From contig JAJCXR010000065.1 of the NCBI GenBank assembly GCA_029263315.1, forward strand, positions 62,001 to 126,000: a DNA stretch of 64,000 nt, written 5' to 3'. Position numbers and translations under genes: made by a program. A model generated the notes under the pieces. It was not told the DNA's origin, did no database searches, and saw only the letters and a program-made list of their open reading frames with translations. Position 1 is the stretch's first letter. Every line of letters begins with the position of its first letter. The DNA comes from Acidobacteriota bacterium (GTDB lineage Bacteria > Acidobacteriota > Thermoanaerobaculia > Multivoradales > J023). This document shows, piece by piece, positions 1 to 64,000 of this stretch.

Positions 1-573
1 ACCGAAAAAGACATCCCGGAAGAAGTGGTCATGGTGGCTCGAGTGGCTCGCGGTGAGGCGTCCGCCTTGTCCGAGCTCTACGACAGATTCTCAGGTCTCC
101 TCTTGGCCCTGTCGCGGCGTATCCTCCATGACGAAGCCGAAGCTGAAGAGATCTTGCAGGAGGTCTTTCTGCAGGTCTGGAATCAGGCCGGACGGTACGA
201 CCCCTCCCGCTCTTCGGTCTCCACATGGTTGGTCTTGATCACCCGCTCGCGCTCCATTGATCGTCTGCGCAGCCGTCAGGTCAAAGACCGGACCTTGACC
301 CACCTGAAGCAAGAAAATGGTGATTTCCATACATCCCCGGAAGGGCCGGCGTCCGTACTCTTGGAAGATCGCCGCTTGCGGTTGCGCCATGAGCTAGGAC
401 TCTTGCCGGAGGAACAGCGACATGTCCTGGAGCTGGCCTTCTACAAGGGAATGACCCAGAGCGAGATCGCCAGCCAGACAGGCATCCCCCTAGGAACCGT
501 CAAGACGCGGACCCTGTTGGCGATGAAGAAGCTTCGTCGGGCTCTGGCCGACGATATCCGAAGTTTGTTGTGA
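1..573 (+). CDS. ECF-type RNA polymerase sigma factor (SigK-like), 5' partial
   Basis: This is an alternative sigma factor that directs RNA polymerase to a stress or envelope regulon. Region 2 spans about residues 10-75 of the listed ORF (ELYDRF, then the EAEEILQEVFLQVW helix). Region 4 spans about 115-175, with LPEEQRHVLELAFYKGMTQSEIA and a GTVKTR recognition helix. The frame stays open to base 1, upstream of the GTG at 25 and the ATG at 31, so the true start may lie outside the window. The next gene, 139 bp downstream, encodes an RskA-type anti-sigma factor; this pairing is typical of the SigK/RskA family. The promoters it recognises cannot be told from this sequence. Confidence 0.9.
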   Translation, partial: TEKDIPEEVVMVARVARGEASALSELYDRFSGLLLALSRRILHDEAEAEEILQEVFLQVWNQAGRYDPSRSSVSTWLVLITRSRSIDRLRSRQVKDRTLTHLKQENGDFHTSPEGPASVLLEDRRLRLRHELGLLPEEQRHVLELAFYKGMTQSEIASQTGIPLGTVKTRTLLAMKKLRRALADDIRSLL

Positions 574-712
574 CCCTAGATCAGATGGGTGTCGCCTGCG
601 TGGCCGTCTTCCGGGACCGCCTCACGCTTCGCAGACCTGGCGGCGACCGGTTTGGTCATGGGGATTCTGCATTGATGATGTTTGAGATGTTGGTTTTACG
701 GAGTTAGCTGTC

Positions 713-1849
713 ATGTCGGAACAACGTGACTTGGAAGAACAAGCCGCAAGCTTGGCTTGGGGCCAATGCCTGGAGCAGGGCGAAGGGTCCGCGGTCAAAG
801 GATTTGAGGGCGACGCCCCATGCGGGGCGATCGACGAAAGTCTGGTGCGAGAATATACCGAGCTCCTGGGGCTGTTGCCGCAAGCCCTGGAGCCGGCGGT
901 GCCTAACTTGAGCACCAAAGTTCGCCTGCTGGCCGTGGTCGGTGGCGATGCTGCAGCCTCGGGCACCATGCGTCGGCGAGAGGCACAACGTCCTCCCTCT
1001 GCGATGGCTGCCGCGGCGGCGGCGCGCACGGTCGAAGAACTGACCTTCCAAGCCGCCAAGGGTGACCCCGCTTGGCCCCAGGGCGGTGTTGCCGAGGACC
1101 GTGCCACGCTGCTGGATCGTTCGGCGGTGGATGTGACCTTGCACCATGGGGTGGCGGGGGATCCCTCCGATCACCCGTCGGCGTCGGTGACCGTCCTGCC
1201 GAGTCGGGAGGAGCCCGATAGGGATGATATGTCGTTTGGACAAGGTTATGGGGCTGAGGTGGATTCCAAGCGCCCCGCTGCTTCCGGTACTCCGTGGCTT
1301 TCCTGGGCGATGGCTGCGATGCTAGGTTTCTGTATGCTCGGCCTGGGTTATTTGGCCGGTGAGTCGCGTCAGCAGGAGGCGACCATCGCCCATCTGCAGG
1401 CGGACCTCCTAGAACAACAGGTCAAGGTCGAAGAGCCCGGACTGGAGCGTCTCCTCGACGAGCTTTCCACCGCCCAGCGGCGGCTGCGCATGGTCACGGA
1501 AGTGGCCCGGACCGCCTATCCGCTGCGCACCGTGAGCACGGCGACCGACGCCCAGAGTCGGCCGGACGGCATCATGTACGTCTGCGGCCAGCACCAACGC
1601 TGGTATCTCAATGTCAAGGGTTTGGAGCCGCCCAGCCCAGGTAAGGAATACCACCTCTGGTTCATGACCGCGGACGGTACCGTCGATGGCGGAATTCTCG
1701 ATGTCGAGCCGGGGGTTTTGGCGATCAAGGAGGCCAACTCGATGCCCGTGGGCACCCGCGGTTTTTCGGTCACCCTCGAAGAGGCCGGGGTCGGTGGGGA
1801 GCCGGAAGGGCTGATGGTGCTGTTGGGCGAGCAAGCCGTCTCTCTCTGA
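713..1849 (+). CDS. Anti-sigma factor, RskA C-terminal domain
   Basis: Likely a membrane-bound anti-sigma factor that holds the upstream ECF sigma factor. Residues about 1-190 are a cytoplasmic, low-complexity Ala-rich segment. One transmembrane helix follows at about 195-215 (WLSWAMAAMLGFCMLGLGYL), then a predicted coiled coil at about 216-262. The periplasmic RskA-like domain lies at about 270-375 (the RWYLNVKGL and KEYHLWFMTADG strands are characteristic). I see no HxxxCxxC zinc anti-sigma motif at the N terminus, so sigma binding would use a zinc-free or diverged domain. Regulated proteolysis inside the membrane is known for the family and is only inferred here. Confidence 0.85.
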   Translation: MSEQRDLEEQAASLAWGQCLEQGEGSAVKGFEGDAPCGAIDESLVREYTELLGLLPQALEPAVPNLSTKVRLLAVVGGDAAASGTMRRREAQRPPSAMAAAAAARTVEELTFQAAKGDPAWPQGGVAEDRATLLDRSAVDVTLHHGVAGDPSDHPSASVTVLPSREEPDRDDMSFGQGYGAEVDSKRPAASGTPWLSWAMAAMLGFCMLGLGYLAGESRQQEATIAHLQADLLEQQVKVEEPGLERLLDELSTAQRRLRMVTEVARTAYPLRTVSTATDAQSRPDGIMYVCGQHQRWYLNVKGLEPPSPGKEYHLWFMTADGTVDGGILDVEPGVLAIKEANSMPVGTRGFSVTLEEAGVGGEPEGLMVLLGEQAVSL

Positions 1850-2032
1850 GGTCGCTCAGTGGCCTGGGGTTGGCATCGCCAGAAGGTGGAGGACTGGACG
1901 GGCACTTCCTGCTAAGCTCGGCAGCTCGTCCTTAAGTGCACCTTTTCAAAATACGCTGGTTTTCGAGCCTCAATACATCCACGTCCGCGGCGTTACGCTC
2001 GCTACAATAGAGCTTAGGGCCAGCTCTCGATC

Positions 2033-3301
2033 ATGAATCTCTACGCCACGATCATCCTCGTCACCCTGCTGCTCGATTTCCTGGTCGGTGCCACGGTCGA
2101 GGTCCTCAATCTGCGCGCCTTGCAGAAGGACGTTCCCGAAGAGCTGAAGGATGTCTACAAGGCGGACGCTTACGCCACCTCCCAAGAATACACGCGGGCC
2201 CGGACTCGCTTCGGTTTGCTGACCTCGACCTTTGACCTCGTGGTTTTCGTGGGGTTCTGGCAGCTCGGGGGCTTCGCCTGGTTGGACGGGCGCTTGCGTC
2301 AGCTCGATCAGGGTCCGGTGGTGACCGGGTTGTTGTTTATCGGTGCCTTGGTCGTCGGCAAGGGATTGATCGATCTTCCCTTCGGTGTCTACTCGACGTT
2401 TGTGCTCGAAGAACGCTTCGGCTTCAATCGTACGACTGCACGGACCTACGCCGTGGATCTGATCAAGGGACTGCTGCTCGGTGTGATCCTGGGTGGGCCG
2501 CTCCTGGCGCTGATTCTCTTCTTCTTCGAGCGAGCCGGCGACTTGGCATGGTTGGTGTGTTGGCTACTCACCACGGTCTTCATGCTGACGGTAAATTTTG
2601 TCTTTCCCACCTGGATTCTGCCCCTGTTCAACAAGCTGGAACCGTTGGAGGACGGAGAGTTGCGTCATGCGTTGGCCAACTATGCGCGGTCCGTGAGCTT
2701 CGATCTGGAGGATATCTTCGTCATGGACGGCTCGAAGCGGTCGAGCCGGAGCAATGCCTTCTTCACCGGCTTCGGGCGCCACAAGCGCATCGCCCTTTTC
2801 GACACCCTGGTAGCACAGCAGTCCACACCGGAGTTGGTGGCGGTGTTGGCCCATGAGGTGGGACACTACAAACGACGCCACATCATCAAATCGCTGGTAC
2901 TCGGTGTAGCCCATTCGGGGGTTGTGTTTTTCCTCTTGTCCATCTTCTTGCAGCACCAGGGATTGTTCGATGCCTTCTACATGGAGAACACGTCGATCTA
3001 CGCCGGGTTGGTCTTTTTCGGCTTGCTCTACGCGCCCATCGAATGGTTGTTGTCCCTCTTTCTGAACTTGCAGGCCCGGCGGCACGAATTTGAGGCGGAT
3101 GCCTTTGCCGGCCAAACGGCCGATGCCGGGGCCATGATCTCAGCTCTGAAGAAGCTGTCGGCGGACAACCTCAGCAACTTGACGCCGCACCCGTTCTATG
3201 TCTTTCTGCGTCATTCCCATCCGCCGGTATTGCAGCGCATCGCTCACCTCCGGCAGTGGGTGAACAAGCCCGTCGAAACGAGCCCACCGATGGCCCCCTG
3301 A
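2033..3301 (+). CDS. M48 family metallopeptidase (Ste24/CAAX protease-like)
   Basis: An integral-membrane zinc metalloprotease of the Ste24 type. It has the HEVGH zinc motif at about residues 274-278 and the third-ligand motif EFEAD near 352-356. Several hydrophobic helices (about 2-23, 60-85, 96-122, 143-165, 170-198, 285-307, 320-345) surround the catalytic site, and 422 aa is the usual family length. In eukaryotes the family cleaves prenylated proteins; bacterial members are thought to act in membrane-protein quality control, and the substrate here is unknown. The start has little Shine-Dalgarno support. A TACAAT hexamer 25 bp upstream (2003-2008) could be a -10 element, but no good -35 is visible. 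sfsA follows 119 bp downstream on the same strand. Confidence 0.93.
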   Translation: MNLYATIILVTLLLDFLVGATVEVLNLRALQKDVPEELKDVYKADAYATSQEYTRARTRFGLLTSTFDLVVFVGFWQLGGFAWLDGRLRQLDQGPVVTGLLFIGALVVGKGLIDLPFGVYSTFVLEERFGFNRTTARTYAVDLIKGLLLGVILGGPLLALILFFFERAGDLAWLVCWLLTTVFMLTVNFVFPTWILPLFNKLEPLEDGELRHALANYARSVSFDLEDIFVMDGSKRSSRSNAFFTGFGRHKRIALFDTLVAQQSTPELVAVLAHEVGHYKRRHIIKSLVLGVAHSGVVFFLLSIFLQHQGLFDAFYMENTSIYAGLVFFGLLYAPIEWLLSLFLNLQARRHEFEADAFAGQTADAGAMISALKKLSADNLSNLTPHPFYVFLRHSHPPVLQRIAHLRQWVNKPVETSPPMAP

Positions 3302-3420
3302 GGTCTCAGCCTTCTGGGCTGCAGAAAATCAGCGGACGATGGGACGCCGGTTGGGCGTTCCGCTTTGGCTTCGGTGCTTCGACCTACCGCACAGCAACCA
3401 GAAAACCAGCAGGCATCCAC

Positions 3421-4161
3421 ATGCGATTCGACAAACCTCTGCTCGAAGGCACGCTGATCCGTCGCTACAAACGCTTCTTGGCCGATGTCGAGTTGGAGGA
3501 CGGGCGCCGGCTGACCGTCCACTGTCCCAACTCAGGGGCCATGACCTCTTGTAGTGAGCCCGGTAGCCGAGTGGTGATCTCCGACTCGGAGAATCCTGCC
3601 CGTAAGCTGCGCCATACCCTGGAAATGGTACGGTCGGGGCGAACCTGGATTGGGGTCAACACGATGAACCCGAATCGAGCCGTCGAAGGTTTTGTCCGGC
3701 GCCAACGGGTTGTCGAGCTCCAGGGTTACGACACCGTACGGCGGGAAGTGAAGTACGGCATCGAGGGTCGGAGCCGCATCGACTTGCTGCTCAGCGGTGG
3801 GGATGGGCAGCGGCCACCGTGCTACGTTGAGATCAAGAATTCCACCCTGCGCCGTGGTGAGCACGCCGCCTTCCCCGACGCGGTGACGGAGCGCGGTCTC
3901 AAGCATCTACTGGAGCTCGAGGCCGAGGTGGCGGCGGGGCATCGGGCGGTGCTGTTTTTCTTCGTGGGACGGGCCGATGTCAGTCGGTGGCGGCCCGCCG
4001 ATGAGGTGGACCCAGCGTACTGCAAGACCTTGCGCAGGGTCGTCGAGGCGGGGGTCGAGGTACTGGCCTATGGCATGCGGTTCAGCCGTCGGGGGGTTGA
4101 GCTGCGGCAACGTTTGGCGGTGGATTGGCCTCCATTCGACGGCCAGGGGGCTGCTTCGTAG
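3421..4161 (+). CDS. sfsA: SfsA family protein (DNA/RNA nuclease SfsA)
   Basis: A 246-aa SfsA family protein. The OB-like N-terminal half contains HCPNSGAM and the C-terminal half has a nuclease-like core with YVEIKNSTL and a conserved FPDAVTERG segment. E. coli SfsA was first described as a maltose-metabolism regulator and is now usually annotated as a sugar-fermentation-stimulation or nuclease-fold protein. The ORF track opens at 3256 inside the preceding protease gene, but family homology begins at MRFDKPLLEG, so the ATG at 3421 is chosen. The next gene starts 59 bp downstream, which suggests co-transcription. Confidence 0.93.
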   Translation: MRFDKPLLEGTLIRRYKRFLADVELEDGRRLTVHCPNSGAMTSCSEPGSRVVISDSENPARKLRHTLEMVRSGRTWIGVNTMNPNRAVEGFVRRQRVVELQGYDTVRREVKYGIEGRSRIDLLLSGGDGQRPPCYVEIKNSTLRRGEHAAFPDAVTERGLKHLLELEAEVAAGHRAVLFFFVGRADVSRWRPADEVDPAYCKTLRRVVEAGVEVLAYGMRFSRRGVELRQRLAVDWPPFDGQGAAS

Positions 4162-4205
4162 GTGCATAGCGGTTGGGCTGCACGGAAAGTTGGGTCTTGT
4201 TGAAC

Positions 4206-4212
4206 AGAGGAG
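4206..4212 (+). promoter_or_regulatory. Ribosome binding site deciding the 4221 start
   Basis: AGAGGAG lies 8 nt before the ATG at 4221. It favours that start over the in-frame ATG at 4173 in the ORF track. Confidence 0.6.
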
Positions 4213-4220
4213 CTTTGGCG

Positions 4221-6293
4221 ATGGTGAATCGAACCCCTAGGGTCCTACATGGTGGGAAGAAGCCAGGCGGTAGGAAACCGGTTGCGAAGAAAGATGACGG
4301 CTTGCACGGCGGCTATAGATGGCTTGCCGCTTGTTGCCTGGTCTGTCTGTTGTCGGCCTGCCAGACTCCCTCGTCGACGCAGTCGTCGCAGCCGGCCGGC
4401 GGCTCCTCCGAGGGGGGGCGGCTGATCGTTTTGGGCATTGACGGTCTCGATCCCGAGGTCGTCCAGATGTTGATCGACGAAGGCAAGGTGCCCAATTTTG
4501 CCCGTTTGGCCAAGGACGGTGTCTTCGGTGTCATGGACAGTGCCCCGCCGTTGCTGAGCCCGATCATCTGGACCACCATCGCCACCGGTCGTACGCCGAG
4601 CGAGCATGGGATCGGTCATTTCACCTCGATGGATCAGACAACCGGTGAGGAGCAGCCGGTGACCGCCGCATTGCGGCGAGTCAAGGCGATATGGAACATC
4701 TTCTCCGAGGCCCGGAAGAAGGTTTCGGTGGTCGGCTGGTGGGCCACTTGGCCGGCGGAGGAGGTGCATGGCGTCATGGTCAGCGACCATGCCGGGTACC
4801 ACTTCCTGATGGGCGAACAGGCGGATGGCACGGCTTCCGGCGACCGGGTGGTGTATCCACCGACGGTCGGTCCCGATATCGACCGCCTGTTGCGTGGTCC
4901 GGAGTCCCTATCGGCGGAGCGGCTGGCGGAGTTCGTGACCGTCACAGCGGAGGAGCAAGATCACGCTTTCAGCTTCGATGACGACCTGAGCCACTTCAAA
5001 TGGGCCCTGGCGACGGCCGAGAGCTATCGTGACATCGGGCTGCATCTCTGGCAGGCGGAACGTCCGGATCTGTTGATGGTCTACATCGAGGGGGTGGATT
5101 CGAGCTCGCATCTCTTTGGTCACCTCTTCAGGCAGAGCGGCCTGCAAGGGGAGCTTGCCGAGCAGCAGCGGCGTTATGGTGGCACCGTCGAAGCCATGTA
5201 CCTGATGGCCGACGAGTTGGTGGGCTCGTATCTCGAGGTCATGGACGACACAACAACCCTGATGGTGGTCTCGGATCACGGTTTCCAGCTTGGCGAGTTG
5301 CTCGACGATCCCACCAAGACACGGGACATGCGACGGGTCAGCGAGAAGTTCCATCGCCGCGAAGCGAGCCTCTTTCTCTATGGTCGTGGCATCCAGCCGC
5401 AGGCCGCTTGGCGCGATGCCACCACCTATGATGTCACGCCGACGCTGCTTACCTTGGCGGGACTACCCAAAGCCGACGACATGGCCGGTCGTGTGCTGCT
5501 GGAGGTCATGGCGCCACCACCGGAGATCCAGTCGGTGGCGACCTACGAGACGCCCGAAGCTCAGAGCGAGGACACCACCCGGGAAGCCGATGTCGACGCC
5601 GCGGTCCTCGAACGCCTACGCAGCCTGGGATATCTCGGAAGCCGCACCGAGGCGGTCAAGAACGATCGCAATCTGGCGAATATTCTGTTGCGGGAAGGGG
5701 AGTATCGAGAAGCGGCGCGTGCCTTCAAGCAACTGATCGACGCCGGAGAAGAGAAAGCGGCCCTCTACACCGGCCTTGCCACGGCTCTCTATCATCTGGA
5801 GCGCCACGGGCAGTCCCTGCAGGCCTTTGACCGAGCCATCGAGCTCGATCCCCTGTTTGTCTCCGCCTATTTCAACCGTGCCTTGTTGAAAGAGCGGATG
5901 GGCGATGTCGACGCGGCGGTCACGGACTACCGTACGGCTCTGCGCTATAATGCGGAACATCGAGGCTCGCGCCTCGCCCTGCAACGTCTCGGCGTGGCTG
6001 TCACAGGGCGGGTCGCCGACTCAGCGTCGGAAGTGCAGGCGGCAGCCTTGCTTTCCGAGGCCAAGGAAGCGGCACGACGGGGCGACTACGAGGCTGCGGA
6101 AGAGCTGCTCGAGGATGCCGCTGCCCTAGTGCCCGGGGATGCTGTCATCTTGCAGTATCAGTCCAACGTGGCTTATCTGCAGGGGGATGTCGCCAGGGCG
6201 ATCGAGATGCTGGAGAAAGCCTTGGCTGCGGATCCCGACAACGAGCTGGTGCGGAGCAACCTGGACCGCTTGCGCAAACGTTCCAGGGAGTGA
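4221..6293 (+). CDS. Lipoprotein type I phosphodiesterase / alkaline phosphatase-superfamily protein with C-terminal TPRs
   Basis: A predicted secreted lipoprotein (690 aa). A long N-terminal basic region precedes a hydrophobic stretch ending in the lipobox LLSAC. The catalytic domain is of the phosphodiesterase/nucleotide-pyrophosphatase type (PF01663-like). It has the metal-ligand start GIDGLDPEVV, a nucleophile region SPIIWTTIATG with Thr as the probable nucleophile, and later VVSDHGFQLG metal ligands. After a linker ending in LERLRSLGYLG, at least four TPR units fill about the last 200 residues. The substrate is unknown; relatives cleave phosphodiesters or phosphonates. The combination of enzyme and TPR scaffold in one lipoprotein suggests an envelope complex. 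It follows sfsA closely. Confidence 0.85.
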   Translation: MVNRTPRVLHGGKKPGGRKPVAKKDDGLHGGYRWLAACCLVCLLSACQTPSSTQSSQPAGGSSEGGRLIVLGIDGLDPEVVQMLIDEGKVPNFARLAKDGVFGVMDSAPPLLSPIIWTTIATGRTPSEHGIGHFTSMDQTTGEEQPVTAALRRVKAIWNIFSEARKKVSVVGWWATWPAEEVHGVMVSDHAGYHFLMGEQADGTASGDRVVYPPTVGPDIDRLLRGPESLSAERLAEFVTVTAEEQDHAFSFDDDLSHFKWALATAESYRDIGLHLWQAERPDLLMVYIEGVDSSSHLFGHLFRQSGLQGELAEQQRRYGGTVEAMYLMADELVGSYLEVMDDTTTLMVVSDHGFQLGELLDDPTKTRDMRRVSEKFHRREASLFLYGRGIQPQAAWRDATTYDVTPTLLTLAGLPKADDMAGRVLLEVMAPPPEIQSVATYETPEAQSEDTTREADVDAAVLERLRSLGYLGSRTEAVKNDRNLANILLREGEYREAARAFKQLIDAGEEKAALYTGLATALYHLERHGQSLQAFDRAIELDPLFVSAYFNRALLKERMGDVDAAVTDYRTALRYNAEHRGSRLALQRLGVAVTGRVADSASEVQAAALLSEAKEAARRGDYEAAEELLEDAAALVPGDAVILQYQSNVAYLQGDVARAIEMLEKALAADPDNELVRSNLDRLRKRSRE

Positions 6294-6693
6294 CGAAAAA
6301 GTCGTCAAAGGATTGGGGGGAAAGCCCCTTGGGGAAAGGGAAAAGTGCCGCTTGCAGCCCTCCGGCTCGTATGGTATTTTTCCTGAGCTCTAGCTCACTC
6401 AAAGGTGCTGGGAATGTTGTAGACGCCGTCGCCCACAGATCGTAGGTCTTGAGAGATCACGGGTAACACGCACCGTCGCCTTCTCGGTACTGATGGTGAG
6501 CTCACCCGCAGCGGACCGTGGGGGTTCGGACCCGGGAAACGTCAGATCGTCAGTCTCCATGAGCATCGCTCGGAAACGGCTGGTAGCGATCGAGCGGTGG
6601 AGATTGAGAGTTCTAGTATTTGGAGTGCGGTCTGACTCACCCAACGATTCAGGCTTCAGTTTCAGAAAGACCCAAAACAGGAGGATAGACTGA
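6294..6693. other. 400-bp intergenic region with a candidate promoter
   Basis: No convincing gene lies here. It contains a short palindrome CCCCTTGGGG near 6325-6334, a candidate sigma-70 promoter at 6352-6380 and a long leader before the IPTL-CTERM gene. The small ORFs listed in the track (6399-6644 -, 6493-6693 +) lack family features and are probably spurious. Confidence 0.5.
6352..6380 (+). promoter_or_regulatory. Candidate sigma-70 promoter
   Basis: TTGCAG, a 17-nt spacer and TATTTT lie upstream of the IPTL-CTERM gene. Transcription from here would give a leader of about 300 nt. The call rests on the sequence match only. Confidence 0.35.
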
Positions 6694-7488
6694 ATGACTT
6701 TTCGTAAGATCCTTGTGCTGATGGCGGTCGGCTGTCTGCTGACGGCTGTTGCCTATGCGGACACCCCGTCCAATGCGGCCGGAGTTTCCGGTGACGCCAA
6801 CTTTGCCGAGCCCGATGGCGGTGCCGTGGTGCTCTATGACCAAGTCGGCAATCCCTCGGGCAATGGCGCCCCCGACCAAGATTTCGAAGCCGCCTATGAC
6901 GGCTACGACGCCGAAGGCGCCGACGACTTTGATGTCACCTGGGTGGATGGCTGGGACGTCAGTGGCGTCAACACGGTCGGTACCACCAGCGGCGGTGCTT
7001 CCAGCTCCGTCTCCGTGACCTTCTACACCGACAACGCTGGCACGCCCCTCGGCGGCACCGAGGTCTGCTCTTTTCCCAACGTCACCGATTACACGGATGT
7101 CGCTGGTTCCTTGAGCATCAACCTGGATCCGCCGTGTCACCTCGACATGGGCCTCCACTGGGTCGCCATCCAGACGACTCAGAACTTTGGTGCCTCCGGT
7201 CAGCATTTCTGGTCCAACCGTACCGATCAGGCGTTTGCGCCGAGTCACTGGCGTAATCCCGGCAACGGTTTCGGTAACGGCTGCACCGATTGGGACACCG
7301 TTCCCAACTGTGGCGTCGGTGGCTCGTTCCCCGACTTCCAGTTCCAGATCGTGGGTACCTTGGGCACCCCTCCGCCGCCAGATGAGGACACCATCGAGGT
7401 TCCGACCCTCGGTCAGTTCGGCCTCGCTGCGCTGATTCTCGGCTTGCTCGGTGCCGGCGTCGCTCGCCTGCGTCGTCGCAACAGCTGA
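6694..7488 (+). CDS. Secreted protein with IPTL-CTERM-like sorting signal
   Basis: A 264-aa exported protein of unknown function. It has an N-terminal signal peptide (residues 1 to about 23, ending AVAYADT) and an acidic, Gly/Asp-rich, beta-type body. The C-terminal tripartite signal at about 236-264 has the motif VPTLGQFG, then a hydrophobic helix, then RLRRRNS. This resembles the IPTL-CTERM class, whose members are thought to be processed by exosortase-family enzymes (XrtH); none is in the window. The Shine-Dalgarno CAGGAGGA at 6678-6685 supports the ATG at 6694. The gene ends just before a strong bidirectional terminator. A role at the cell surface is inferred from the two signals. Confidence 0.8.
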   Translation: MTFRKILVLMAVGCLLTAVAYADTPSNAAGVSGDANFAEPDGGAVVLYDQVGNPSGNGAPDQDFEAAYDGYDAEGADDFDVTWVDGWDVSGVNTVGTTSGGASSSVSVTFYTDNAGTPLGGTEVCSFPNVTDYTDVAGSLSINLDPPCHLDMGLHWVAIQTTQNFGASGQHFWSNRTDQAFAPSHWRNPGNGFGNGCTDWDTVPNCGVGGSFPDFQFQIVGTLGTPPPPDEDTIEVPTLGQFGLAALILGLLGAGVARLRRRNS

Positions 7489-7539
7489 GTCGTCCGTTAG
7501 TTTCTCGCGGAGGCGCTTCGGCGTCGCCGTGAGGGCTTG

Positions 7540-7579
7540 AAAAAGGCCGCTATCCCTGAGAAGGGGCAGCGGCCTTTTT
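7540..7579. terminator. Bidirectional rho-independent terminator
   Basis: AAAAAGGCCGCT and AGCGGCCTTTTT form a perfect 12-bp stem flanked by A and T runs. It lies between the convergent IPTL-CTERM gene (+) and the glycyl-tRNA synthetase gene (-) and can serve both. Confidence 0.9.
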
Positions 7580-7611
7580 CTATGCTCGGAAGCTTCGACG
7601 GCTCAGAAGAG

Positions 7612-7679
7612 AGGTGCCAGGCACCTGTTCCGAGCTACACCTGGATCGGTGCCAGGCACCTGTTCTGGCACCTGTTCTA
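7612..7679. repeat. Cluster of GGTGCCAGGCACC palindromes with ACCTGTTC tails
   Basis: The palindrome AGGTGCCAGGCACCT occurs at 7612-7626 and GGTGCCAGGCACC again at 7648-7660. GGCACCTGTTC follows three times (about 7620-7630, 7655-7665, 7668-7678). The cluster sits 3' of both convergent genes, just beyond the terminator. It resembles short REP-like intergenic elements; related words occur near 35165 and around the transposase gene at 46.6-47.8 kb. Confidence 0.7.
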
Positions 7680-7692
7680 GGCCGGTCGAAGC

Positions 7693-9276
7693 TCAGTGGC
7701 AGTCGGCCAAAGCCTGACGCACCACGTCCACCGCGGCTTCGACCTTGATGCGCTCCTGGCGACGGTCGTCGCGGTAGCGGATGGTCACCATGCCGTCTTC
7801 TTGGGTTTGTCCGTCGACGGTTAGGCAGTACGGAGTGCCGACTTCGTCGTGGCGGGCGTAGCGCTTGCCGATGGAGTGCTGGGCGTCGTATTTGGCGTTG
7901 ATGCCCGCTTCTTTGAATTCCTCGACGATACGACGGGCCACCTCGGGCATGCCGTCTTTTTTGACCAAGGGCAGAATGCCGGCCTTGATGGGTGCTAGAT
8001 GGGGGCGCAGGCGGAGGACGGTTCTGGCGCCCTTGCCGTCTTCGTCGGCGGGCTCTTCATCGTAGGCGTCGCAGAGCACCGCCAGCAAGCCGCGGGTGGC
8101 ACCGGCAGCCGGCTCGATGACGTGCGGAGTGTAGCGCCAGCCCTTCTTGCCGGTCTCGGGGTCCTCCGCTTCGGGATCGAAGTAATTGAGCTTCTTGCCG
8201 GAGCCTTCGCTGTGGGCCTTGAGGTCGTAGTCGGTGCGGGAGGCAATGCCTTCGAGCTCGTCCCAACCCCAGGGGAAGCGGTACTCGACGTCGAAACAGC
8301 CGTCGCTGTAGTGGGCGAGCTCGTCGGGCTCGTGCTTGCGAAAACGTAGATTCTCTTGCCTCAGGCCGATGCTGCGCCACCAATGCATGCGCTGCTCTTT
8401 CCAGTAATCGAGCCACTGCGGCCCTTCCCCCGGCGGCACAAAGAATTCCATCTCCATCTGCTCGAACTCCACCGAGCGGAAGATGAAGTGCTCGACGGTC
8501 ACCTCGTTGCGGAAGGAGCGACCGATTTGAGCGATGCCGAAGGGGACCTTGAGGCTGGTGCTCTGCAAGACGTTGGGGAATTGCACGAACATGCCCTGGG
8601 CGGTTTCGGGGCGCAGGTAGACGGAAGCGTCGGTGAGGGCCTCTTCGGCCTTCAGCCGCAGGGCGTCATCATCGCAGCCCTCTTCCACCGCTTGGCGGAC
8701 CGACTGCACCAGATCGCCGATGGGATCGACGGGGCCCAAGAAGGTACGCAACATTAGGTTGAACTGGCGTTCGTCACTGAGAAATGGCGAGCCGCAATTG
8801 GGGCAGACGTAAGAACGCTCAGCCTTGGCTCCGCGCAACGATTTGCCTTGCCGTTCGAGCACCACGTCTAGAGTGCGCTCGATACGCTCCAGGGCGGCCT
8901 TGGCTCTGCCTTTGTCCGCCAAAGTAATGGTGGCGTCATCACCGACGGTGGCTTTGGGCGCCTTGTCGGCGCGAAAGCGCTCGCCACACACTTTGCAATC
9001 CACCAAGGGGTCACTGAAGCCCGCCAAGTGGCCGCTCGAACGCCAAACTTGCGGATGCATGATGATCGACGCTTCGAGGCCCACGATATCCTCACGGCTG
9101 TGGACCATGGTGCGCCACCAGTCCTGCGTCAGGTTGCGCTTGAGCTCGGCCCCCATGGGGCCATAGTCGTAGGCTGAGCGCAGGCCGCCGTAGATCTCCG
9201 AGCTCTGGTAGACAAAGCCGCGGCGTTTACAAAGGGAGACGATCTTCTGCATGGTGGTTGTATCGTGGCTACTCAC
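7693..9276 (-). CDS. glyQS: Glycine--tRNA ligase, dimeric class II type
   Basis: Charges tRNA-Gly with glycine in the cytoplasm. This is the single-chain alpha2 type (527 aa) rather than the split GlyQ/GlyS tetramer. Visible features are the N-terminal RRGFVYQSSEIYGG, a zinc-binding-like insertion with CxxC pairs (VDCKVCGERF and YVCPNCGS), class II motif 2 region LRPETAQGMFVQF, and a C-terminal anticodon-binding domain ending near YRDDRRQERIKVE. The ORF opens with GTG at 9276, preceded by AGGAAA; an ATG at 9252 (MQKIVSL) is an equally plausible start. It is convergent with the IPTL-CTERM gene and divergent from the TPR gene at 9511. There is no sign of a T-box in the upstream region. Confidence 0.96.
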   Translation of the reverse strand: MSSHDTTTMQKIVSLCKRRGFVYQSSEIYGGLRSAYDYGPMGAELKRNLTQDWWRTMVHSREDIVGLEASIIMHPQVWRSSGHLAGFSDPLVDCKVCGERFRADKAPKATVGDDATITLADKGRAKAALERIERTLDVVLERQGKSLRGAKAERSYVCPNCGSPFLSDERQFNLMLRTFLGPVDPIGDLVQSVRQAVEEGCDDDALRLKAEEALTDASVYLRPETAQGMFVQFPNVLQSTSLKVPFGIAQIGRSFRNEVTVEHFIFRSVEFEQMEMEFFVPPGEGPQWLDYWKEQRMHWWRSIGLRQENLRFRKHEPDELAHYSDGCFDVEYRFPWGWDELEGIASRTDYDLKAHSEGSGKKLNYFDPEAEDPETGKKGWRYTPHVIEPAAGATRGLLAVLCDAYDEEPADEDGKGARTVLRLRPHLAPIKAGILPLVKKDGMPEVARRIVEEFKEAGINAKYDAQHSIGKRYARHDEVGTPYCLTVDGQTQEDGMVTIRYRDDRRQERIKVEAAVDVVRQALADCH

Positions 9277-9382
9277 GTCGAGTTTTCCTAAAGAGAATTT
9301 TGGGATAGAAAGTGGTCATCGGCCCTCGAGGACGGGCGGGTGGGCCGTATTTCTACCACATCATGTCACTGCGTAGGTATTC

Positions 9383-9437
9383 GGGCCAGCCTTGCCAGGG
9401 CGCGACGGCCCCTTGGGCGGGGCCTGGCAGGTGGCCC
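9383..9437. repeat. Long GC-rich stem-loop in the glyQS / TPR divergent region
   Basis: GGGCCAGCCTTGCCAGG (9383-9399) can pair with CCTGGCAGGTGGCCC (9423-9437) with a small bulge. The loop contains a competing GGCCCC/GGGGCC stem. It lies 73 bp before the GTG at 9511. It could be a leader structure or a protein-binding site; no riboswitch class is recognised. Confidence 0.45.
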
Positions 9438-9510
9438 GACATGGTACGATCCAGCCTTGTGGGTTGGCCGCATGGGTTGACCGCCGGACACCACAGGAGG
9501 GCTTCAGAAG

Positions 9511-10473
9511 GTGCGCATCATGGAAAAAAATCTTGGTCGTCGTTTGGGAGTTTTATGTGCCAGCCTCCTGCTGCTGATTCTGGCAGGTGGCCTGACGGCT
9601 CAAGAGTGGAAGGGGCGCGGCCGTCTGCAAGGCCAAGTGGTGGACCCGGAAGGGCAGCCACTGTCCGGGGTGAAGATCAGCCTGCATCAGGGCGACGCTA
9701 CGGGGCCCGGGCCCAAACCCCTGACCACCGACAAAAAGGGGCGTTGGTCCTACCTGGGTTTGGCCAACGGAGCCTGGACGTTGGTCATGGAAGCTGAGGG
9801 ATTCTTGATCTCCGAGGGGCAAGTCCAGGTCAATGAATTTGGCCTCTCCGGCAAGCCTCTGCGCATCGAGCTCAAACGGCCCTCCGCAGCTCAGCTGCAA
9901 AACGCGGCGGCGGACTTGATCGAGCAGGGCAACCAGGCGATGCAGGCCAAGGCCTATGCCGAAGCCCGCGGCTATTACGAGCAGGCCTTGGTGGATACTC
10001 CGGAGGCCAACCGTGCCTCGGTCATGCGGGGCATCGCCCAGTCCTACGCCCTCGAAGGCAACCAGGACGCTGCCCTCGAAATGCTGGAGAAATCGTTGCA
10101 ACTGGCCCCCGACGATGTCGATACGTTGCGATTGATCATCGAGCTATTGTTGGCGACTGAGCGGGATGAGGAGGCCAAGGCCTACATCGCCCGCCTGCCC
10201 CAAGGGGAGTCCCTCGATGCCACGACTCGGCTCAATCTCGGCATCGAGCTCTACAACGAGGGCAATCTCGACGGCGCTCTGGAGCATTTCCAGCAGGCGG
10301 TGGCGGATCATCCCGAGGAAGGTATCGGCTATTATTACCGCGGTTTGATTTTCTTGGCCAAAGAGAAGAACGCTGAGGCCTTGGTGGATTTCAAGGCCTT
10401 CCTCGAACGCTCACCGGATTCGGAAAAGGCCACGGAAGCCCAGCAGTTCGTCGATTATCTGGCGGGTCAGTGA
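9511..10473 (+). CDS. Exported protein with carboxypeptidase-regulatory-like and TPR domains
   Basis: Predicted exported protein (320 aa) with a signal peptide at about residues 1-31 (VLCASLLLLILAGGLTAQE). A CarboxypepD_reg-like beta-sandwich follows at about 37-110 (LQGQVVDPEGQPLSGVKISL and GRWSYLGLANGAWTLVMEAEGF). A run of TPR-like helices fills about 128-315. The beta domain probably mediates binding or cell-surface packing, and the TPRs protein contacts. The function is unknown. The start may be GTG 9511 (AGGAGG with 10-nt spacing) or ATG 9520 (closer to GAAGG). The following gene starts inside its stop codon, so the two are translationally coupled. Confidence 0.75.
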   Translation: MRIMEKNLGRRLGVLCASLLLLILAGGLTAQEWKGRGRLQGQVVDPEGQPLSGVKISLHQGDATGPGPKPLTTDKKGRWSYLGLANGAWTLVMEAEGFLISEGQVQVNEFGLSGKPLRIELKRPSAAQLQNAAADLIEQGNQAMQAKAYAEARGYYEQALVDTPEANRASVMRGIAQSYALEGNQDAALEMLEKSLQLAPDDVDTLRLIIELLLATERDEEAKAYIARLPQGESLDATTRLNLGIELYNEGNLDGALEHFQQAVADHPEEGIGYYYRGLIFLAKEKNAEALVDFKAFLERSPDSEKATEAQQFVDYLAGQ

Positions 10474-11294
10474 ACCGCTGCTTAGCCGCCTCCCTACTCG
10501 GACTGTTGATGATCGGCTCGGCCGTTTGGGGCGAAGCGCCGGCAACGTCTCTAGACCCACGCACCATCGAAGAGATCGAGCGTTTGCGCACCGAAATCGT
10601 CGAGCTCTTGGCGTCGGTACCCGATGCCCTACGGGCCGAGGTCTTGGAGTCGTTGCTCGCTGTCGAGGCGGTCCCTGAGCCCGGCCTCCCTGGGGACGTG
10701 CCCGCGGCGTCCACCGAAGCACCGGCGGTGGTTTCTCAGCCTGTGGTGAAGACATCCCCTGTGGTGAAGACTTCCCCTGTGGGGGGCCCCCCTGTGGCGG
10801 GCCCCCCTGTGGCGGGACCTGGTCGGGTCCCCCGTCGCCCGGTGTGTAACAGCCTCGATGCATTCGACGAAAACGGTGACGGCAAGGTGAATGCCCAAGA
10901 CCGCCATTGGCGTCACCTCCACCTGTGGATCGACGACAACCGCGACGGCCAGCAGCAAACTAAGGAAATCCAGTCCGCCTACCGGGCGGGGGTGCGTGAG
11001 ATCAGCACTCGCCTCGATGTCTTCTTTCGCAAGAAGGGGAGCTTGGGCGAGATTCGCATCGGCAAGGGTCTACTCTTCGACCTCGGTGGCGATGGTTTCG
11101 GTGATAGTCGGCGTCAGGATGACGGTGTGTTGATGGTCGACGCCGAGGCCTTGGGCCGGGGGAAGGGGCCCAAGATCATCGATGGCTCGGGGGAAGAGGT
11201 CGCTGCCATGGCGATGTTCGTCGGTGACTGGACGTTTCGTTTGGCGAACGGCTCAGAGTTGGTGGTGTCTTGCCCCGGGCTGGTCGGCCGGTAG
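10470..11294 (+). CDS. Secreted EF-hand-type calcium-binding protein with Pro/Val tandem repeats
   Basis: A 274-aa protein starting at GTG 10470, which overlaps the preceding stop as GTGA. A signal peptide covers about the first 22 residues. A Pro/Val-rich linker (VVKTSPVVKTSP, then GGPPVAGPPVAGP) is encoded by short tandem DNA repeats. Next come two EF-hand/dockerin-like loops, DENGDGKVNAQD and DDNRDGQQQTKE, and a later FDLGGDGFGD segment. The arrangement of loop, L-WxDDNRDG and FDLxGDG resembles calcium-binding modules in RTX-type and other secreted proteins. It is probably a calcium-stabilised envelope partner of the upstream TPR protein. No enzyme domain is visible. Confidence 0.7.
   Translation: MNRCLAASLLGLLMIGSAVWGEAPATSLDPRTIEEIERLRTEIVELLASVPDALRAEVLESLLAVEAVPEPGLPGDVPAASTEAPAVVSQPVVKTSPVVKTSPVGGPPVAGPPVAGPGRVPRRPVCNSLDAFDENGDGKVNAQDRHWRHLHLWIDDNRDGQQQTKEIQSAYRAGVREISTRLDVFFRKKGSLGEIRIGKGLLFDLGGDGFGDSRRQDDGVLMVDAEALGRGKGPKIIDGSGEEVAAMAMFVGDWTFRLANGSELVVSCPGLVGR
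10740..10820 (+). repeat. Tandem 18-bp and 15-bp repeats in coding sequence
   Basis: CCTGTGGTGAAGACWTCC occurs twice (10740-10757, 10758-10775). Three 15-bp units of type CCTGTGGSGGGMCCY follow (10776-10790, 10791-10805, 10806-10820). All units are multiples of three, so copy-number change keeps the frame and alters linker length. Confidence 0.85.
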
Positions 11295-11299
11295 ACAGA

Positions 11300-12292
11300 T
11301 CAGAGTTGGGCTTGGGAGAAGAAGGTGGCACCGTCGATGTTGCTGCCGCAGACGATCACGCCCACCCGCCGTCCCCTTAGGCGTTCCGCCAATGGACCGC
11401 AGAGGGCGGCGGTGGCGGCAGCGGCGGCCGGTTCCACCGCCAGCTTCATTTCACGAAAGATCAGCCCCATGGCCCGGCGCATGGCCCCATCGTCGATGAT
11501 CACCAGCTCGTCGACAAAACGTCGGCACAGGGCAAACGTATACGGGGCCGCATACGGGGCCCCGAGGCTGTCGGCGATGGTTTGCACCGCTTCGATGGAT
11601 TGGGGTTTGCCGGCTGCGAAGCTGCGGTGCATCGAGTCGGCCCCCTGTGGCTCGACGCCAAAGATCTGGCAGCTCGGCTGTAACTGTTTGATGGCCGTGG
11701 CGACCCCGGCGCAGAGGCCGCCGCCACCGATGGGGATGATGACGGCGTCGAGGTTGGGCACTTGATGGCCCAGCTCCCAGCCCACCGTCGCCGTGCCCAG
11801 GACAGTTTCGGGACCTTCGAAAGGATGAACGAAGAAGCGCCCCTCCTCCCGTTCGATGCGGCGAACCTCTTCGAATGCCAGGTGGGCGTTGCCGGCCATC
11901 ACCAACTCCGCTCCGTAGGCTTCGCAGGCTGCGATGCGAGCTGCATTGGCGGTCTCGATCATCACCACTTTGGCGCGGACCCCGAGGTTCTTGGCGGCAT
12001 AACCTACCGCGATGGCATGGTTTCCGGCGCTGACCGCAGTCACGCCCCGCTCTAAAGCCGAGGTGGGCTGCGCCAAGATGTTGAGCAAGGCGCCGCGGGG
12101 TTTGAAGGTGCCGGCGTACTGCATGAGCTCCAATTTGAGCATGACTTCTGTTTCGGGACCGAGCAAGGCATCGATCTCCCGGCCGCGCCAACGCCAGACC
12201 GGGGTCTCGCGGACCCTGGTCCCCAAGTGTTGACGGGCGGCGCCAATGGCCGTGAGGTCGGGATGGGGGGGCTCTTCGAGGTGGGGTGTCAT
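11300..12292 (-). CDS. PLP-dependent threonine/serine dehydratase family protein
   Basis: A fold-type II PLP enzyme (330 aa) of the catabolic threonine dehydratase / serine racemase group. Such enzymes deaminate L-threonine or L-serine to a 2-oxo acid and ammonia, or racemise serine. The PLP lysine lies in TFKPRGALLN (family form SFKxRGA), the phosphate-binding glycine loop is PIGGGGLCAG, and the asparagine loop is AVSAGNHAIAVGYAAK. There is no C-terminal ACT domain, so it is unlike biosynthetic IlvA. The closing motif is VIVCGSNID. It lies 90 bp downstream of the TPR-SPOR gene on the same strand. The exact substrate cannot be set from sequence alone. Confidence 0.85.
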   Translation of the reverse strand: MTPHLEEPPHPDLTAIGAARQHLGTRVRETPVWRWRGREIDALLGPETEVMLKLELMQYAGTFKPRGALLNILAQPTSALERGVTAVSAGNHAIAVGYAAKNLGVRAKVVMIETANAARIAACEAYGAELVMAGNAHLAFEEVRRIEREEGRFFVHPFEGPETVLGTATVGWELGHQVPNLDAVIIPIGGGGLCAGVATAIKQLQPSCQIFGVEPQGADSMHRSFAAGKPQSIEAVQTIADSLGAPYAAPYTFALCRRFVDELVIIDDGAMRRAMGLIFREMKLAVEPAAAAATAALCGPLAERLRGRRVGVIVCGSNIDGATFFSQAQL

Positions 12293-12352
12293 GGGCCTTC
12301 TCTCAGTGAAACCAGTGCTTGTCCAGGCGAGCTGCCGCGGCGCCCAGTTGCC

Positions 12353-12382
12353 TCATGCCGTGCGTACTCATGCCGTGCGTGC
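12353..12382. repeat. 15-bp direct tandem repeat
   Basis: TCATGCCGTGCGTRC occurs twice in tandem (12353-12367, 12368-12382), directly after the stop codon of the TPR-SPOR gene. Confidence 0.8.
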
Positions 12383-13837
12383 TCATGAATCGGATTGTAT
12401 GACCCAGCAGGATTCCAGACCGCTTTTTTGCAAGGCGTCGCAAAGCCCTTTGGCGGCGGCGGAGCTTTTGAAGGCGCCAAACTGAACGCGATACCACACG
12501 CCCTTGGCCCCCAGATCCATTCGCTGGATGCGTCCCGGCTGTCCGGCCAATACCTCAGCGTAATCCCGAGAAAGGGAGGCCAGGTTTCGTTCGGCGGTCG
12601 CCCGTTCTTGGGCTGAGCGAACTTGGGCCCGGAACGTCGTCCTGCTCTCGACCGCCATGTCTGTTGCCGCGGCGGACGGAGCTGCCGTGCTGGGCGGAGC
12701 TGCCGTGCTGGACGATGATGTCGCTGTGGTTGACACGGAGCTGGCGGGCGATGGCGCTTGTGAATCGATGCCGAGCGTGGCGAGCAGCTGATCTTGCATG
12801 GCGAGGGCGTTGCGACAGACGGCGCGATCATCGGCGGTCAAGGTCGAGGCGTCGAGATCCCCGCCGGCACAGCTCTGATCAAGAATTTGGCGCATTTGCT
12901 GCACCGTCTGCCGAGTCTTGTCGGCGTCCCCTTGCCGCCCAAAGAGAATGGCCAAATTGCGTAGGCCGATGGCAATGGATATGTGTCCCTCTCCAAAGGC
13001 CTGTTCTTGGATCTCCAGAGCCTGGTGATAGAGCTTTTCCGCATCCTCGAAGCGACCCATGACGCTATAGAGCACCGCCAGGTTGTTGATCGCCACCGCC
13101 ACTTCGGGGTGCCCGTCGCCAAAGGCCTGGCGCTGAATCGCCAAGGCCTTTTGGAAGAGGGGCTCGGCGCGGTTGAAGAGGCCCTGCAGCCGATAGAGGA
13201 CCGCCAGGTTGGTCAAGCCGGGGGCCAGGTCGGCATGGGTCGGGCCGAGGTTCTCCTCTTCGATGGCCAAGCTCTGCTCATAGAGCGTGGCTGCCTCTTC
13301 GAGCCGTCGCTGGCTGTGGTAGAGCATGGCCAGCTCGTTGAGGCTGAAGGCGACATTGGGGTGGTTGGGCCCCAATACTTCGCGGCGCAAGCTCAAGGCC
13401 TGTTGGTAGAGGGGCTCGGCGCTTTCGAAATCCCTCTTGCGATGGTAAAGGGCGGCCAGATTGTTGAGGGCGGTGGCGAGCCCGGCCTCGTCTCGTGGGG
13501 TGCTCGTTTGATAAGCCAGGATAGCGTCCCGATAGAGCTCTTCGGCCTCCTGTAGCTCCCCCAGATGGTAGTGGGTGACGGCTGTTTCGTTGGTCAGGCT
13601 GGCCAAGGTCGAAGAGGTGGGTTGCTCTCTGAGCATCGCCAGAGCCTCTTGGAAGTGGGGTAGGGCCTCGCGATGTCGGCCGATGTCAGTGAGGCTGCGG
13701 GCCTCGGCCAGCTTGACCTGGATGACCTGCAGGGCAGTCTCAGGCTCTTCCTGGGACTTGCCAAGGGTCATGGGGGTAGCAAGGAGTAGGCAGCAGACAA
13801 CCACCATGGACGGGAGCGAGCATCGGATTAGGCACAT
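12383..13837 (-). CDS. Exported kinesin-light-chain-type TPR protein with C-terminal SPOR domain
   Basis: Predicted exported protein (484 aa). A signal peptide is present near the N terminus (MVVVCCLLLATPMTLG; the internal ATG at 13807 is an alternative start). About eight TPR units of the kinesin-light-chain style follow, recognisable from repeats such as LGPNHPNVAFSLNELAMLYH and LGPTHADLAPGLTNLAVLY. A Ser/Thr/Ala linker leads to a C-terminal SPOR-like domain (WYRVQFGAFKSSAAAKGLCDAL). SPOR domains bind denuded peptidoglycan, often at division sites, so a cell-wall-localised scaffold is likely. A PLP dehydratase gene follows, but no functional link is obvious. Confidence 0.82.
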   Translation of the reverse strand: MCLIRCSLPSMVVVCCLLLATPMTLGKSQEEPETALQVIQVKLAEARSLTDIGRHREALPHFQEALAMLREQPTSSTLASLTNETAVTHYHLGELQEAEELYRDAILAYQTSTPRDEAGLATALNNLAALYHRKRDFESAEPLYQQALSLRREVLGPNHPNVAFSLNELAMLYHSQRRLEEAATLYEQSLAIEEENLGPTHADLAPGLTNLAVLYRLQGLFNRAEPLFQKALAIQRQAFGDGHPEVAVAINNLAVLYSVMGRFEDAEKLYHQALEIQEQAFGEGHISIAIGLRNLAILFGRQGDADKTRQTVQQMRQILDQSCAGGDLDASTLTADDRAVCRNALAMQDQLLATLGIDSQAPSPASSVSTTATSSSSTAAPPSTAAPSAAATDMAVESRTTFRAQVRSAQERATAERNLASLSRDYAEVLAGQPGRIQRMDLGAKGVWYRVQFGAFKSSAAAKGLCDALQKSGLESCWVIQSDS

Positions 13838-14048
13838 CAGGCCGTTGAGTTTAGCAGGAGATGGGGTCGAAGACCGTCAACGACGCTTCCTACTCAGTGT
13901 CCATCCGAGAAAGCGATGAGGGGCGGGAGCCCTTCGGCTGTGCGCCGCCACCGCAAACTCGCCCCAACGCTGATGTATCGATCTAAACCCATTGATATCA
14001 ATGGTTGATCCCGTTCCCATGGCCCTGCGGCTCAGACAGCACTCCGTC

Positions 14049-14112
14049 CGTGCTCGCTCGAAGGGCTTCCCGCTAGCACTGTTTTCGCTAAAACTGGATG
14101 AGAACTAGGTAG
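14049..14112. repeat. Imperfect 64-bp direct repeat, copy A
   Basis: This copy runs from TGCTCGCTCGAAGGGCTTCC to GAACTAGGTAG and matches 14265-14328 in order and spacing. It contains the small hairpin GTTTTCGCTAAAAC. CTGGATG (14094-14100) also pairs with CATCCAG (14117-14123). Confidence 0.6.
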
Positions 14113-14264
14113 TGTCCATCCAGAAATAGCCCGAGGAGGGCGGAGGCCCCATTGGGCTCGGCCGGGGCTCCGAGCTCGCCGGCCCCTTAGAGGGCACCAT
14201 AAACTGTTGCTGCTCAAGCCTTTACCGGATACCCAATGCTGTACAAGCTCAAACACGCTCGCCC

Positions 14265-14328
14265 CTTGCTCGCTCCAAGGGGCCTCCGTAGGCACCGATT
14301 TTGGTGAATCTGTACGGGAACTAGGTAG
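14265..14328. repeat. Imperfect 64-bp direct repeat, copy B
   Basis: This copy runs from TTGCTCGCTCCAAGGGGCCTC to GGGAACTAGGTAG. It shares TGCTCGCTC, the T-rich centre and GAACTAGGTAG with copy A. It ends 49 bp from the stop codon of the ThDP enzyme gene. Confidence 0.6.
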
Positions 14329-14376
14329 ATATGACTCGAGGTGACGGGGGCCTTGCAGAAGGAGTTCGTGCTCTAT

Positions 14377-16194
14377 TCAGGAGTCGCTTTCCCACCCAGC
14401 GACATTCTTGGAGTTGCCTTGTTTGATCAGACTCTCGAAGCGCTGCAGCAGGGGGGACGGCTCGGACGGATCGATGCGGGCGTCGATGATGACCGGCACC
14501 TCGGACTTCATGGCGGTGCTCAAAACCTCTTCGATGTCGGCCTCTTTGTCGATCCGCAAACCCTTGGCACCCAGAGCGCCGGCCATGGCGACGAAATCGA
14601 CCCGCGGAAAATGGACGTTGGCGTTGGTCAGGCCGAGGGCCTTGTGGCCGTCTCGGCACATGCCGTAGGCGGCGTCGTTGAGCACCAACCAAACCGCCTT
14701 GGCACCGTACTGGACGGCAGTGCTGACTTCGGAATTCATCAGCATGGAGCCATCTCCCACCACCGCCAGGGCCTTGTCGCCTCGGCTCAGGGCCGCTCCG
14801 ACGACACCGGCGGCGGCGTGACCCATGGAGCCGAAGAGCGTGCTGACCCGGTAGCGGCCCGCCTCGCGAAAACGTAGGTAGTGGTTGCACCATGCAAACG
14901 AGTTGCCACATTCGGCCAAAACCACCGCGTCGCTGTCCTCCACCACCTGGCGCTGCAAGGCGTTCATTAGGGCTTGGGGACGTACTGGGCCCTCTTGGCG
15001 CAACTCGATGGCGGGCGTGGTGGGAACCCTCTTGCGGCGGCGCATCTTGCTCTTGCGGTGAGTTTCGATGTCGATGGGTTGCTCCTGGGCCTGATTGGGG
15101 AAATAGCGCAACAAAGCATCCAGGAATTGACCGACCTCCGATTGAATGGCCAGGGTCTTGGCGTCGGGGAAAGCCGTTCCGGGGACTTCAGGGTCGATGT
15201 CCACATGCAGGAACCCTTCACTGGGCACCATGTCGTTGTCCCAGAACGAAGTGGCTTCTCCGAGTCGAGATCCCAAGACGAGGATCCGCTGCGGCGCTTC
15301 GGCCACCATGTGTTGGGTGACCTGATCGTGACCACCGAGGCCGGTGACCCCGAGGTAGTTGCGATGGTCCTCCGGCATGATGCCCTTGCCGCGGGGTGAG
15401 CAGAAGACTTTGGCGCCGGAGCGTTCTGAGAGCAGGCGGACCTTTTGGGCCGCTTGGGTAGCACCAAATCCTGCCCAGATGGCAAACGAGCCAGGTTTCA
15501 ATTGACGAGCACAGAAGGCGATATCGTCTTCTGAGATGGCGGGGGCCATCAGGTGCATCGGACGCTGGACGTCACGCTCGTCAAAGCGCTGGGATTGGAC
15601 CCCCATGGGCAGGCTGACATGGGCCACAAAACCACCGGGTTTGGCCAAACCCAGACTCAAGCGGCGCAGGACCTCAGGCAACTCGGCCGGGTGCTCCATG
15701 CGAAGCGCAAAATCGAAGATCGGACCCTTGGTGAAGAGGCCGTCTTGGGGCATGGTGTAGGAGCTTGTCTCCTGGGTCGCCCAACGTCCACGTTGCGGGG
15801 AGCTGGTGGATCCGGAGATGAGAATGACCTTGGCACCTTCCCAGCGGGCCGCGGTCAGACCGGTCAGCGAATTGAGTAGGCCCGGACCGGTGGTGGCGAA
15901 GACGACGGTTGGTTTGCGCCGGGCGAAATAGGCCTCGGTGGCGGCGAAGGCTGCTCCGGTCTCGTGTCGAAAATGATGCAACGCGATGCTGCTCTCGGCC
16001 AGGGCGTCGAAGAGCAGTGCCACGGCTCCCCCACTGATTCCGAAGGCTTGCTCAACCCCCAAGCCGGCCAGTTGCTCCACCAAGGTGCCGACGACGGTGG
16101 TGTTCTTGCCGCGGCGTGGGACTGTTTCTGGGGCGATCGTGGTTTGGGGTTCGCGGACTTCGTGATGTGCCATTTTTTCAGCCAACTTGAGCAT
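14377..16194 (-). CDS. ThDP-dependent enzyme, acetolactate synthase-like
   Basis: A thiamine-diphosphate enzyme (605 aa from this start) with the three-domain acetolactate synthase/decarboxylase layout. The Pyr domain carries the catalytic glutamate in HHFRHETGAAFAATEAY; a central domain (about GSFAIWAGFGATQAAQ) and a PP domain with VVGDGSMLMNSE, then VWLVLNDAAYG, complete it. It probably decarboxylates a 2-oxo acid and may ligate the product to a second carbonyl; the substrate is unknown. The start at ATG 16194 is favoured by GAGGAAGG 5 nt upstream, so the ORF-track start at 16287 is rejected. A strong promoter overlapped by a TetR-like operator lies about 250 bp upstream and a second operator lies in the leader. 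No regulatory subunit (IlvN) is adjacent, which argues against ordinary branched-chain synthesis. Confidence 0.85.
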   Translation of the reverse strand: MLKLAEKMAHHEVREPQTTIAPETVPRRGKNTTVVGTLVEQLAGLGVEQAFGISGGAVALLFDALAESSIALHHFRHETGAAFAATEAYFARRKPTVVFATTGPGLLNSLTGLTAARWEGAKVILISGSTSSPQRGRWATQETSSYTMPQDGLFTKGPIFDFALRMEHPAELPEVLRRLSLGLAKPGGFVAHVSLPMGVQSQRFDERDVQRPMHLMAPAISEDDIAFCARQLKPGSFAIWAGFGATQAAQKVRLLSERSGAKVFCSPRGKGIMPEDHRNYLGVTGLGGHDQVTQHMVAEAPQRILVLGSRLGEATSFWDNDMVPSEGFLHVDIDPEVPGTAFPDAKTLAIQSEVGQFLDALLRYFPNQAQEQPIDIETHRKSKMRRRKRVPTTPAIELRQEGPVRPQALMNALQRQVVEDSDAVVLAECGNSFAWCNHYLRFREAGRYRVSTLFGSMGHAAAGVVGAALSRGDKALAVVGDGSMLMNSEVSTAVQYGAKAVWLVLNDAAYGMCRDGHKALGLTNANVHFPRVDFVAMAGALGAKGLRIDKEADIEEVLSTAMKSEVPVIIDARIDPSEPSPLLQRFESLIKQGNSKNVAGWESDS

Positions 16195-16199
16195 GCTAA

Positions 16200-16207
16200 C
16201 CTTCCTC
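16200..16207 (-). promoter_or_regulatory. Ribosome binding site of the ThDP enzyme
   Basis: On the minus strand, GAGGAAGG precedes the ATG at 16194 by 5 nt. It decides the start. Confidence 0.7.
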
Positions 16208-16215
16208 GGGCGCCA

Positions 16216-16233
16216 ACCAAACGGTCGGTAGAA
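16216..16233. promoter_or_regulatory. TetR-like operator, copy 2
   Basis: ACCAAACGGTCGGTAGAA differs by one base from the copy at 16431-16448. It lies 22 bp before the start codon of the ThDP enzyme, inside its leader. Confidence 0.6.
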
Positions 16234-16430
16234 ATGTCGTCGATACCACTTGCAGCCACTGCCGAAGACATCGGCCAATAGATCCAACGTAGGCTAAGAG
16301 AAGTAAGGGACGAACCAAGCGAACTCTGAGGCGGTTCGGAGCAAGTGCGAGAGTCTAGCTTGCAAGGCTACCGGCTGTTGTCTTGCCTCACCCCGCGGAT
16401 TGAGGGGCGACTGGACTTGCACTGGTTTCG

Positions 16431-16448
16431 ACCGAACGGTCGGTAGAA
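16431..16448. promoter_or_regulatory. TetR-like operator, copy 1
   Basis: ACCGAACGGTCGGTAGAA contains the dyad ACCGA...TCGGT typical of TetR-family operators. It overlaps the -10 element of the minus-strand promoter at 16445-16472, the expected position for repression. No TetR gene is in the window. Confidence 0.65.
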
Positions 16449-16472
16449 TACCATTCAGCCGGTCTGTGTCAA
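16445..16472 (-). promoter_or_regulatory. Strong sigma-70 promoter for the ThDP enzyme
   Basis: On the minus strand, TTGACA (16467-16472), a 16-nt spacer and TATTCT (16445-16450) form a near-consensus promoter reading toward the ThDP gene. The implied leader is about 240 nt and contains the second operator. Confidence 0.65.
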
Positions 16473-16640
16473 GGGCATTCTGTCTGCCCATGAGGTGGGC
16501 GCCAGAAACACTCCGCTGCATTTTCGACCACTGCGTCGATATGTGAATGATTCGCAGGGTCTTGCAGCTCATCGGTGCGGAGGAATCGCCCATGATTTGC
16601 ATTTCCGCCCCCGGTGTCTGCCGGGGTAGCAGCTCTTCGA

Positions 16641-16667
16641 TTGAGTGGGTCATCACCATTGTAGAAT
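16641..16667 (+). promoter_or_regulatory. Possible promoter for the RibD-C-like gene
   Basis: TTGAGT, a short 15-nt spacer and TAGAAT lie about 42 bp before the ATG at 16709. The spacer is shorter than ideal. Confidence 0.25.
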
Positions 16668-16708
16668 GCCTCATCTGCCTTACAAAGCAGATTACGCATT
16701 GGAATCAG

Positions 16709-17515
16709 ATGGGGTTCGTGGGAGGTCGTGTGCGTCGAGACGATGAGATTCTAGGCTTGGAAACCGGGGCGGGGGTCGCCGCTGCCGCGGCTCGGATGTT
16801 CGATCTCGCAGGACCCCTGCGAGGTGTTCTACATGGTACCTCACTATGGAACGCCGGGGCTGGAATGTTGACCACCCTGGCGATCAACGAGCATTCGCCG
16901 TCCTGCCATCACGATTTTTTTGCCCTCAACTATCTACGGGCGAGCGCCGACGCCATCATCACGACCGGTAAGATTCTCCGGTGTGAGCCCCAGTTGGTGC
17001 ATTGTTTGGCCGGCCCCGGGCAACAATCGGAGGCCCTGGCGGATTATCGCCGCCGGATCTTGGGCAAGACAACGCCTCCGGTGACCCTGGTACTGACCTC
17101 CGGAGAGGGGTTGGACCTGGAGCATCCGGTGCTGCATTCCTGGACGCGACCTTTGGTCTACACCACCCATGACGGGCATTGGGCCTTGGACAGCCGGGCG
17201 GCCGACTGCGGTGTGGAGGTGATCGCCGACACGGAGCCCAGTCTGCAACGCGCCATCACCCTGCTGAGACGTGAGTTTGGAGCCGCTACGATCGTCATCG
17301 AAGCGGGACCAAGCACCTCGCGACAGCTCTACGAACCTCCGGCGGTAGACCACCTCCTGCTGTCGTTGTTCCAAGGCCCAAAGCTCCCGGCACAGGCCGA
17401 GGGAGGACATTTCTCGACGTTCTCCCGCCTGCGGACACAATTTGCCCAGGCGACGGAGGGAAGTGCGATCTCGACGCCGGACGGTGACTGGTTTTTCCAG
17501 CGTTTCAGCCGTTGA
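16709..17515 (+). CDS. RibD C-terminal / dihydrofolate reductase-like protein
   Basis: A 268-aa protein whose core resembles the RibD C-terminal reductase fold. LTTLAINEHSPS is followed by NYLRASADAIITTGKILRCEP (compare the family pattern HxLRaxaDAilvGxgTvl). Near the end come IVIEAGPSTSRQLYEPPAVDHLLLSLFQGP, the usual ExGPxxxxxLxxxxLVDExxL element. No RibD deaminase domain is present and no other riboflavin gene is nearby, so a reductase for another NAD(P)H-dependent step is likely. The ORF track starts at 16547, but those 54 residues look non-coding; the ATG at 16709 is preferred although its Shine-Dalgarno is weak. It diverges from the ThDP gene and converges, 3 bp apart, with the V4R-like gene. 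Confidence 0.6.
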   Translation: MGFVGGRVRRDDEILGLETGAGVAAAAARMFDLAGPLRGVLHGTSLWNAGAGMLTTLAINEHSPSCHHDFFALNYLRASADAIITTGKILRCEPQLVHCLAGPGQQSEALADYRRRILGKTTPPVTLVLTSGEGLDLEHPVLHSWTRPLVYTTHDGHWALDSRAADCGVEVIADTEPSLQRAITLLRREFGAATIVIEAGPSTSRQLYEPPAVDHLLLSLFQGPKLPAQAEGGHFSTFSRLRTQFAQATEGSAISTPDGDWFFQRFSR

Positions 17516-17518
17516 GAC

Positions 17519-18112
17519 TCACCATCGAAGATGGTAGTCACAGCTCGTGTGGCCATGCTTTTTACATTGTCCGGGAGGCGCTTCGTGCTGTAGATCGACG
17601 AGGGACTCGCAGGAAGCGAAGCGGGTGGCGAGGGCGCTCAGCAGACCGCGTTCGAAATCACAGGGGTAGGGGGTCTGACAGATAACGAAACCGGAACGCA
17701 GACCCGTCGGCCGGAAGCTGTAGGAGCCCGCCTCGCCCCCTCGGTGGGTTGACTTGTAGGCTTCGTCGAGCTCTAGAAGAACGGCATCGACGCTGTGCAA
17801 GCCGGGGCGGTAGTTGGCCTGACGCGGGATTTGTCGGCCGATCTGGGAGACGGTGCTGGGCCCGACCTCCTCGGCCAGGGTAGCGAAGGCGTCGAGCCAT
17901 GCTTGCTGTGGGTACCACAGGTGCTGTTGGGGCTCCGAGATGCCATGCCGGTCCAGAATCTGGAGGGCAAGGCCTTTGAAGGCACCCATGGCGTGAACCA
18001 CTGAGAGCACGACATCCCCCAGAACCTCGACACTGGGCTCGAATGCTTTGAATTCCGTCACTTGACCTCCAAGCACCGTGACTTCTTGCGCTGCGGCTGG
18101 CACCGTTTGCAT
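17519..18112 (-). CDS. V4R/DUF2378-like small-molecule sensor domain protein
   Basis: A single-domain protein of 197 aa. Residues about 25-60 form the helical start (VVHAMGAFKGLALQILDRHGI). The C-terminal part has FVICQTPYPCDFERGLLSALATRF and the closing pattern CKKHGHTSCDYHLRW, a CxxxGxxxCxYxxxW signature. This is characteristic of 4-vinyl-reductase-like (V4R) or related sensor domains that bind small hydrophobic ligands or metal. No DNA-binding or output domain is attached. A GTG at 18061 preceded closely by GGAGG is an alternative start. With the neighbouring reductase and ThDP enzyme it may belong to one uncharacterised pathway; that link is an inference from position. Confidence 0.55.
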   Translation of the reverse strand: MQTVPAAAQEVTVLGGQVTEFKAFEPSVEVLGDVVLSVVHAMGAFKGLALQILDRHGISEPQQHLWYPQQAWLDAFATLAEEVGPSTVSQIGRQIPRQANYRPGLHSVDAVLLELDEAYKSTHRGGEAGSYSFRPTGLRSGFVICQTPYPCDFERGLLSALATRFASCESLVDLQHEAPPGQCKKHGHTSCDYHLRW

Positions 18113-18328
18113 CCCCGAGCTGAGAACCTGATGCTACTTTATCGGTGGGAAAGAAATCGAGCCCAGAGCCTTTTACACGAGTCTTACGGTTCCGCCCCGT
18201 CTAGAGTTGACGCCGCGGTTGACATCGGAGAGACTGCACAACCTGAAGGCGAGCCGCGCTGAGTCCGGCGAGCTGCCCCCAACACCGACGGCAACCCGCC
18301 GAGAATTTAGTCGATAGGAGACGTTCCC

Positions 18329-19273
18329 ATGCACAAGCTATGGAAGATTGTTCCCGCTCTGACCCTTGCGGTAGTGGTCTCGATGACCGCTTTCGCTACG
18401 GCCGCCACGGCCGATGACGCCGAGGCCCGTAAATCACGCATCCTCGCCAACCTGCAGCTCGAGTTCCCGCAGCTGGCCGAGGCCAATATCGCCATGGGTG
18501 ACCTCACCTCCAGCTCGATCGAAGGTCTCGACGCTGGCAGCTTCACGGTCAACGGACGCCAAAATCAGAAGTTCCTGGTCACCAAGGACGACAAGGCCCT
18601 GTATCTGATCGCCGGTGAGCCCCTCGATGTCAGCCGTTCCGAGGAAGAGATCAATGCCGCCATCGCCAAGCGCAAGGAAGCCGAGGCCGCCGAGGCCGCG
18701 ACGCGCCAGGCGGAATTGAATGCGGCGACCGAAGGTGTGCCGGTGCGCGGCAACCCCAACGGCAAAATCACCATCATCGAGTTCTCTGACTTCCAGTGCC
18801 CCTACTGCAGCCGTGGTGCCAACACCGTCGAAGAGATCTTGGAGAAATACCCCAACGACGTGAAGTTCGTCTTCAAGCACTTCCCCCTCGGTTTTCATCC
18901 CTGGGCCAAACCCGCCGCCATCGCCGCTAACTGCGCTGCCAATCAGAAAGACGAAGCTTTTTGGACCCTGCACGACAAGTTCTTCGAAGCGCAGAAGGAG
19001 CTGAATCCTGGCAACGTGATGGCCAAGAGCAAAGAATTTTTGGCCGGCTCCGGCGTCGACATGGAAGCCTGGTCGAAATGTGCTGAGGATCAGACCTCTG
19101 ACGAGTACAAGGCCGCCGCCGCTGCCGTCGACGCCGACATGGCGTTCGGTCAGAAGATGGGCGTTTCCGGCACGCCGGGTTTCTTCGTCAATGGCCGTTT
19201 CCTCAACGGTGCGCAGCCGATGACCGCTTTCGAGCCGATCATCCAAGAGATCTTGGGATCCGCCAGCGAGTAA
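18329..19273 (+). CDS. Periplasmic DsbA-family thioredoxin-like protein
   Basis: An exported oxidoreductase of 314 aa. It has a signal peptide (about residues 1-28, ending TAATADD), an N-terminal extension rich in Glu/Ala that resembles the pre-domain of DsbC/G-like proteins (to about residue 135), and a thioredoxin_4/DsbA-like domain at about 140-310. The active site is FSDFQCPYCSRG (CPYC), and the cis-Pro loop is VSGTPGFFVNG. It probably forms or shuffles disulfide bonds in envelope proteins. The Shine-Dalgarno is AGGAGA. No DsbB-type partner is adjacent. The hairpin at 19406-19432 lies downstream. Confidence 0.88.
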   Translation: MHKLWKIVPALTLAVVVSMTAFATAATADDAEARKSRILANLQLEFPQLAEANIAMGDLTSSSIEGLDAGSFTVNGRQNQKFLVTKDDKALYLIAGEPLDVSRSEEEINAAIAKRKEAEAAEAATRQAELNAATEGVPVRGNPNGKITIIEFSDFQCPYCSRGANTVEEILEKYPNDVKFVFKHFPLGFHPWAKPAAIAANCAANQKDEAFWTLHDKFFEAQKELNPGNVMAKSKEFLAGSGVDMEAWSKCAEDQTSDEYKAAAAAVDADMAFGQKMGVSGTPGFFVNGRFLNGAQPMTAFEPIIQEILGSASE

Positions 19274-19405
19274 CAAATGCTACTCGGAGCAGCGATGCTC
19301 TGAGATGGGGCTGGTCTGAGGGTACTGTTTGCTGGACGTGCGGCGTCCCGAAACGGTCTCAGCTCAAGACATAGCACCTCGCGGGCTCACAAAGAGCACG
19401 CTTCT

Positions 19406-19432
19406 ACGGCCACCGGCGCAACCGGTGGCCGT
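19406..19432. terminator. Strong stem-loop, probable terminator
   Basis: ACGGCCACCGG, a CGCAA loop and CCGGTGGCCGT form a perfect 11-bp stem. Only a short T-rich tail (TTCTG) follows. It lies between the DsbA-like gene and the efflux operon. Confidence 0.6.
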
Positions 19433-19563
19433 TCTGCGTTGGGCCAAGGCCATCCCATCACCACTTGTCAGCAATTCGTAACATTCCTCCCGGTGGGCCG
19501 TAATGCCTAACAGACAACGAGCCGAGATTCGACGGTTCAAGAGGACCACCAGGAGAACCTGTC

Positions 19564-20754
19564 ATGCGTGACTTGATCGATTTGCAACAGGATGCCGACA
19601 CCACGGAAAGCGATATAACGACCCCGAGTCGGCGCCGTGGATTTCCGACCATAGCTCTGACCATCGCCGTCATTTTGGCGGCCGGCCTGGGCATTTACTT
19701 CTTGACCGTTCCCGGGCCGGCCCAAGGCGAACCGAGCACCGACGGGGCCGTAGCCGAAGAGGCGACGGAGGAGGAAGAGGCCAAGGATCCCATCCCCGTG
19801 GAGGTGACGGCGGCGAAGGGTGGCAGTATTTCTTCGTTCATTTCGGCCACCGCCAATCTCGTGCCGGAGAACCAGGTGCAGATTTTGGCCGAGTGGGAGG
19901 GCCGCGTCGCGACCCTGAAGGTGGAGGAAGGGGATGCCATCGGCCAAGGAGCGGTGCTGGCGGAGCTAGCCCGACGGGATGGCGAGATTGCCCTCAGCAA
20001 GACCCAAGTGAAGGTCGAGAACAGCCGCCTGACCTTCGAGCGTTCCCAGCGCCTACTGCAGCAGGAGCTCATCAGCCAGGAAGAATTCGATCGCAGCAAG
20101 TTGGATCGGGACCTGGCCCAGCAAGAGTTGGAGGAGGCTGAGTGGCGTCTGGAGAAGACCTATATCCGGTCGCCCTTCAGCGGCCGCATTACCGAGCGCA
20201 TGGTGCAGCTGGGGCAGCACGTGCGTCCGGGGGACCAACTTTTTTCGGTGGCGGATTTTGATCCTCTGGTGGCCCGCATCTACTTGCCGGAGGCGGATGT
20301 GCTCGACCTGGAGGTCGGCCGGGCGGTGGAGATCAGCCTGCGGGCTTCCGGCGACGTCACCTTTCGGGGAAGAATTCGTCAGATCAGCCCGGTGGTCGAT
20401 ACCGCCACGGGAACGGTCAAGCTGACCATCGAGGCGCGGCAAGTGCCCGGGGAAGTGCGACCCGGCGCTTTTGTGCGGGTCGATATCGTCCGCCAGACGG
20501 TCGACGATGCGGTCTTGGTTCCCCGTGAGGCGGTGGTGAGGGAGCTCCAGCGGGCCTTTGTCTTTGTCGCCAAGGACGGCCTAGCCGAGAAACGAGCCGT
20601 CGAGCTGGGCATGGAAGAGAAGGGCTGGTTACAGACGGTGAGCGGTGTCGAAGTGGGCGACGAGATCATCGTTGCCGGCCAGGGTGGTCTCAAGGATGGC
20701 GCCCCGGTGAAGTTGTTGGACACCGAGCCTTCCGTCGAGCTGGCCTCCAAATAG
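19564..20754 (+). CDS. RND efflux periplasmic adaptor (membrane fusion protein)
   Basis: The HlyD/AcrA-type adaptor that bridges the inner-membrane pump to an outer-membrane channel (396 aa). It has a cytoplasmic N-terminal stretch of about 34 residues, one membrane anchor (about TIALTIAVILAAGLGIYFLTV), and an acidic linker. The biotinyl-lipoyl-like half is ILAEWEGRVATLKVEEGDAIGQGAVLAEL, followed by an alpha hairpin (about FERSQRLLQQELISQEEFDRSK) and beta-barrel and membrane-proximal domains. AGGAG with 8-nt spacing supports the ATG at 19564. The permease starts 15 bp after its stop, so they form an operon. No TolC-type gene is in the window. Confidence 0.93.
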   Translation: MRDLIDLQQDADTTESDITTPSRRRGFPTIALTIAVILAAGLGIYFLTVPGPAQGEPSTDGAVAEEATEEEEAKDPIPVEVTAAKGGSISSFISATANLVPENQVQILAEWEGRVATLKVEEGDAIGQGAVLAELARRDGEIALSKTQVKVENSRLTFERSQRLLQQELISQEEFDRSKLDRDLAQQELEEAEWRLEKTYIRSPFSGRITERMVQLGQHVRPGDQLFSVADFDPLVARIYLPEADVLDLEVGRAVEISLRASGDVTFRGRIRQISPVVDTATGTVKLTIEARQVPGEVRPGAFVRVDIVRQTVDDAVLVPREAVVRELQRAFVFVAKDGLAEKRAVELGMEEKGWLQTVSGVEVGDEIIVAGQGGLKDGAPVKLLDTEPSVELASK

Positions 20755-20769
20755 GCGGCGGAGAAACCC

Positions 20770-23700
20770 ATGGGCATCATCGAGTTTTCTCTCAAGCGTC
20801 GGGTCACCGTCGCCATGGCGGCGATTGCCATTTCGCTGTTCGGCATCGTGGCCTTTGGCCGGCTGCCGATCAATCTCCTACCGGATATTTCTTATCCCAG
20901 TCTGACCATCGAGAGCCGCTATCCCGGTGCCGCACCGGTGGAGGTGGAGGCCCTCTTGACCCGCCCCGTGGAAGAGGCGGTGGGGGTCGTGGCGGGGGTG
21001 CAACGCATCCATTCCGTGTCGCGTCCGGGGCTGTCGCAAGTGACCTTGGAGCTGGATTGGGGGCGCAACATGGACTTCGCCGCCCTCGACGTGCGACAGA
21101 AGCTGGATCTCCTGGTCTTGCCGCGGGAAGCGACCAAACCGGTGTTGCTTCGGTTTGATCCGTCGAACGATCCGATCCTGCGTCTCTACTTGACCGGTAG
21201 CGACGATCTCTACCAGTTGCGCTACCTCGGTGAAGAGGTGCTGAAAAAGGATCTCGAGTCGGTGGAAGGCTTGGCCGCCGTCAAGATCAATGGTGGCTAC
21301 GAAGAAGAGATCCAAGTCCAGGTGGACGAGGGCAAGCTGTCGCTATTGGGCCTCGACATCGCGGAGATCCGAGATCGCCTGGCGCGGGAGAACATCAACC
21401 AGGCAGGGGGCTCGCTGTACGAGAAGGAAGCTCGCTACCTGGTGCGCTCGCGCAACGAGCTCGAGAGTGTCGATGACATCTTGCAGACGGTGGTCTTTTC
21501 GGATGGGACTCGCATTGTCACCCTGGGGGATGTGGCGACGGTGACCCGTGGTCATCGTCAGCGGGAGGTCATCACCCGCTTTGGAGCCCCGTCGGACGAC
21601 AGCGCGAAGGGTGAAGAATCCGTCGAGCTGGCCCTCTACAAGGAGGGAGATGCCAACACGGTGACGGTGGCCAAGGCGGTGAATCAGCGTTTGGAAACCA
21701 TCCGCGGCGAGCTGCCGGAAGGTATCGCCATCAGTGTGGGGGTGGATCAGTCGAGCTTCATTCAGGCGTCGATCCACGAAGTCTTGATGAATGCGGGTCT
21801 CGGTGGCCTCATCGCCATCATCATCCTGCTCCTCTTTCTCAAGGACCCGCGCAGCACGTTGATCATCGGTGTGTCGATTCCGCTCTCTATCGTCGCCACG
21901 TTCTTTCTGATGTATCGCACTGGCACCAGCCTGAACATCATGTCCTTGGGGGGGCTGGCCCTCGGGGTGGGGATGCTGGTGGACAATGCCATCGTCGTTC
22001 TGGAGTCGATCTACAAGAAACGGGAGCAGGGCTTGGCGGCCCTCGAGGCGGCCCGCCAGGGGGCAGGTGAAGTGGGGCAAGCGGTGGTCGCGTCGACGCT
22101 GACCACCGTGGCGGTATTCTTACCGGTGGTTTTTCTCGACGGAGTGGCGGCTCAACTTTTCCGTGACCAAGCCTTGACCGTTTCTTTCTCGCTCATCGCA
22201 TCCTTGGCCGTTTCCCTGACCCTGATCCCCATGTTGGCGGCGGTGATTGGTGGTCTCGAGGATCGGCCGCCCAGCATGCTGACGCCATCTCCGGAGACCG
22301 GGCGTTGGCGTCGTCTCGTGCACACCTGTCTGGTCGTCGGGCCGGCTTGGCTGTTGGGGCGGCTGCTCTGGCTGACGGCTCAGCTCGGACGGCTCCTGAA
22401 ACTTCTGGTCAGCCCCATCGGCTGGCTCTTCGATCGCACCCTGGGCGCCATCACCGGCTCCTATCCTCGGGTGCTGCGGGCGGCCTTAGGGGCGCGGCCT
22501 GTGGTCGTGCTGTTGGCCGTCGGGGCCTTTGTGGGTGCCGCCTGGATGGTGCCGACCCTGGGTCTGGACTTGATCCCCACCATTTCGCAAGGGGAGTTCA
22601 GCTTCCGGATCGAGCTGCCGGAAGGCACGCCCTTGGACTCGACCGACCGCTTCATCGACGACGTGCAGCGGGTTCTGGTGGGCGATTCCCGGGTCAGCTC
22701 GTTTTCGTCGATCAGCGGCGGGGCCGGGTTGTCGTTGTCCAATACGGGTACCGAGGGGGAGAACGTCGGGCGGATCCAGGTGCGTTTGGCGGAGGGCTCC
22801 AGCAAGCAGGACGAGCAGGCGGTGGCGGCAATTCTACGCCAGCGCCTGGAGTCCAGTGACAAGGTGCGTTTCAAGTTCGAGCGGCCGTCGGTGTTCACCT
22901 TCAGGACACCGGTGGAGGTCGAGGTCTACGGCGACAATCTGCAGCAACTTCACGCGGCTTCCGAAGAATTGCAGCGGGCCATGGCGGAGGTGCCGGGGGT
23001 GGTGGACTTGAAGTCCACCGCCGAGTTGGGGAATCCTGAGCTACAGGTGACCTTCAATCGCCAGCAGTTGGTGCAGCTCGATCTCGACCTGGCACAGGTG
23101 GCGGAGACGGTACGCCACAAGATCCAAGGCAATGTGGCGACCCGCTTCACGCAGGGGGATCGGGAAATCGACATCCTGGTGCATTCGGTGGACATGGGGG
23201 CGGCGTCGATCCTGCAAGTGGGGGATCTGATCGTCGGGCAACGGCAAGTCGGCGGCACGCGGACCATCCGGGAGCGCACCGAGACCGGCTTCATGGTCGA
23301 TCGTGAGGTGCCGAGCGGTGTGGCCCATCAAGTACCGATTCGCCTCAAGACGGTGGCTGACATTCAGCTGACCGAAGGCCCCAGCGAGATTCGGCGCATC
23401 GGTCAGAAGCGGGCCGCTCTGGTGGGGGGTAATCTGCAAGGCCGGGATATGGGAGCGGTGGCGACGGATCTCCAGCAAGTGATCCGCCAGGCGTCGTTGC
23501 CCCTTGGGGTGACCGCTAGCCTCGGTGGTCAACAGGAGGAGATGAACCGCTCCTTGCGTTCCCTTCTGCTGGCCATGGGTTTGGCGGTATTCCTCGTCTA
23601 TTTGGTCATGGCCTCTCAGTTCGAGAGCTTCTTGCACCCCTTTGTCATCATCTTCACCTTGCCCTTGGGGGCCATCGGCGTGGTCGCGGCCCTGGCTTTG

Positions 23701-24138
23701 ACCGGCAATACCGTCAACGTCGTCGCCCTCATCGGCATCGTCATGTTGGCGGGCATTGTGGTCAACAACGCCATCGTGCTGATCGATGCGGTCAACCGTC
23801 TGCGACGCGAGGAAGGGTTGTCCAAGGAAGCAGCCCTGTTGGAGGCGGGCAAGCAACGGCTGCGACCCATTCTGATGACCTCGGCGACCACCATCTTTGG
23901 CCTCTTGCCGATGGCCTTGGGGCTCGGCGAGGGTGCGGAGCTCCGAGCGCCGCTGGCGATCACGGTGATCGGTGGTCTGACGGTGGCGACCCTGTTGACC
24001 TTGGTGGTCATCCCAGTGGTCTACTCGTTGCTGGATCGCAAGGAACTGGCCGCCGACCAAGGTTCGGTCGATATCGATCGCGATACCGTGGCCGTCGCTT
24101 CGGAGGCGGAGCTGACTGCGACGACGGCAGAAGCGTAG
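20770..24138 (+). CDS. RND efflux permease, HAE1-type
   Basis: An inner-membrane proton-driven exporter (1122 aa). It begins with the usual MGIIEFSLKRRVTVAMAAIAISLFG transmembrane helix 1 and has the large porter loops. The TM4 element LALGVGMLVDNAIVVLESI carries the proton-relay Asp, and the second half repeats the pattern (MLAGIVVNNAIVLIDAVNRLR). A segment of about 80 residues between the halves (about residues 500-575, rich in hydrophobic and Arg residues, RRLVHTCLVVGPAWLLGRLL) is longer than in AcrB, explaining the length above about 1040 aa. Substrates are unknown. It is convergent with the 72-aa gene at 24154, only 15 bp apart. Confidence 0.93.
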   Translation: MGIIEFSLKRRVTVAMAAIAISLFGIVAFGRLPINLLPDISYPSLTIESRYPGAAPVEVEALLTRPVEEAVGVVAGVQRIHSVSRPGLSQVTLELDWGRNMDFAALDVRQKLDLLVLPREATKPVLLRFDPSNDPILRLYLTGSDDLYQLRYLGEEVLKKDLESVEGLAAVKINGGYEEEIQVQVDEGKLSLLGLDIAEIRDRLARENINQAGGSLYEKEARYLVRSRNELESVDDILQTVVFSDGTRIVTLGDVATVTRGHRQREVITRFGAPSDDSAKGEESVELALYKEGDANTVTVAKAVNQRLETIRGELPEGIAISVGVDQSSFIQASIHEVLMNAGLGGLIAIIILLLFLKDPRSTLIIGVSIPLSIVATFFLMYRTGTSLNIMSLGGLALGVGMLVDNAIVVLESIYKKREQGLAALEAARQGAGEVGQAVVASTLTTVAVFLPVVFLDGVAAQLFRDQALTVSFSLIASLAVSLTLIPMLAAVIGGLEDRPPSMLTPSPETGRWRRLVHTCLVVGPAWLLGRLLWLTAQLGRLLKLLVSPIGWLFDRTLGAITGSYPRVLRAALGARPVVVLLAVGAFVGAAWMVPTLGLDLIPTISQGEFSFRIELPEGTPLDSTDRFIDDVQRVLVGDSRVSSFSSISGGAGLSLSNTGTEGENVGRIQVRLAEGSSKQDEQAVAAILRQRLESSDKVRFKFERPSVFTFRTPVEVEVYGDNLQQLHAASEELQRAMAEVPGVVDLKSTAELGNPELQVTFNRQQLVQLDLDLAQVAETVRHKIQGNVATRFTQGDREIDILVHSVDMGAASILQVGDLIVGQRQVGGTRTIRERTETGFMVDREVPSGVAHQVPIRLKTVADIQLTEGPSEIRRIGQKRAALVGGNLQGRDMGAVATDLQQVIRQASLPLGVTASLGGQQEEMNRSLRSLLLAMGLAVFLVYLVMASQFESFLHPFVIIFTLPLGAIGVVAALALTGNTVNVVALIGIVMLAGIVVNNAIVLIDAVNRLRREEGLSKEAALLEAGKQRLRPILMTSATTIFGLLPMALGLGEGAELRAPLAITVIGGLTVATLLTLVVIPVVYSLLDRKELAADQGSVDIDRDTVAVASEAELTATTAEA

Positions 24139-24153
24139 GCGCTTACTTAGACC

Positions 24154-24372
24154 CTAGCGCTCGACACCCATCTCTTCTGCGTAATCCACTTCGGGCTCGA
24201 GAAAGATGATCGAGGCCCGTTGGATGGGAAGGAGGACGCGATGGGTATTTTGTCCGAGCTCACATTTCAGCTCGTAGTAACCGTGCGAGCTGACGGCGAT
24301 CAAGGTGCCCTTGGTTTGGCCCTTGCCCCCGAGGAGGTCGCTGGTGACTTGCACTTTGGCGGGTAGATCCAT
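24154..24372 (-). CDS. Small conserved-type protein of unknown function (72 aa)
   Basis: From ATG 24372 the frame encodes MDLPAKVQVTSDLLGGKG and onward, ending EEMGVER. It looks like a small beta-rich domain (KGTLIAVSSHGYYELKCEL, then HRVLLPIQRASIIFLEP) reminiscent of small nucleic-acid or ligand-binding barrels, but no family is recognised. GGAGA lies about 7 nt upstream. The ORF-track version starting at 24507 overlaps the NtrC gene and is not used. The gene follows the NtrC-type regulator by 43 bp, so it is probably co-transcribed. Confidence 0.6.
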   Translation of the reverse strand: MDLPAKVQVTSDLLGGKGQTKGTLIAVSSHGYYELKCELGQNTHRVLLPIQRASIIFLEPEVDYAEEMGVER

Positions 24373-24415
24373 GCTGTTCTCCAATGGCTGGCGGCCCCAT
24401 GACCGTCGTCGTCGA

Positions 24416-25804
24416 TCAGTCTTCGTAGTGGCCTTGTTCTTTGTAGTCTTTGAGCTTGCGTTGCAGAGTTCGAAGCCCGATATCCAGGAGACGGGCGGCT
24501 TCAGCACGATGTCCTTCGGTGCGCTGTAGGGTCTCCAAAATGGCTTGGCGCTCGATGTCGGCCATGGTGCGAGCTTCCCCGGTCATCGGTTGCACCGGTG
24601 CATGACCGGTGGCGACGGAGGTGGCTTGGCGAATCTCCGGCGGCAGGGCTTGCGGCGGAATTTCGCCGCCGGAATGGAAAATGACCATCGATTCCAAAGT
24701 GTTCTTGAGCTGCCGGACATTGCCGGGCCAAGGGTATCGGCTCATGGCTTCCAGGGTTTTGGCGCCCAGCTGGGCCTCCGGTTTGCCGTGCTCGGCACAG
24801 AATAACTTGAGGAAATGCTCCGCCAGCAACGCCAGGTCCCCATGGCGCTCGCGCAGGGGAGGGATGCGCAAGGTCACCACCTTGAGGCGATAATAGAGAT
24901 CCTCGCGGAATTTTTCCTCCTCGACCATGTCTTCGAGGGAGCGGTTGGTGGCTGCGATGAGACGGAAGTCGACATCGATCAGCTCGCTGCCCCCCACCCG
25001 CATGACCTTGCGCTCTTCTAATACCCGCAGCAGCTTGACTTGCAGGGCCGCGGAGAGCTCGGAGATTTCGTCGAGGAACAGGGACCCCTTGTGGGCCAGC
25101 TCGAATTTGCCGATCTTGCGCGCCACGGCCCCGGTGAAGGCTCCTCGCTCGTGACCGAAGAGCTCGCTCTCGAGGATTTCGTGGGGAATGGCCCCGCAGT
25201 TGATCGCCAAGAAACGTTCGCCGGCCCGTGGGCTGTTGAGGTGGAGAGCGTTGGCCACCAACTCTTTGCCGGTGCCGGATTCGCCGACCACCAGGACGCT
25301 GGAGCGGGTGGGGGCCACCACCTTCAACCTCTCGAAGAGGTGTTCCATGGCCCCGGAGCTGCCGATCAGATTCTCGAAGCCGTAGCGTTTGTCGAGCATC
25401 TGACGGAGGTTGGTGACCTCTTCCTTGAGCTGGCGATTTTCCAGCAGGTTGCGCACCCGCTTACGCAGCTCGTAGAGGTCCACCGGTTTGGTGAGATAGT
25501 CGTCGGCCCCGACCCGCATGGCCTCGACCGCCGACTCGATGGTGCCGTAGCCGGTCACCAGCACGATGGCTAGGTCGAGCTCGAGCTCGCGCACCGCATT
25601 GATGAAGCCGAGGCCGTCCATCTTCGGCATGCGCAGGTCACAGACGGCGAGGCGGACACTGGAGGTCTCTCGCAGGAATTGCAGCGCCTCGCTGGCGTCG
25701 TCGAAGGTGCGCACCGAGAGGCCCGCCTTTTCGATGGCGATGGCCATCGACTCCCGCGAGCCGGTTTCGTCGTCGATGACGATGATTTGGGGTTGCTCGA
25801 TCAT
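24416..25804 (-). CDS. Sigma-54-dependent response regulator, NtrC family
   Basis: A 462-aa regulator with three domains. The receiver domain (about 1-120) has phosphoacceptor Asp at about 56 in AVCDLRMPKMDG and IIVIDDETGSRES at the acidic pocket. The AAA+ domain has Walker A GESGTGKE and the sigma-54 contact loop ERGAFTGAVARK. The Fis-type helix-turn-helix is at the end (EGHRAEAARLLDIGLRTLQRKL). It activates sigma-54 promoters when phosphorylated. No histidine kinase gene is adjacent, so it is an orphan. The start ATG at 25804 (MIEQPQIIVIDDE) fits the family better than GTG 25822. Confidence 0.93.
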   Translation of the reverse strand: MIEQPQIIVIDDETGSRESMAIAIEKAGLSVRTFDDASEALQFLRETSSVRLAVCDLRMPKMDGLGFINAVRELELDLAIVLVTGYGTIESAVEAMRVGADDYLTKPVDLYELRKRVRNLLENRQLKEEVTNLRQMLDKRYGFENLIGSSGAMEHLFERLKVVAPTRSSVLVVGESGTGKELVANALHLNSPRAGERFLAINCGAIPHEILESELFGHERGAFTGAVARKIGKFELAHKGSLFLDEISELSAALQVKLLRVLEERKVMRVGGSELIDVDFRLIAATNRSLEDMVEEEKFREDLYYRLKVVTLRIPPLRERHGDLALLAEHFLKLFCAEHGKPEAQLGAKTLEAMSRYPWPGNVRQLKNTLESMVIFHSGGEIPPQALPPEIRQATSVATGHAPVQPMTGEARTMADIERQAILETLQRTEGHRAEAARLLDIGLRTLQRKLKDYKEQGHYED

Positions 25805-25868
25805 GACGCCATTCTGGCACACGGCTTGGTCGGCCGTCGACGTTTCGCTGCGGGTTGGCGAGTCGGCC

Positions 25869-27893
<2,025 letters not shown>

Positions 27894-29525
27894 TCAGGCG
27901 TTTGAATCGAGTATCAAGTCAGAACCTTTCTCGGCGATCATCAGGGTTGGGGCATTGGTATTGCCGGCTGGGATCTCAGGCATGACGGAGGCATCGACGA
28001 CGCGCAGGGACGCCATACCGTGGACTCGCAGCTCCGGGTCCACCACCGCCGGTGGCTCGCCGTCGAGGCCTCGGGCCGGGCCCATGCGGCAGGTGCCGGT
28101 GGGGTGGTAGAGGGTCTCGGCGGTGCGTCGAACGAAGGCGGCGAGGCTGGGTTTGTCGTCGCTTTGGGCACCGGGTCGAATCTCTCGCTCCAAATGCTGC
28201 CCCAAAACCTTTGTGGTGGCCAGCTGGCGGCCCATCTCGATGCCCTCGAGCAACACCTCCAGGTCTTGGGGGGCGCTCAGATAGCCGGGTCGTAGATGGG
28301 GGTGGCTGGTGGGGTCGGCATCTTTTAGACGCAGCTCGCCATGACTCTGGGGACGCACCAGGGTGACGCCGATGTTGACTCCGTGGTCCGTCGCTTGATC
28401 GAAGCCATGCTCGACGAGGGCGGCGGGAAGAAAGTGGAATTGCAAGTCCGGGCGCTGCGATGCAAAGCGACTGCGCATGAAGCCGCCAGCTTCGCAGACA
28501 CTGCTGGTGAATGGGCCCCGACGGGTCAAGAAATAACGCAGCAGATTGCCCAAGGTCTCGGCGCTGTCCAGCGTCACGGCACGGTGGGTGCGATACACCA
28601 AGGAGACCACGGGGTGGTCCTGTAGGTGACCCCCCACCCCCGGTAGGTCCAGTTGGACATCGATACCGAGCTGACGCAGGTGGTCGGCGGGACCGATGCC
28701 CGACAACATCAGCAACTGCGGCGATCCCACGGCGCCGGCACTGAGCACCACCTCACGTTCGGCGCGCAGCTCGAGGCGTTGACCGGCCCGGCGAACCACC
28801 ACACCGACGGCCCGTGGGCCTTCCAAGAGTACCCGCTCCGCCATGACTTGGGTCATGACGTGAAGATTGGGGCGGTCCCGTACCGGGCTGAGAAACGCTG
28901 CGGCAGCGCTGCACCGGCGTCCCCTGTGCTGCGTCACCTGATAAAGACCGAAGCCGTCTTGCTGCGCGCCATTGAAATCTTCGTTGCGTGGCCAACCCAG
29001 CTCGGTAGCGGCGTCAACAAAAGCATGGGACAAGGGGTTGGGATGGGAGGGGTCGGTGACGTGCAAAGGGCCAGCGTCGCCGTGCAGGTGCCCGGCACCT
29101 CGGTTCTGGAGATCCCGATGTTGTTGCTCGCTGCGTCGAAAATAGGGCAATATCTCGTCCCAGCCCCAACCGACATTGCCCAGCCGGCGCCAGCCTTCGT
29201 AGTCCATCCGATGTCCACGGATATAGAGCATGGCGTTGATCGAGCTACAGCCACCGAGAACCCGACCACGGGGCCAATAAAGCTCTCGTTGGTCGAGACC
29301 GGGTTCCGCATCCGTGGTGTAGCTCCAGTCGAGCTTGCCTCGGAACAGTTTGGGGAAGGCCGCCGGGGCGTGGATCTTCCAGTTTCTGTCGGCCGGGCCC
29401 GCTTCCAGGAGGAGCACGCGGTGGGCGGGGTCCGCGCTGAGGCGATTGGCCAGCACACATCCGGCGGAGCCGGCGCCGACGATCACATAGTCATAAGATG
29501 CGGCGCCTCGGGATATTGCTGGCAT
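27894..29525 (-). CDS. GMC-family FAD-dependent oxidoreductase (choline dehydrogenase-like)
   Basis: A flavoprotein alcohol oxidase/dehydrogenase (543 aa). The N-terminal Rossmann signature is YDYVIVGAGSAGCVLANRLS, followed by the GMC motif GRVLGGCSSINAMLYIRGH. The C-terminal catalytic region has LYHPTGTCRMG and ends PAGNTNAPTLMIAEKGSDLI. Choline, polyethylene glycol and other alcohols are substrates of relatives; here the substrate is unknown. It is the first gene of a four-gene minus-strand run. A perfect palindrome AGGTGCCCGGCACCT lies within its coding sequence. Confidence 0.92.
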   Translation of the reverse strand: MPAISRGAASYDYVIVGAGSAGCVLANRLSADPAHRVLLLEAGPADRNWKIHAPAAFPKLFRGKLDWSYTTDAEPGLDQRELYWPRGRVLGGCSSINAMLYIRGHRMDYEGWRRLGNVGWGWDEILPYFRRSEQQHRDLQNRGAGHLHGDAGPLHVTDPSHPNPLSHAFVDAATELGWPRNEDFNGAQQDGFGLYQVTQHRGRRCSAAAAFLSPVRDRPNLHVMTQVMAERVLLEGPRAVGVVVRRAGQRLELRAEREVVLSAGAVGSPQLLMLSGIGPADHLRQLGIDVQLDLPGVGGHLQDHPVVSLVYRTHRAVTLDSAETLGNLLRYFLTRRGPFTSSVCEAGGFMRSRFASQRPDLQFHFLPAALVEHGFDQATDHGVNIGVTLVRPQSHGELRLKDADPTSHPHLRPGYLSAPQDLEVLLEGIEMGRQLATTKVLGQHLEREIRPGAQSDDKPSLAAFVRRTAETLYHPTGTCRMGPARGLDGEPPAVVDPELRVHGMASLRVVDASVMPEIPAGNTNAPTLMIAEKGSDLILDSNA

Positions 29526-29732
29526 GGATTGGATCTCCAGGCGATGGCGTTCAAACTGCCCGCCGTTGCTTTGCGTGGAAAACGAGGCATCGAGCAGCTT
29601 GTGTAGTGCGACAGTCTATCGTCTTCCCTTGCCGCCTCGTGGGTTGCCGAGCCGCCATGTTCCCGAGCAAGGCGGTGGATTGAGCTTGAAAGCGCCGATA
29701 TCGATAGAATCGAGCTTCGAACCACCTGCCCG

Positions 29733-31910
29733 GTGGCGATCTCTATGTCTAAAGAACACAACATCGAAGGCGTCGTCGAACGTCTGATTTACCGTCACGA
29801 GGAGAATGGCTTCAGCGTCGTGCGGCTGCTGGTGCGGGGGCGGGGCGAAGTGACGGCGGTGGGTACGTTGCTCGGGGCCCGTCCCGGGGAGACCCTGCGG
29901 CTGACCGGACAGTGGGTGACGGACCGGAAATTTGGTCGCCAGTTCAAGGCGGAAAGCTGCCTTCGTGTATCGCCGAACACCTTCATCGGCATCGAGCGCT
30001 ATTTGAGCTCAGGGTTGGTGCGGGGAATCGGTTTAGGGATGGCCCGCCGACTGGTGCAGCATTTTGGTCTCGAGACCCTGGATGTGATCGACAAGACGCC
30101 GCGTCGTCTCCTGGAAGTGGAAGGGATCGGCAAGAAGCGAATGCAGGGGATCCGCGAGGCTTGGCAGGAGCAGCGCCAAATCCACGGCGTGATGGTATTC
30201 CTACAGAGCCATGGCGTGTCGCCCTCTCACGCGGTGAAGATTTTCAACCTCTACGGCCAGGACGCGGTGCATCGGGTCGAAGAGGACCCCTATCGCTTGG
30301 CCCGTGACATCCATGGCATCGGCTTCCACTCCGCCGATCGCATCGCCCGCAGCCTCGGCATTGCCAGCGATGCGCCGCAGCGGGTGACGGCTGGGGTTCT
30401 GCGGGTATTGCAGCAGGCCACCGACGGCGGTCATATGTTTTTGCCTCGCGGTCGGCTCATCGAGCTTGGAACCGAGCTTTTGGAGGTTGACGAGGTGTTG
30501 GTTGCCGCGGCGATCCAGGGTTTGGTGGACGAGACGGCATTGGTGCGGGTGGAGCTCGGAGAAGCACTGGAGCCGGCCCTGTACCTGAAGTCCATGGCGC
30601 ACGTGGAATCGGGTTTGGCGGAGCATTTGCTGCGGCTGACGGCGCAAGGGGACCTGCCCTTGGGGGGCGATCGCCAAAAGGCCATCGCATGGTTCGAGTC
30701 GAAGGTGGATTTGCAGTTGGCGGAGCAGCAGCGCAAGGCCCTGGAAGTCGCCCTGTCGAGCAAGGTGATGGTGCTCACCGGGGGGCCCGGAACCGGTAAG
30801 ACGACCTTGGTTCAGGGCATCGTCAAGATTTTTCTGCGCCAGGGTCTGAGGCTCCAGTTGGCGGCCCCCACGGGACGCGCTGCCAAGCGGCTCAGCGAAG
30901 CCACCGGCCAAGAGTCCAAGACGGTGCATCGCTTGCTCGAATTCAGCCCCCAGCACCGTGGTTTCAGCCGTGGTCCGGACAATCCCTTGGCCCTTGATGT
31001 TCTGGTGGTGGATGAAGCCTCAATGCTCGATACGACGTTGGCCTATCACCTACTCAAGGCGTTGCCGCAGGAGGCACGTCTGATCTTGGTGGGGGATGTC
31101 GACCAGTTGCCGTCGATCGGCCCTGGGCGGGTCCTGGCGGACCTGATCGACAGCCAGGTCGTTGAAGTGGTGCGCCTCGATCGCATCTTTCGCCAAGCCC
31201 GGGAAAGCCTCATCGTGGTCAATGCCCACCGCATTCGGATGGGGGACGAGCCGATCAGCAGCCCGACGGAAAAGGGGGATTTTTTCGTCATCGAGCGGCA
31301 GGATCCGGACGCCATCCTCAGCACCTTGTGCCACCTGGTGGGCGAACGCATCCCCCGCAGCTTCGGCCTCGATCCCCTGCAGGATATCCAGGTGCTGACC
31401 CCCATGCGACGCGGGCTTCTGGGGGCCAATCAACTCAATGCTTCGTTGCAGGAATTGCTCAACGGGGCAGGGCGGGAGATTGCCCAGGGTAGCAAGTTGT
31501 TGCGCATTGGCGACCGGGTGATGCAACGGCGCAACAACTATGACCTCGAAGTGTGGAACGGGGATATCGGCAAGGTGACGTCGAGCGATGATGAAGAGCA
31601 ATGCATCAAGGTCGACTTCGATGGCCGCGGGGTGATCTACGGTAGCGGCGATGTGGATGACCTGGTGCTGGCCTATGCCTGCTCGATTCACAAGTCACAG
31701 GGCAGCGAATACCCCTGCGTCGTCATTCCCCTGCACACCCAGCATTTCACCTTGCTGCAGCGCAATCTTCTCTACACTGCCGTGACCCGGGGGCGCCGGC
31801 TGGTCATCGTGGTCGGCAGCCGCAAGGCCATTCGCCTGGCGGTCGATACCCAGACCTCGAGCCAGCGGTATACCTTGCTTCGGGACCGCTTGCGCCGCGC
31901 TTTCTGCTAG
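29733..31910 (+). CDS. recD2: ATP-dependent DNA helicase RecD2
   Basis: A superfamily 1B 5'-3' helicase of the RecD2 class (725 aa). The N-terminal OB-like domain (EGVVERLIYRHEENGFSVVRL) is absent from RecBCD RecD. It is followed by a helix-hairpin-helix region (LLEVEGIGKKRMQGIREAW, HGIGFHSADRIARSLGI), Walker A LTGGPGTGKTTLV, Walker B VVDEASMLD, and C-terminal motifs AYACSIHKSQGSEYP and LLYTAVTRGRRLVI. RecD2 acts in DNA repair and replication-fork processing without RecB/C. The start could be GTG 29733 or ATG 29745 (MSKEHNIEG). It is convergent with polX. Confidence 0.95.
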   Translation: MAISMSKEHNIEGVVERLIYRHEENGFSVVRLLVRGRGEVTAVGTLLGARPGETLRLTGQWVTDRKFGRQFKAESCLRVSPNTFIGIERYLSSGLVRGIGLGMARRLVQHFGLETLDVIDKTPRRLLEVEGIGKKRMQGIREAWQEQRQIHGVMVFLQSHGVSPSHAVKIFNLYGQDAVHRVEEDPYRLARDIHGIGFHSADRIARSLGIASDAPQRVTAGVLRVLQQATDGGHMFLPRGRLIELGTELLEVDEVLVAAAIQGLVDETALVRVELGEALEPALYLKSMAHVESGLAEHLLRLTAQGDLPLGGDRQKAIAWFESKVDLQLAEQQRKALEVALSSKVMVLTGGPGTGKTTLVQGIVKIFLRQGLRLQLAAPTGRAAKRLSEATGQESKTVHRLLEFSPQHRGFSRGPDNPLALDVLVVDEASMLDTTLAYHLLKALPQEARLILVGDVDQLPSIGPGRVLADLIDSQVVEVVRLDRIFRQARESLIVVNAHRIRMGDEPISSPTEKGDFFVIERQDPDAILSTLCHLVGERIPRSFGLDPLQDIQVLTPMRRGLLGANQLNASLQELLNGAGREIAQGSKLLRIGDRVMQRRNNYDLEVWNGDIGKVTSSDDEEQCIKVDFDGRGVIYGSGDVDDLVLAYACSIHKSQGSEYPCVVIPLHTQHFTLLQRNLLYTAVTRGRRLVIVVGSRKAIRLAVDTQTSSQRYTLLRDRLRRAFC

Positions 31911-32036
31911 CCGCCTTGCGAGTCAGCTCACTGGCTCCCGCCCCGCCTCGCTTTCTCGGACAGGAGCTCCCTAGGTCGCCTTCGAGTTTTGGCCAATACG
32001 TTGCGAGGGGCGGTCGGCCCTTGCGCGGCGACGGCG

Positions 32037-33803
32037 TCAGCGTTTCGACCGCAACCAGCTATGCAGCTTCTCCGCCGCCCAAGTATTGATACAAGCCTCG
32101 GGCGGCATACCGGCGCGGCGGGCGGTGAGAATGCCATAGGTCATGAAATCGAGCTGAGCATCGCGATGGGCATCCGTATTGATAGCGATCTTGCAGCCCT
32201 TATCGAGGGCGGCCCGCAGATGGGTATCCCGCAAGTCGAGACGATTCCAGTTGGCGTTGAGCTCGAGGACGGTATCGTGCTCGACGGCGGCCTCGAAGAG
32301 GGCGTTCATGTCCGGAGACAAACCTTCACGACGGTTGATGATGCGACCCGTCGGGTGGCCGATGATGTGCACCAGGGGATGACGAATGGCAGCGAGTAGG
32401 CGCTGCGTCGCTGTGGTGGGATCCTGGCGCAAGGAGGCGTGGGGCGAAGCGACGACGATATCCAGCTCGGCCAGCAGATCATCGTCGTAGTCCAGGCGTC
32501 CGTCGATGAGGATATCCACCTCGGAACCCGCCAGCAGGGTGATGCCGTCCAGGCGCTGATCGGCTTCGCGGATGGCTTCGATATGGCGTCGCAGCCGATC
32601 GGGCGCCAGGCCATTGGCGATGACTTGGCTCTGGGAATGATCGGTGATCGCCAGGCTGTGATAGCCACGCTCCTTGGCGGCTTGCGCCATTTCCTCGATG
32701 CTCAACTTGCCATCGCTGGCGGTGGTGTGGGAGTGCAGCTCGGACCGGATATCCGAGAGCTGGATGAGTGGGCTTGTGGCCTCGTCGAGCTTGTCGAGCT
32801 CGCCGCGGTCCTCGCGGCGCTCCGGCTCAATGAAAGGTAGCCCCAGGCTCTCATAAATGGCTGCTTCTTCCACCGCCAAGGGAGAGGACTGGCGATCCTG
32901 CGGTCTTTCTTCGGTGCCGGCGAACAGACCATACTCATTCAAGCGTTTGTTCTGCTTGATGGCGATTTCGCGCAATCTGACGTTGTGCTCTTTAGAGCCG
33001 GTGAAGTACATCAGCGCGGCACCGTAGGACGCTTCCGGCACCAGTCGCAAATCGGCCTGAATGGCGACATTGAAAATCGACAGGCGGACGGAGCATTTGG
33101 TGTCTCCTCGGGCCAAGACCTGGGTGACGGCGGGGTCGGTGGTGAAGCGCTGGCGCACCGCTTCCGGATCGTCCGCAGCCACCAGAAAGTCGAGGTCGCC
33201 AATGGTCTCGCGACCACGGCGTAGGCTGCCCGCATACTCGGCTTTCACTACTCCGGGAACTTGGCGCAGGGCATCCACCATCTGCTCGGCCATGGGCAGC
33301 GCCAAACCCAGCGGGATGCGATTCTGTGTTTGCTCGCTGAAGGCAATGGCCTGGCGGATATTCTCGATGGTCTTCTTACCCATGCGAGGCAGAGCCTGCA
33401 GCTCCGGTGAGTCGAGCCGATCCTTGAGCTCGGCGACACCGGTGATACCCAGCTCCTTCCACATGGCCTGGGCCGCCTTGGGGCCGATCCCCGGAATCTC
33501 GAGCAGGTCGAAGACGCCGCTGGGGACCTGCTGCAGGAGCTCTTGGTGCTCGGTGACGGTGCCGTGCTCGAGAAATTCGACGATCTTTTCGGCGGTCGCC
33601 TTACCGATGCCCGGCATCTTGGTCAGGCGTTTGATCGCCGTCGATGGCTCTTCAGCCACCACTTGGGCGATGTCTTCGGTCATGTCCTTGAGGATCCTGG
33701 CCACCCGCGTATGGGCATTGATGCGGAAGCGATTGGCTTCCAACAGCTCGAGGGCAGCGGCGATTTGCCCGAAAATTCGGGCCAGCTCCTTATTGGCTTG
33801 CAT
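32037..33803 (-). CDS. polX: DNA polymerase/3'-5' exonuclease PolX
   Basis: Family X polymerase with a PHP nuclease domain (588 aa). Helix-hairpin-helix motifs occur in the N-terminal part ([40 protein letters not shown]). The nucleotidyltransferase palm carries [17 protein letters not shown] with the catalytic Asp pair. The C-terminal PHP domain has [14 protein letters not shown], then HSLAITDHS, and metal ligands near IINRREG and INTDAH. It fills short gaps in base-excision repair and has 3'-5' exonuclease activity. It follows the flavin reductase gene by 39 bp, so they are probably one transcript. Confidence 0.96.
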
Positions 33804-33842
33804 ACGTCTGGGCTCTCTGGGATAGGACGCTGGAGGCGACCC

Positions 33843-34343
33843 TCAGTCGTTGATGAATTCCGTCGATACTTGGCGGTAGTTGCGATTCCAGTAGAGCAGT
33901 GGACGGTCCTCGGGGCGCACCACCGAGCTGGCCTGCACCTTGCCGATGTAGATGATGTGAGTGCCCACTGGATAGCGTTGCTCGACGGTGCAGTCGAGCC
34001 AGGCGAGGGCGTCGGTGAGGATCGGCGAGCCGGTGGCGGCGGTGGTCCAATCGCCGAAACGAAAACGCTCCTCGACACGGGTGAAGGCAAAGTTGTTGGA
34101 GATGTGTTTCTGATCTTGGGCCAAGATGTTGACCGCAAACGGGGCGCCATCTTCTTTGAGGTACGGCAAAATGCCGTGGCCGCGGTCGATGATAGCGGCG
34201 ATCAGGGGGGGATTCGCCGAGACCGACGTAAAGGCTGAGACCGTCATGCCGTGGATGTCTTGGTCTTTGCCCGCGGTGACGACGGTGACACCGGCTGGGA
34301 AAAAGCGTAGGACATCCCGGTACTGATCGTTAGAGATGCTCAT
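33843..34343 (-). CDS. Flavin reductase family protein
   Basis: A 166-aa split-barrel flavoprotein that reduces FMN/FAD or serves a two-component monooxygenase. The family features are the start RDVLRFFPAGVTVVTA, the flavin-binding segment GMTVSAFTSVSANPPLI and the closing LLYWNRNYR. No monooxygenase partner is adjacent. It is upstream of polX on the same strand. A candidate promoter with a perfect -10 (TATAAT) lies about 105 bp upstream. The link with DNA polymerase X is probably only transcriptional. Confidence 0.88.
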   Translation of the reverse strand: MSISNDQYRDVLRFFPAGVTVVTAGKDQDIHGMTVSAFTSVSANPPLIAAIIDRGHGILPYLKEDGAPFAVNILAQDQKHISNNFAFTRVEERFRFGDWTTAATGSPILTDALAWLDCTVEQRYPVGTHIIYIGKVQASSVVRPEDRPLLYWNRNYRQVSTEFIND

Positions 34344-34440
34344 CGTCGAAGCGCCTAACCTGAGAAGAATTGCCCTGAGCAGGCACCATCCATGGTCCGA
34401 TTGATGGCGGACACACGTTTCCGGAAGATCTTACCAACAG

Positions 34441-34476
34441 CGGGCCTATTATAGGATCTCTGGCCCGGATGAGGTA
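34441..34476 (-). promoter_or_regulatory. Candidate promoter and dyad upstream of the flavin reductase
   Basis: On the minus strand TATAAT (34448-34453) is a perfect -10, but no good -35 sits 17 nt upstream. The -10 is inside the palindrome CCTATTATAGG. The region is also bracketed by CGGGCC/GGCCCG (34441-34446 and 34462-34467). Confidence 0.35.
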
Positions 34477-34600
34477 CCTTCTCCCGATGGGTTGAGGAAA
34501 TCCATGCTGTAGCAATTACTCGCCTGTGCTCATTTTGTCTTGCAGGCTGCGTTGGTTCGAGGATGAGGTGAAGCCACACCAACGACAGCTGGGGGGCTCG

Positions 34601-35113
34601 ATGCCGGAAGATTCGTCGGATAGAAGCTCCAAAAAGCTGGCCAAGGAAGGTCTCGTCGAAGGCTCTTCCTCGACGGTGACCCATGTGGTCGGTGCGGCGA
34701 TTATCGATCCGTCCCGGTCGTCATCCTCGGCCGGAGTTGGCAGACGGGTGCTGGCTGCCCAGCGCAGTGAAGCGATGTCCCATCCATTGCAATGGGAGCT
34801 CCCCGGCGGCAAGGTCGAGGCCGGAGAGGGGGCGAAAGAGGCTTTGGCCCGAGAAATTCGGGAAGAGCTGGCGATCGATATCGAGCCCGGCAGGGAGCTT
34901 GGGAGCAGTGTCCTGGCGCTGGGAGATCCAAGGCAGCCGCGGCGCTTGTTGCTACAGGTTTTCCTTTGCCGTTGGTTGAGAGGTGAGATACGGCTTGTCG
35001 AGCATCGAGCGTGGCGCTGGGTCGAAGCGTCTCAGCTTTCGACATTGTCTTGGTCGCCGGCCGACCGGCTGCTTCTGGAGGACCTACGACGGCACCTCGA
35101 AACCGAGGTCTAA
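34601..35113 (+). CDS. NUDIX hydrolase (MutT-like)
   Basis: A 170-aa NUDIX hydrolase with the box GKVEAGEGAKEALAREIREELAID (family GX5EX7REUXEEXGU) preceded by LQWELPG. The short size and the C-terminal WRWVEASQLSTLSWSPADRLLLEDL resemble 8-oxo-dGTP diphosphatases (MutT/CTP-pyrophosphohydrolase group). Such enzymes clean oxidised nucleotides from the pool. The ATG at 34601 (MPEDSSD), preceded by GGGG, is chosen over the ORF-track start at 34526. It lies in a neighbourhood of repair genes (LigA, RecD2, PolX). Confidence 0.9.
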   Translation: MPEDSSDRSSKKLAKEGLVEGSSSTVTHVVGAAIIDPSRSSSSAGVGRRVLAAQRSEAMSHPLQWELPGGKVEAGEGAKEALAREIREELAIDIEPGRELGSSVLALGDPRQPRRLLLQVFLCRWLRGEIRLVEHRAWRWVEASQLSTLSWSPADRLLLEDLRRHLETEV

Positions 35114-35115
35114 TC

Positions 35116-35177
35116 CCCAAAGTACCCAAGCTCCAAAGATCTCCAAAGTGCCAAGAGCTCCAAAGTGCCTGGCACCT
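35116..35177. repeat. CTCCAAAGTGCC tandem repeats ending in a GTGCCTGGCACCT palindrome
   Basis: CTCCAAAG recurs three times after a CCCAAAGTACC variant; two copies extend to CTCCAAAGTGCC. The block ends with GTGCCTGGCACCT (35165-35177), related to the palindromes at 7612-7660. It lies just after the NUDIX stop. Confidence 0.65.
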
Positions 35178-35310
35178 CACCGGGTTCCACCTCCTCAGGT
35201 TGAGAAAGCCGTTTCGCCAGGCAGGCAACAACCAAGGTGCACGTCCGTAGAAAGGTGAAGGTCGTTAGATATGGGTCAGCGAACGCATCCCGATGAATGA
35301 GGGAGTTTTG

Positions 35311-37677
35311 ATGAGCAGGTCTCGTTTGGTGAGCAGGCTTTGTTTGAAGGCGGTGGTCGTGGTCGGTATTTTGCTGGTCGGTTCGGTGGCGACCCTCGCC
35401 GCCAGCGATTCCACCGTTGGTGAGGCGGCAGAGACAGAGTCTGAGGCGACTCACTCTGAAGCGCTGTCGGCTGAAACGCTGCCAGCTGAAACGCTGCCAG
35501 AAGTGTCAACTGCGCCTTCCGCAACCCGACCGACCCATGACATTCCGCAGATCGACGGCGCCATGACCATCGATGGGCAACTGGATGAGGCGGCCTGGCA
35601 GCAAGCTTTGATGCTGACACTGGATTTCGAGACGGATCCCGGTGAAAACGTAGCCGCCGAGGTGAGGACGGAGTGCTACCTGATGTACGACCAGCGCAGG
35701 TTGTATGTCGCCTTCAAGGCCTTCGATCCGGAGCCCGAGAAGATCCGGGCTCGCCTGACCGATCGCGACACCGCGTTCCGCGACGATTTCCTCGGTGTTG
35801 CCCTCGATACGTTCAACGATGAGCGCCACGCCTTCGAGTTTTTTGTCAATCCCCTGGGCATTCAGATGGATTTGATCTTCGATGACGTCAACAGCTCTGA
35901 GGATGAGTCGTGGAACGGTCTGTGGAAATCATCGGGTCGCTTGACGGACTTCGGTTACCAAGTGGAATTCGCCATTCCTTTCTCGACCCTACGCTTCCCG
36001 CGCACTTCGGGGGTTCAGACTTGGGGCATTGATGTCTTGCGGAAACGGCCGCGCAACTTCAGCCAGCGATTGGCGATCAACCCATTGGCCCGGGAGGTCA
36101 ATTGCTACCTCTGCCAATTCTCCAAGATTCGGGGCTTTGAAGGAATCAGTCCGGGCCGTAACATCGAGCTCAATCCGACCCTGACTTCCGCCCGCTTCGA
36201 TCGCCGGGCAGATGACGACCCCAACGGACCCCTGGTCGAGGGGGATGGGACGACCGACCTTGGTTTGACCGTCAGTTGGGGCATTTCGCCGAATATGACG
36301 CTGAGCGGCACGCTACAACCGGATTTTTCACAAGTGGAAGCGGATACGGCCCAACTCGACATCAACAACCGGTTTGCCCTGTTCTTCTCTGAGCGTCGCC
36401 CCTTCTTCCTGGAATCGGCGGAGCTGTTCAGCAGCCCCCTCGACATCGTGTTCACCCGCAATGTTGCGGCTCCCAAATGGGGTACCAAGCTCACCGGCAA
36501 ACAGGGGAAACACGCCATCGGGCTCTTTGTGGCGGAAGACGAGCAGACCAATCTGTTGTTCCCCGGTAGTCAAGGGTCCGACGCCGGGCGCTTCGATTTC
36601 GCCACCACAGACTCGGTGGTGCGTTATCGCCATGACATCGGAAGCTCTTCGGCCGTCGGCCTGCTGGCGACCCAGCGTCAAGGCTCCGGTTACTCCAACG
36701 AAGTTGCAGGGATCGACGGCCGCTTCCGCATCGGTAGCTCCCATTCCATCTCGATCCAAGGATTGACCTCGAGCACCCAGTATCCGATCGCGGTGGCCGA
36801 GGAATTCGAGCAACCCGAGGACAGCTTCGATGGCACGGCTTTGCGTGTGGCCTACGAATACGAAGGTCGAGAATGGATTGCCTACAGCACCTACGAGGAT
36901 TTGGACGACGGCTTCCGTGCCGACATGGGTTTTGTACCGCAGGTGGATTATCGCTTCTTGTTGGCCGGTTTGAAGCGCCTGTGGTGGGGCAGCGATGACA
37001 CCTGGTACTCACGCCTCGAATTGGGCGGTGACTGGAATCGTTCGGAAGATCAAGCGGGTCAGCTGTTGGAGGAAGAATCCGAGATCTGGGGATCCCTGTC
37101 GGGCCCCAAACAGCTCTATGTCAATCTCAATGTGGGCACCCGCGAGCAGGCATTTGACGGCGTTGTCTTCGATCAGGACTACTTCAACTCCTATTTTGAA
37201 ATCTCCCCCTCCGGTTCGTTCTATGTCACCCTACGGGCCAACTTCGGCGATGAGATCGACTTCGCCAATGTTCGCCCTGGACGCGCCATCCGGTGGGCCC
37301 CCTCCATACGGTGGGAGCTCGGGCGTCATTTGCGCACCGTGCTCTCCCATGATTATCGCCATCTGGATGTCGACGGTGGACGGCTGTTCGAGGCCAATTT
37401 GACCCAGCTGCGATGGGTCTATCAGCTCAATCGCCGGACCTTCGTGCGGCTGATCAGCCAACTGACTGACATCGAGCGCGATACCGATCTCTATGTCGAC
37501 GAAGTGGACAGCGAGACCCGCCGATGGTTCAACCAGTTGCTGTTTTCCTACAAGCTGAATCCCCGCACGGTGCTGTTCCTCGGCTATTCCGATGGCTATG
37601 AAGGGGATGAGCGCATCGATTTAAGGCAAGAGAACCGCGCACTTTTCTTCAAGGTCGGATACGCTTGGGTACTCTAA
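35311..37677 (+). CDS. Outer-membrane-type protein with CBM9-like N-terminal domain (DUF5916 family)
   Basis: A large exported protein (788 aa). After a signal peptide (about MSRSRLVSRLCLKAVVVVGILLVGSVATLA) comes a low-complexity Glu/Thr segment encoded by a 15-bp tandem repeat (AETLPAETLP). A CBM9-like beta-sandwich follows (IDGAMTIDGQLDEAAWQ, YDQRRLYVAFKAFDPEPEKI). The rest is a DUF5916-type beta-strand-rich domain ending in an aromatic residue-rich tail (YAWVL), consistent with an outer-membrane barrel. It may bind carbohydrate or polymer at the surface; function unproven. The ATG at 35311 has GGGAG upstream and is preferred to 35293. Confidence 0.82.
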   Translation: MSRSRLVSRLCLKAVVVVGILLVGSVATLAASDSTVGEAAETESEATHSEALSAETLPAETLPEVSTAPSATRPTHDIPQIDGAMTIDGQLDEAAWQQALMLTLDFETDPGENVAAEVRTECYLMYDQRRLYVAFKAFDPEPEKIRARLTDRDTAFRDDFLGVALDTFNDERHAFEFFVNPLGIQMDLIFDDVNSSEDESWNGLWKSSGRLTDFGYQVEFAIPFSTLRFPRTSGVQTWGIDVLRKRPRNFSQRLAINPLAREVNCYLCQFSKIRGFEGISPGRNIELNPTLTSARFDRRADDDPNGPLVEGDGTTDLGLTVSWGISPNMTLSGTLQPDFSQVEADTAQLDINNRFALFFSERRPFFLESAELFSSPLDIVFTRNVAAPKWGTKLTGKQGKHAIGLFVAEDEQTNLLFPGSQGSDAGRFDFATTDSVVRYRHDIGSSSAVGLLATQRQGSGYSNEVAGIDGRFRIGSSHSISIQGLTSSTQYPIAVAEEFEQPEDSFDGTALRVAYEYEGREWIAYSTYEDLDDGFRADMGFVPQVDYRFLLAGLKRLWWGSDDTWYSRLELGGDWNRSEDQAGQLLEEESEIWGSLSGPKQLYVNLNVGTREQAFDGVVFDQDYFNSYFEISPSGSFYVTLRANFGDEIDFANVRPGRAIRWAPSIRWELGRHLRTVLSHDYRHLDVDGGRLFEANLTQLRWVYQLNRRTFVRLISQLTDIERDTDLYVDEVDSETRRWFNQLLFSYKLNPRTVLFLGYSDGYEGDERIDLRQENRALFFKVGYAWVL
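35470..35499 (+). repeat. 15-bp coding tandem repeat
   Basis: GCTGAAACGCTGCCA occurs twice in tandem and encodes AETLP twice in the linker of the DUF5916 protein. Confidence 0.8.
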
Positions 37678-37704
37678 GAATTGATGACAGGCGGGGGGTT
37701 CTCT

Positions 37705-39114
37705 ATGCTCTTGCGACAAATCTACGACGATCAGCTGGCTCAGTACGCTTATTTGATTGGCTGTCAGCAGACCGGGGAGGCGTTGCTCGTCGATCCGGAA
37801 AGGGATATCGATCGCTATCTGCGGCATGCGGAGGCCGAAGGCTTGCGCATCGTGGCCGTGGCCGAAACCCATATCCACGCAGACTTTCTCTCGGGAGCCA
37901 GCGATTTTGCCCGGCTCCACGGAGTCCAGCTCTATTTATCGGATGAAGGTCGACCGGACTGGCGATATCAATGGGCCATCGACAGTGACTACGAGGTTCA
38001 TCTACTGCACCACGGAGATAGCTTCAACATCGGCAATATCGAGCTGCGGGCCCTCCACACCCCTGGCCACACGCCGGAGCACCTGTGCTTCCTGGTCACC
38101 GATCACGGGGGTGGGGCTTCCGATGCCATGGGTTTGCTGTCCGGTGATTTTGTATTTGTCGGCGACTTGGGGCGTCCCGATCTCTTGGAGACGGCGGCCG
38201 GAGAGGTCGGAGCCCGAGAGCCCGCCGCGGCCGCCCTCTTCGACTCCTTGGGTCGCTTCGTCGATCTGCCCGACTACGTCCAGGTTTGGCCGGCCCATGG
38301 CGCTGGCAGCGCTTGCGGCAAAGCCCTGGGTGCCGTTCCCATGTCGACGGTGGGCTATGAAAAACGCCACAATGCCGCCCTGCTGAGGGCGGAAGAGGGG
38401 GAGGCGGCTTTTGTCGATGCCATCCTCGATGGACAGCCGGAACCGCCGCCGTATTTTGCGCGCATGAAGCGCCTCAACAAAGAAGGCCCAGAGCCCTTGT
38501 GGCGCTTGCCCAAGCCGCGGCACATCCCGCCGGGATATCTCGACGAGTGGCTGGACGACAACCGTATGACGATCATCGATACGCGACGCGATCGCCAAGC
38601 TTTCATGGCCGGGCATCTGGCGGGAGCCCTGCTCGCACCGTTCGACCGCAGCTTCTTGACCATCGTGGGCTCGTACATCCAACCGGGAGATCGCCTGATT
38701 TTGGTCATCGAAGACACCGAGGTCGAGGCGGCGTCGCGGTCCTTGGTGCGCATCGGTATCGATCGTGTGGCCGGTTACCTGACCCCCGCCAGTCTGCGAC
38801 AGTATGTGGATCAAGGTGGTGTCTTGAAGAGCACGGAGGTGATCGATGGGGCCGAGCTCAAGGCGCGGATGGCCCAAGGTCCCGAGGCTAGTAGTGAGTT
38901 GGTGCTCGACGTGCGCGGTGCTTCGGAATTTGCGGCGGGGAGCATCTCCGGGGCCCTGAACGTAGCCCACACACGTCTGATGCCGAGGCTGGGGGATATC
39001 CCCGAAGACAAGACGCTGCTGGTTCACTGTCGAAGCGGGGCGCGGGCCGCGGCGGCGGTTGCCTTCCTGGAACGCCAGGGCCGCCATGCCGTGTTGGTGG
39101 ACGGCAAGGTTTGA
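37705..39114 (+). CDS. MBL-fold hydrolase with two rhodanese domains (persulfide dioxygenase-like)
   Basis: A 469-aa protein combining a metallo-beta-lactamase domain with two rhodanese-like domains, the layout of CstB/persulfide-dioxygenase-type enzymes. The MBL part starts MLLRQIYDDQLAQYAYLIGC and has ETHIHADFLSG, HTPGHTPEHLCF, and GDFVFVGDLGRPDL metal ligands. The first rhodanese-like domain (about MTIIDTRRDRQAF to LVRIGIDRVAGYL) has no catalytic Cys at the expected loop (VIEDTE). The second keeps the active site VHCRSGARA. A sulfur-oxidation or persulfide role is inferred. The start at ATG 37705 is preceded by GGGGGG; the track begins at TTG 37681. The protein ends abruptly after VLVDGKV. 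Confidence 0.88.
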   Translation: MLLRQIYDDQLAQYAYLIGCQQTGEALLVDPERDIDRYLRHAEAEGLRIVAVAETHIHADFLSGASDFARLHGVQLYLSDEGRPDWRYQWAIDSDYEVHLLHHGDSFNIGNIELRALHTPGHTPEHLCFLVTDHGGGASDAMGLLSGDFVFVGDLGRPDLLETAAGEVGAREPAAAALFDSLGRFVDLPDYVQVWPAHGAGSACGKALGAVPMSTVGYEKRHNAALLRAEEGEAAFVDAILDGQPEPPPYFARMKRLNKEGPEPLWRLPKPRHIPPGYLDEWLDDNRMTIIDTRRDRQAFMAGHLAGALLAPFDRSFLTIVGSYIQPGDRLILVIEDTEVEAASRSLVRIGIDRVAGYLTPASLRQYVDQGGVLKSTEVIDGAELKARMAQGPEASSELVLDVRGASEFAAGSISGALNVAHTRLMPRLGDIPEDKTLLVHCRSGARAAAAVAFLERQGRHAVLVDGKV

Positions 39115-39278
39115 CCTCAGCTGGCGGCCCTTGAACGCTTCGAAGAAGGGCAAGAGCTCTGTGGAGCGCCACCTCCGCATTGTCCGGCCTTGGTAGAGGC
39201 CGCTGGGTTGCGGTGCTTGCCACGAAGCGATAGCTTTGTGGCGGATAGACCTGATGACCCGCAAGGAGCCTTCCAAGT

Positions 39279-40253
39279 ATGCTAAATCTCGTTGATACCG
39301 CGCTGCCGCAGGGCGGTCCGTTGCCACGATTCTCTGGGCGCTGGGGCAGAAACACCCCGCTGAGGGCCCATGGTGGGCTGAACAGTGCCTTTTTACTGTT
39401 CTTTTGCCTATTGTCATTTCTGTTGCCTTGGTCGAGCCTGGCGGACGGTCTGGCGCCGACTCCGGAAGAGCTGGCGACGCCCCCCGAGACGGCAGAACGC
39501 CTGGCCAGTGGCTTGGTGACCCAAGTCATCGTACCGGGAACGGGCGAAGAGCATCCAGACGCCAACGATCTGGTGGCGGTGCACTTCATCGGCTGGACCC
39601 CGGACGGTATGGAATTTCGCAACAGCTACGTCGCCGACAAACACGGCGTTTTCAATCTACAGCAAGTTTTCCCCGGCTGGGCGGAAGGTATCCAGCTGAT
39701 GGTGGTGGGGGAGAAGCGCCGCTTGTGGATTCCAGAGCATCTGGGTCCGCAGAACCCCCGTGGTGGACCCCCGGGTGCCTCGGTCTTCGATGTCGAGCTC
39801 TTGGGTATCAAGCCGGTGCCCAATCCGACCACTCGGGTGGACAAACCCCTCGAGGATGCGGAGCGCACGGCATTCGGTGCCATGACCAAGGTACTGAAGG
39901 CGGGCGAAGGTGACGTTTACCCCGATCCTGACAGCGTCGTTCTTTTGCACTACAGCGGCTGGACGACGGATGGCTTGATCTTCGATTCGACGTATCCGAG
40001 GGGCCGTCCCACCGCCTTTCCCTTGGACAAGATCATGCCCGCCTTCGCCGACGCGGTGCAGCTCATGGTGGTGGGTGAAAAACGCTATGTGTGGATTCCC
40101 GCGGAGTTGGCAGAGGGGCAATGGCCCGGCAACCCGAAGGGTGATTTGGTCTTCGAAATGGAGCTGATACGGATCTTGCCGGCGGATGTCCTGAAGCCTT
40201 CGCAAGGAGGGGCTACGTCGGAGGAGGTACCGGACGCAGCAAAGAACGGCTAG
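39279..40253 (+). CDS. Secreted or membrane-anchored protein with two FKBP-type PPIase domains
   Basis: Predicted peptidyl-prolyl isomerase (324 aa). A basic N-terminal region of about 40 residues is followed by a hydrophobic segment (LLFFCLLSFLLPWSSLADG) that may be a signal peptide or anchor. Two FKBP-like domains follow: the first around DLVAVHFIGWTPDGMEF to QLMVVGEKRRLWIP, the second around DSVVLLHYSGWTTDGLIF to QLMVVGEKRYVWIP. Both keep the V(V)GEK(R) core. They probably assist folding of envelope proteins. AAGGAG 9 nt before the ATG at 39279 supports the start. It is followed by a rhomboid-like gene 124 bp downstream. Confidence 0.86.
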   Translation: MLNLVDTALPQGGPLPRFSGRWGRNTPLRAHGGLNSAFLLFFCLLSFLLPWSSLADGLAPTPEELATPPETAERLASGLVTQVIVPGTGEEHPDANDLVAVHFIGWTPDGMEFRNSYVADKHGVFNLQQVFPGWAEGIQLMVVGEKRRLWIPEHLGPQNPRGGPPGASVFDVELLGIKPVPNPTTRVDKPLEDAERTAFGAMTKVLKAGEGDVYPDPDSVVLLHYSGWTTDGLIFDSTYPRGRPTAFPLDKIMPAFADAVQLMVVGEKRYVWIPAELAEGQWPGNPKGDLVFEMELIRILPADVLKPSQGGATSEEVPDAAKNG

Positions 40254-40377
40254 GGCATCACCGCCGCCGAGCAGGTTCGAGGATGCATTCAGCAGCCTGT
40301 GGCAAACGTCAGACCGCGTTGAGACTCGCTCTCATTCGCGGAGCATTTTCACCACTGGCTGATAGGGGACGACGAAA

Positions 40378-41166
40378 ATGTCACGTTTCAATGATCAGCG
40401 CGGACAGGCGCTCAATTTTGGTGGAGTAAACGGTCCGCCGATCGATATCAAAGCCCTGTTGATTTTGCTCTTCGTGCTGTTCACGGCGGGTTATGTGCGA
40501 CCGTTGCGACCCTTCATCGAGTTACTGCACCTCGACCCGCAGATGTTCTCCAAGGGCTACTTTTGGCAGCTCGTAACCTACGCCGTGGCACCGGATACCA
40601 GTGGCCTCTGGTTCCTGATCAGCATGCTGATCTTGTTCCTCTTCGGGCGCGATGTCTTTCGTATGCTGGGCCGCCGACAATTCTGGCGCATGCTGTTTGG
40701 GGCGGTGGTCTCGGCGTCGGTGTTGGCCATGTTGGTGCACGGTCTGCTGCAGATCGTCGGATGGCAGTGGAGCCGTTCGCCCTTGATTCTGATGCACGGC
40801 AGCGAGATTCTGCTCACCATCATGATCGCGGCCTTCGCCACCCTGTATCCCAATGCCACCATTCGCCTATTTTTTGTTTTGCCGGTGCGGGCCAAGTCGT
40901 TTTTGTGGCTTGAAATTCTTCTGGCCTTTGTCCTCGGTTTCTTGCCCACCGCCGATTTGGCGGGTTTCCTGGGCATTTGCACGGCGGTGGGTGTGACCTA
41001 TGCCATCCTCACCGGCGGGCTGCGCCGAAATCTGCGGGAGCTGCGTCTGCGTTTCGAGCGCTGGTGGATCAGCCAACGCTTGCAGAAAATGAAAAAGCGG
41101 CGCGGCATGCGGGTGGTCAAACCCGACAAAGGTGGGGACGTGCGGCGCGGCCCGTGGGTCCACTGA
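40378..41166 (+). CDS. Rhomboid-like membrane protein lacking the catalytic dyad
   Basis: A 262-aa integral membrane protein with about six hydrophobic helices (starting near ALLILLFVLFTAGYV). Its fold looks rhomboid-like: FSKGYFWQLVTYAVAP resembles the family's first loop. However, the GxSG catalytic motif is replaced by LMHGSEILLT, and the last helix shows GFLGICTAVGVTYA with no His. It is therefore probably an inactive rhomboid (pseudoprotease) with a scaffold or quality-control role. A basic C-terminal tail follows (KKRRGMRVVKPDKG). It lies just before the Lhr-type helicase gene; the two do not share an obvious pathway. Confidence 0.7.
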   Translation: MSRFNDQRGQALNFGGVNGPPIDIKALLILLFVLFTAGYVRPLRPFIELLHLDPQMFSKGYFWQLVTYAVAPDTSGLWFLISMLILFLFGRDVFRMLGRRQFWRMLFGAVVSASVLAMLVHGLLQIVGWQWSRSPLILMHGSEILLTIMIAAFATLYPNATIRLFFVLPVRAKSFLWLEILLAFVLGFLPTADLAGFLGICTAVGVTYAILTGGLRRNLRELRLRFERWWISQRLQKMKKRRGMRVVKPDKGGDVRRGPWVH

Positions 41167-41180
41167 AAGCAGAACGCGGC

Positions 41181-44100
41181 ATGCCGCCGGTGGAGGCGGT
41201 GGATGCCGCTTCGGAAACAGCCCTAGAGCTCTTTCATCCGCTGATTCGCCGTTGGTTTCTCGAGCGTATTGGTCGCCCGACGGAGATCCAACGCCTGGCC
41301 TGGCCGCGCATCGCCGCCGGTGAGCACGTCTTGGTGTCGGCCCCCACCGGCAGCGGAAAGACGCTGACCGCCTTCTTGTGGGCCCTGCAGCAATTGCTCA
41401 CCCATGCCTGGCCGCGTCCAGGGGGCGAGTCCCGTCGCCTTGGGCCGCGGGTGCTGTACGTGTCGCCGCTGCGGGCCCTCAATAGCGACGTGCGCCGCAA
41501 TCTCGAGCGTCCCCTGGCAGAGCTGCGACAGATCTTCGAGCAGGCGAATGCGACACCGCCGGACGTGCAGGTGATGACCCGCAGCGGCGATACCTCGCCG
41601 CAAGAGCGTCGGCGTATGCTGCGCCGTCCGCCCCATATTCTGATCACCACCCCCGAAAGCCTCAACATTCTGCTCACTTCCAAGGGTGGGCGCGAGCTGC
41701 TGCTCGATTTGGAAACGGTCATCCTGGACGAGATCCACGCCGTCGCCGCGAGCAAACGCGGTACGCACTTGATCACCGCCGTCGAGCGCTTGGTGGGTTT
41801 GAGCGGCGAGTTTCAGCGCCTGGCCCTGTCGGCGACGGTTCGGCCAATGCAAGTGATCGCCGACTTTGTCGGCGGCCATGAGGTGAGACGGCGGGAGGGC
41901 GGCTACGATTACCTCAAACGTCCGGTGCGGGTGCTGCGCTCTGCTGCCCCCAAAACCTACGATATTCGTGTTGTCTATCCGCAGATCTCGGTCGCCACAG
42001 CCCCGCGGGCCAAACTTTCCAAGGGTGCTGCGCCGCCCACCGCGGCCTCCCAACGGGCCGTTGAGGAACGCCAAGAGGACGCCACCTGGAAGATCCTGGT
42101 CAAGGATTTCAAGAAAGTGGTGGCACGCAACCGCTCGACCCTCTTCTTCGCCAACAATCGTCGCCTCACCGAGCGCCTGACCCGCATGATGAACGAGGGG
42201 GAAGCGCACGATCTCGTCTACTCACACCACGGTTCCCTGTCACGGGAGGTGCGCTCGGTGGTGGAGACACGGCTCAAGGACGGTGAGCTAGCGGCCATCG
42301 TCGCCACCAACTCCTTGGAGCTGGGCATCGATATCGGCGATCTGGACGAGGTGGTGTTGGTCCAGACCCCCCGTTCAGTGGCCTCGGCGGTGCAGCGGAT
42401 CGGGCGGGCGGGGCACGGTGTCGGGCAGGTGAGCCGGGGTCGCCTTTATCCCACCTTTGGCCGTGATTTCCTCGATGCCGCCATCGTCGCCCGGGGGGTT
42501 CGCGAGCAAGACATCGAGGAGATGCGTCCCATCACGGCACCCCTCGATGTCTTGGCGCAAGTGGTGTTGTCGATGGTGTGCAGCGAAACCTGGCAGTTGG
42601 ACGACCTCTTCGCTACTTTGCGGGGGAGCTGGCCCTATCGTCAGCTCAGCCGTCGCCAATTCGATCTGGTGCTCGACATGTTGGCGGGACGCTTCGCGGA
42701 CAGTCGTATCCGCGAGCTGCGGCCCCGAATTTCCATCGACGCAGTGCGCGGCACCGTCAAGGCACGTCCGGGCAGCGCTCGGTTGATCTACATGGCCGGT
42801 GGCACCATCGCCGACCGCGGCTATTTCGCCTTGCGCCGGGAGGATACGCTGGTCAAGCTCGGTGAGCTGGACGAAGAGTTCGTCTGGGAGCGTTCCATCG
42901 GCGATGCCTTTACCCTCGGTGCGCAGGCCTGGCAAGTGCGCAAGATCACTCACAATGACGTCCTGGTATCCCCCACCCGCGGCGGTGGCGGCTTGGCCCC
43001 CTTTTGGCGGGCCGACAGCATGGACCGGGACTTCTCCTTCTGCCAGAAAGCCGCCAGATTCTTGCTCGAGGCGGAGACCCGCCTCGGCGACAAGGCTTTT
43101 GCCGAGTCGCTGCGGCAGGACTACAGCATGCAAACTGGGGCGGCGGAGGAGTTGCTCAGTTTCCTGCGTTTGCAGAAGGCGTCCACCGGCAAGTTGCCCC
43201 ATGCGGAGCGCTTGCTGGTGGAGCATTGTCCGTTGCAAGTGCAAGGGGAGCATCAACAACAGATCATCCTCCACACCCTGTGGGGCGGCACGGTCAACCG
43301 TCCGCTGGTCATCGCCCTGCAGGCGGCCTGGGAAGAGCAATTCGGCGACGGCTTCGAGGCCTTCCATGACGACGATGCGGTGTTGATTCGCCTGCCGCGC
43401 CGCATGGAGGTCAGGGAGCTGCTCAGCCTGGTGGATCCCGAGCACGTCGAGGGCTTGCTGCGGCGTCGCTTGGAGAGCACGGGCTTTTTTGGCTCCCGCT
43501 TTCGGGCCAACGCCAGCACCGCGTTGTTGTTGCCGAAGTCCGGTTTCCGCTCCCGGACTCCCTTGTGGATGAGTCGTCAACGGGCCAAGAAGCTCTTGCA
43601 GTCGGTGCGGCCCTACGGGGATTTTCCTATCCTGGTGGAGACCTGGCGCACCTGCCTGCAGGACGATCTAGACCTCGAAAATCTGAAGAAAATGCTGCAC
43701 CGCGTACGTCTGCGGGAGCTACCGCTGGTGGAAGTGCGCACTGAGGCGCCGTCGCCCTTTGCCGCCGGTTTGATGTGGAAACACACCAACCACTACATGT
43801 ATCAGGACGATACCCCCGAGTCGGCTGGGGCCTCGGGGCTGCGACAGGACGTGCTGCAGGAGCTTGTTTTTGCTTCCCATCTGCGTCCTCGGTTGAGACG
43901 CGAGCTGGTGGAACGATTTCGTCGCAAGGTGCAGCGCACGGCGCCCGGCTATGCGCCGGCCCCGGGTGACGACCTACGGGACTGGATTTTGGAGCGCCAG
44001 CTGGTGCCGGCCGATGAGTGGACAGAGCTCCTGACGGCGGTGAGCCATGACCATGGGCTTTCACACGAGGAGGTGGCGGCCTCCGTAGCTGAGCGGTGCC

Positions 44101-45872
44101 TGGCGCTGCGGTTGCCATCCGCCACCCTGGAAGCGGTCGCCGCCATCGAGTCCCTACCCCGATTATTGGCGGCTTTGGATCTGGAGCTGGACGACATCAC
44201 GCCGCGCCATTTGGACGGTACACCGCTGCAGGGCCAGCTACGCAAGGATGTGGTCGGCCTGCTGGCGGTGGCGGATGCCCGTCCTGAGAAGCTCTCAGGG
44301 AAGCGGGCCGCAATTGATGAAACAGTCGGCGACGAAGACGAGGTGTCCACGGAGCTAGCCTTCAGCCGGTGGCTCAGCGAGTGGTGCCGTTTCCAGGGGC
44401 CGATTCCCTTGCGGCGCCTGAGCCAGCTCAGCGGTCTCGACGGGGAAGCTCTGCGGCCGCATCTGGAAGCCCTGCGGGACGGTCAGACGTGGGTCCTCGA
44501 TAGGCTGACGCGGGGGGCGGAGGGCGTTGAGATCTGCGATGCGGAGAATCTCGAAACCCTGCTCCGTTGGTTGCGCTTTGAGGGCCGTCCAAGCTTCGAA
44601 GCGCGACCCCTCGAAGAGCTGCCGCTTTTTGTGGCGCAACAGCAGGCGCTGTTGCGGCCCGGTGACGGCATCGAAGATTTACAAAAGCATCTGGAGCGGC
44701 TTTTTGGGTATCCCGCCAAGGCCTCGGCCTGGGAAACCGACATCCTGCCGGCACGCCTCGATCCCTATTATCCTTCGTGGCTCGATGCCGCGGTGCAACA
44801 GAGTGACCTGCTGTGGTTCGGCTGTGGACGTGGCCTGTCGAGCTTTGCTTTCGGCGACGACCTGGAGCTATTCCGCGACGGGGAGGGCCACTTGGGGGAT
44901 GTACCGTCCGGGTCAGCAGAGGAAGCTCTGCCCGAGCTCGACGTGGAGCAGCTCTTCCCACATTCCAATCTGCGCCTAGAGGTGGGCGAGCTGGCGTCCC
45001 GCCATCAACTGGATACTCGCAAAGTAGGGCAGCAGCTGTGGCAGTGGGTGTGGCAAGGGCGAGTGAGCAACGACACCTTTCTCGCCCTGCGCAAGGGTAT
45101 CGAGAGCAAATTCGAGGTGCAGTCCTCAACCCCGACGACGAGCGGCAGCCAAGGTCGCCGTCGACGAGGTCGCCGTGCCAGCGTCAACCGGTGGCAGGCT
45201 TCCCAGACGTTCCACGGCAGCTGGTTTGCTCTGCCCGGTGCCTTACCCTCCGCCGATGCTCTCGAGGCCGAGGAGTTGGTCAAAGACCGGGTGCGGATTC
45301 TGTTGGAACGCTACGGTATGGTCTGCCGTGAGCTGGTACAAAGGGAGCTCTCGCCACTGCGCTGGGGCAAGGTCTTTCGCACCTTGCGCCTGATGGAGCT
45401 TTCCGGCGAGGTGGTGGCGGGGCAGTTCTTCGAAGGTATCCGCGGCCTGCAATTCATGGCCCATGGCGCTTTCCGCGAGTTGCAGAAGGGGCTGCGCAGC
45501 GACGCTGTCTACTGGCTCAACGCCAGCGACCCGGCCTCCCTGTGCGGTCTCGATTTCGAGGGTTTGAAGGGACAGCTGCCGGCGCGGCGTTCCACCACCC
45601 ATCTGGTGTACCAAGGCAAGGATCTCGTCATGGTCAGCAGGCGGTTGGGCAAGAAGATCGACATCCATGTGCCCGTCGAGCATCCCCGGCTGCTCGACTA
45701 TTTCGCCGTCTTCAAGGTCTTGCTCAGCCGTCAGTTTCAGCCCCTGAGCAGTCTCGAGATCGAGACCATCAACGGTGCCCCGGCCCTCGATAGCCCTTAT
45801 CGTGGGCGATTTGCCGAAGTCTTTCGAGTGCAAGGGGAGGTGCGGTCGATCCGCCTGTGGAAAGAGTATTGA
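41181..45872 (+). CDS. lhr: Large DEAD/DEAH-type helicase, Lhr family
   Basis: An Lhr-type superfamily 2 helicase of 1563 aa, the size of the full-length bacterial Lhr. The core has Q-motif region [14 protein letters not shown], Walker A [16 protein letters not shown], DEIH box VILDEIHAV, motif III [9 protein letters not shown], and [39 protein letters not shown]. Downstream are the winged-helix and Lhr-associated (DEAD/H-associated) domains, and a long C-terminal extension with a basic linker ([13 protein letters not shown]). Lhr unwinds DNA:RNA and acts in DNA repair. The first supported ATG is 41181 ([11 protein letters not shown]), since the ORF-track start overlaps the rhomboid-like gene in another frame. 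Confidence 0.92.
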   Translation: [1563 protein letters not shown]

Positions 45873-45956
45873 TGGTAGGGTCACAGGAGACAATCATCAT
45901 CCCATCTCGCTTGTCCCTCGACCCGCCAGCTGTGTTGCGAAGAAACATACTTAGGT

Positions 45957-46036
45957 CCGCTACGCGCGCCACTCTGCGGCTTGCTGGCGAGTTGATATGC
46001 GGCGCGATTTTGTGCGGTTATTATCTGCCGCGGCCC
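45957..46036. repeat. 80-bp intergenic repeat, copy A
   Basis: This 80-bp block (CCGCTACGCGCGCC to CCGCGGCCC) matches 56699-56778 over its full length with no gaps. I count 13 mismatches, mostly transitions. It lies between the Lhr gene and the VOC gene, 36 bp before the latter. Confidence 0.8.
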
Positions 46037-46072
46037 ATACGTACCCACTAATCCAAGGAAAGAGAGCGCTTG

Positions 46073-46522
46073 ATGAAAACTCCAGAAATTGTCCCCTACC
46101 TTGCCGTCACCGACGCCCCGACCGCCATCGCTTTTTACGAGCAAGTCTTCGACACCAAGCCGGTGCACCTGTTGTCGATGCCCGACGGTCGGGTGATGCA
46201 TTGTGAATTCAAGATCGGCAAGGCGCGGCTCTACATCAGTGAAGCGCTCCCGGAGCACGGGGGGACGCCCAGCCCGACGTCGTTGGGTGGCACCACGGTG
46301 GCGATCCACCTCTACGTCGACGACTGTGATGCCATGGTCGCCAGGATGGCAGAGCACGGTGCGGAGGTGCTGGCGGCACCGGAAGATATGTTCTGGGGCG
46401 AGCGCTTTGCCCGCCTGCGGGATCCCTTCGGGCATGCCTGGGGCATTTCAACAAAATTGCGGGAGATGACGCCGGAGGAGATCCAGGAAGCCGCTGCGAA
46501 GATGTTCGAGGGAGCGTCCTAG
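46073..46522 (+). CDS. VOC-superfamily protein (PhnB/glyoxalase-like)
   Basis: A 149-aa vicinal-oxygen-chelate fold protein. The start MKTPEIVPYLAVTDAPTAIAFYEQVF and the later RMAEHGAEVLAAPEDMFWGERFARLRDPFGHAWGIST are typical of the PhnB/DUF1428-like or glyoxalase-resistance group. Such proteins bind or transform small molecules, and some give resistance; the substrate here is unknown. AAGGAAAGAGAG precedes the ATG at 46073, which is preferred to TTG 46070. An 80-bp repeat lies just upstream. Confidence 0.85.
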   Translation: MKTPEIVPYLAVTDAPTAIAFYEQVFDTKPVHLLSMPDGRVMHCEFKIGKARLYISEALPEHGGTPSPTSLGGTTVAIHLYVDDCDAMVARMAEHGAEVLAAPEDMFWGERFARLRDPFGHAWGISTKLREMTPEEIQEAAAKMFEGAS

Positions 46523-46631
46523 GGTCGCGGAATCGATTCCTCAACTACGAAATCGAGATTGACCAGCGGATTTCAGGCCCCGTTGACGTCTTTGTTCTCT
46601 AAAGAGCTTTGAGCTTCATGGAGGACCGAAG

Positions 46632-47600
46632 ATGGGACGCGATCCACGTTACATTTTGCCCAACAGCCTGCAGCACGTCGTCGATGTGGTGGCACAGAAT
46701 CATCACCTCCTGTGCCCCTCGGCGCAGGTCAACGAGCGCTATCTCGGCGTTCTCGGCAGGGCCCAACGGAGATTCGATATGACCCTCTGCGGCGTGGTCG
46801 TCATGTCGACCCATTCGCATCTCTTGCTGCGTCCGCGGGATGGGCAGCACTTGGCTGATTTCATGTGCTTCCTGAAAACCAACGTCGCCAAGGAGATCGG
46901 CGGCAGGATCCGGGGCTGGCCGGGGCCTTTCTTTGGGCGGCGCTATCACTCGACGACGGTCAGCGATGAGGAGGCAGCGCAGGTGGGAGTGCTGCGCTAC
47001 CTCTTGAGCCACGGCCCGAAGGAATTCCTGGTCGACAAAGTGGAGCAATGGCCGGGCGTTCACTGCGCGGCGTCGTTGATGGAAGGCAGGCCGATGATCG
47101 GGCTGTGGTATGACCGCAGTGCCGAGCTCAGTGTCCGTCAACGTCAAGGCGAGGACGCCGCGAAACCGGGAGATTTCGTCAGTCAGGAAGTCGTCGATCT
47201 CTCTCCCTTGCCCTGTTGGCAGCACCTGTCGGAGGCCACTTGGCGGGCTGCGGTTACGGCGATGGTCGAAGATATCGATCGGCAAGCCGCCGTCGAGCGT
47301 ACGGCCCAAGGCAGGACCAGCCTGGGGGTCGAGGGAGTCCTGACGCAGGATCCGTTTGCTCGTCCGACGGATATCGAATCGTCGCCGCAGCCTCGCTTCC
47401 ACACCGCAACCCGGGAGGCTTTCGAAACCATGTTGGGGATTTGGCGAGAGGTTGTCGAGGCGTTCTACGCCGCGTCGGCGGATCTTCGAGCTGGCAATCG
47501 CGATGCGACTTTCCCGGAAGGCACCTTTCCGCCAGCGTTGCCATTCGTTCCCTTTTCCATGGTGCCAGGCGTCTCGGGGGCCCGCGGACACCCAGGTTGA
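46632..47600 (+). CDS. REP-associated tyrosine transposase-like protein (Y1_Tnp)
   Basis: A 322-aa HUH-family transposase of the RAYT/IS200-like kind. The start MGRDPRYILPNSLQHVVDVV is followed by a beta core with MSTHSHLLLRPRDGQHLADFMCFLKTNVAKEIG. Here the HUH site reads THSH rather than the common NHxH, so the middle residue is polar. The Tyr nucleophile is probably the Tyr of LRYLLSHGPKEF. The extra C-terminal half (from about 170 on) is unique to RAYT-type proteins. Short palindromes related to GTGCCAGGCACC occur near it. It is single-copy in the window and not flanked by obvious terminal repeats. GGAGG lies about 9 nt upstream of the ATG. Confidence 0.75.
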   Translation: MGRDPRYILPNSLQHVVDVVAQNHHLLCPSAQVNERYLGVLGRAQRRFDMTLCGVVVMSTHSHLLLRPRDGQHLADFMCFLKTNVAKEIGGRIRGWPGPFFGRRYHSTTVSDEEAAQVGVLRYLLSHGPKEFLVDKVEQWPGVHCAASLMEGRPMIGLWYDRSAELSVRQRQGEDAAKPGDFVSQEVVDLSPLPCWQHLSEATWRAAVTAMVEDIDRQAAVERTAQGRTSLGVEGVLTQDPFARPTDIESSPQPRFHTATREAFETMLGIWREVVEAFYAASADLRAGNRDATFPEGTFPPALPFVPFSMVPGVSGARGHPG

Positions 47601-47831
47601 GACCCTTGTCGAGGAGTCTTGCCGGAAAGGTGAATCGATGCGGTCCCTAGTACCTTTGATATCCGGGTGAGGGTCGACGCTGGGCGTCGTGAGGGCGGGG
47701 GTGTGGATTGAAGGTGGAGAGAATCGTGTCTGCCCGGCAAGTTGGCACCTTACAGGGACGTCTCTTCCTGCTCTCCCTCCTACTCCCCCTAGGAAATGGT
47801 TGGCACCTCGATGAGAGGCGCATGGCACCTT
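47561..47831. repeat. Degenerate palindrome words flanking the transposase
   Basis: GGTGCCAGGCGTC occurs at about 47562-47574 inside the end of the transposase gene. TTGGCACCT occurs at about 47742 and 47802, and ATGGCACCTTC at about 47822. These match the half-site of the palindromes at 7612-7660. The rest of this 231-bp gap holds no supported gene. Confidence 0.5.
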
Positions 47832-49103
47832 CTATGAAGTCAAATCCTTGTCGACGGACCACATTGCTAGCAGTAGTACAAGGCCGGGCAGCGCCATGGC
47901 ACCACCGATCAGGTAGAAGGAGGTGTAGCCGACTCTTTCGACCAGGTCGCCGGAGAACCCGGAGAGGAAGGTACGGCCGAAGGACGCCAGGCTGCTGAGC
48001 AGAGCGTATTGGGTGGCGGTGTAGCGTTTGTTGGCTAACAGGGTGATGAAGGTGACGAGGGCTGCGGTGCCCATGGCGCTGCTCAGGTCTTCCAAGGCGA
48101 CGACGCCGGCCAGGGCCCACCAGCTACCTTGAGCCCATTGAAGAAGAGGGAATGCGGCGGTGGACAGAGCTTGGAGGATGCCGAAGACCAGCATCGACCT
48201 GAAGATTCCGAATCTGTAGGTGGCCACGCCCCCGATAAAGAGCCCGAGCAGGAAGAAGAGGAATCCCACACCCTTGGCGGCTTCCGCGATCTGGGCGTTG
48301 GAATAGCCGATGTCGACGTAAAAAACCGGCGTGATGGCAGCGGCGAAGGCATCGCCCATTTTGAAGCACAGGACGAAGAGCAGGACGAGCAGTGCGCGGA
48401 GGACTCCGGAGCGCTTGAAGAATTCGACAAATGGCTCGACGATGGCTTGTTTCAAGTCGGTGGGGAGCGCGTAGTCGATGTCCGGCTCGGCGCACCAAAG
48501 GGCGGTGATGACTCCCACCGACATACCGGCAGCCATCAGCAAGAACATCTGATTGAAGCTGAGCCCCAGGGTTGTGGGATCCACCATCCACAAGCCCAGA
48601 CCGGCGGATACCCAGATGCCGATCCGATAGCCGTAGACGACGATCGAGGCGCCCAGACCCTGCTCCTCGTCGCGGAGGCTTTCGCGACGATAGGCGCCGA
48701 TGGCGATGTCCTGGGTGGCGCTGAAGAAGGACACGGCGATGGCTAGGCCGATGATCAGATGCAGCGAGTAGGCGGGTTCAGCCAATCCAAGGCCGACAAA
48801 CCCGGCGATGATGCCCACTTGGGAGATCAGAATCCAAGAGCGCCGTCGACCCATGGTCGAGGGCACGAAACGATCCAGCAGGGGGGCCCAAAGAAAGTTG
48901 ATGGTGTACGGCACCATCACCCACGACATGTGACCGATGGTGCTCAGGTCGACCCCTTCCCGTCGCAGCCAGATCTTGAGCGACGAGAACATCAGCATGT
49001 AAGGCAAACCACTGGAGAACCCCAGCAGCAGAATGACCAGCATGCGTTTGCTGCGCAGCGAGCGCAGGATGCCCCTCAGGGAGCGTGCGTTGGCGTCGTC
49101 CAA
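47832..49103 (-). CDS. MFS transporter, AmpG-like muropeptide permease
   Basis: A 423-aa major facilitator with 12 predicted membrane helices. The AmpG-like start is MLVILLLGFSSGLPYMLMFSSLKIWLRREGVDLSTIG, and the loop PLLDRFVPSTMGRRRSWILISQ is typical of the family. Later FFSATQDIAIGAYRRESL also fits AmpG. Such permeases import anhydromuropeptides for wall recycling; some relatives carry other substrates. No AmpD or beta-lactamase regulator is in the window. It lies 56 bp downstream of the ASADH-like gene on the same strand, closing the psd-pssA-containing run. Confidence 0.87.
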   Translation of the reverse strand: MDDANARSLRGILRSLRSKRMLVILLLGFSSGLPYMLMFSSLKIWLRREGVDLSTIGHMSWVMVPYTINFLWAPLLDRFVPSTMGRRRSWILISQVGIIAGFVGLGLAEPAYSLHLIIGLAIAVSFFSATQDIAIGAYRRESLRDEEQGLGASIVVYGYRIGIWVSAGLGLWMVDPTTLGLSFNQMFLLMAAGMSVGVITALWCAEPDIDYALPTDLKQAIVEPFVEFFKRSGVLRALLVLLFVLCFKMGDAFAAAITPVFYVDIGYSNAQIAEAAKGVGFLFFLLGLFIGGVATYRFGIFRSMLVFGILQALSTAAFPLLQWAQGSWWALAGVVALEDLSSAMGTAALVTFITLLANKRYTATQYALLSSLASFGRTFLSGFSGDLVERVGYTSFYLIGGAMALPGLVLLLAMWSVDKDLTS

Positions 49104-49159
49104 GGAGTCGACTCGAGGCGATGGGGGGTTGGGTGGGCCGGGCTAGGTCGGCCCACGGC

Positions 49160-50125
49160 TCAATTCGCCGATCCCGACGGTTGCAGCGCTTCGAGAATGC
49201 CCAGGGCATTGATGGCACCGCCGCAGGTGAGGTTGTCCATCACCGCCCACAGCTGATAAGCGCCTGGCTGACCGGCGACCGGGTCGATATGACCGAGCAG
49301 CACTTCGTCGCGTGCCGCGGCGTCGATGGGGCCTAGGAGCTCGGGATCCGGGGAGGGGTCGATAAAGGGATGGGCTTCCAGGGCGGACCGTAGCGCTTCG
49401 ACGCCGGGATCCTCTCCGAGCTGTACGTACAGGGACACGGCATAGCTGTGAAAGACAGCCATTTGCAGCACTTGGATGGACATCGGGATGTCGATGCCGG
49501 TGACTGTGCGCAGGTGATCGCCGATTTGAGGCTGGGGGGGCACCGGCAAGACATTGAACGACATTTGAGCGGTGAAGACCTCCCGCGGTGACTCGGAGGA
49601 GAAGGTCAGGAGGCTGCGTGTCTGCTCAAAGACTTCGTCGAGACCTTGCCGCCCATGGGTGGACACCGGTTGCAGCAGGTTGGCGACGAGCTGCTTGGGG
49701 GCGAAGGTTTGCAAGGGATGCAGCAGATGGGCCAGTAGAACGGTTCCCGGATGCGGCGACAGCAGGACACCGCCGTCACCCTGGACCGCTTCGAGGTTGA
49801 CCCCCGCCACCACCGGCACGCCGTCTTCGGCCGTCGCATCCGGCGACAGCACCAGGGCGGTGGTGGCGTCCGGGCGCCCCGGCAGCAGCGCCCTGGTCTG
49901 CTCGATGTTGCCTCCAAAGATGGCGATGTCGATATTGTCGAGGCTGGAACCGTCAAGGGGGGAGACGAGGGTCGCTTCTCCCCGAACTTCGGTGAGGCTG
50001 CCGACATCGTCTTCGACATCAGAAAACAGGGCCAGGGCTTGCCACAGATCGTTACGTCGCTCGAGGCTTTCCCGCAGCTCGGTGGCCAGCAGGCCGGAAG
50101 GATGAAGCAATGCCAATCGGGTCAT
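49160..50125 (-). CDS. Aspartate-semialdehyde dehydrogenase-like protein, degenerate active site (USG-1-like)
   Basis: A 321-aa protein with the ASADH fold: N-terminal NAD(P)-binding region MTRLALLHPSGLLATEL and a dimerisation region IDIPMSIQVLQMAVFHSYAVSLYVQL, ending WAVMDNLTCGGAINALGILEAL. At the catalytic loop, where a functional enzyme has NPGCxxT (Cys nucleophile), it reads LLSPHPGTVLLAHLL, so the Cys is missing. The catalytic His region also looks changed. It is similar to USG-1-like paralogs, whose role is unclear. Its ATG overlaps the pssA stop (ATGA), so translation is coupled to phosphatidylserine synthase. A structural or regulatory role is inferred. Confidence 0.75.
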   Translation of the reverse strand: MTRLALLHPSGLLATELRESLERRNDLWQALALFSDVEDDVGSLTEVRGEATLVSPLDGSSLDNIDIAIFGGNIEQTRALLPGRPDATTALVLSPDATAEDGVPVVAGVNLEAVQGDGGVLLSPHPGTVLLAHLLHPLQTFAPKQLVANLLQPVSTHGRQGLDEVFEQTRSLLTFSSESPREVFTAQMSFNVLPVPPQPQIGDHLRTVTGIDIPMSIQVLQMAVFHSYAVSLYVQLGEDPGVEALRSALEAHPFIDPSPDPELLGPIDAAARDEVLLGHIDPVAGQPGAYQLWAVMDNLTCGGAINALGILEALQPSGSAN

Positions 50126-50928
50126 GATGTCTCAAGGGTTTTTGAGGATTCGAGGGATTCTGAAGAGCGTCGCCAGAAGCGTCCAAAAACCCAACCGAGG
50201 GGGCCCAACAGCCAGTAGATCAGCGCGATGCTGGGGAAAAAAGCTTCCGGATAGTAAACCAGGGTCAGGATGATCGCCGCCAGCACGATAGCAGCTCGAT
50301 AACTCAGGCGCCGTCTTAGATCGATGCCGCGGAACCCGGGATAGCGAAATGTGGAAACCATCAGCGAGCCCACCAAGACCATCATCCACGGCAGGATGCG
50401 CTCGATCCACGCCGTTTGCAGGCCGAGGTCACGCAAGGTCGGGTCGAAGGCCACGAAGAGCAAAGCAGCGATGACACCGGCTGCGGCTGGGGAGGGCAAG
50501 CCGACAAAATCCCGCTCCTTGGACTTGGTGTGAACGTTGAAACGGGCCAAACGAGTCGCTGTACAGAGTAGAAAGAAGACAGCCAGGAGCCAGCCGGCTC
50601 GCTCCATTTGGTGCAGGGACCACGCATAGGCCAACAAGGCCGGCGACATGCCGAAGGTCAAGACATCGGCCAAGGAATCGAATTCCTTACCGAACTCACT
50701 CTCCGTATGGGTGAGGCGGGCGATGCGCCCGTCGAGGCCGTCGAGGATTCCGGCCCCGAAGAGCAACATGGAAGCAACCAGGAAATCTCCGCTAAGGCCA
50801 CGGATGACGGCGTAGAAGCCAAGGATGACGTTGCCCATGGTGAACAAGCTGGGCAGCAGATAGGCACCCTTTCGCAACCTCTGACGCACCGGTCCGGAAG
50901 GGTCTTTGCTCTTTTTCATGCGCATCAT
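50122..50928 (-). CDS. pssA: CDP-diacylglycerol--serine O-phosphatidyltransferase
   Basis: Makes phosphatidylserine from CDP-diacylglycerol and L-serine at the inner membrane (268 aa). The CDP-alcohol phosphotransferase signature DGLDGRIARLTHTESEFGKEFDSLAD is present, with several membrane helices after it. It is preceded by psd, 41 bp upstream on the same strand, so the two enzymes that make phosphatidylethanolamine are adjacent. The ASADH-like gene starts in its last four bases. Confidence 0.95.
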   Translation of the reverse strand: MMRMKKSKDPSGPVRQRLRKGAYLLPSLFTMGNVILGFYAVIRGLSGDFLVASMLLFGAGILDGLDGRIARLTHTESEFGKEFDSLADVLTFGMSPALLAYAWSLHQMERAGWLLAVFFLLCTATRLARFNVHTKSKERDFVGLPSPAAAGVIAALLFVAFDPTLRDLGLQTAWIERILPWMMVLVGSLMVSTFRYPGFRGIDLRRRLSYRAAIVLAAIILTLVYYPEAFFPSIALIYWLLGPLGWVFGRFWRRSSESLESSKTLETS

Positions 50929-50969
50929 GCCTGCGGATCGTGACGATCTGTCGATGGGGCTCTACGGTG

Positions 50970-51635
50970 TCAATGACCAGCGGGTGTTGGCCGAGCCACC
51001 GGAGTTTCACCATTGCGCAGGCGATCTCCTTTCTTTACCAGCACTTCGTATCCGGAGGGCAGGATCAAATCGACCCGCGAACCGAATTTGATGACACCCA
51101 TGAGTTGACCCTGCTCCACCACGTCGCCGACTTCGAGGTAACAGACAACGCGACGGGCCATGAGGCCGGAGATCTGACGGATGGCGATCAGGTCGCCGAC
51201 AAAGGGAGCGTCGGGGGTATCTTTGGAGCTCCGCCGAATGACCGATGTATGGCTTTCGTTGACCTCACCTGCATCGTGACGGAAAGCCGCTACTTTGAGC
51301 CCCCGCTTGAGCTTCGAGGAGATGACCTCGCCGGCTACTGAAGCCCTCTGCACATGTACGTCGAACGCTGAAAGGAAGGTTACCACGCGCTGATGGGTGC
51401 CGGGCCCGAGGATTTCGTCCTCCACCGACTCGATGCCGGTGACCAAACCGTCCGCCGCCGCCAGCACGATCGCTGGATCGCCATCGTATCGACGTTTGGG
51501 ATCACGGAAGAAGAGCAGCACCAAACCACCGATGAGGATCAGGACCGTTCCCAAATAGGGATACGGAAGGATCAAGAGAGCGCCCAAGAGGACGAAAGGA
51601 AGAACAAAAGGCCAGGCTTCTTTAGCAAATTTCAT
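50970..51635 (-). CDS. psd: Phosphatidylserine decarboxylase, short bacterial type
   Basis: Converts phosphatidylserine to phosphatidylethanolamine (221 aa, the short form). It has membrane helices at the N terminus (AWPFVLPFVLLGALLILPYPYLGTVLILIGGLVLLFF). The C-terminal cleavage and pyruvoyl site lies in MGVIKFGSRVDLILP, where self-cleavage at the Gly-Ser bond creates the pyruvoyl group. psd-pssA order with close spacing is typical. It is the first gene of the run psd-pssA-ASADH-like-AmpG. Confidence 0.94.
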   Translation of the reverse strand: MKFAKEAWPFVLPFVLLGALLILPYPYLGTVLILIGGLVLLFFRDPKRRYDGDPAIVLAAADGLVTGIESVEDEILGPGTHQRVVTFLSAFDVHVQRASVAGEVISSKLKRGLKVAAFRHDAGEVNESHTSVIRRSSKDTPDAPFVGDLIAIRQISGLMARRVVCYLEVGDVVEQGQLMGVIKFGSRVDLILPSGYEVLVKKGDRLRNGETPVARPTPAGH

Positions 51636-51890
51636 GTTTTTTGGACCCGTTCAGAGGAACGACCACCAGAAATCGGCGATCGGAGGCCCGATGCTAAGGC
51701 AAGACAGCGGCTGGAGCAATGGTGGGGGCGAGAAGAACCCTCTCTTGCCCGGGCGCGGACGATCCCAGGGTGTTTGAATGTCACGGCGTCGAAGCTGTTC
51801 CGCTCCCGACCGTCATGGGGCCGAAAGGGAAGGTCAGCGAGCCATGCGTCCGGGGCCAGGTACCGACCGGATCGCTTCAGGAGGCATGCT

Positions 51891-52124
51891 TCAGGAAGTG
51901 ATGGCAGTGCGCATGTGATCCCGAAGAATGGACTCCATCTTGTCTTTGAGAGTCAGCTTGTGCAGCTTGATTTTCTTCATCTCGATTTCATCCTCCTGGG
52001 AGAGCAACGACTTGATCCGAATCGAGTGGAGTCGTTCCTTGAACGCAATATGCTCTTGATACAGGGAACGGAACTCTTCGTCTTTCTGGATTAATTCGTG
52101 CTTCACGGACTCGAGATGCGACAT
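51891..52124 (-). CDS. YdcH-like / DUF465 small helical protein
   Basis: A 77-aa helical protein of the YdcH/DUF465 type. It has heptad-like content (MSHLESVKHELIQKDEEFRSLYQEHIAFKERLHSIR), a conserved EIEMKKIKLHKLTLKDKME segment, and a short tail. Function is unknown. CCAAGGAGGAGCCCGC directly before the ATG gives a strong Shine-Dalgarno (AAGGAGGAG, 5-nt spacing), suggesting high expression. It is separated by 255 bp from psd and by 399 bp from the kinase gene stop, so it probably has its own promoter. Confidence 0.85.
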   Translation of the reverse strand: MSHLESVKHELIQKDEEFRSLYQEHIAFKERLHSIRIKSLLSQEDEIEMKKIKLHKLTLKDKMESILRDHMRTAITS

Positions 52125-52523
52125 GCGGGCTCCTCCTTGGTTTGGACCACAAAAGGACGACGGAGATCTGAGGAGCAGCTGGCACCCAAGGGGGAGGGCG
52201 GAGAGAACGGAGGAAGATCGGCGCCTTGTCTCCAGGAGTTGTCTCCCGAAGGTGCTGGAAGCAGGTACATCCTTCTAGGGTACCCGTTCTTCAAGGACAC
52301 GCTACGACAAGCTCCACACGACAGTGGACGCCCTCCGTTGGGGTGAAAGCAGATTCCTCATCGATCACAGCATCTTACCATCGGGCGAAAGGCCGGGCAA
52401 GGCGGTGCAGCGCCTGCTGTGTGGGATTTGTGGCGTCCGGCGTTCGGCGACCCCATCCCGTCGACAAGAGGGTCGCCGGGGCGAATGCAGAGCCTCCGGA
52501 CAGTGCCACCTCCCCTCGGGGAG
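52125..52523. other. 399-bp intergenic region
   Basis: No supported gene is seen. The plus-strand ORFs here (52226-52654, 52324-52644) run into the antisense of the kinase gene and have no recognisable domains. The segment contains the leader and ribosome binding site of the YdcH-like gene at its start. Confidence 0.5.
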
Positions 52524-55500
52524 CTACGGCTCGAGACGGCGCATCGCCAGTCGCTCCAGGTGCCCTAGACCCGCCTCCTTCGCGTGCCTCTGCACCCCAT
52601 GGAGGGTGTTGGCCGAGGTCTCCAACTCGCCGCGTGCCCCCTGAAGATCACTGAGCAGTAAACGCGTTTCGAGGCTCCAAGCCAGGTGCCCGGTCTGCTC
52701 GAGTTGCTGCAATGTGGCGTTCAGCATGCGCTCGGCATCGTTCCAGCGTCCTTGGCGCAGTGCCAGCTCCGCCACAGCCAGGTCATAGCTCGTATTGCTC
52801 TCGAAGACCTGGTTCTTGTCACGGTAGAGACGCTCGGCGGCGAGCGTCTGTTGCGCAGCATCCAGTCGTTCGTCGCTCAGCTGACAGCGGGCCAACAGGA
52901 TATGGGCCTGGAACAGACCGCTGGGTGTCTCGAGGCTCTCGAGGACGCTAGCCAAAAGATCTTCAGCCTGGGCTACATCGCCGGCCGCGAGCTCGATACG
53001 AGCCAGATCGAGTTGCAAATGGTTCGCCTCCAGCTCCTTGCCTTGCAGACGCCGGACGCCGAGCGCCTGTTGCAGCTGTTGCCGGGCCATGGCGTAGTCC
53101 CCTGCGCTGAGGTGGATCTCGGCGCGGCTGGTCGCCAGGGCGATATCGGTCTCGGGGTCGTCGATCGCCTGGTAGATCGCCGCGGCTTGCCGGAGGTGTG
53201 TCCTGGCCTCATCGAGCTTGCCCCAGCGCCGATAGACGTTGGCCAAGTTGAGCAGTCGCCGGCCGAGATTGCGTTGGTCTCCCAGTTGGAGACAGAGCTG
53301 ACGGGACTCTTCGAACAGGACGCGGGCTTGCTCCAGCTCACCGAGCTGACGTTGGACGATGGCCAGGTTGTTGAGGCCGCTGGCCAAACCCCTTGGGTCG
53401 CCGATGCCCCGCGCAAGCTCGAGTGAGTGTCGGAAGTAGGGCAGGGCACCGGTCAGGTCGCCACGCTGTCGACGCAGCACGCCGAGGACGTTGAGGGACG
53501 TGGACTGAATGCCGCGGTCGCCGATTTCACGGGCTAGGATCAGCGTTTGCTCGAAGAGCTCTTCGGCTTCGGAGGCCCGCCCCTGGTGACGTCGCAGAAT
53601 GGCCAAGTTGTGCAGGGTGCGTGCGATGGCGCCCTTGCGATCGATCGAGCGCGCCACCTCCAAGGCCTCGTTGTAGAGGGCCTCGGCGGCGTTTTCGTCC
53701 TGGCGCCGGAACATCAAGTACGCCAGGTTGTTGAGGACCTTGCTTTCACCGGCCCGATTGCCGAGCTGCCGATGGTTGGCCAAAGCGGTTTGGTAAAAAC
53801 CCTTCGAGGTTTCTAGATCGCCTCGATTCTCATAGATGTTGGCCAGCAGGTTGAGAGCATCCGCCTGGCCGGAGAGATCCCCCAGGTCGCCGAGGGTGCT
53901 GGCCGCCCCCCGGGCCGCTGCTTCGGCTTCGTCGAGCTGCCCCAGACGCCACAGGCTGATGGCCGTGTGGTAGCCGGCCCTGGCCACCAGCCAACGGGCG
54001 CCTTGGGCTTCGGCCAGCCCAGCAGCCCGGCGGGCTGCGATGTGGCTATGCCGATAGTCGGCCAGGGAATCGGCGGCGATGGCCTCTTCGAGCGCGATAC
54101 GACCGTCCAAGCCCATCGGTGCGGGTAGGCTACGCAGACTTTCGAGGATGACCAACGCCTCCTGGCCATGGCCCGAGATCGTCTGGATGCGAGCCAGTTG
54201 TAAACCCGCTTCGACATCGTCGGGATGAGTCTGCCGGAGCGTCCGATAGAGATCCGCCGCGGCCTTCCACTCGCCGGTGGCTTGCCGCAACTGAGCCTCG
54301 ATCCACAGCCGCTCGTGAGGCGGAAGTTGGTCGGCCAGCTCGAAGGCGCGCCGCGCCGCTAGGGCGGCCTCACTGTCCCGTCCAAGGGTGGACAGGGCTC
54401 TGGCCAAAGCGGTGTAGAGACGTGCCGAATCGGGCGCCAGGAGGATCGCTTCCTGGAAGTCCCGGCGGGCACCAAGGCCGTCGAAGAGGCGCAGCTTTGC
54501 CAGCCCTTCGGTGTAGAGCCGCGCCGCTTCGGGATGGCGGGGCAAGGCGTTGTGGAGGGCATCGTAGGGCACCGACGACAAGGCTCCGAGACGGTTGCGC
54601 AATCGCTGCCCGGCGCTCGCTACCAAAGCGGGAAGCTCAGCCTCCTGGCCATTCTCGGTGATCAGCAGCAGGTTTTCGCCACTGGTCGCGTCTTCTAAGC
54701 GCAGGTCCAAGCGGAGGGCGCCGGAGCTGGCGAAATAAGAGCCCAAGACGATGCGGTCGGCGCCGGAATAGCGATGGATGCGACGCAGTGTGTCTTCGGC
54801 GAAAGATGCCGTTTCCGGGAGCTCCAATTCCAGCTTCATGCGCGCTACATGCTCCCCTGGCAGGGCCCGCAAGGTGGGACTGGCCGCCAGCTCCATGGTC
54901 AGCATTTCGGCCAGGGCGGTGGACAACCAAGCGGACTCTTGCCGTCCGGTGAGATTCTGAAATCCGAGCACCGCCACCACCGGCCGTACCGGAACGGCTA
55001 CTTCAACCGATGGGGCGCTCCCGGAGGGCGACAGCGACTTGTCTTGCCACCGCCAGAGCAAAGTCAAGGCGAGGAGCAGAACCAGGCCGCCGCCGGCCAC
55101 CGCCGGCCAAGGCCAGCGACGTTTGTGCTGATTCCACACCGGTAGCTGAATCGTAGTATCCCCGGCCAGGAACTGGGCCAGCTCGGTGGTGCTCTGGAAG
55201 CGTTTCGGGGGTTCCAACTGCAGGCAGCGCAGGATGGCCTCTTGCCAGTGCTTGGGTAGGTCTTCGACGTATTTGTCGGGTGGCGTCGGCTCCTCGTGCA
55301 AACGTCGGATGGCGGTGGCCAGGGAGTCGTCGCCTTCGAAAGGAAAGCGACCGGTGACCATCTCGAAGATCAAGACACCGAGGGCGTAGATGTCGGTGGC
55401 GGGGGAGATCTTTTCTCCCTTGATTTGCTCCGGGGACATGTAGGCGGGCGTCCCCAGGGTGACTCCGCTGCGGGTGACGGATTGTCGGCGGTTGGCCTCG

Positions 55501-56357
55501 TTGTAGCTACCCAGGCGGGCCAGGCCAAAATCTGTGATGACGGCCCGGCGGCGGCCTCTGGTACCGGGAACGAGGAAGATATTCGAGCTCTTGAGATCCC
55601 GGTGCACGATGCCTTCACGATGCGCTGCGCTCAGCCCTGCGGCTATTTGCCGAATGATGGGAAAGGCTTCCGCCGGCTTCATGGGGCCGCCGCGCATCAA
55701 GCGTTGGCTCAAGGTTTCCCCTTGCAAGAGCTCCATGGAGAGGAACGTCAGGCTGTGGGGAGATAGCGGGTTCTCTTCGAGCTCAGCGTCGGTGAAGTAG
55801 TGGCGAAAGATGTCGAAGCTGCGGCAAACCGACGCATGGGTGACGCGACGGGCCAGCAGCACCTCTCGACGAAAGCGCTCCATCGATGCCTCGTCCTCGA
55901 TCAGGTCAGGGCGCAGGATCTTGACCGCAACACAGCCCCCGAGCTCGAGATCTTCCACCCTGTAGACTTCTCCCATGCCTCCGGCGGCGAGGAACTCGAT
56001 GACCCGAAAGCGATCGCACAGCAGATTACCGGCCACCAGCATGGGGTCATTGTGCGGTGGCACCGGAGGCGTCATGATGTCCTCCAAGGGCAGGGTCTTG
56101 GCGACCGGCGTCGGGATGATCAGATCCTCGACGCTGTCGAGGGGAGACAAGGCGTCTTCCAGGGAGGCGACGGGGTGGTCCAGGAAGACGTCCTCTCGAC
56201 CATCGGCGCGCAGCATGCGTTCCACCTCTTGCCGCATCGCTGCGTCGTCGCAGGCTTCGGCCAAGTAGGTGAAATGCTCTGCCGCCGGAAGATCGAGGGC
56301 ATCGAGGAAGATTTCTTCGATACGTTGCCAGCGATCCGCTTCACTGGAGGGTTCCAT
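52524..56357 (-). CDS. Large Ser/Thr protein kinase with TolB-like domain and TPR array
   Basis: A multi-domain protein of 1277 aa. A linker of about 110 residues precedes a Hanks-type kinase: G-loop LAAGGMGEVYRVED, VAVKILRP lysine, catalytic HRDLKSSN, DFGLARLG, then GTPAYMSPEQIKG. A hydrophobic anchor follows at about WPWPAVAGGGLVLLLALTLLW. The external half starts with a TolB/FlgO-like segment (VVAVLGFQNLTGRQESAWLSTALAEML), then about 15 TPR units. The kinase keeps its key residues and is probably active. Such proteins sense envelope signals and phosphorylate partners. The ATG at 56357 starts with MEPSSEADRWQRIEEIF. Confidence 0.92.
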   Translation of the reverse strand: MEPSSEADRWQRIEEIFLDALDLPAAEHFTYLAEACDDAAMRQEVERMLRADGREDVFLDHPVASLEDALSPLDSVEDLIIPTPVAKTLPLEDIMTPPVPPHNDPMLVAGNLLCDRFRVIEFLAAGGMGEVYRVEDLELGGCVAVKILRPDLIEDEASMERFRREVLLARRVTHASVCRSFDIFRHYFTDAELEENPLSPHSLTFLSMELLQGETLSQRLMRGGPMKPAEAFPIIRQIAAGLSAAHREGIVHRDLKSSNIFLVPGTRGRRRAVITDFGLARLGSYNEANRRQSVTRSGVTLGTPAYMSPEQIKGEKISPATDIYALGVLIFEMVTGRFPFEGDDSLATAIRRLHEEPTPPDKYVEDLPKHWQEAILRCLQLEPPKRFQSTTELAQFLAGDTTIQLPVWNQHKRRWPWPAVAGGGLVLLLALTLLWRWQDKSLSPSGSAPSVEVAVPVRPVVAVLGFQNLTGRQESAWLSTALAEMLTMELAASPTLRALPGEHVARMKLELELPETASFAEDTLRRIHRYSGADRIVLGSYFASSGALRLDLRLEDATSGENLLLITENGQEAELPALVASAGQRLRNRLGALSSVPYDALHNALPRHPEAARLYTEGLAKLRLFDGLGARRDFQEAILLAPDSARLYTALARALSTLGRDSEAALAARRAFELADQLPPHERLWIEAQLRQATGEWKAAADLYRTLRQTHPDDVEAGLQLARIQTISGHGQEALVILESLRSLPAPMGLDGRIALEEAIAADSLADYRHSHIAARRAAGLAEAQGARWLVARAGYHTAISLWRLGQLDEAEAAARGAASTLGDLGDLSGQADALNLLANIYENRGDLETSKGFYQTALANHRQLGNRAGESKVLNNLAYLMFRRQDENAAEALYNEALEVARSIDRKGAIARTLHNLAILRRHQGRASEAEELFEQTLILAREIGDRGIQSTSLNVLGVLRRQRGDLTGALPYFRHSLELARGIGDPRGLASGLNNLAIVQRQLGELEQARVLFEESRQLCLQLGDQRNLGRRLLNLANVYRRWGKLDEARTHLRQAAAIYQAIDDPETDIALATSRAEIHLSAGDYAMARQQLQQALGVRRLQGKELEANHLQLDLARIELAAGDVAQAEDLLASVLESLETPSGLFQAHILLARCQLSDERLDAAQQTLAAERLYRDKNQVFESNTSYDLAVAELALRQGRWNDAERMLNATLQQLEQTGHLAWSLETRLLLSDLQGARGELETSANTLHGVQRHAKEAGLGHLERLAMRRLEP

Positions 56358-56490
56358 AAGTGGTCACAATCCTAACATTTCGCCGTCGCTGAAGGGATGA
56401 CTCCCTCTCTACCGCGTAGGGAGGTGAAGGTCGCAACTAGACACCACGGATACGGTCTCTCGGGCTGAGCTCTGGAGACGTTCTGAAGCA

Positions 56491-56499
56491 AAGGGAGAG
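56491..56499 (+). promoter_or_regulatory. Ribosome binding site of the 50-aa ORF
   Basis: AAGGGAGAG lies directly before the two adjacent ATGs at 56501 and 56504. The second gives the better spacing. Confidence 0.5.
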
Positions 56500-56500
56500 C

Positions 56501-56653
56501 ATGATGCACCAGCAGACTTGGAGTCCTACCGACGAAGATCTCGAGATGGAAGATACCCACCGCTACTCAGCCGCCGATCTCCAAAGTGGCGCCGGCGGCA
56601 ATTCCAACCTCGACGAAGACGAGGATGACATTCCTCCTTCCCAGGGCGGCTGA
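56501..56653 (+). CDS. Small acidic protein (50 aa), function unknown
   Basis: An ORF too short for the track, read directly: MMHQQTWSPTDEDLEMED and onward, ending DIPPSQGG then TGA. It has no Cys, is strongly acidic (runs such as LDEDEDD) and has a Gly-rich middle (SGAGGNSN). A purine-rich Shine-Dalgarno precedes it. It is divergent from the kinase gene (143 bp apart) and is followed 45 bp later by the second copy of the 80-bp repeat. It could be a kinase-associated regulator, a peptide precursor, or a chance ORF. It lacks a signal peptide. Confidence 0.45.
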   Translation: MMHQQTWSPTDEDLEMEDTHRYSAADLQSGAGGNSNLDEDEDDIPPSQGG

Positions 56654-56698
56654 CGCCGAGGCTCCAGGGGGTGACGGGCACTAAGGCGCGCGGAAGGC

Positions 56699-56778
56699 AC
56701 GCTATGCGCGCCTCTCCGCGCCTTGCTGGCGAGTCGAGATGCGGCGCGATCTTGGGCGATTATTAGCTACCGCGACCC
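56699..56778. repeat. 80-bp intergenic repeat, copy B
   Basis: This copy (ACGCTATGCGCGCC to CCGCGACCC) matches 45957-46036 without gaps, about 84% identical. It lies between the small acidic ORF and the stop of the sulfotransferase gene. Confidence 0.8.
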
Positions 56779-56835
56779 TGAGGGCGGCAAGCTATCCACC
56801 GGGCGGTGTCCTTCAGGACGCCCCCCTTAGGCAGG

Positions 56836-57711
56836 TTATTCCACCATGTAGCCCAAGGCGGCAAGCCCTGGAGCGATGATCTCCAGGCAAGCGTGCCGCA
56901 GCTCGCCGGGCCAGCTTCGGTAGTGACCGGCGCTGAGCTCGAAACCCCGGGTAGCCATCACGCGCCCATGCTCATGGCCCTTGTCGTGTGTGTGCTCATA
57001 AAAGCGCAGCACGTCGGGCTCCCATGTTTCGTCGAGAAACTCGAAGAGAGGCCGCAGGGTAGCTTCCGGCTGTCGGCACAGATCTTCGTAGCGCAAGCGG
57101 AAGCTTCGCTCGCCGTGACGGGTTTCGAAGTCGAGCAGGCGTTGGGTCTTGTCCAACCAATACCGGCAGCAGGAAAGGCGCGGGTCTTCTCCGGGACGGC
57201 AAAACGGCTCCAGGGTTGAGCGTTCGAAGGTGCCGCCGCGGGTGAAGGAATGGACCTGATCGAGACCATGTCGGTGGATGAGCACAAAATAGGCCTCGGG
57301 AAACAGCCGCAGCAAGGTATCGGCGATGTCGATGTAAGCGGGGGTTTTGTCGGCCCACCGGGCTTTGCCCCAGGAGCGGGCATAGTTGCCGAAGAGGTGG
57401 GCGCAAAGCTGTCGCAGTTGCTGCACGACGTGCTCATCGTCGAAGCCCAAGCCTTCGAGACCTTGGCGATAACGCGGCTCGTCGAGCAGCGGCGCCAGGG
57501 CTTCAATGAAGTCACTTTCCGGCGGACAACACAGACGACTGTGGCTGTCGATGACATAACGCACCAGGGTGGTGCCGGAGCCGTAAGGGCCGAGCAAGAA
57601 GATCGGCGGCTCAGCGAGCTGCACCCTTGTTGCGCCGGTGACACGAACCCGGGAACGGCCGACGACCATCTCGTGGTAGATACGGCGTAGGGCTTCTTTC
57701 ACACTTGCCAT
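56836..57711 (-). CDS. Sulfotransferase family protein (first copy)
   Basis: A PAPS-dependent sulfotransferase-like protein (291 aa). The 5'-phosphosulfate loop is IFLLGPYGSGTTLVRYVIDSHS near residue 32, and the 3'-phosphate region is around AYFVLIHRHGLDQVHSFTRG. It would transfer sulfate from PAPS to a sugar or lipid hydroxyl. It is the last gene of the minus-strand glycan operon, 67 bp after the first GT4 stop. The N terminus (MASVKEALRRIYHEMVVGRSRVRVTGATRVQ) is basic, consistent with membrane association. The acceptor is unknown. Confidence 0.82.
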   Translation of the reverse strand: MASVKEALRRIYHEMVVGRSRVRVTGATRVQLAEPPIFLLGPYGSGTTLVRYVIDSHSRLCCPPESDFIEALAPLLDEPRYRQGLEGLGFDDEHVVQQLRQLCAHLFGNYARSWGKARWADKTPAYIDIADTLLRLFPEAYFVLIHRHGLDQVHSFTRGGTFERSTLEPFCRPGEDPRLSCCRYWLDKTQRLLDFETRHGERSFRLRYEDLCRQPEATLRPLFEFLDETWEPDVLRFYEHTHDKGHEHGRVMATRGFELSAGHYRSWPGELRHACLEIIAPGLAALGYMVE

Positions 57712-57778
57712 GGCATGTTGGGTCCTCGGGACATGGTTGCTCCGTCGTGGCGGCTCGGATTGGGCTTGCTGGAAGCGA

Positions 57779-59107
57779 TCAGACCTGAGGTCGACGATCC
57801 CCGAGGCAGCGCCGCCAGAAAGCCACCGTCTGTTGGGTCATGGCCTCGATACTGAAGCGTTCGACCCGTTGTTGTCCAGCCGCCACCAAGGCGTGACGAC
57901 GGGGGGCGTCCCGCCCTAGGGCGACGATGGCCTCGGCCAGGGCCTCGGCATCCCCCGGGGGCAGCACCAGACCGCTCTCGCCGTCGACGATTTGCTCACC
58001 GACCGCCGCCACATCGGAGGCGATGACGGCGGTACCCACCGCCATGGCCTCCAGCACGGTGCGGGGAAACCCTTCGCTGCACACTAGCCGCCGAGGGCGG
58101 CCATCGGCATCGACCCATCGTTCGTCGGCGACGGTGGGCAGCAGGCACAGGTCGGCGGCGGCCAACCAGTTGCTGGGCTCCTGCTGCCAGCCGGCCCAGT
58201 AGACATGGCGGGTTAGGTTCTTGACCTCGAGGGTCGACCGAAGCCCTTGCCGGTAGGCTTTCTTGCCCATCTGGCCGTCGTCGTCGCCGAGCACGATCCA
58301 CAGCAGGCTGGACAGCATCTCCGGAGCCCGTGAGGCGATGCGGGCTAGGGCCTCGACGACATGGTGAAGACCCTTGTAAGGAAGAAACGACGAAGCGGTG
58401 ACCAGCACCAGGGAGCCCGGTTCCAAGTGTCTCGCCGCCAACTCGGCGTCGATGCCCAGGCGCCGCCGCAAGGGCGATTTTTCCGGCGCCGCGGCGGGAC
58501 GATCGATACCATTGTGGATCACCGAGGCACGCCTGGCGAGGGGTTCGGGCAAGCTGCGCCGCACCGCCTCGGAGACACAGAGCAGGTGACGGCTCGCCAG
58601 CCCGGCGAGCCGGGTGGCGATGGGCGGCAAGTCGAGCATGCCCCGTTGATGCCAGACCACGGGCAGGCCCAACGTTCGGGCCGCCATGGCCACCAACAAG
58701 ACGCCACGGGCCTGATTGCAATGCACGATGTCCGGCTGGCGCTGCCGCAGGAACCGGCGCAACGTCCAGGTGTAGGGAACGAGGCACGCCGTCGCCACCC
58801 ATCGTCGCCAAGGTGGGCCGGACGCCAGGGCACCGCCAAATTGTCCTAGGGGGGCTGGGGGAGCTAGCAGGTGAACGGAGATTCCTCCGTGGCTGGCTCG
58901 TTCCTGGCTGAACGCAGCGTGGGCTCGGCCGGGTGCCAGGCACAGGATGTCCACCTCGACTCGCTCCGCCGAGGCCGGGGAGTTTGCGTGCACCCTGTCC
59001 TCGGCATCATCGACGGCAGCGCTCCGTCGCAGGCCCTCCAGCAGAGCCGCCAAGCTTCGCTGGGCACCGCGGAAGCCGGGATAGGCCTCCACCAGGAGCA
59101 CTTTCAT
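57779..59107 (-). CDS. Glycosyltransferase, GT4 family (second in operon order)
   Basis: A 442-aa retaining glycosyltransferase with GT-B fold. It starts MKVLLVEAYPGFRGAQRSLAALLEGL. The C-terminal nucleotide-sugar site has EGFPRTVLEAMAVGTAVIASD (E-x7-E motif), and the mid region SSFLPYKGLHHVVEAL is typical. It adds a sugar in a surface glycan. Its ATG overlaps the stop of the upstream GT4 by 4 bp (ATGA), so translation is coupled. Confidence 0.9.
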   Translation of the reverse strand: MKVLLVEAYPGFRGAQRSLAALLEGLRRSAAVDDAEDRVHANSPASAERVEVDILCLAPGRAHAAFSQERASHGGISVHLLAPPAPLGQFGGALASGPPWRRWVATACLVPYTWTLRRFLRQRQPDIVHCNQARGVLLVAMAARTLGLPVVWHQRGMLDLPPIATRLAGLASRHLLCVSEAVRRSLPEPLARRASVIHNGIDRPAAAPEKSPLRRRLGIDAELAARHLEPGSLVLVTASSFLPYKGLHHVVEALARIASRAPEMLSSLLWIVLGDDDGQMGKKAYRQGLRSTLEVKNLTRHVYWAGWQQEPSNWLAAADLCLLPTVADERWVDADGRPRRLVCSEGFPRTVLEAMAVGTAVIASDVAAVGEQIVDGESGLVLPPGDAEALAEAIVALGRDAPRRHALVAAGQQRVERFSIEAMTQQTVAFWRRCLGDRRPQV

Positions 59108-60270
59108 CGGCGACTCTCCGCCAGCCGTTGCAGTAGGGAAGCATAGGCTTCGACCGCCCGCCGAGTGCTGAAGGCATGGGCACGCTGCTGGCCCCGTCTG
59201 GCTAGCTCGGTCCTGGAAGTTGGCGAACGCAGGAGTTGCTCGATGCCTTGAGCCAAGGCAGCCACATCACCCGGTGGCACCAAGCGGCCCGCCGCTCCGC
59301 TCTCGAGGATCTCGCGGGGGCCATACCGGCAGTCGGCGGCCAGCACGGCGGTGCCGCAGGCCATGGCCTCCACCAGGACATTGCCGAAGCCCTCCCAGCG
59401 AGAAGGCATGACAAACACGTCCGCCATCGCCATGTGGGGCCGCGGGTCGGTCTGCCAGCCCGGCATCCACAGGCGCGGGGCCAGTCCCAGTTGCCGTGCC
59501 TGCTGCTCCAGCTGGGACCGGCAAGGGCCTTCACCGAGAATCCACAGGTGGGGCTTCAAGTCGGCGGGGAGAAGGGCCACCGCAGCGAGGAGGAGGTCGA
59601 AGCCTTTCTGCTCGATCAGGCGACCGCAAGCCACCAGCAAGGGCGCCGATGGCCGGGAGCGCTCCGCGGCGCTCGGCGTAGCGGGGCCGGGGGGCGGGTC
59701 GTCGAAGCCGGCGTTGTAGATCACCCGAAGCCGCGGGTCGCAGCCCGGGAAACGCCGCCTCAGATCCTCCGCCACCCCCTGCGACGATGCCACCAGGCAG
59801 TCGGCACGGGGATAGAAGCGTCCCATCAAGGCGGCCAGCAACCGTGAGCTGGGCCGCCAGCCCCGCTGGGCGAACTTTTGCGACAGGTTGTTTTGCACCA
59901 CCACCGCAATGGCCGGTTCTTGGGCTTGCCCCGACCGTTGGCGACAGGCCATCAACGTCGCCACGCCGGCATGGTTTTGCAGGGCGCATACCACCTGCGG
60001 ACGCTGATCTACGATCCATCGGCGCAAGGGCGGTACCGCTTGCAGCATGCGCTGGAAGCTGGGTTTGGGGCGCTTCGGTTGCAGGACGATCTTGGCGATG
60101 TCGTCGGCCAGTTGATCCTCGAAAGCCCCTCCCGCCCTGTGCAGCGCCAGGCTGATGTCGAAGCTTCGGCGGTCGAAGTGATTCAACAAGCGCAGCAGGT
60201 GGCGCTCGGCGCCGCCGGCTTGCAGCGACGGGCTGACGAAGAGCACCTTGATACGTCGCGAGGTTCTCAC
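59104..60270 (-). CDS. Glycosyltransferase, GT4 family (first in operon order)
   Basis: A retaining GT-B glycosyltransferase of about 388 aa from GTG 60270. It starts with RRIKVLFVSPSLQAGGAERHLLRLLNHF (the GGAER pattern of GT4 enzymes), and the C-terminal motif is WEGFGNVLVEAMACGTAVLAAD. The GTG at 60270 overlaps the upstream stop as GTGA and has GAGGGGGAG 7 nt before it, which is better than the ORF-track ATG at 60300. The donor and acceptor sugars are unknown. Confidence 0.88.
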   Translation of the reverse strand: MRTSRRIKVLFVSPSLQAGGAERHLLRLLNHFDRRSFDISLALHRAGGAFEDQLADDIAKIVLQPKRPKPSFQRMLQAVPPLRRWIVDQRPQVVCALQNHAGVATLMACRQRSGQAQEPAIAVVVQNNLSQKFAQRGWRPSSRLLAALMGRFYPRADCLVASSQGVAEDLRRRFPGCDPRLRVIYNAGFDDPPPGPATPSAAERSRPSAPLLVACGRLIEQKGFDLLLAAVALLPADLKPHLWILGEGPCRSQLEQQARQLGLAPRLWMPGWQTDPRPHMAMADVFVMPSRWEGFGNVLVEAMACGTAVLAADCRYGPREILESGAAGRLVPPGDVAALAQGIEQLLRSPTSRTELARRGQQRAHAFSTRRAVEAYASLLQRLAESRR

Positions 60271-61214
60271 CTCGGTGCTCCCCCTCGCCGCCGCCGCCAC
60301 CTCGAAAGATCGAGGTCAAAGGCCTCCGCAAGGCGCTGATCGTAGGACGCGAAGTGCCGGTCCAAGGTCTCCAGGGCGTCCAGGTCCTGGGCCGTCGGCG
60401 CCGCTAAGGGCTCGCTGTTGCGGCGCAAGTAGTGCCCGTAGAGGGCCAAGCTGAGGCGCCCTTTGGGGATCCAAGGGCGGAGTCGACGCAGCAGCCGGTG
60501 CAAGGCCGGGTGGCGAGGTCGTAGGGTTCTGTTGCTCAGCGGAAAGTCATAGCCGTCGTAGAAGGAAGGGGCGAGCTCCAGGGTCGCCGCCAAGGGGCGC
60601 ACCGTCTCTGCCGGTGAGGCCTTGAGGTTTTCCAGCAATACGATGTGCAGGTGCTCACCCAGAGCATGACGCCAAGGCAGCAACCAGTCGATGTACTGGC
60701 TGTAGGCCACATCCCGTTGCAACACGTAGCGGCTGCGGGCGAAGGGCACCAGCCGCCGAAGGGCCGCCTCGTCTCGCTGCTCCAGGAGGTGGCGGAAATC
60801 ACTGAAGGAGATGGGACGGCTGAAGCGGGCCAAGGTGTGCTGGGAGAACCGGAAAGAGGAGAAGACACGGTCCGCCGGTCGTCGCAGCACCACGATCACC
60901 TGCGGTATCTCCGGCAAATGACGCAGCACCTCGATGGCCGACCGTTGGTAGAGGGTGTGGGTGGTGCCGTCGAGGCGCCAACGGCAGGCGGTATCGGCAT
61001 TCTGAAAGAGCCGCCCGTAACCTTCCAGACCATGGTCGTGGATGTTGGCCTCGGAGTTGCGGAAGGGGCTGTCGCGGTCCACCAGGTAGAATAGCTCCTT
61101 GTCGTGACCGGCGGCGACATCCGGGTGATCCACCAACCATCGATAGAGGGAGGAGGTGCCGCATTTCGGCGCCCCCGCCAGGATCAGATTGGGTAGGAGA
61201 CGGTTCGCCGTCAT
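60267..61214 (-). CDS. Sulfotransferase family protein (second copy)
   Basis: A PAPS-dependent sulfotransferase-like protein of 315 aa. The start at ATG 61214 (MTANRLLPNLILAGAPKCGTSSLYRWLVDHP) puts the 5'-PSB loop at residues about 13-23. 3'-phosphate binding is at VIVVLRRPADRVFSSFRFS. It overlaps the stop of the polymerase-like gene by one base and is followed by a GTGA-coupled GT4 gene. The ORF-track start at 61562 overlaps the polymerase gene and is rejected. It probably sulfates the glycan built by this operon. Confidence 0.85.
   Translation of the reverse strand: MTANRLLPNLILAGAPKCGTSSLYRWLVDHPDVAAGHDKELFYLVDRDSPFRNSEANIHDHGLEGYGRLFQNADTACRWRLDGTTHTLYQRSAIEVLRHLPEIPQVIVVLRRPADRVFSSFRFSQHTLARFSRPISFSDFRHLLEQRDEAALRRLVPFARSRYVLQRDVAYSQYIDWLLPWRHALGEHLHIVLLENLKASPAETVRPLAATLELAPSFYDGYDFPLSNRTLRPRHPALHRLLRRLRPWIPKGRLSLALYGHYLRRNSEPLAAPTAQDLDALETLDRHFASYDQRLAEAFDLDLSRWRRRRGGAPR
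60278..60286 (-). promoter_or_regulatory. Ribosome binding site for the GT4 gene at 60270
   Basis: GAGGGGGAG on the minus strand precedes GTG 60270 by 7 nt. It supports the coupled GTG start over ATG 60300. Confidence 0.55.
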
Positions 61215-62653
61215 CAGCTCACCCGATGCCGTGGCCGGGTCAGGCGCAAGGCGCCCCCTAGCCAGAGCAAGGCCACCACCGAGGCCATCATGTAGAGCCA
61301 TTCCGCCATCGCGCTGATGCTGGGTTGGCTCCAAAAAACGGTCAAAGCGTAAATTGCCACCGCCCCGGGGTACGCATGGTAGACCTCCAGAAAGCTGGCC
61401 ATGGTGCGATGGAAGATGCCGAAGAGAGCAAAGAGCAGGAGCACCCCAGGAATATGTAGGTTCCAGTAAGCCTCGCCGACGGCGCCCGGTGGGATGCCCG
61501 CCTTGACGCCATAGAAGACTTCCCCTGCCAGCTTGCCGACGGTTCCCGGTTTGTCGGGCCACATGGCGCGGGGAATTGGCAAGGCGACGAGGGTCAGGTA
61601 GGAGCTGCCGTAGAGAAAATCCACCTCATGGGGCACCCGTGCCAACACCGGATAGGCGGAATCGAGGCTGCCATAGCGGTAGCGCAACTCGTCGAGGCTT
61701 TCGACAAACGACGAGACCGCCCCCGTCGCATAGAGGGCGCTCCAATCCACTTCGCCGCTGAACAGCCCCCGGCGCAGGCGTCCCAGAGAGGCGATGATCA
61801 GCAAGCAGAGGCACACCACGACGAGGGTTCGGACAGGTGAGAAGCGCCGCTTGCCGATGAGCCAGATCAGGGTGCCGACGACGAGCAGGAAAACGACACT
61901 GGAGCGGGAGCCGGAGCCGAGGAAGTTGATCATGGCGCAGGCGATGCCGGCTGCCCAGAACAACGGTCGCCGCAGGGCGCGACGGTCGTAGGCGAACCAA
62001 AGCAGGGCGGTGAGCCCCCCCAGACGTGAGATCTTGAGCCAATGTCCCTCGCCTTTGATGGCGTCGACGCGGCCGACCTCGGCCCACGACAGTAGGTGAT
62101 TCGAGACGCCCCCCTGGGAACGCACGTAGAGGACAAAAACCACCGCCGCCAATCCGATGGTCAGCAGGGCCTTGACCATCACCCCCTGGGGGGGACGGAA
62201 ATACACCCGCGGCAAGGGCGGGCGCAGGCCGCTGAAAAACCCCAAGTAATAGGCGCCCAAGGCCAGGGCCGAGACCAGCAACTCGTAGGCCACCAGATTG
62301 GAGAGTTGGTCTCCCCGCCAGCCGGGCAAGGCGAGGTGGTAGTCGAGGCCGCGAATATAGATCGGCGTGCGCACTGCCAAGGAACCGGCAAACACCAAGA
62401 ACGAGTGCAGGATCACCGGCTGCGTCCAACCTAGATGTTGGCGTTGCAGAAGGAACGGCAGAGCCAGCAAGACGACGTTCAAGGTCAGACCGAGGAAGAC
62501 CCAAACGCTGGTGGTCTCGCCGTAGAGGTAGGAGAGGACGCCCACCGAGGTCAGGTAGCCGAAAAAGGCCAAGAGAACGACGCTACGATCGCGACGTGCA
62601 ATGGGGACAAAGGGGTGCGGGGCGGCTTGCTGGGTCGGCTCGGGGGAAGACAT
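61214..62653 (-). CDS. Polytopic membrane protein, O-antigen polymerase/ligase-like
   Basis: A polytopic protein of about 479 aa from ATG 62653 (MSSPEPTQQ). It has about 10 to 12 hydrophobic helices, a basic inter-helix loop (FAYDRRALRRPLF), and a large loop containing RYGSLDSAYPVLARVPHEVDFLYG, resembling O-antigen polymerases (Wzy/OPS family). This would join repeat units or export glycans at the inner membrane. It is the first gene of the glycan operon; it overlaps the sulfotransferase start by one base. The start at 62719 in the track adds a non-conserved 22 residues. Confidence 0.72.
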   Translation of the reverse strand: MSSPEPTQQAAPHPFVPIARRDRSVVLLAFFGYLTSVGVLSYLYGETTSVWVFLGLTLNVVLLALPFLLQRQHLGWTQPVILHSFLVFAGSLAVRTPIYIRGLDYHLALPGWRGDQLSNLVAYELLVSALALGAYYLGFFSGLRPPLPRVYFRPPQGVMVKALLTIGLAAVVFVLYVRSQGGVSNHLLSWAEVGRVDAIKGEGHWLKISRLGGLTALLWFAYDRRALRRPLFWAAGIACAMINFLGSGSRSSVVFLLVVGTLIWLIGKRRFSPVRTLVVVCLCLLIIASLGRLRRGLFSGEVDWSALYATGAVSSFVESLDELRYRYGSLDSAYPVLARVPHEVDFLYGSSYLTLVALPIPRAMWPDKPGTVGKLAGEVFYGVKAGIPPGAVGEAYWNLHIPGVLLLFALFGIFHRTMASFLEVYHAYPGAVAIYALTVFWSQPSISAMAEWLYMMASVVALLWLGGALRLTRPRHRVS

Positions 62654-62926
62654 GGTGGCCTGGCATCCGACGGTGAGAGGTGGTCTCGGCGCCGCTGAAA
62701 GAAGGGTCGATCCTAGCACGTCGTCTCCGGTCTGCTCCGCGGTCTGGCGTCGGGGTGAAGAGATATCGAGGGTGTGCTATTCTGCAACAAATACTGAGAT
62801 GGAGGTCGATGTCGCGGGACGCTGACCGCTGTTGTTCTGCCCAACTGAGCCCACCCAGAAGCTGCGTGTGCCCGCCAGCTCTGCAAGATAAGATCCGCCC
62901 ACATGAGATCTGTAGGTAACGACTCG
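62654..62926. other. 273-bp divergent intergenic region
   Basis: This separates the glycan operon (-) and the terminal lipoprotein gene (+) and must hold both promoters. No strong consensus was identified. A TAGGTAA stretch lies 11 nt before the lipoprotein ATG and is a weak ribosome-binding candidate. Confidence 0.4.
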
Positions 62927-64000
62927 ATGCCAGCCAAGTTCCAGCTCACCGATAACCCCCAGTGCACGGGTTGCGCGCCGCGAAAGAAAAGCGTCCGCCC
63001 GAGCCTGCCCAGTGTCCTGAGGGAAAGCGCTCTTGGGGTGGCCCTCGTCTCCCTGTCCCTATTGTGGACCGCCTGCGGTGGCGGTGGCCCGCCGCCCGAG
63101 CCGGCCGAGCTGTCACCGGAGCCGCCGATCACCTTGCGCTTTGGCTATCAGCCCCGGGCCTGTGGTTTTGACCTCGACGACGATGGGGTGATCGGTGAAG
63201 AACAGGACGACTGCAAGATCTGCGATGGTCAGACCAGTGATCCCGATGGCGACGGCGTCGACGAGGACATGATTTACATCGACTGCGAAGCGGGAACCGA
63301 CGCCGGGGGCTGCGGCACGCCGGACAACCCCTGCGGCACCATCCAATATGCCTGGAGCAAGGTGGCGGACGGAGCCGGCGATGGCGCCGAGGACATCTTG
63401 TGTTTTCGCAACATTTGTCAGGAGGAGAATATCCATCCCCAGGGTGGCGGTCTGCCGAAGGCCAAGACCGTGGCCGCCAGCGGCCACCAGGAGAGGGATT
63501 GGGAGTATCCGTCCGATCCCGCCATGCTGGTGGGTTGGGACAGCGACGCCGACGGTCGCTACCCACCCTATGACGGTGACGACGTGGCGATCCTCGATGG
63601 AGGTGAGGGGCTGAGCCGAGCCTTCCGCCTCGGCGACGACAACAGCTATTTGGAGCTGGCCCACTTCACTACCCGCGACTACGGCCGCTACACCACCAAG
63701 GGCGATACCGGGTGGCTGAAAGTGGAGCTTGACGGCACCAAGTTGAGTCATGTTTTCGCCCACGATCATGAGCTTGTGGCCATCAACATGGACCGTGCTT
63801 CCGGACGTGAGATCTCCACCGTCCATTTGTCCACCGATACTTTGCGCCTCCACTGGCTGGAGTTCTCCAACCTGATGGTGCGCGACAACGGCGGCGCCTT
63901 TGCCTTGGGGGCTGCCCCCGGGGAGCCTCCGGCCCTGGGTCCGTTCCGCTGGCAGCACATCACCCGCACGGCCCACAGCTGCAGTGTGGGCGATTGCGAG
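62927..64000 (+). CDS. Lipoprotein with calcium-loop-rich, beta-helix-like body, 3' partial
   Basis: An open frame from ATG 62927 to the window end (358 codons, no stop), absent from the track because it is incomplete. It begins MPAKFQLTDNPQCTGC, then a hydrophobic stretch with lipobox LSLLWTACGG, then a Pro/Glu linker. The body has Asp/Gly-rich loops (DLDDDGVIGEE, SDPDGDGVDEDM) similar to thrombospondin type 3 or EF-hand-like calcium-binding segments. Later comes a repetitive beta region (ILDGGEGLSRAFRLGDDNSYLELAHF) resembling a parallel beta-helix. It is divergent from the glycan operon, so it may be a surface protein binding or remodelling that glycan. The function is unknown. Confidence 0.65.
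   Translation, partial: MPAKFQLTDNPQCTGCAPRKKSVRPSLPSVLRESALGVALVSLSLLWTACGGGGPPPEPAELSPEPPITLRFGYQPRACGFDLDDDGVIGEEQDDCKICDGQTSDPDGDGVDEDMIYIDCEAGTDAGGCGTPDNPCGTIQYAWSKVADGAGDGAEDILCFRNICQEENIHPQGGGLPKAKTVAASGHQERDWEYPSDPAMLVGWDSDADGRYPPYDGDDVAILDGGEGLSRAFRLGDDNSYLELAHFTTRDYGRYTTKGDTGWLKVELDGTKLSHVFAHDHELVAINMDRASGREISTVHLSTDTLRLHWLEFSNLMVRDNGGAFALGAAPGEPPALGPFRWQHITRTAHSCSVGDCE

Follow-up and report, generated by a model that had tools for sequence, protein, structure and literature searches.

Two almost identical 18-bp words, one at the promoter and one in the leader of a gene for a thiamine-diphosphate (ThDP) enzyme, raise the question of whether this gene is controlled by a TetR-type repressor and, if so, by which one and together with which other genes. 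The window, i.e., the whole stretch of 64,000 nucleotides analysed, carries the following features at this locus:

16431-16448, minus strand: predicted operator 1, TTCTACCGACCGTTCGGT (ACCGAACGGTCGGTAGAA on the plus strand)
16216-16233, minus strand: predicted operator 2, TTCTACCGACCGTTTGGT (ACCAAACGGTCGGTAGAA on the plus strand), in the leader just 5' of the ribosome-binding site
16445-16472, minus strand: promoter of the ThDP gene, TTGACA-N16-TATTCT, with the same architecture in relatives
16200-16207, minus strand: ribosome-binding site GAGGAAGG, 5 nt before the ATG
14377-16194, minus strand: ScyA-related thiamine-diphosphate carboligase, 605 aa, ATG at 16194
16547-17515, plus strand: RibD_C-like gene, oriented divergently to the ThDP gene, its actual start probably lying further downstream (e.g., at 16709)

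Read directly, the two 18-mers lie at these positions and differ by a single base, as originally predicted, and their similarity stops at the 18-mer boundary. The minus-strand promoter is also present as claimed (TTGACA at 16472-16467, a 16-nt spacer and TATTCT at 16450-16445); TG precedes its -10 element and the hexamers match at 10 of 12 positions. The original prediction further had operator 1 overlapping the -10, which holds for the TTCT flank of the 18-mer but not for the 14-bp dyad (16431-16444), which abuts the hexamer and would span approximately -6 to +8. This 14-mer consists of two overlapping dyads, and two dimers may therefore bind it, as in QacR-like operators. The second site does lie in the leader shortly before the start codon, its dyad being 21 nt 5' of the ATG and adjoining GAGGAAGG.

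Searching the window for the 18-mer with up to three mismatches returned 3 matches (the two sites, and the opposite-strand reading of site 1) against 0.03 ± 0.17 expected from 100 shuffled windows, none of which gave 3. The 14-mer alone, at the same tolerance, was found 11 times against 7.1 expected, which is not significant, so the longer word and genome-wide tests matter. That the sites are products of chance or of repeat-element duplication, with no regulatory role, has a single point in its favour, namely that the likeness of the two copies ends with the 18-mer. This explanation is extremely improbable in view of the shuffle expectation, and it is already contradicted by the conservation of the sites across genera and by the occurrence of a site before a TetR gene, both described below.

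We then considered the genome containing the window (G000; 8.0 Mb in 67 contigs, approximately 92% completeness), whose contig C65 includes the window, using pattern searches with reversed-pattern controls. With up to two mismatches, the 18-mer occurred at only five places genome-wide, compared with one for the reversed control:

C65, the two window sites: before the ThDP gene
C50:175204: TetR gene promoter (the candidate repressor, C50:175430-176038)
C64:81098: S8 subtilase gene promoter
C50:5165: upstream of an orphan of 239 aa without a Pfam match

A -10-like hexamer (TATTCT or TATCAT) immediately precedes four of the five sites, and for three of these four TTGACA lies 16 or 18 nt upstream of it. 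The genome encodes nine TetR_N proteins, and only the gene on C50 has a site with at most one mismatch upstream; for the other eight, the best upstream matches had at least three mismatches to the 14-mer and at least four to the 18-mer. A rough estimate puts the chance of any of the remaining three close sites falling within 400 bp upstream of one of nine TetR genes at ~0.001. A repressor gene outside the window had been predicted, and a TetR gene preceded by the site had been named as the thing to look for. The C50 gene, on another contig, answers to both, and its site occupies the position that operator 1 has at the ThDP promoter.

The C50 promoter reads TTGACA-N18-TATTCT followed by ACCGACCGTTCAGT, and the site abuts the -10 as it does at the ThDP promoter. 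The encoded protein has an N-terminal TetR_N helix-turn-helix (PF00440, 44.1 bits, cut-off 24) and a C-terminal TetR_C_24 ligand domain (PF17932, 56 bits, cut-off 26.4). A dyad is found at the core promoter of both the TetR gene and the ThDP gene, as expected for a TetR-family repressor. In a tree of 22 related TetRs, the C50 protein fell in a ten-member clade (UFBoot 98, SH-aLRT 99) together with TetRs adjoining the ThDP gene in G003:C935, G004:C60 and G005:C28, within the ThDP-KASIII-TetR operons of G001:C229 and G006:C48, and near the ThDP gene in G006:C17. Members of this clade therefore stand in or beside a ThDP operon in five relatives (G001, G003, G004, G005 and G006). They have the recognition region DLTKGGLYYYIKGK in common (LTKGGLYYYIKGK, apart from one end residue in some), and at the promoters of the C50 orthologues of G003 and G004 TTGACA-N18-TATTCT followed by ACCGACCGGTCAT is retained. 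Two observations count against the assignment to C50: in this genome it is encoded away from the ThDP gene, and the self-operators of the TetRs encoded close to ThDP genes in G003, G004 and G006:C17 are ACCGACTGGTTGGT, unlike the sites at ThDP promoters. The linkage seen in relatives between this type of repressor and the ThDP gene is thus absent from G000, but the repressor gene still bears the shared site.

The ThDP promoter might instead be governed mainly by another TetR, acting by itself or through cross-talk, the chief candidate being the paralogue on C14 (41% identical), which represents the sister clade in this genome. Its own ACTTACCGACCGGTAAGT-like operator has the ACCGACCG half in common with the ThDP site, and related Thermus regulators are known to have sites in common (PMC7022988). 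However, the recognition region of the sister clade is TKPGLYYYVKGK (MTKPGLYYYVKGK or LTKPGLYYYVKGK among its members), no member turned up next to a ThDP gene, and the clade (L101:8013-8704; L038, L044-L048) has a distinct, conserved self-operator of the form ACTTACCGGTCGGTAAGT or close to it, kept at the promoter in seven of seven family genomes. We regard control by such a paralogue as very unlikely and retain the C50 protein as the candidate.

Conservation of the site in relatives, on which the original prediction also depended, was examined in six further genomes of the family and borne out, the site being kept before ThDP genes of related genera. ScyA-like ThDP genes are present in five of the six, two copies each, with 61-67% identity; at this threshold, none was found in the rest of the order. 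Four relatives (G003, G004, G005 and G006) each contain the exact 18-mer a single time, always before a ThDP gene, and an exact 14-mer alone precedes two further ThDP genes (G003:C819 and G004:C257). Weaker forms precede both ThDP copies of G001 and the gene on G005:C28, the last with no good -10 in front, which counts against the repressor model. Genes neighbouring the ThDP loci mostly differ among relatives. Across the 71 genomes of the order, searches with at most one mismatch gave 12 matches in six of the seven family genomes, compared with 6 in the remaining 64, and none for the reversed control. Taken together, the 18-mer pair probably represents conserved binding sites of a TetR-type repressor.

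The relatives also bear on the role of operator 2, which might mark a second, weaker promoter under the same repressor, so that there would be two tandem repressed promoters rather than a road-block. In G003 and G004, two sites are separated by approximately 400 bp, and each of them is preceded by -35/-10-like hexamers of its own. Operator 2, on the other hand, has no recognisable promoter of its own, lacking a matching -35 (best match 6/12), and it lies downstream of operator 1, whereas the extra sites of G003 and G004 lie upstream. A second promoter is accordingly unlikely, and a road-block or an extra binding site in the leader is preferred.

S8 proteases appear to form a second target class, which had not been foreseen. 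Subtilase promoters with a site include that on C64 in this genome and, in G001, those on C321 (two sites) and C492, with a weaker one on C42. Another S8 gene, on G004:C25, has tandem sites upstream; at L103:7704-7947, in G004, two tandem copies lie between divergent genes for an S8 protease and a solute-binding protein. Most other S8 paralogues have no site, so control would be selective. The regulon subtilase (L020:5112-6944) ends in approximately nine tandem copies of NPWTDT/NPWVDT. No site was found near the V4R-like gene (17519-18112), which had been named as a target to check and was rejected. The divergent RibD_C-like gene, named likewise, may be a target of operator 1; no promoter was found for it. 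Elsewhere in the genome, a palindrome, TTCGACCGACCGGTCGGA, lies at C4:116737 (L021:6738), flanked by a P450 gene, which it precedes, and a divergently oriented gene of glycoside hydrolase family 2. Because it has three mismatches to the 18-mer it was left out of the core regulon, and it marks a possible further target.

The ThDP enzyme itself matches the ScyA-related model NF035927 with 778.6 bits (E 3e-234), below the cut-off of 1000 bits, making it a relative and not a member by that rule. Its N, M and C domains (PF02776, PF00205 and PF02775) all score above cut-off, and E78 and the GDGS...N motif are invariant in ten relatives. Both NF035927 and the model for ScyA of scytonemin biosynthesis (NF035923) match nearly the full length, but the enzyme falls under both curated cut-offs (1000 and 1020 bits) and no scytonemin cluster surrounds the gene. 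The closest ThDP structures are BbmA/CsmA, for which a literature search found nothing relevant. A second ScyA-like ThDP gene of this genome, on C45 (L097:8760-10625), is 66% identical, and the site was not found before it, which also counts against the repressor model.

A KASIII-like gene follows the ThDP gene in G003:C819, G006:C48 and G001:C229, and no KASIII-like neighbour was found beside the ThDP gene of the window. A KASIII-like gene also comes directly after the ThDP gene in Nostoc sp. FACHB-110 (L114:1250-4070), whose ThDP enzyme is 41% identical to the Acidobacteriota one, and in Shewanella (L115, L116) a more distant KASIII homologue lies a few kb from a ScyA-like ThDP gene. ScyA-like ThDP and KASIII-like genes thus constitute a widespread cassette. 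It is conceivable, though unlikely, that the ThDP enzyme, with its KASIII-like partner in relatives, produces a small acyloin-type signal that is itself the ligand of the co-encoded TetR, which would give a self-inducing chemical signalling circuit of Acidobacteriota with the subtilases in its output.

In the reading that we favour, one C50 repressor would control the ThDP gene, its own gene and the subtilase gene. The operator 1 dyad starts directly after TATTCT, so a bound dimer, or two, would cover the start point and block RNA polymerase. Operator 2 in the leader would probably add a road-block or raise local repressor occupancy, and the same TetR would repress its own gene and the subtilase gene via the -10-abutting site. 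Release would come through a small ligand, possibly an acyl-CoA or a compound made in the pathway to which the ThDP enzyme belongs. Taken jointly, these elements are highly probable, and the TetR interpretation of the original prediction is supported and for the most part survives.

The result is a previously undescribed, predicted TetR regulon whose mechanism would be ordinary TetR control, and its interest lies in the target set. The ScyA-like carboligase, its KASIII-like partner and S8 proteases of Thermoanaerobaculia are tied to one repressor and one operator, and repressor, site and targets offer a direct experimental handle on the product of the ThDP enzyme and on its timing.

Known regulators place this system among its counterparts. 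By sequence, the closest solved structure to the C50 protein is 5k7f (E 5e-24), which we take to be AibR of Myxococcus xanthus, and the relation to 3vpr, presumably PfmR, is at the family level only (E 6.8e-11). AibR, which acts on a different operon, is an isovaleryl-CoA regulator according to a title cited in PMC10636190, making an acyl-CoA-type ligand plausible for the C50 TetR. TTHB023 (PfmR), a TetR-family protein of Thermus thermophilus HB8, binds ACTACCGACCGTTCGG and CCGACCGTTCGGTAAG at TTHA0987 with Kd values of 0.65 and 4.7 nM, the two registers being offset by 4 bp, and has two sites before its own gene (PMC7022988). These overlapping sites together contain the same 14-mer as the ThDP operators, although TTHB023 targets mainly fatty-acid genes, whereas the predicted targets here are the ThDP carboligase and subtilases. 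In Burkholderia cenocepacia, negative control of paaA depends on the promoter dyad ACCGACCGGTCGGT and has been ascribed to PaaR (BCAL0210), a regulator of the TetR type (PMC2770484). That dyad lies between -35 and -10 in a phenylacetate pathway promoter, whereas the dyad here is directly downstream of -10. The match to the TTHB023 and PaaR sites indicates that the operator is of a recognised TetR type.
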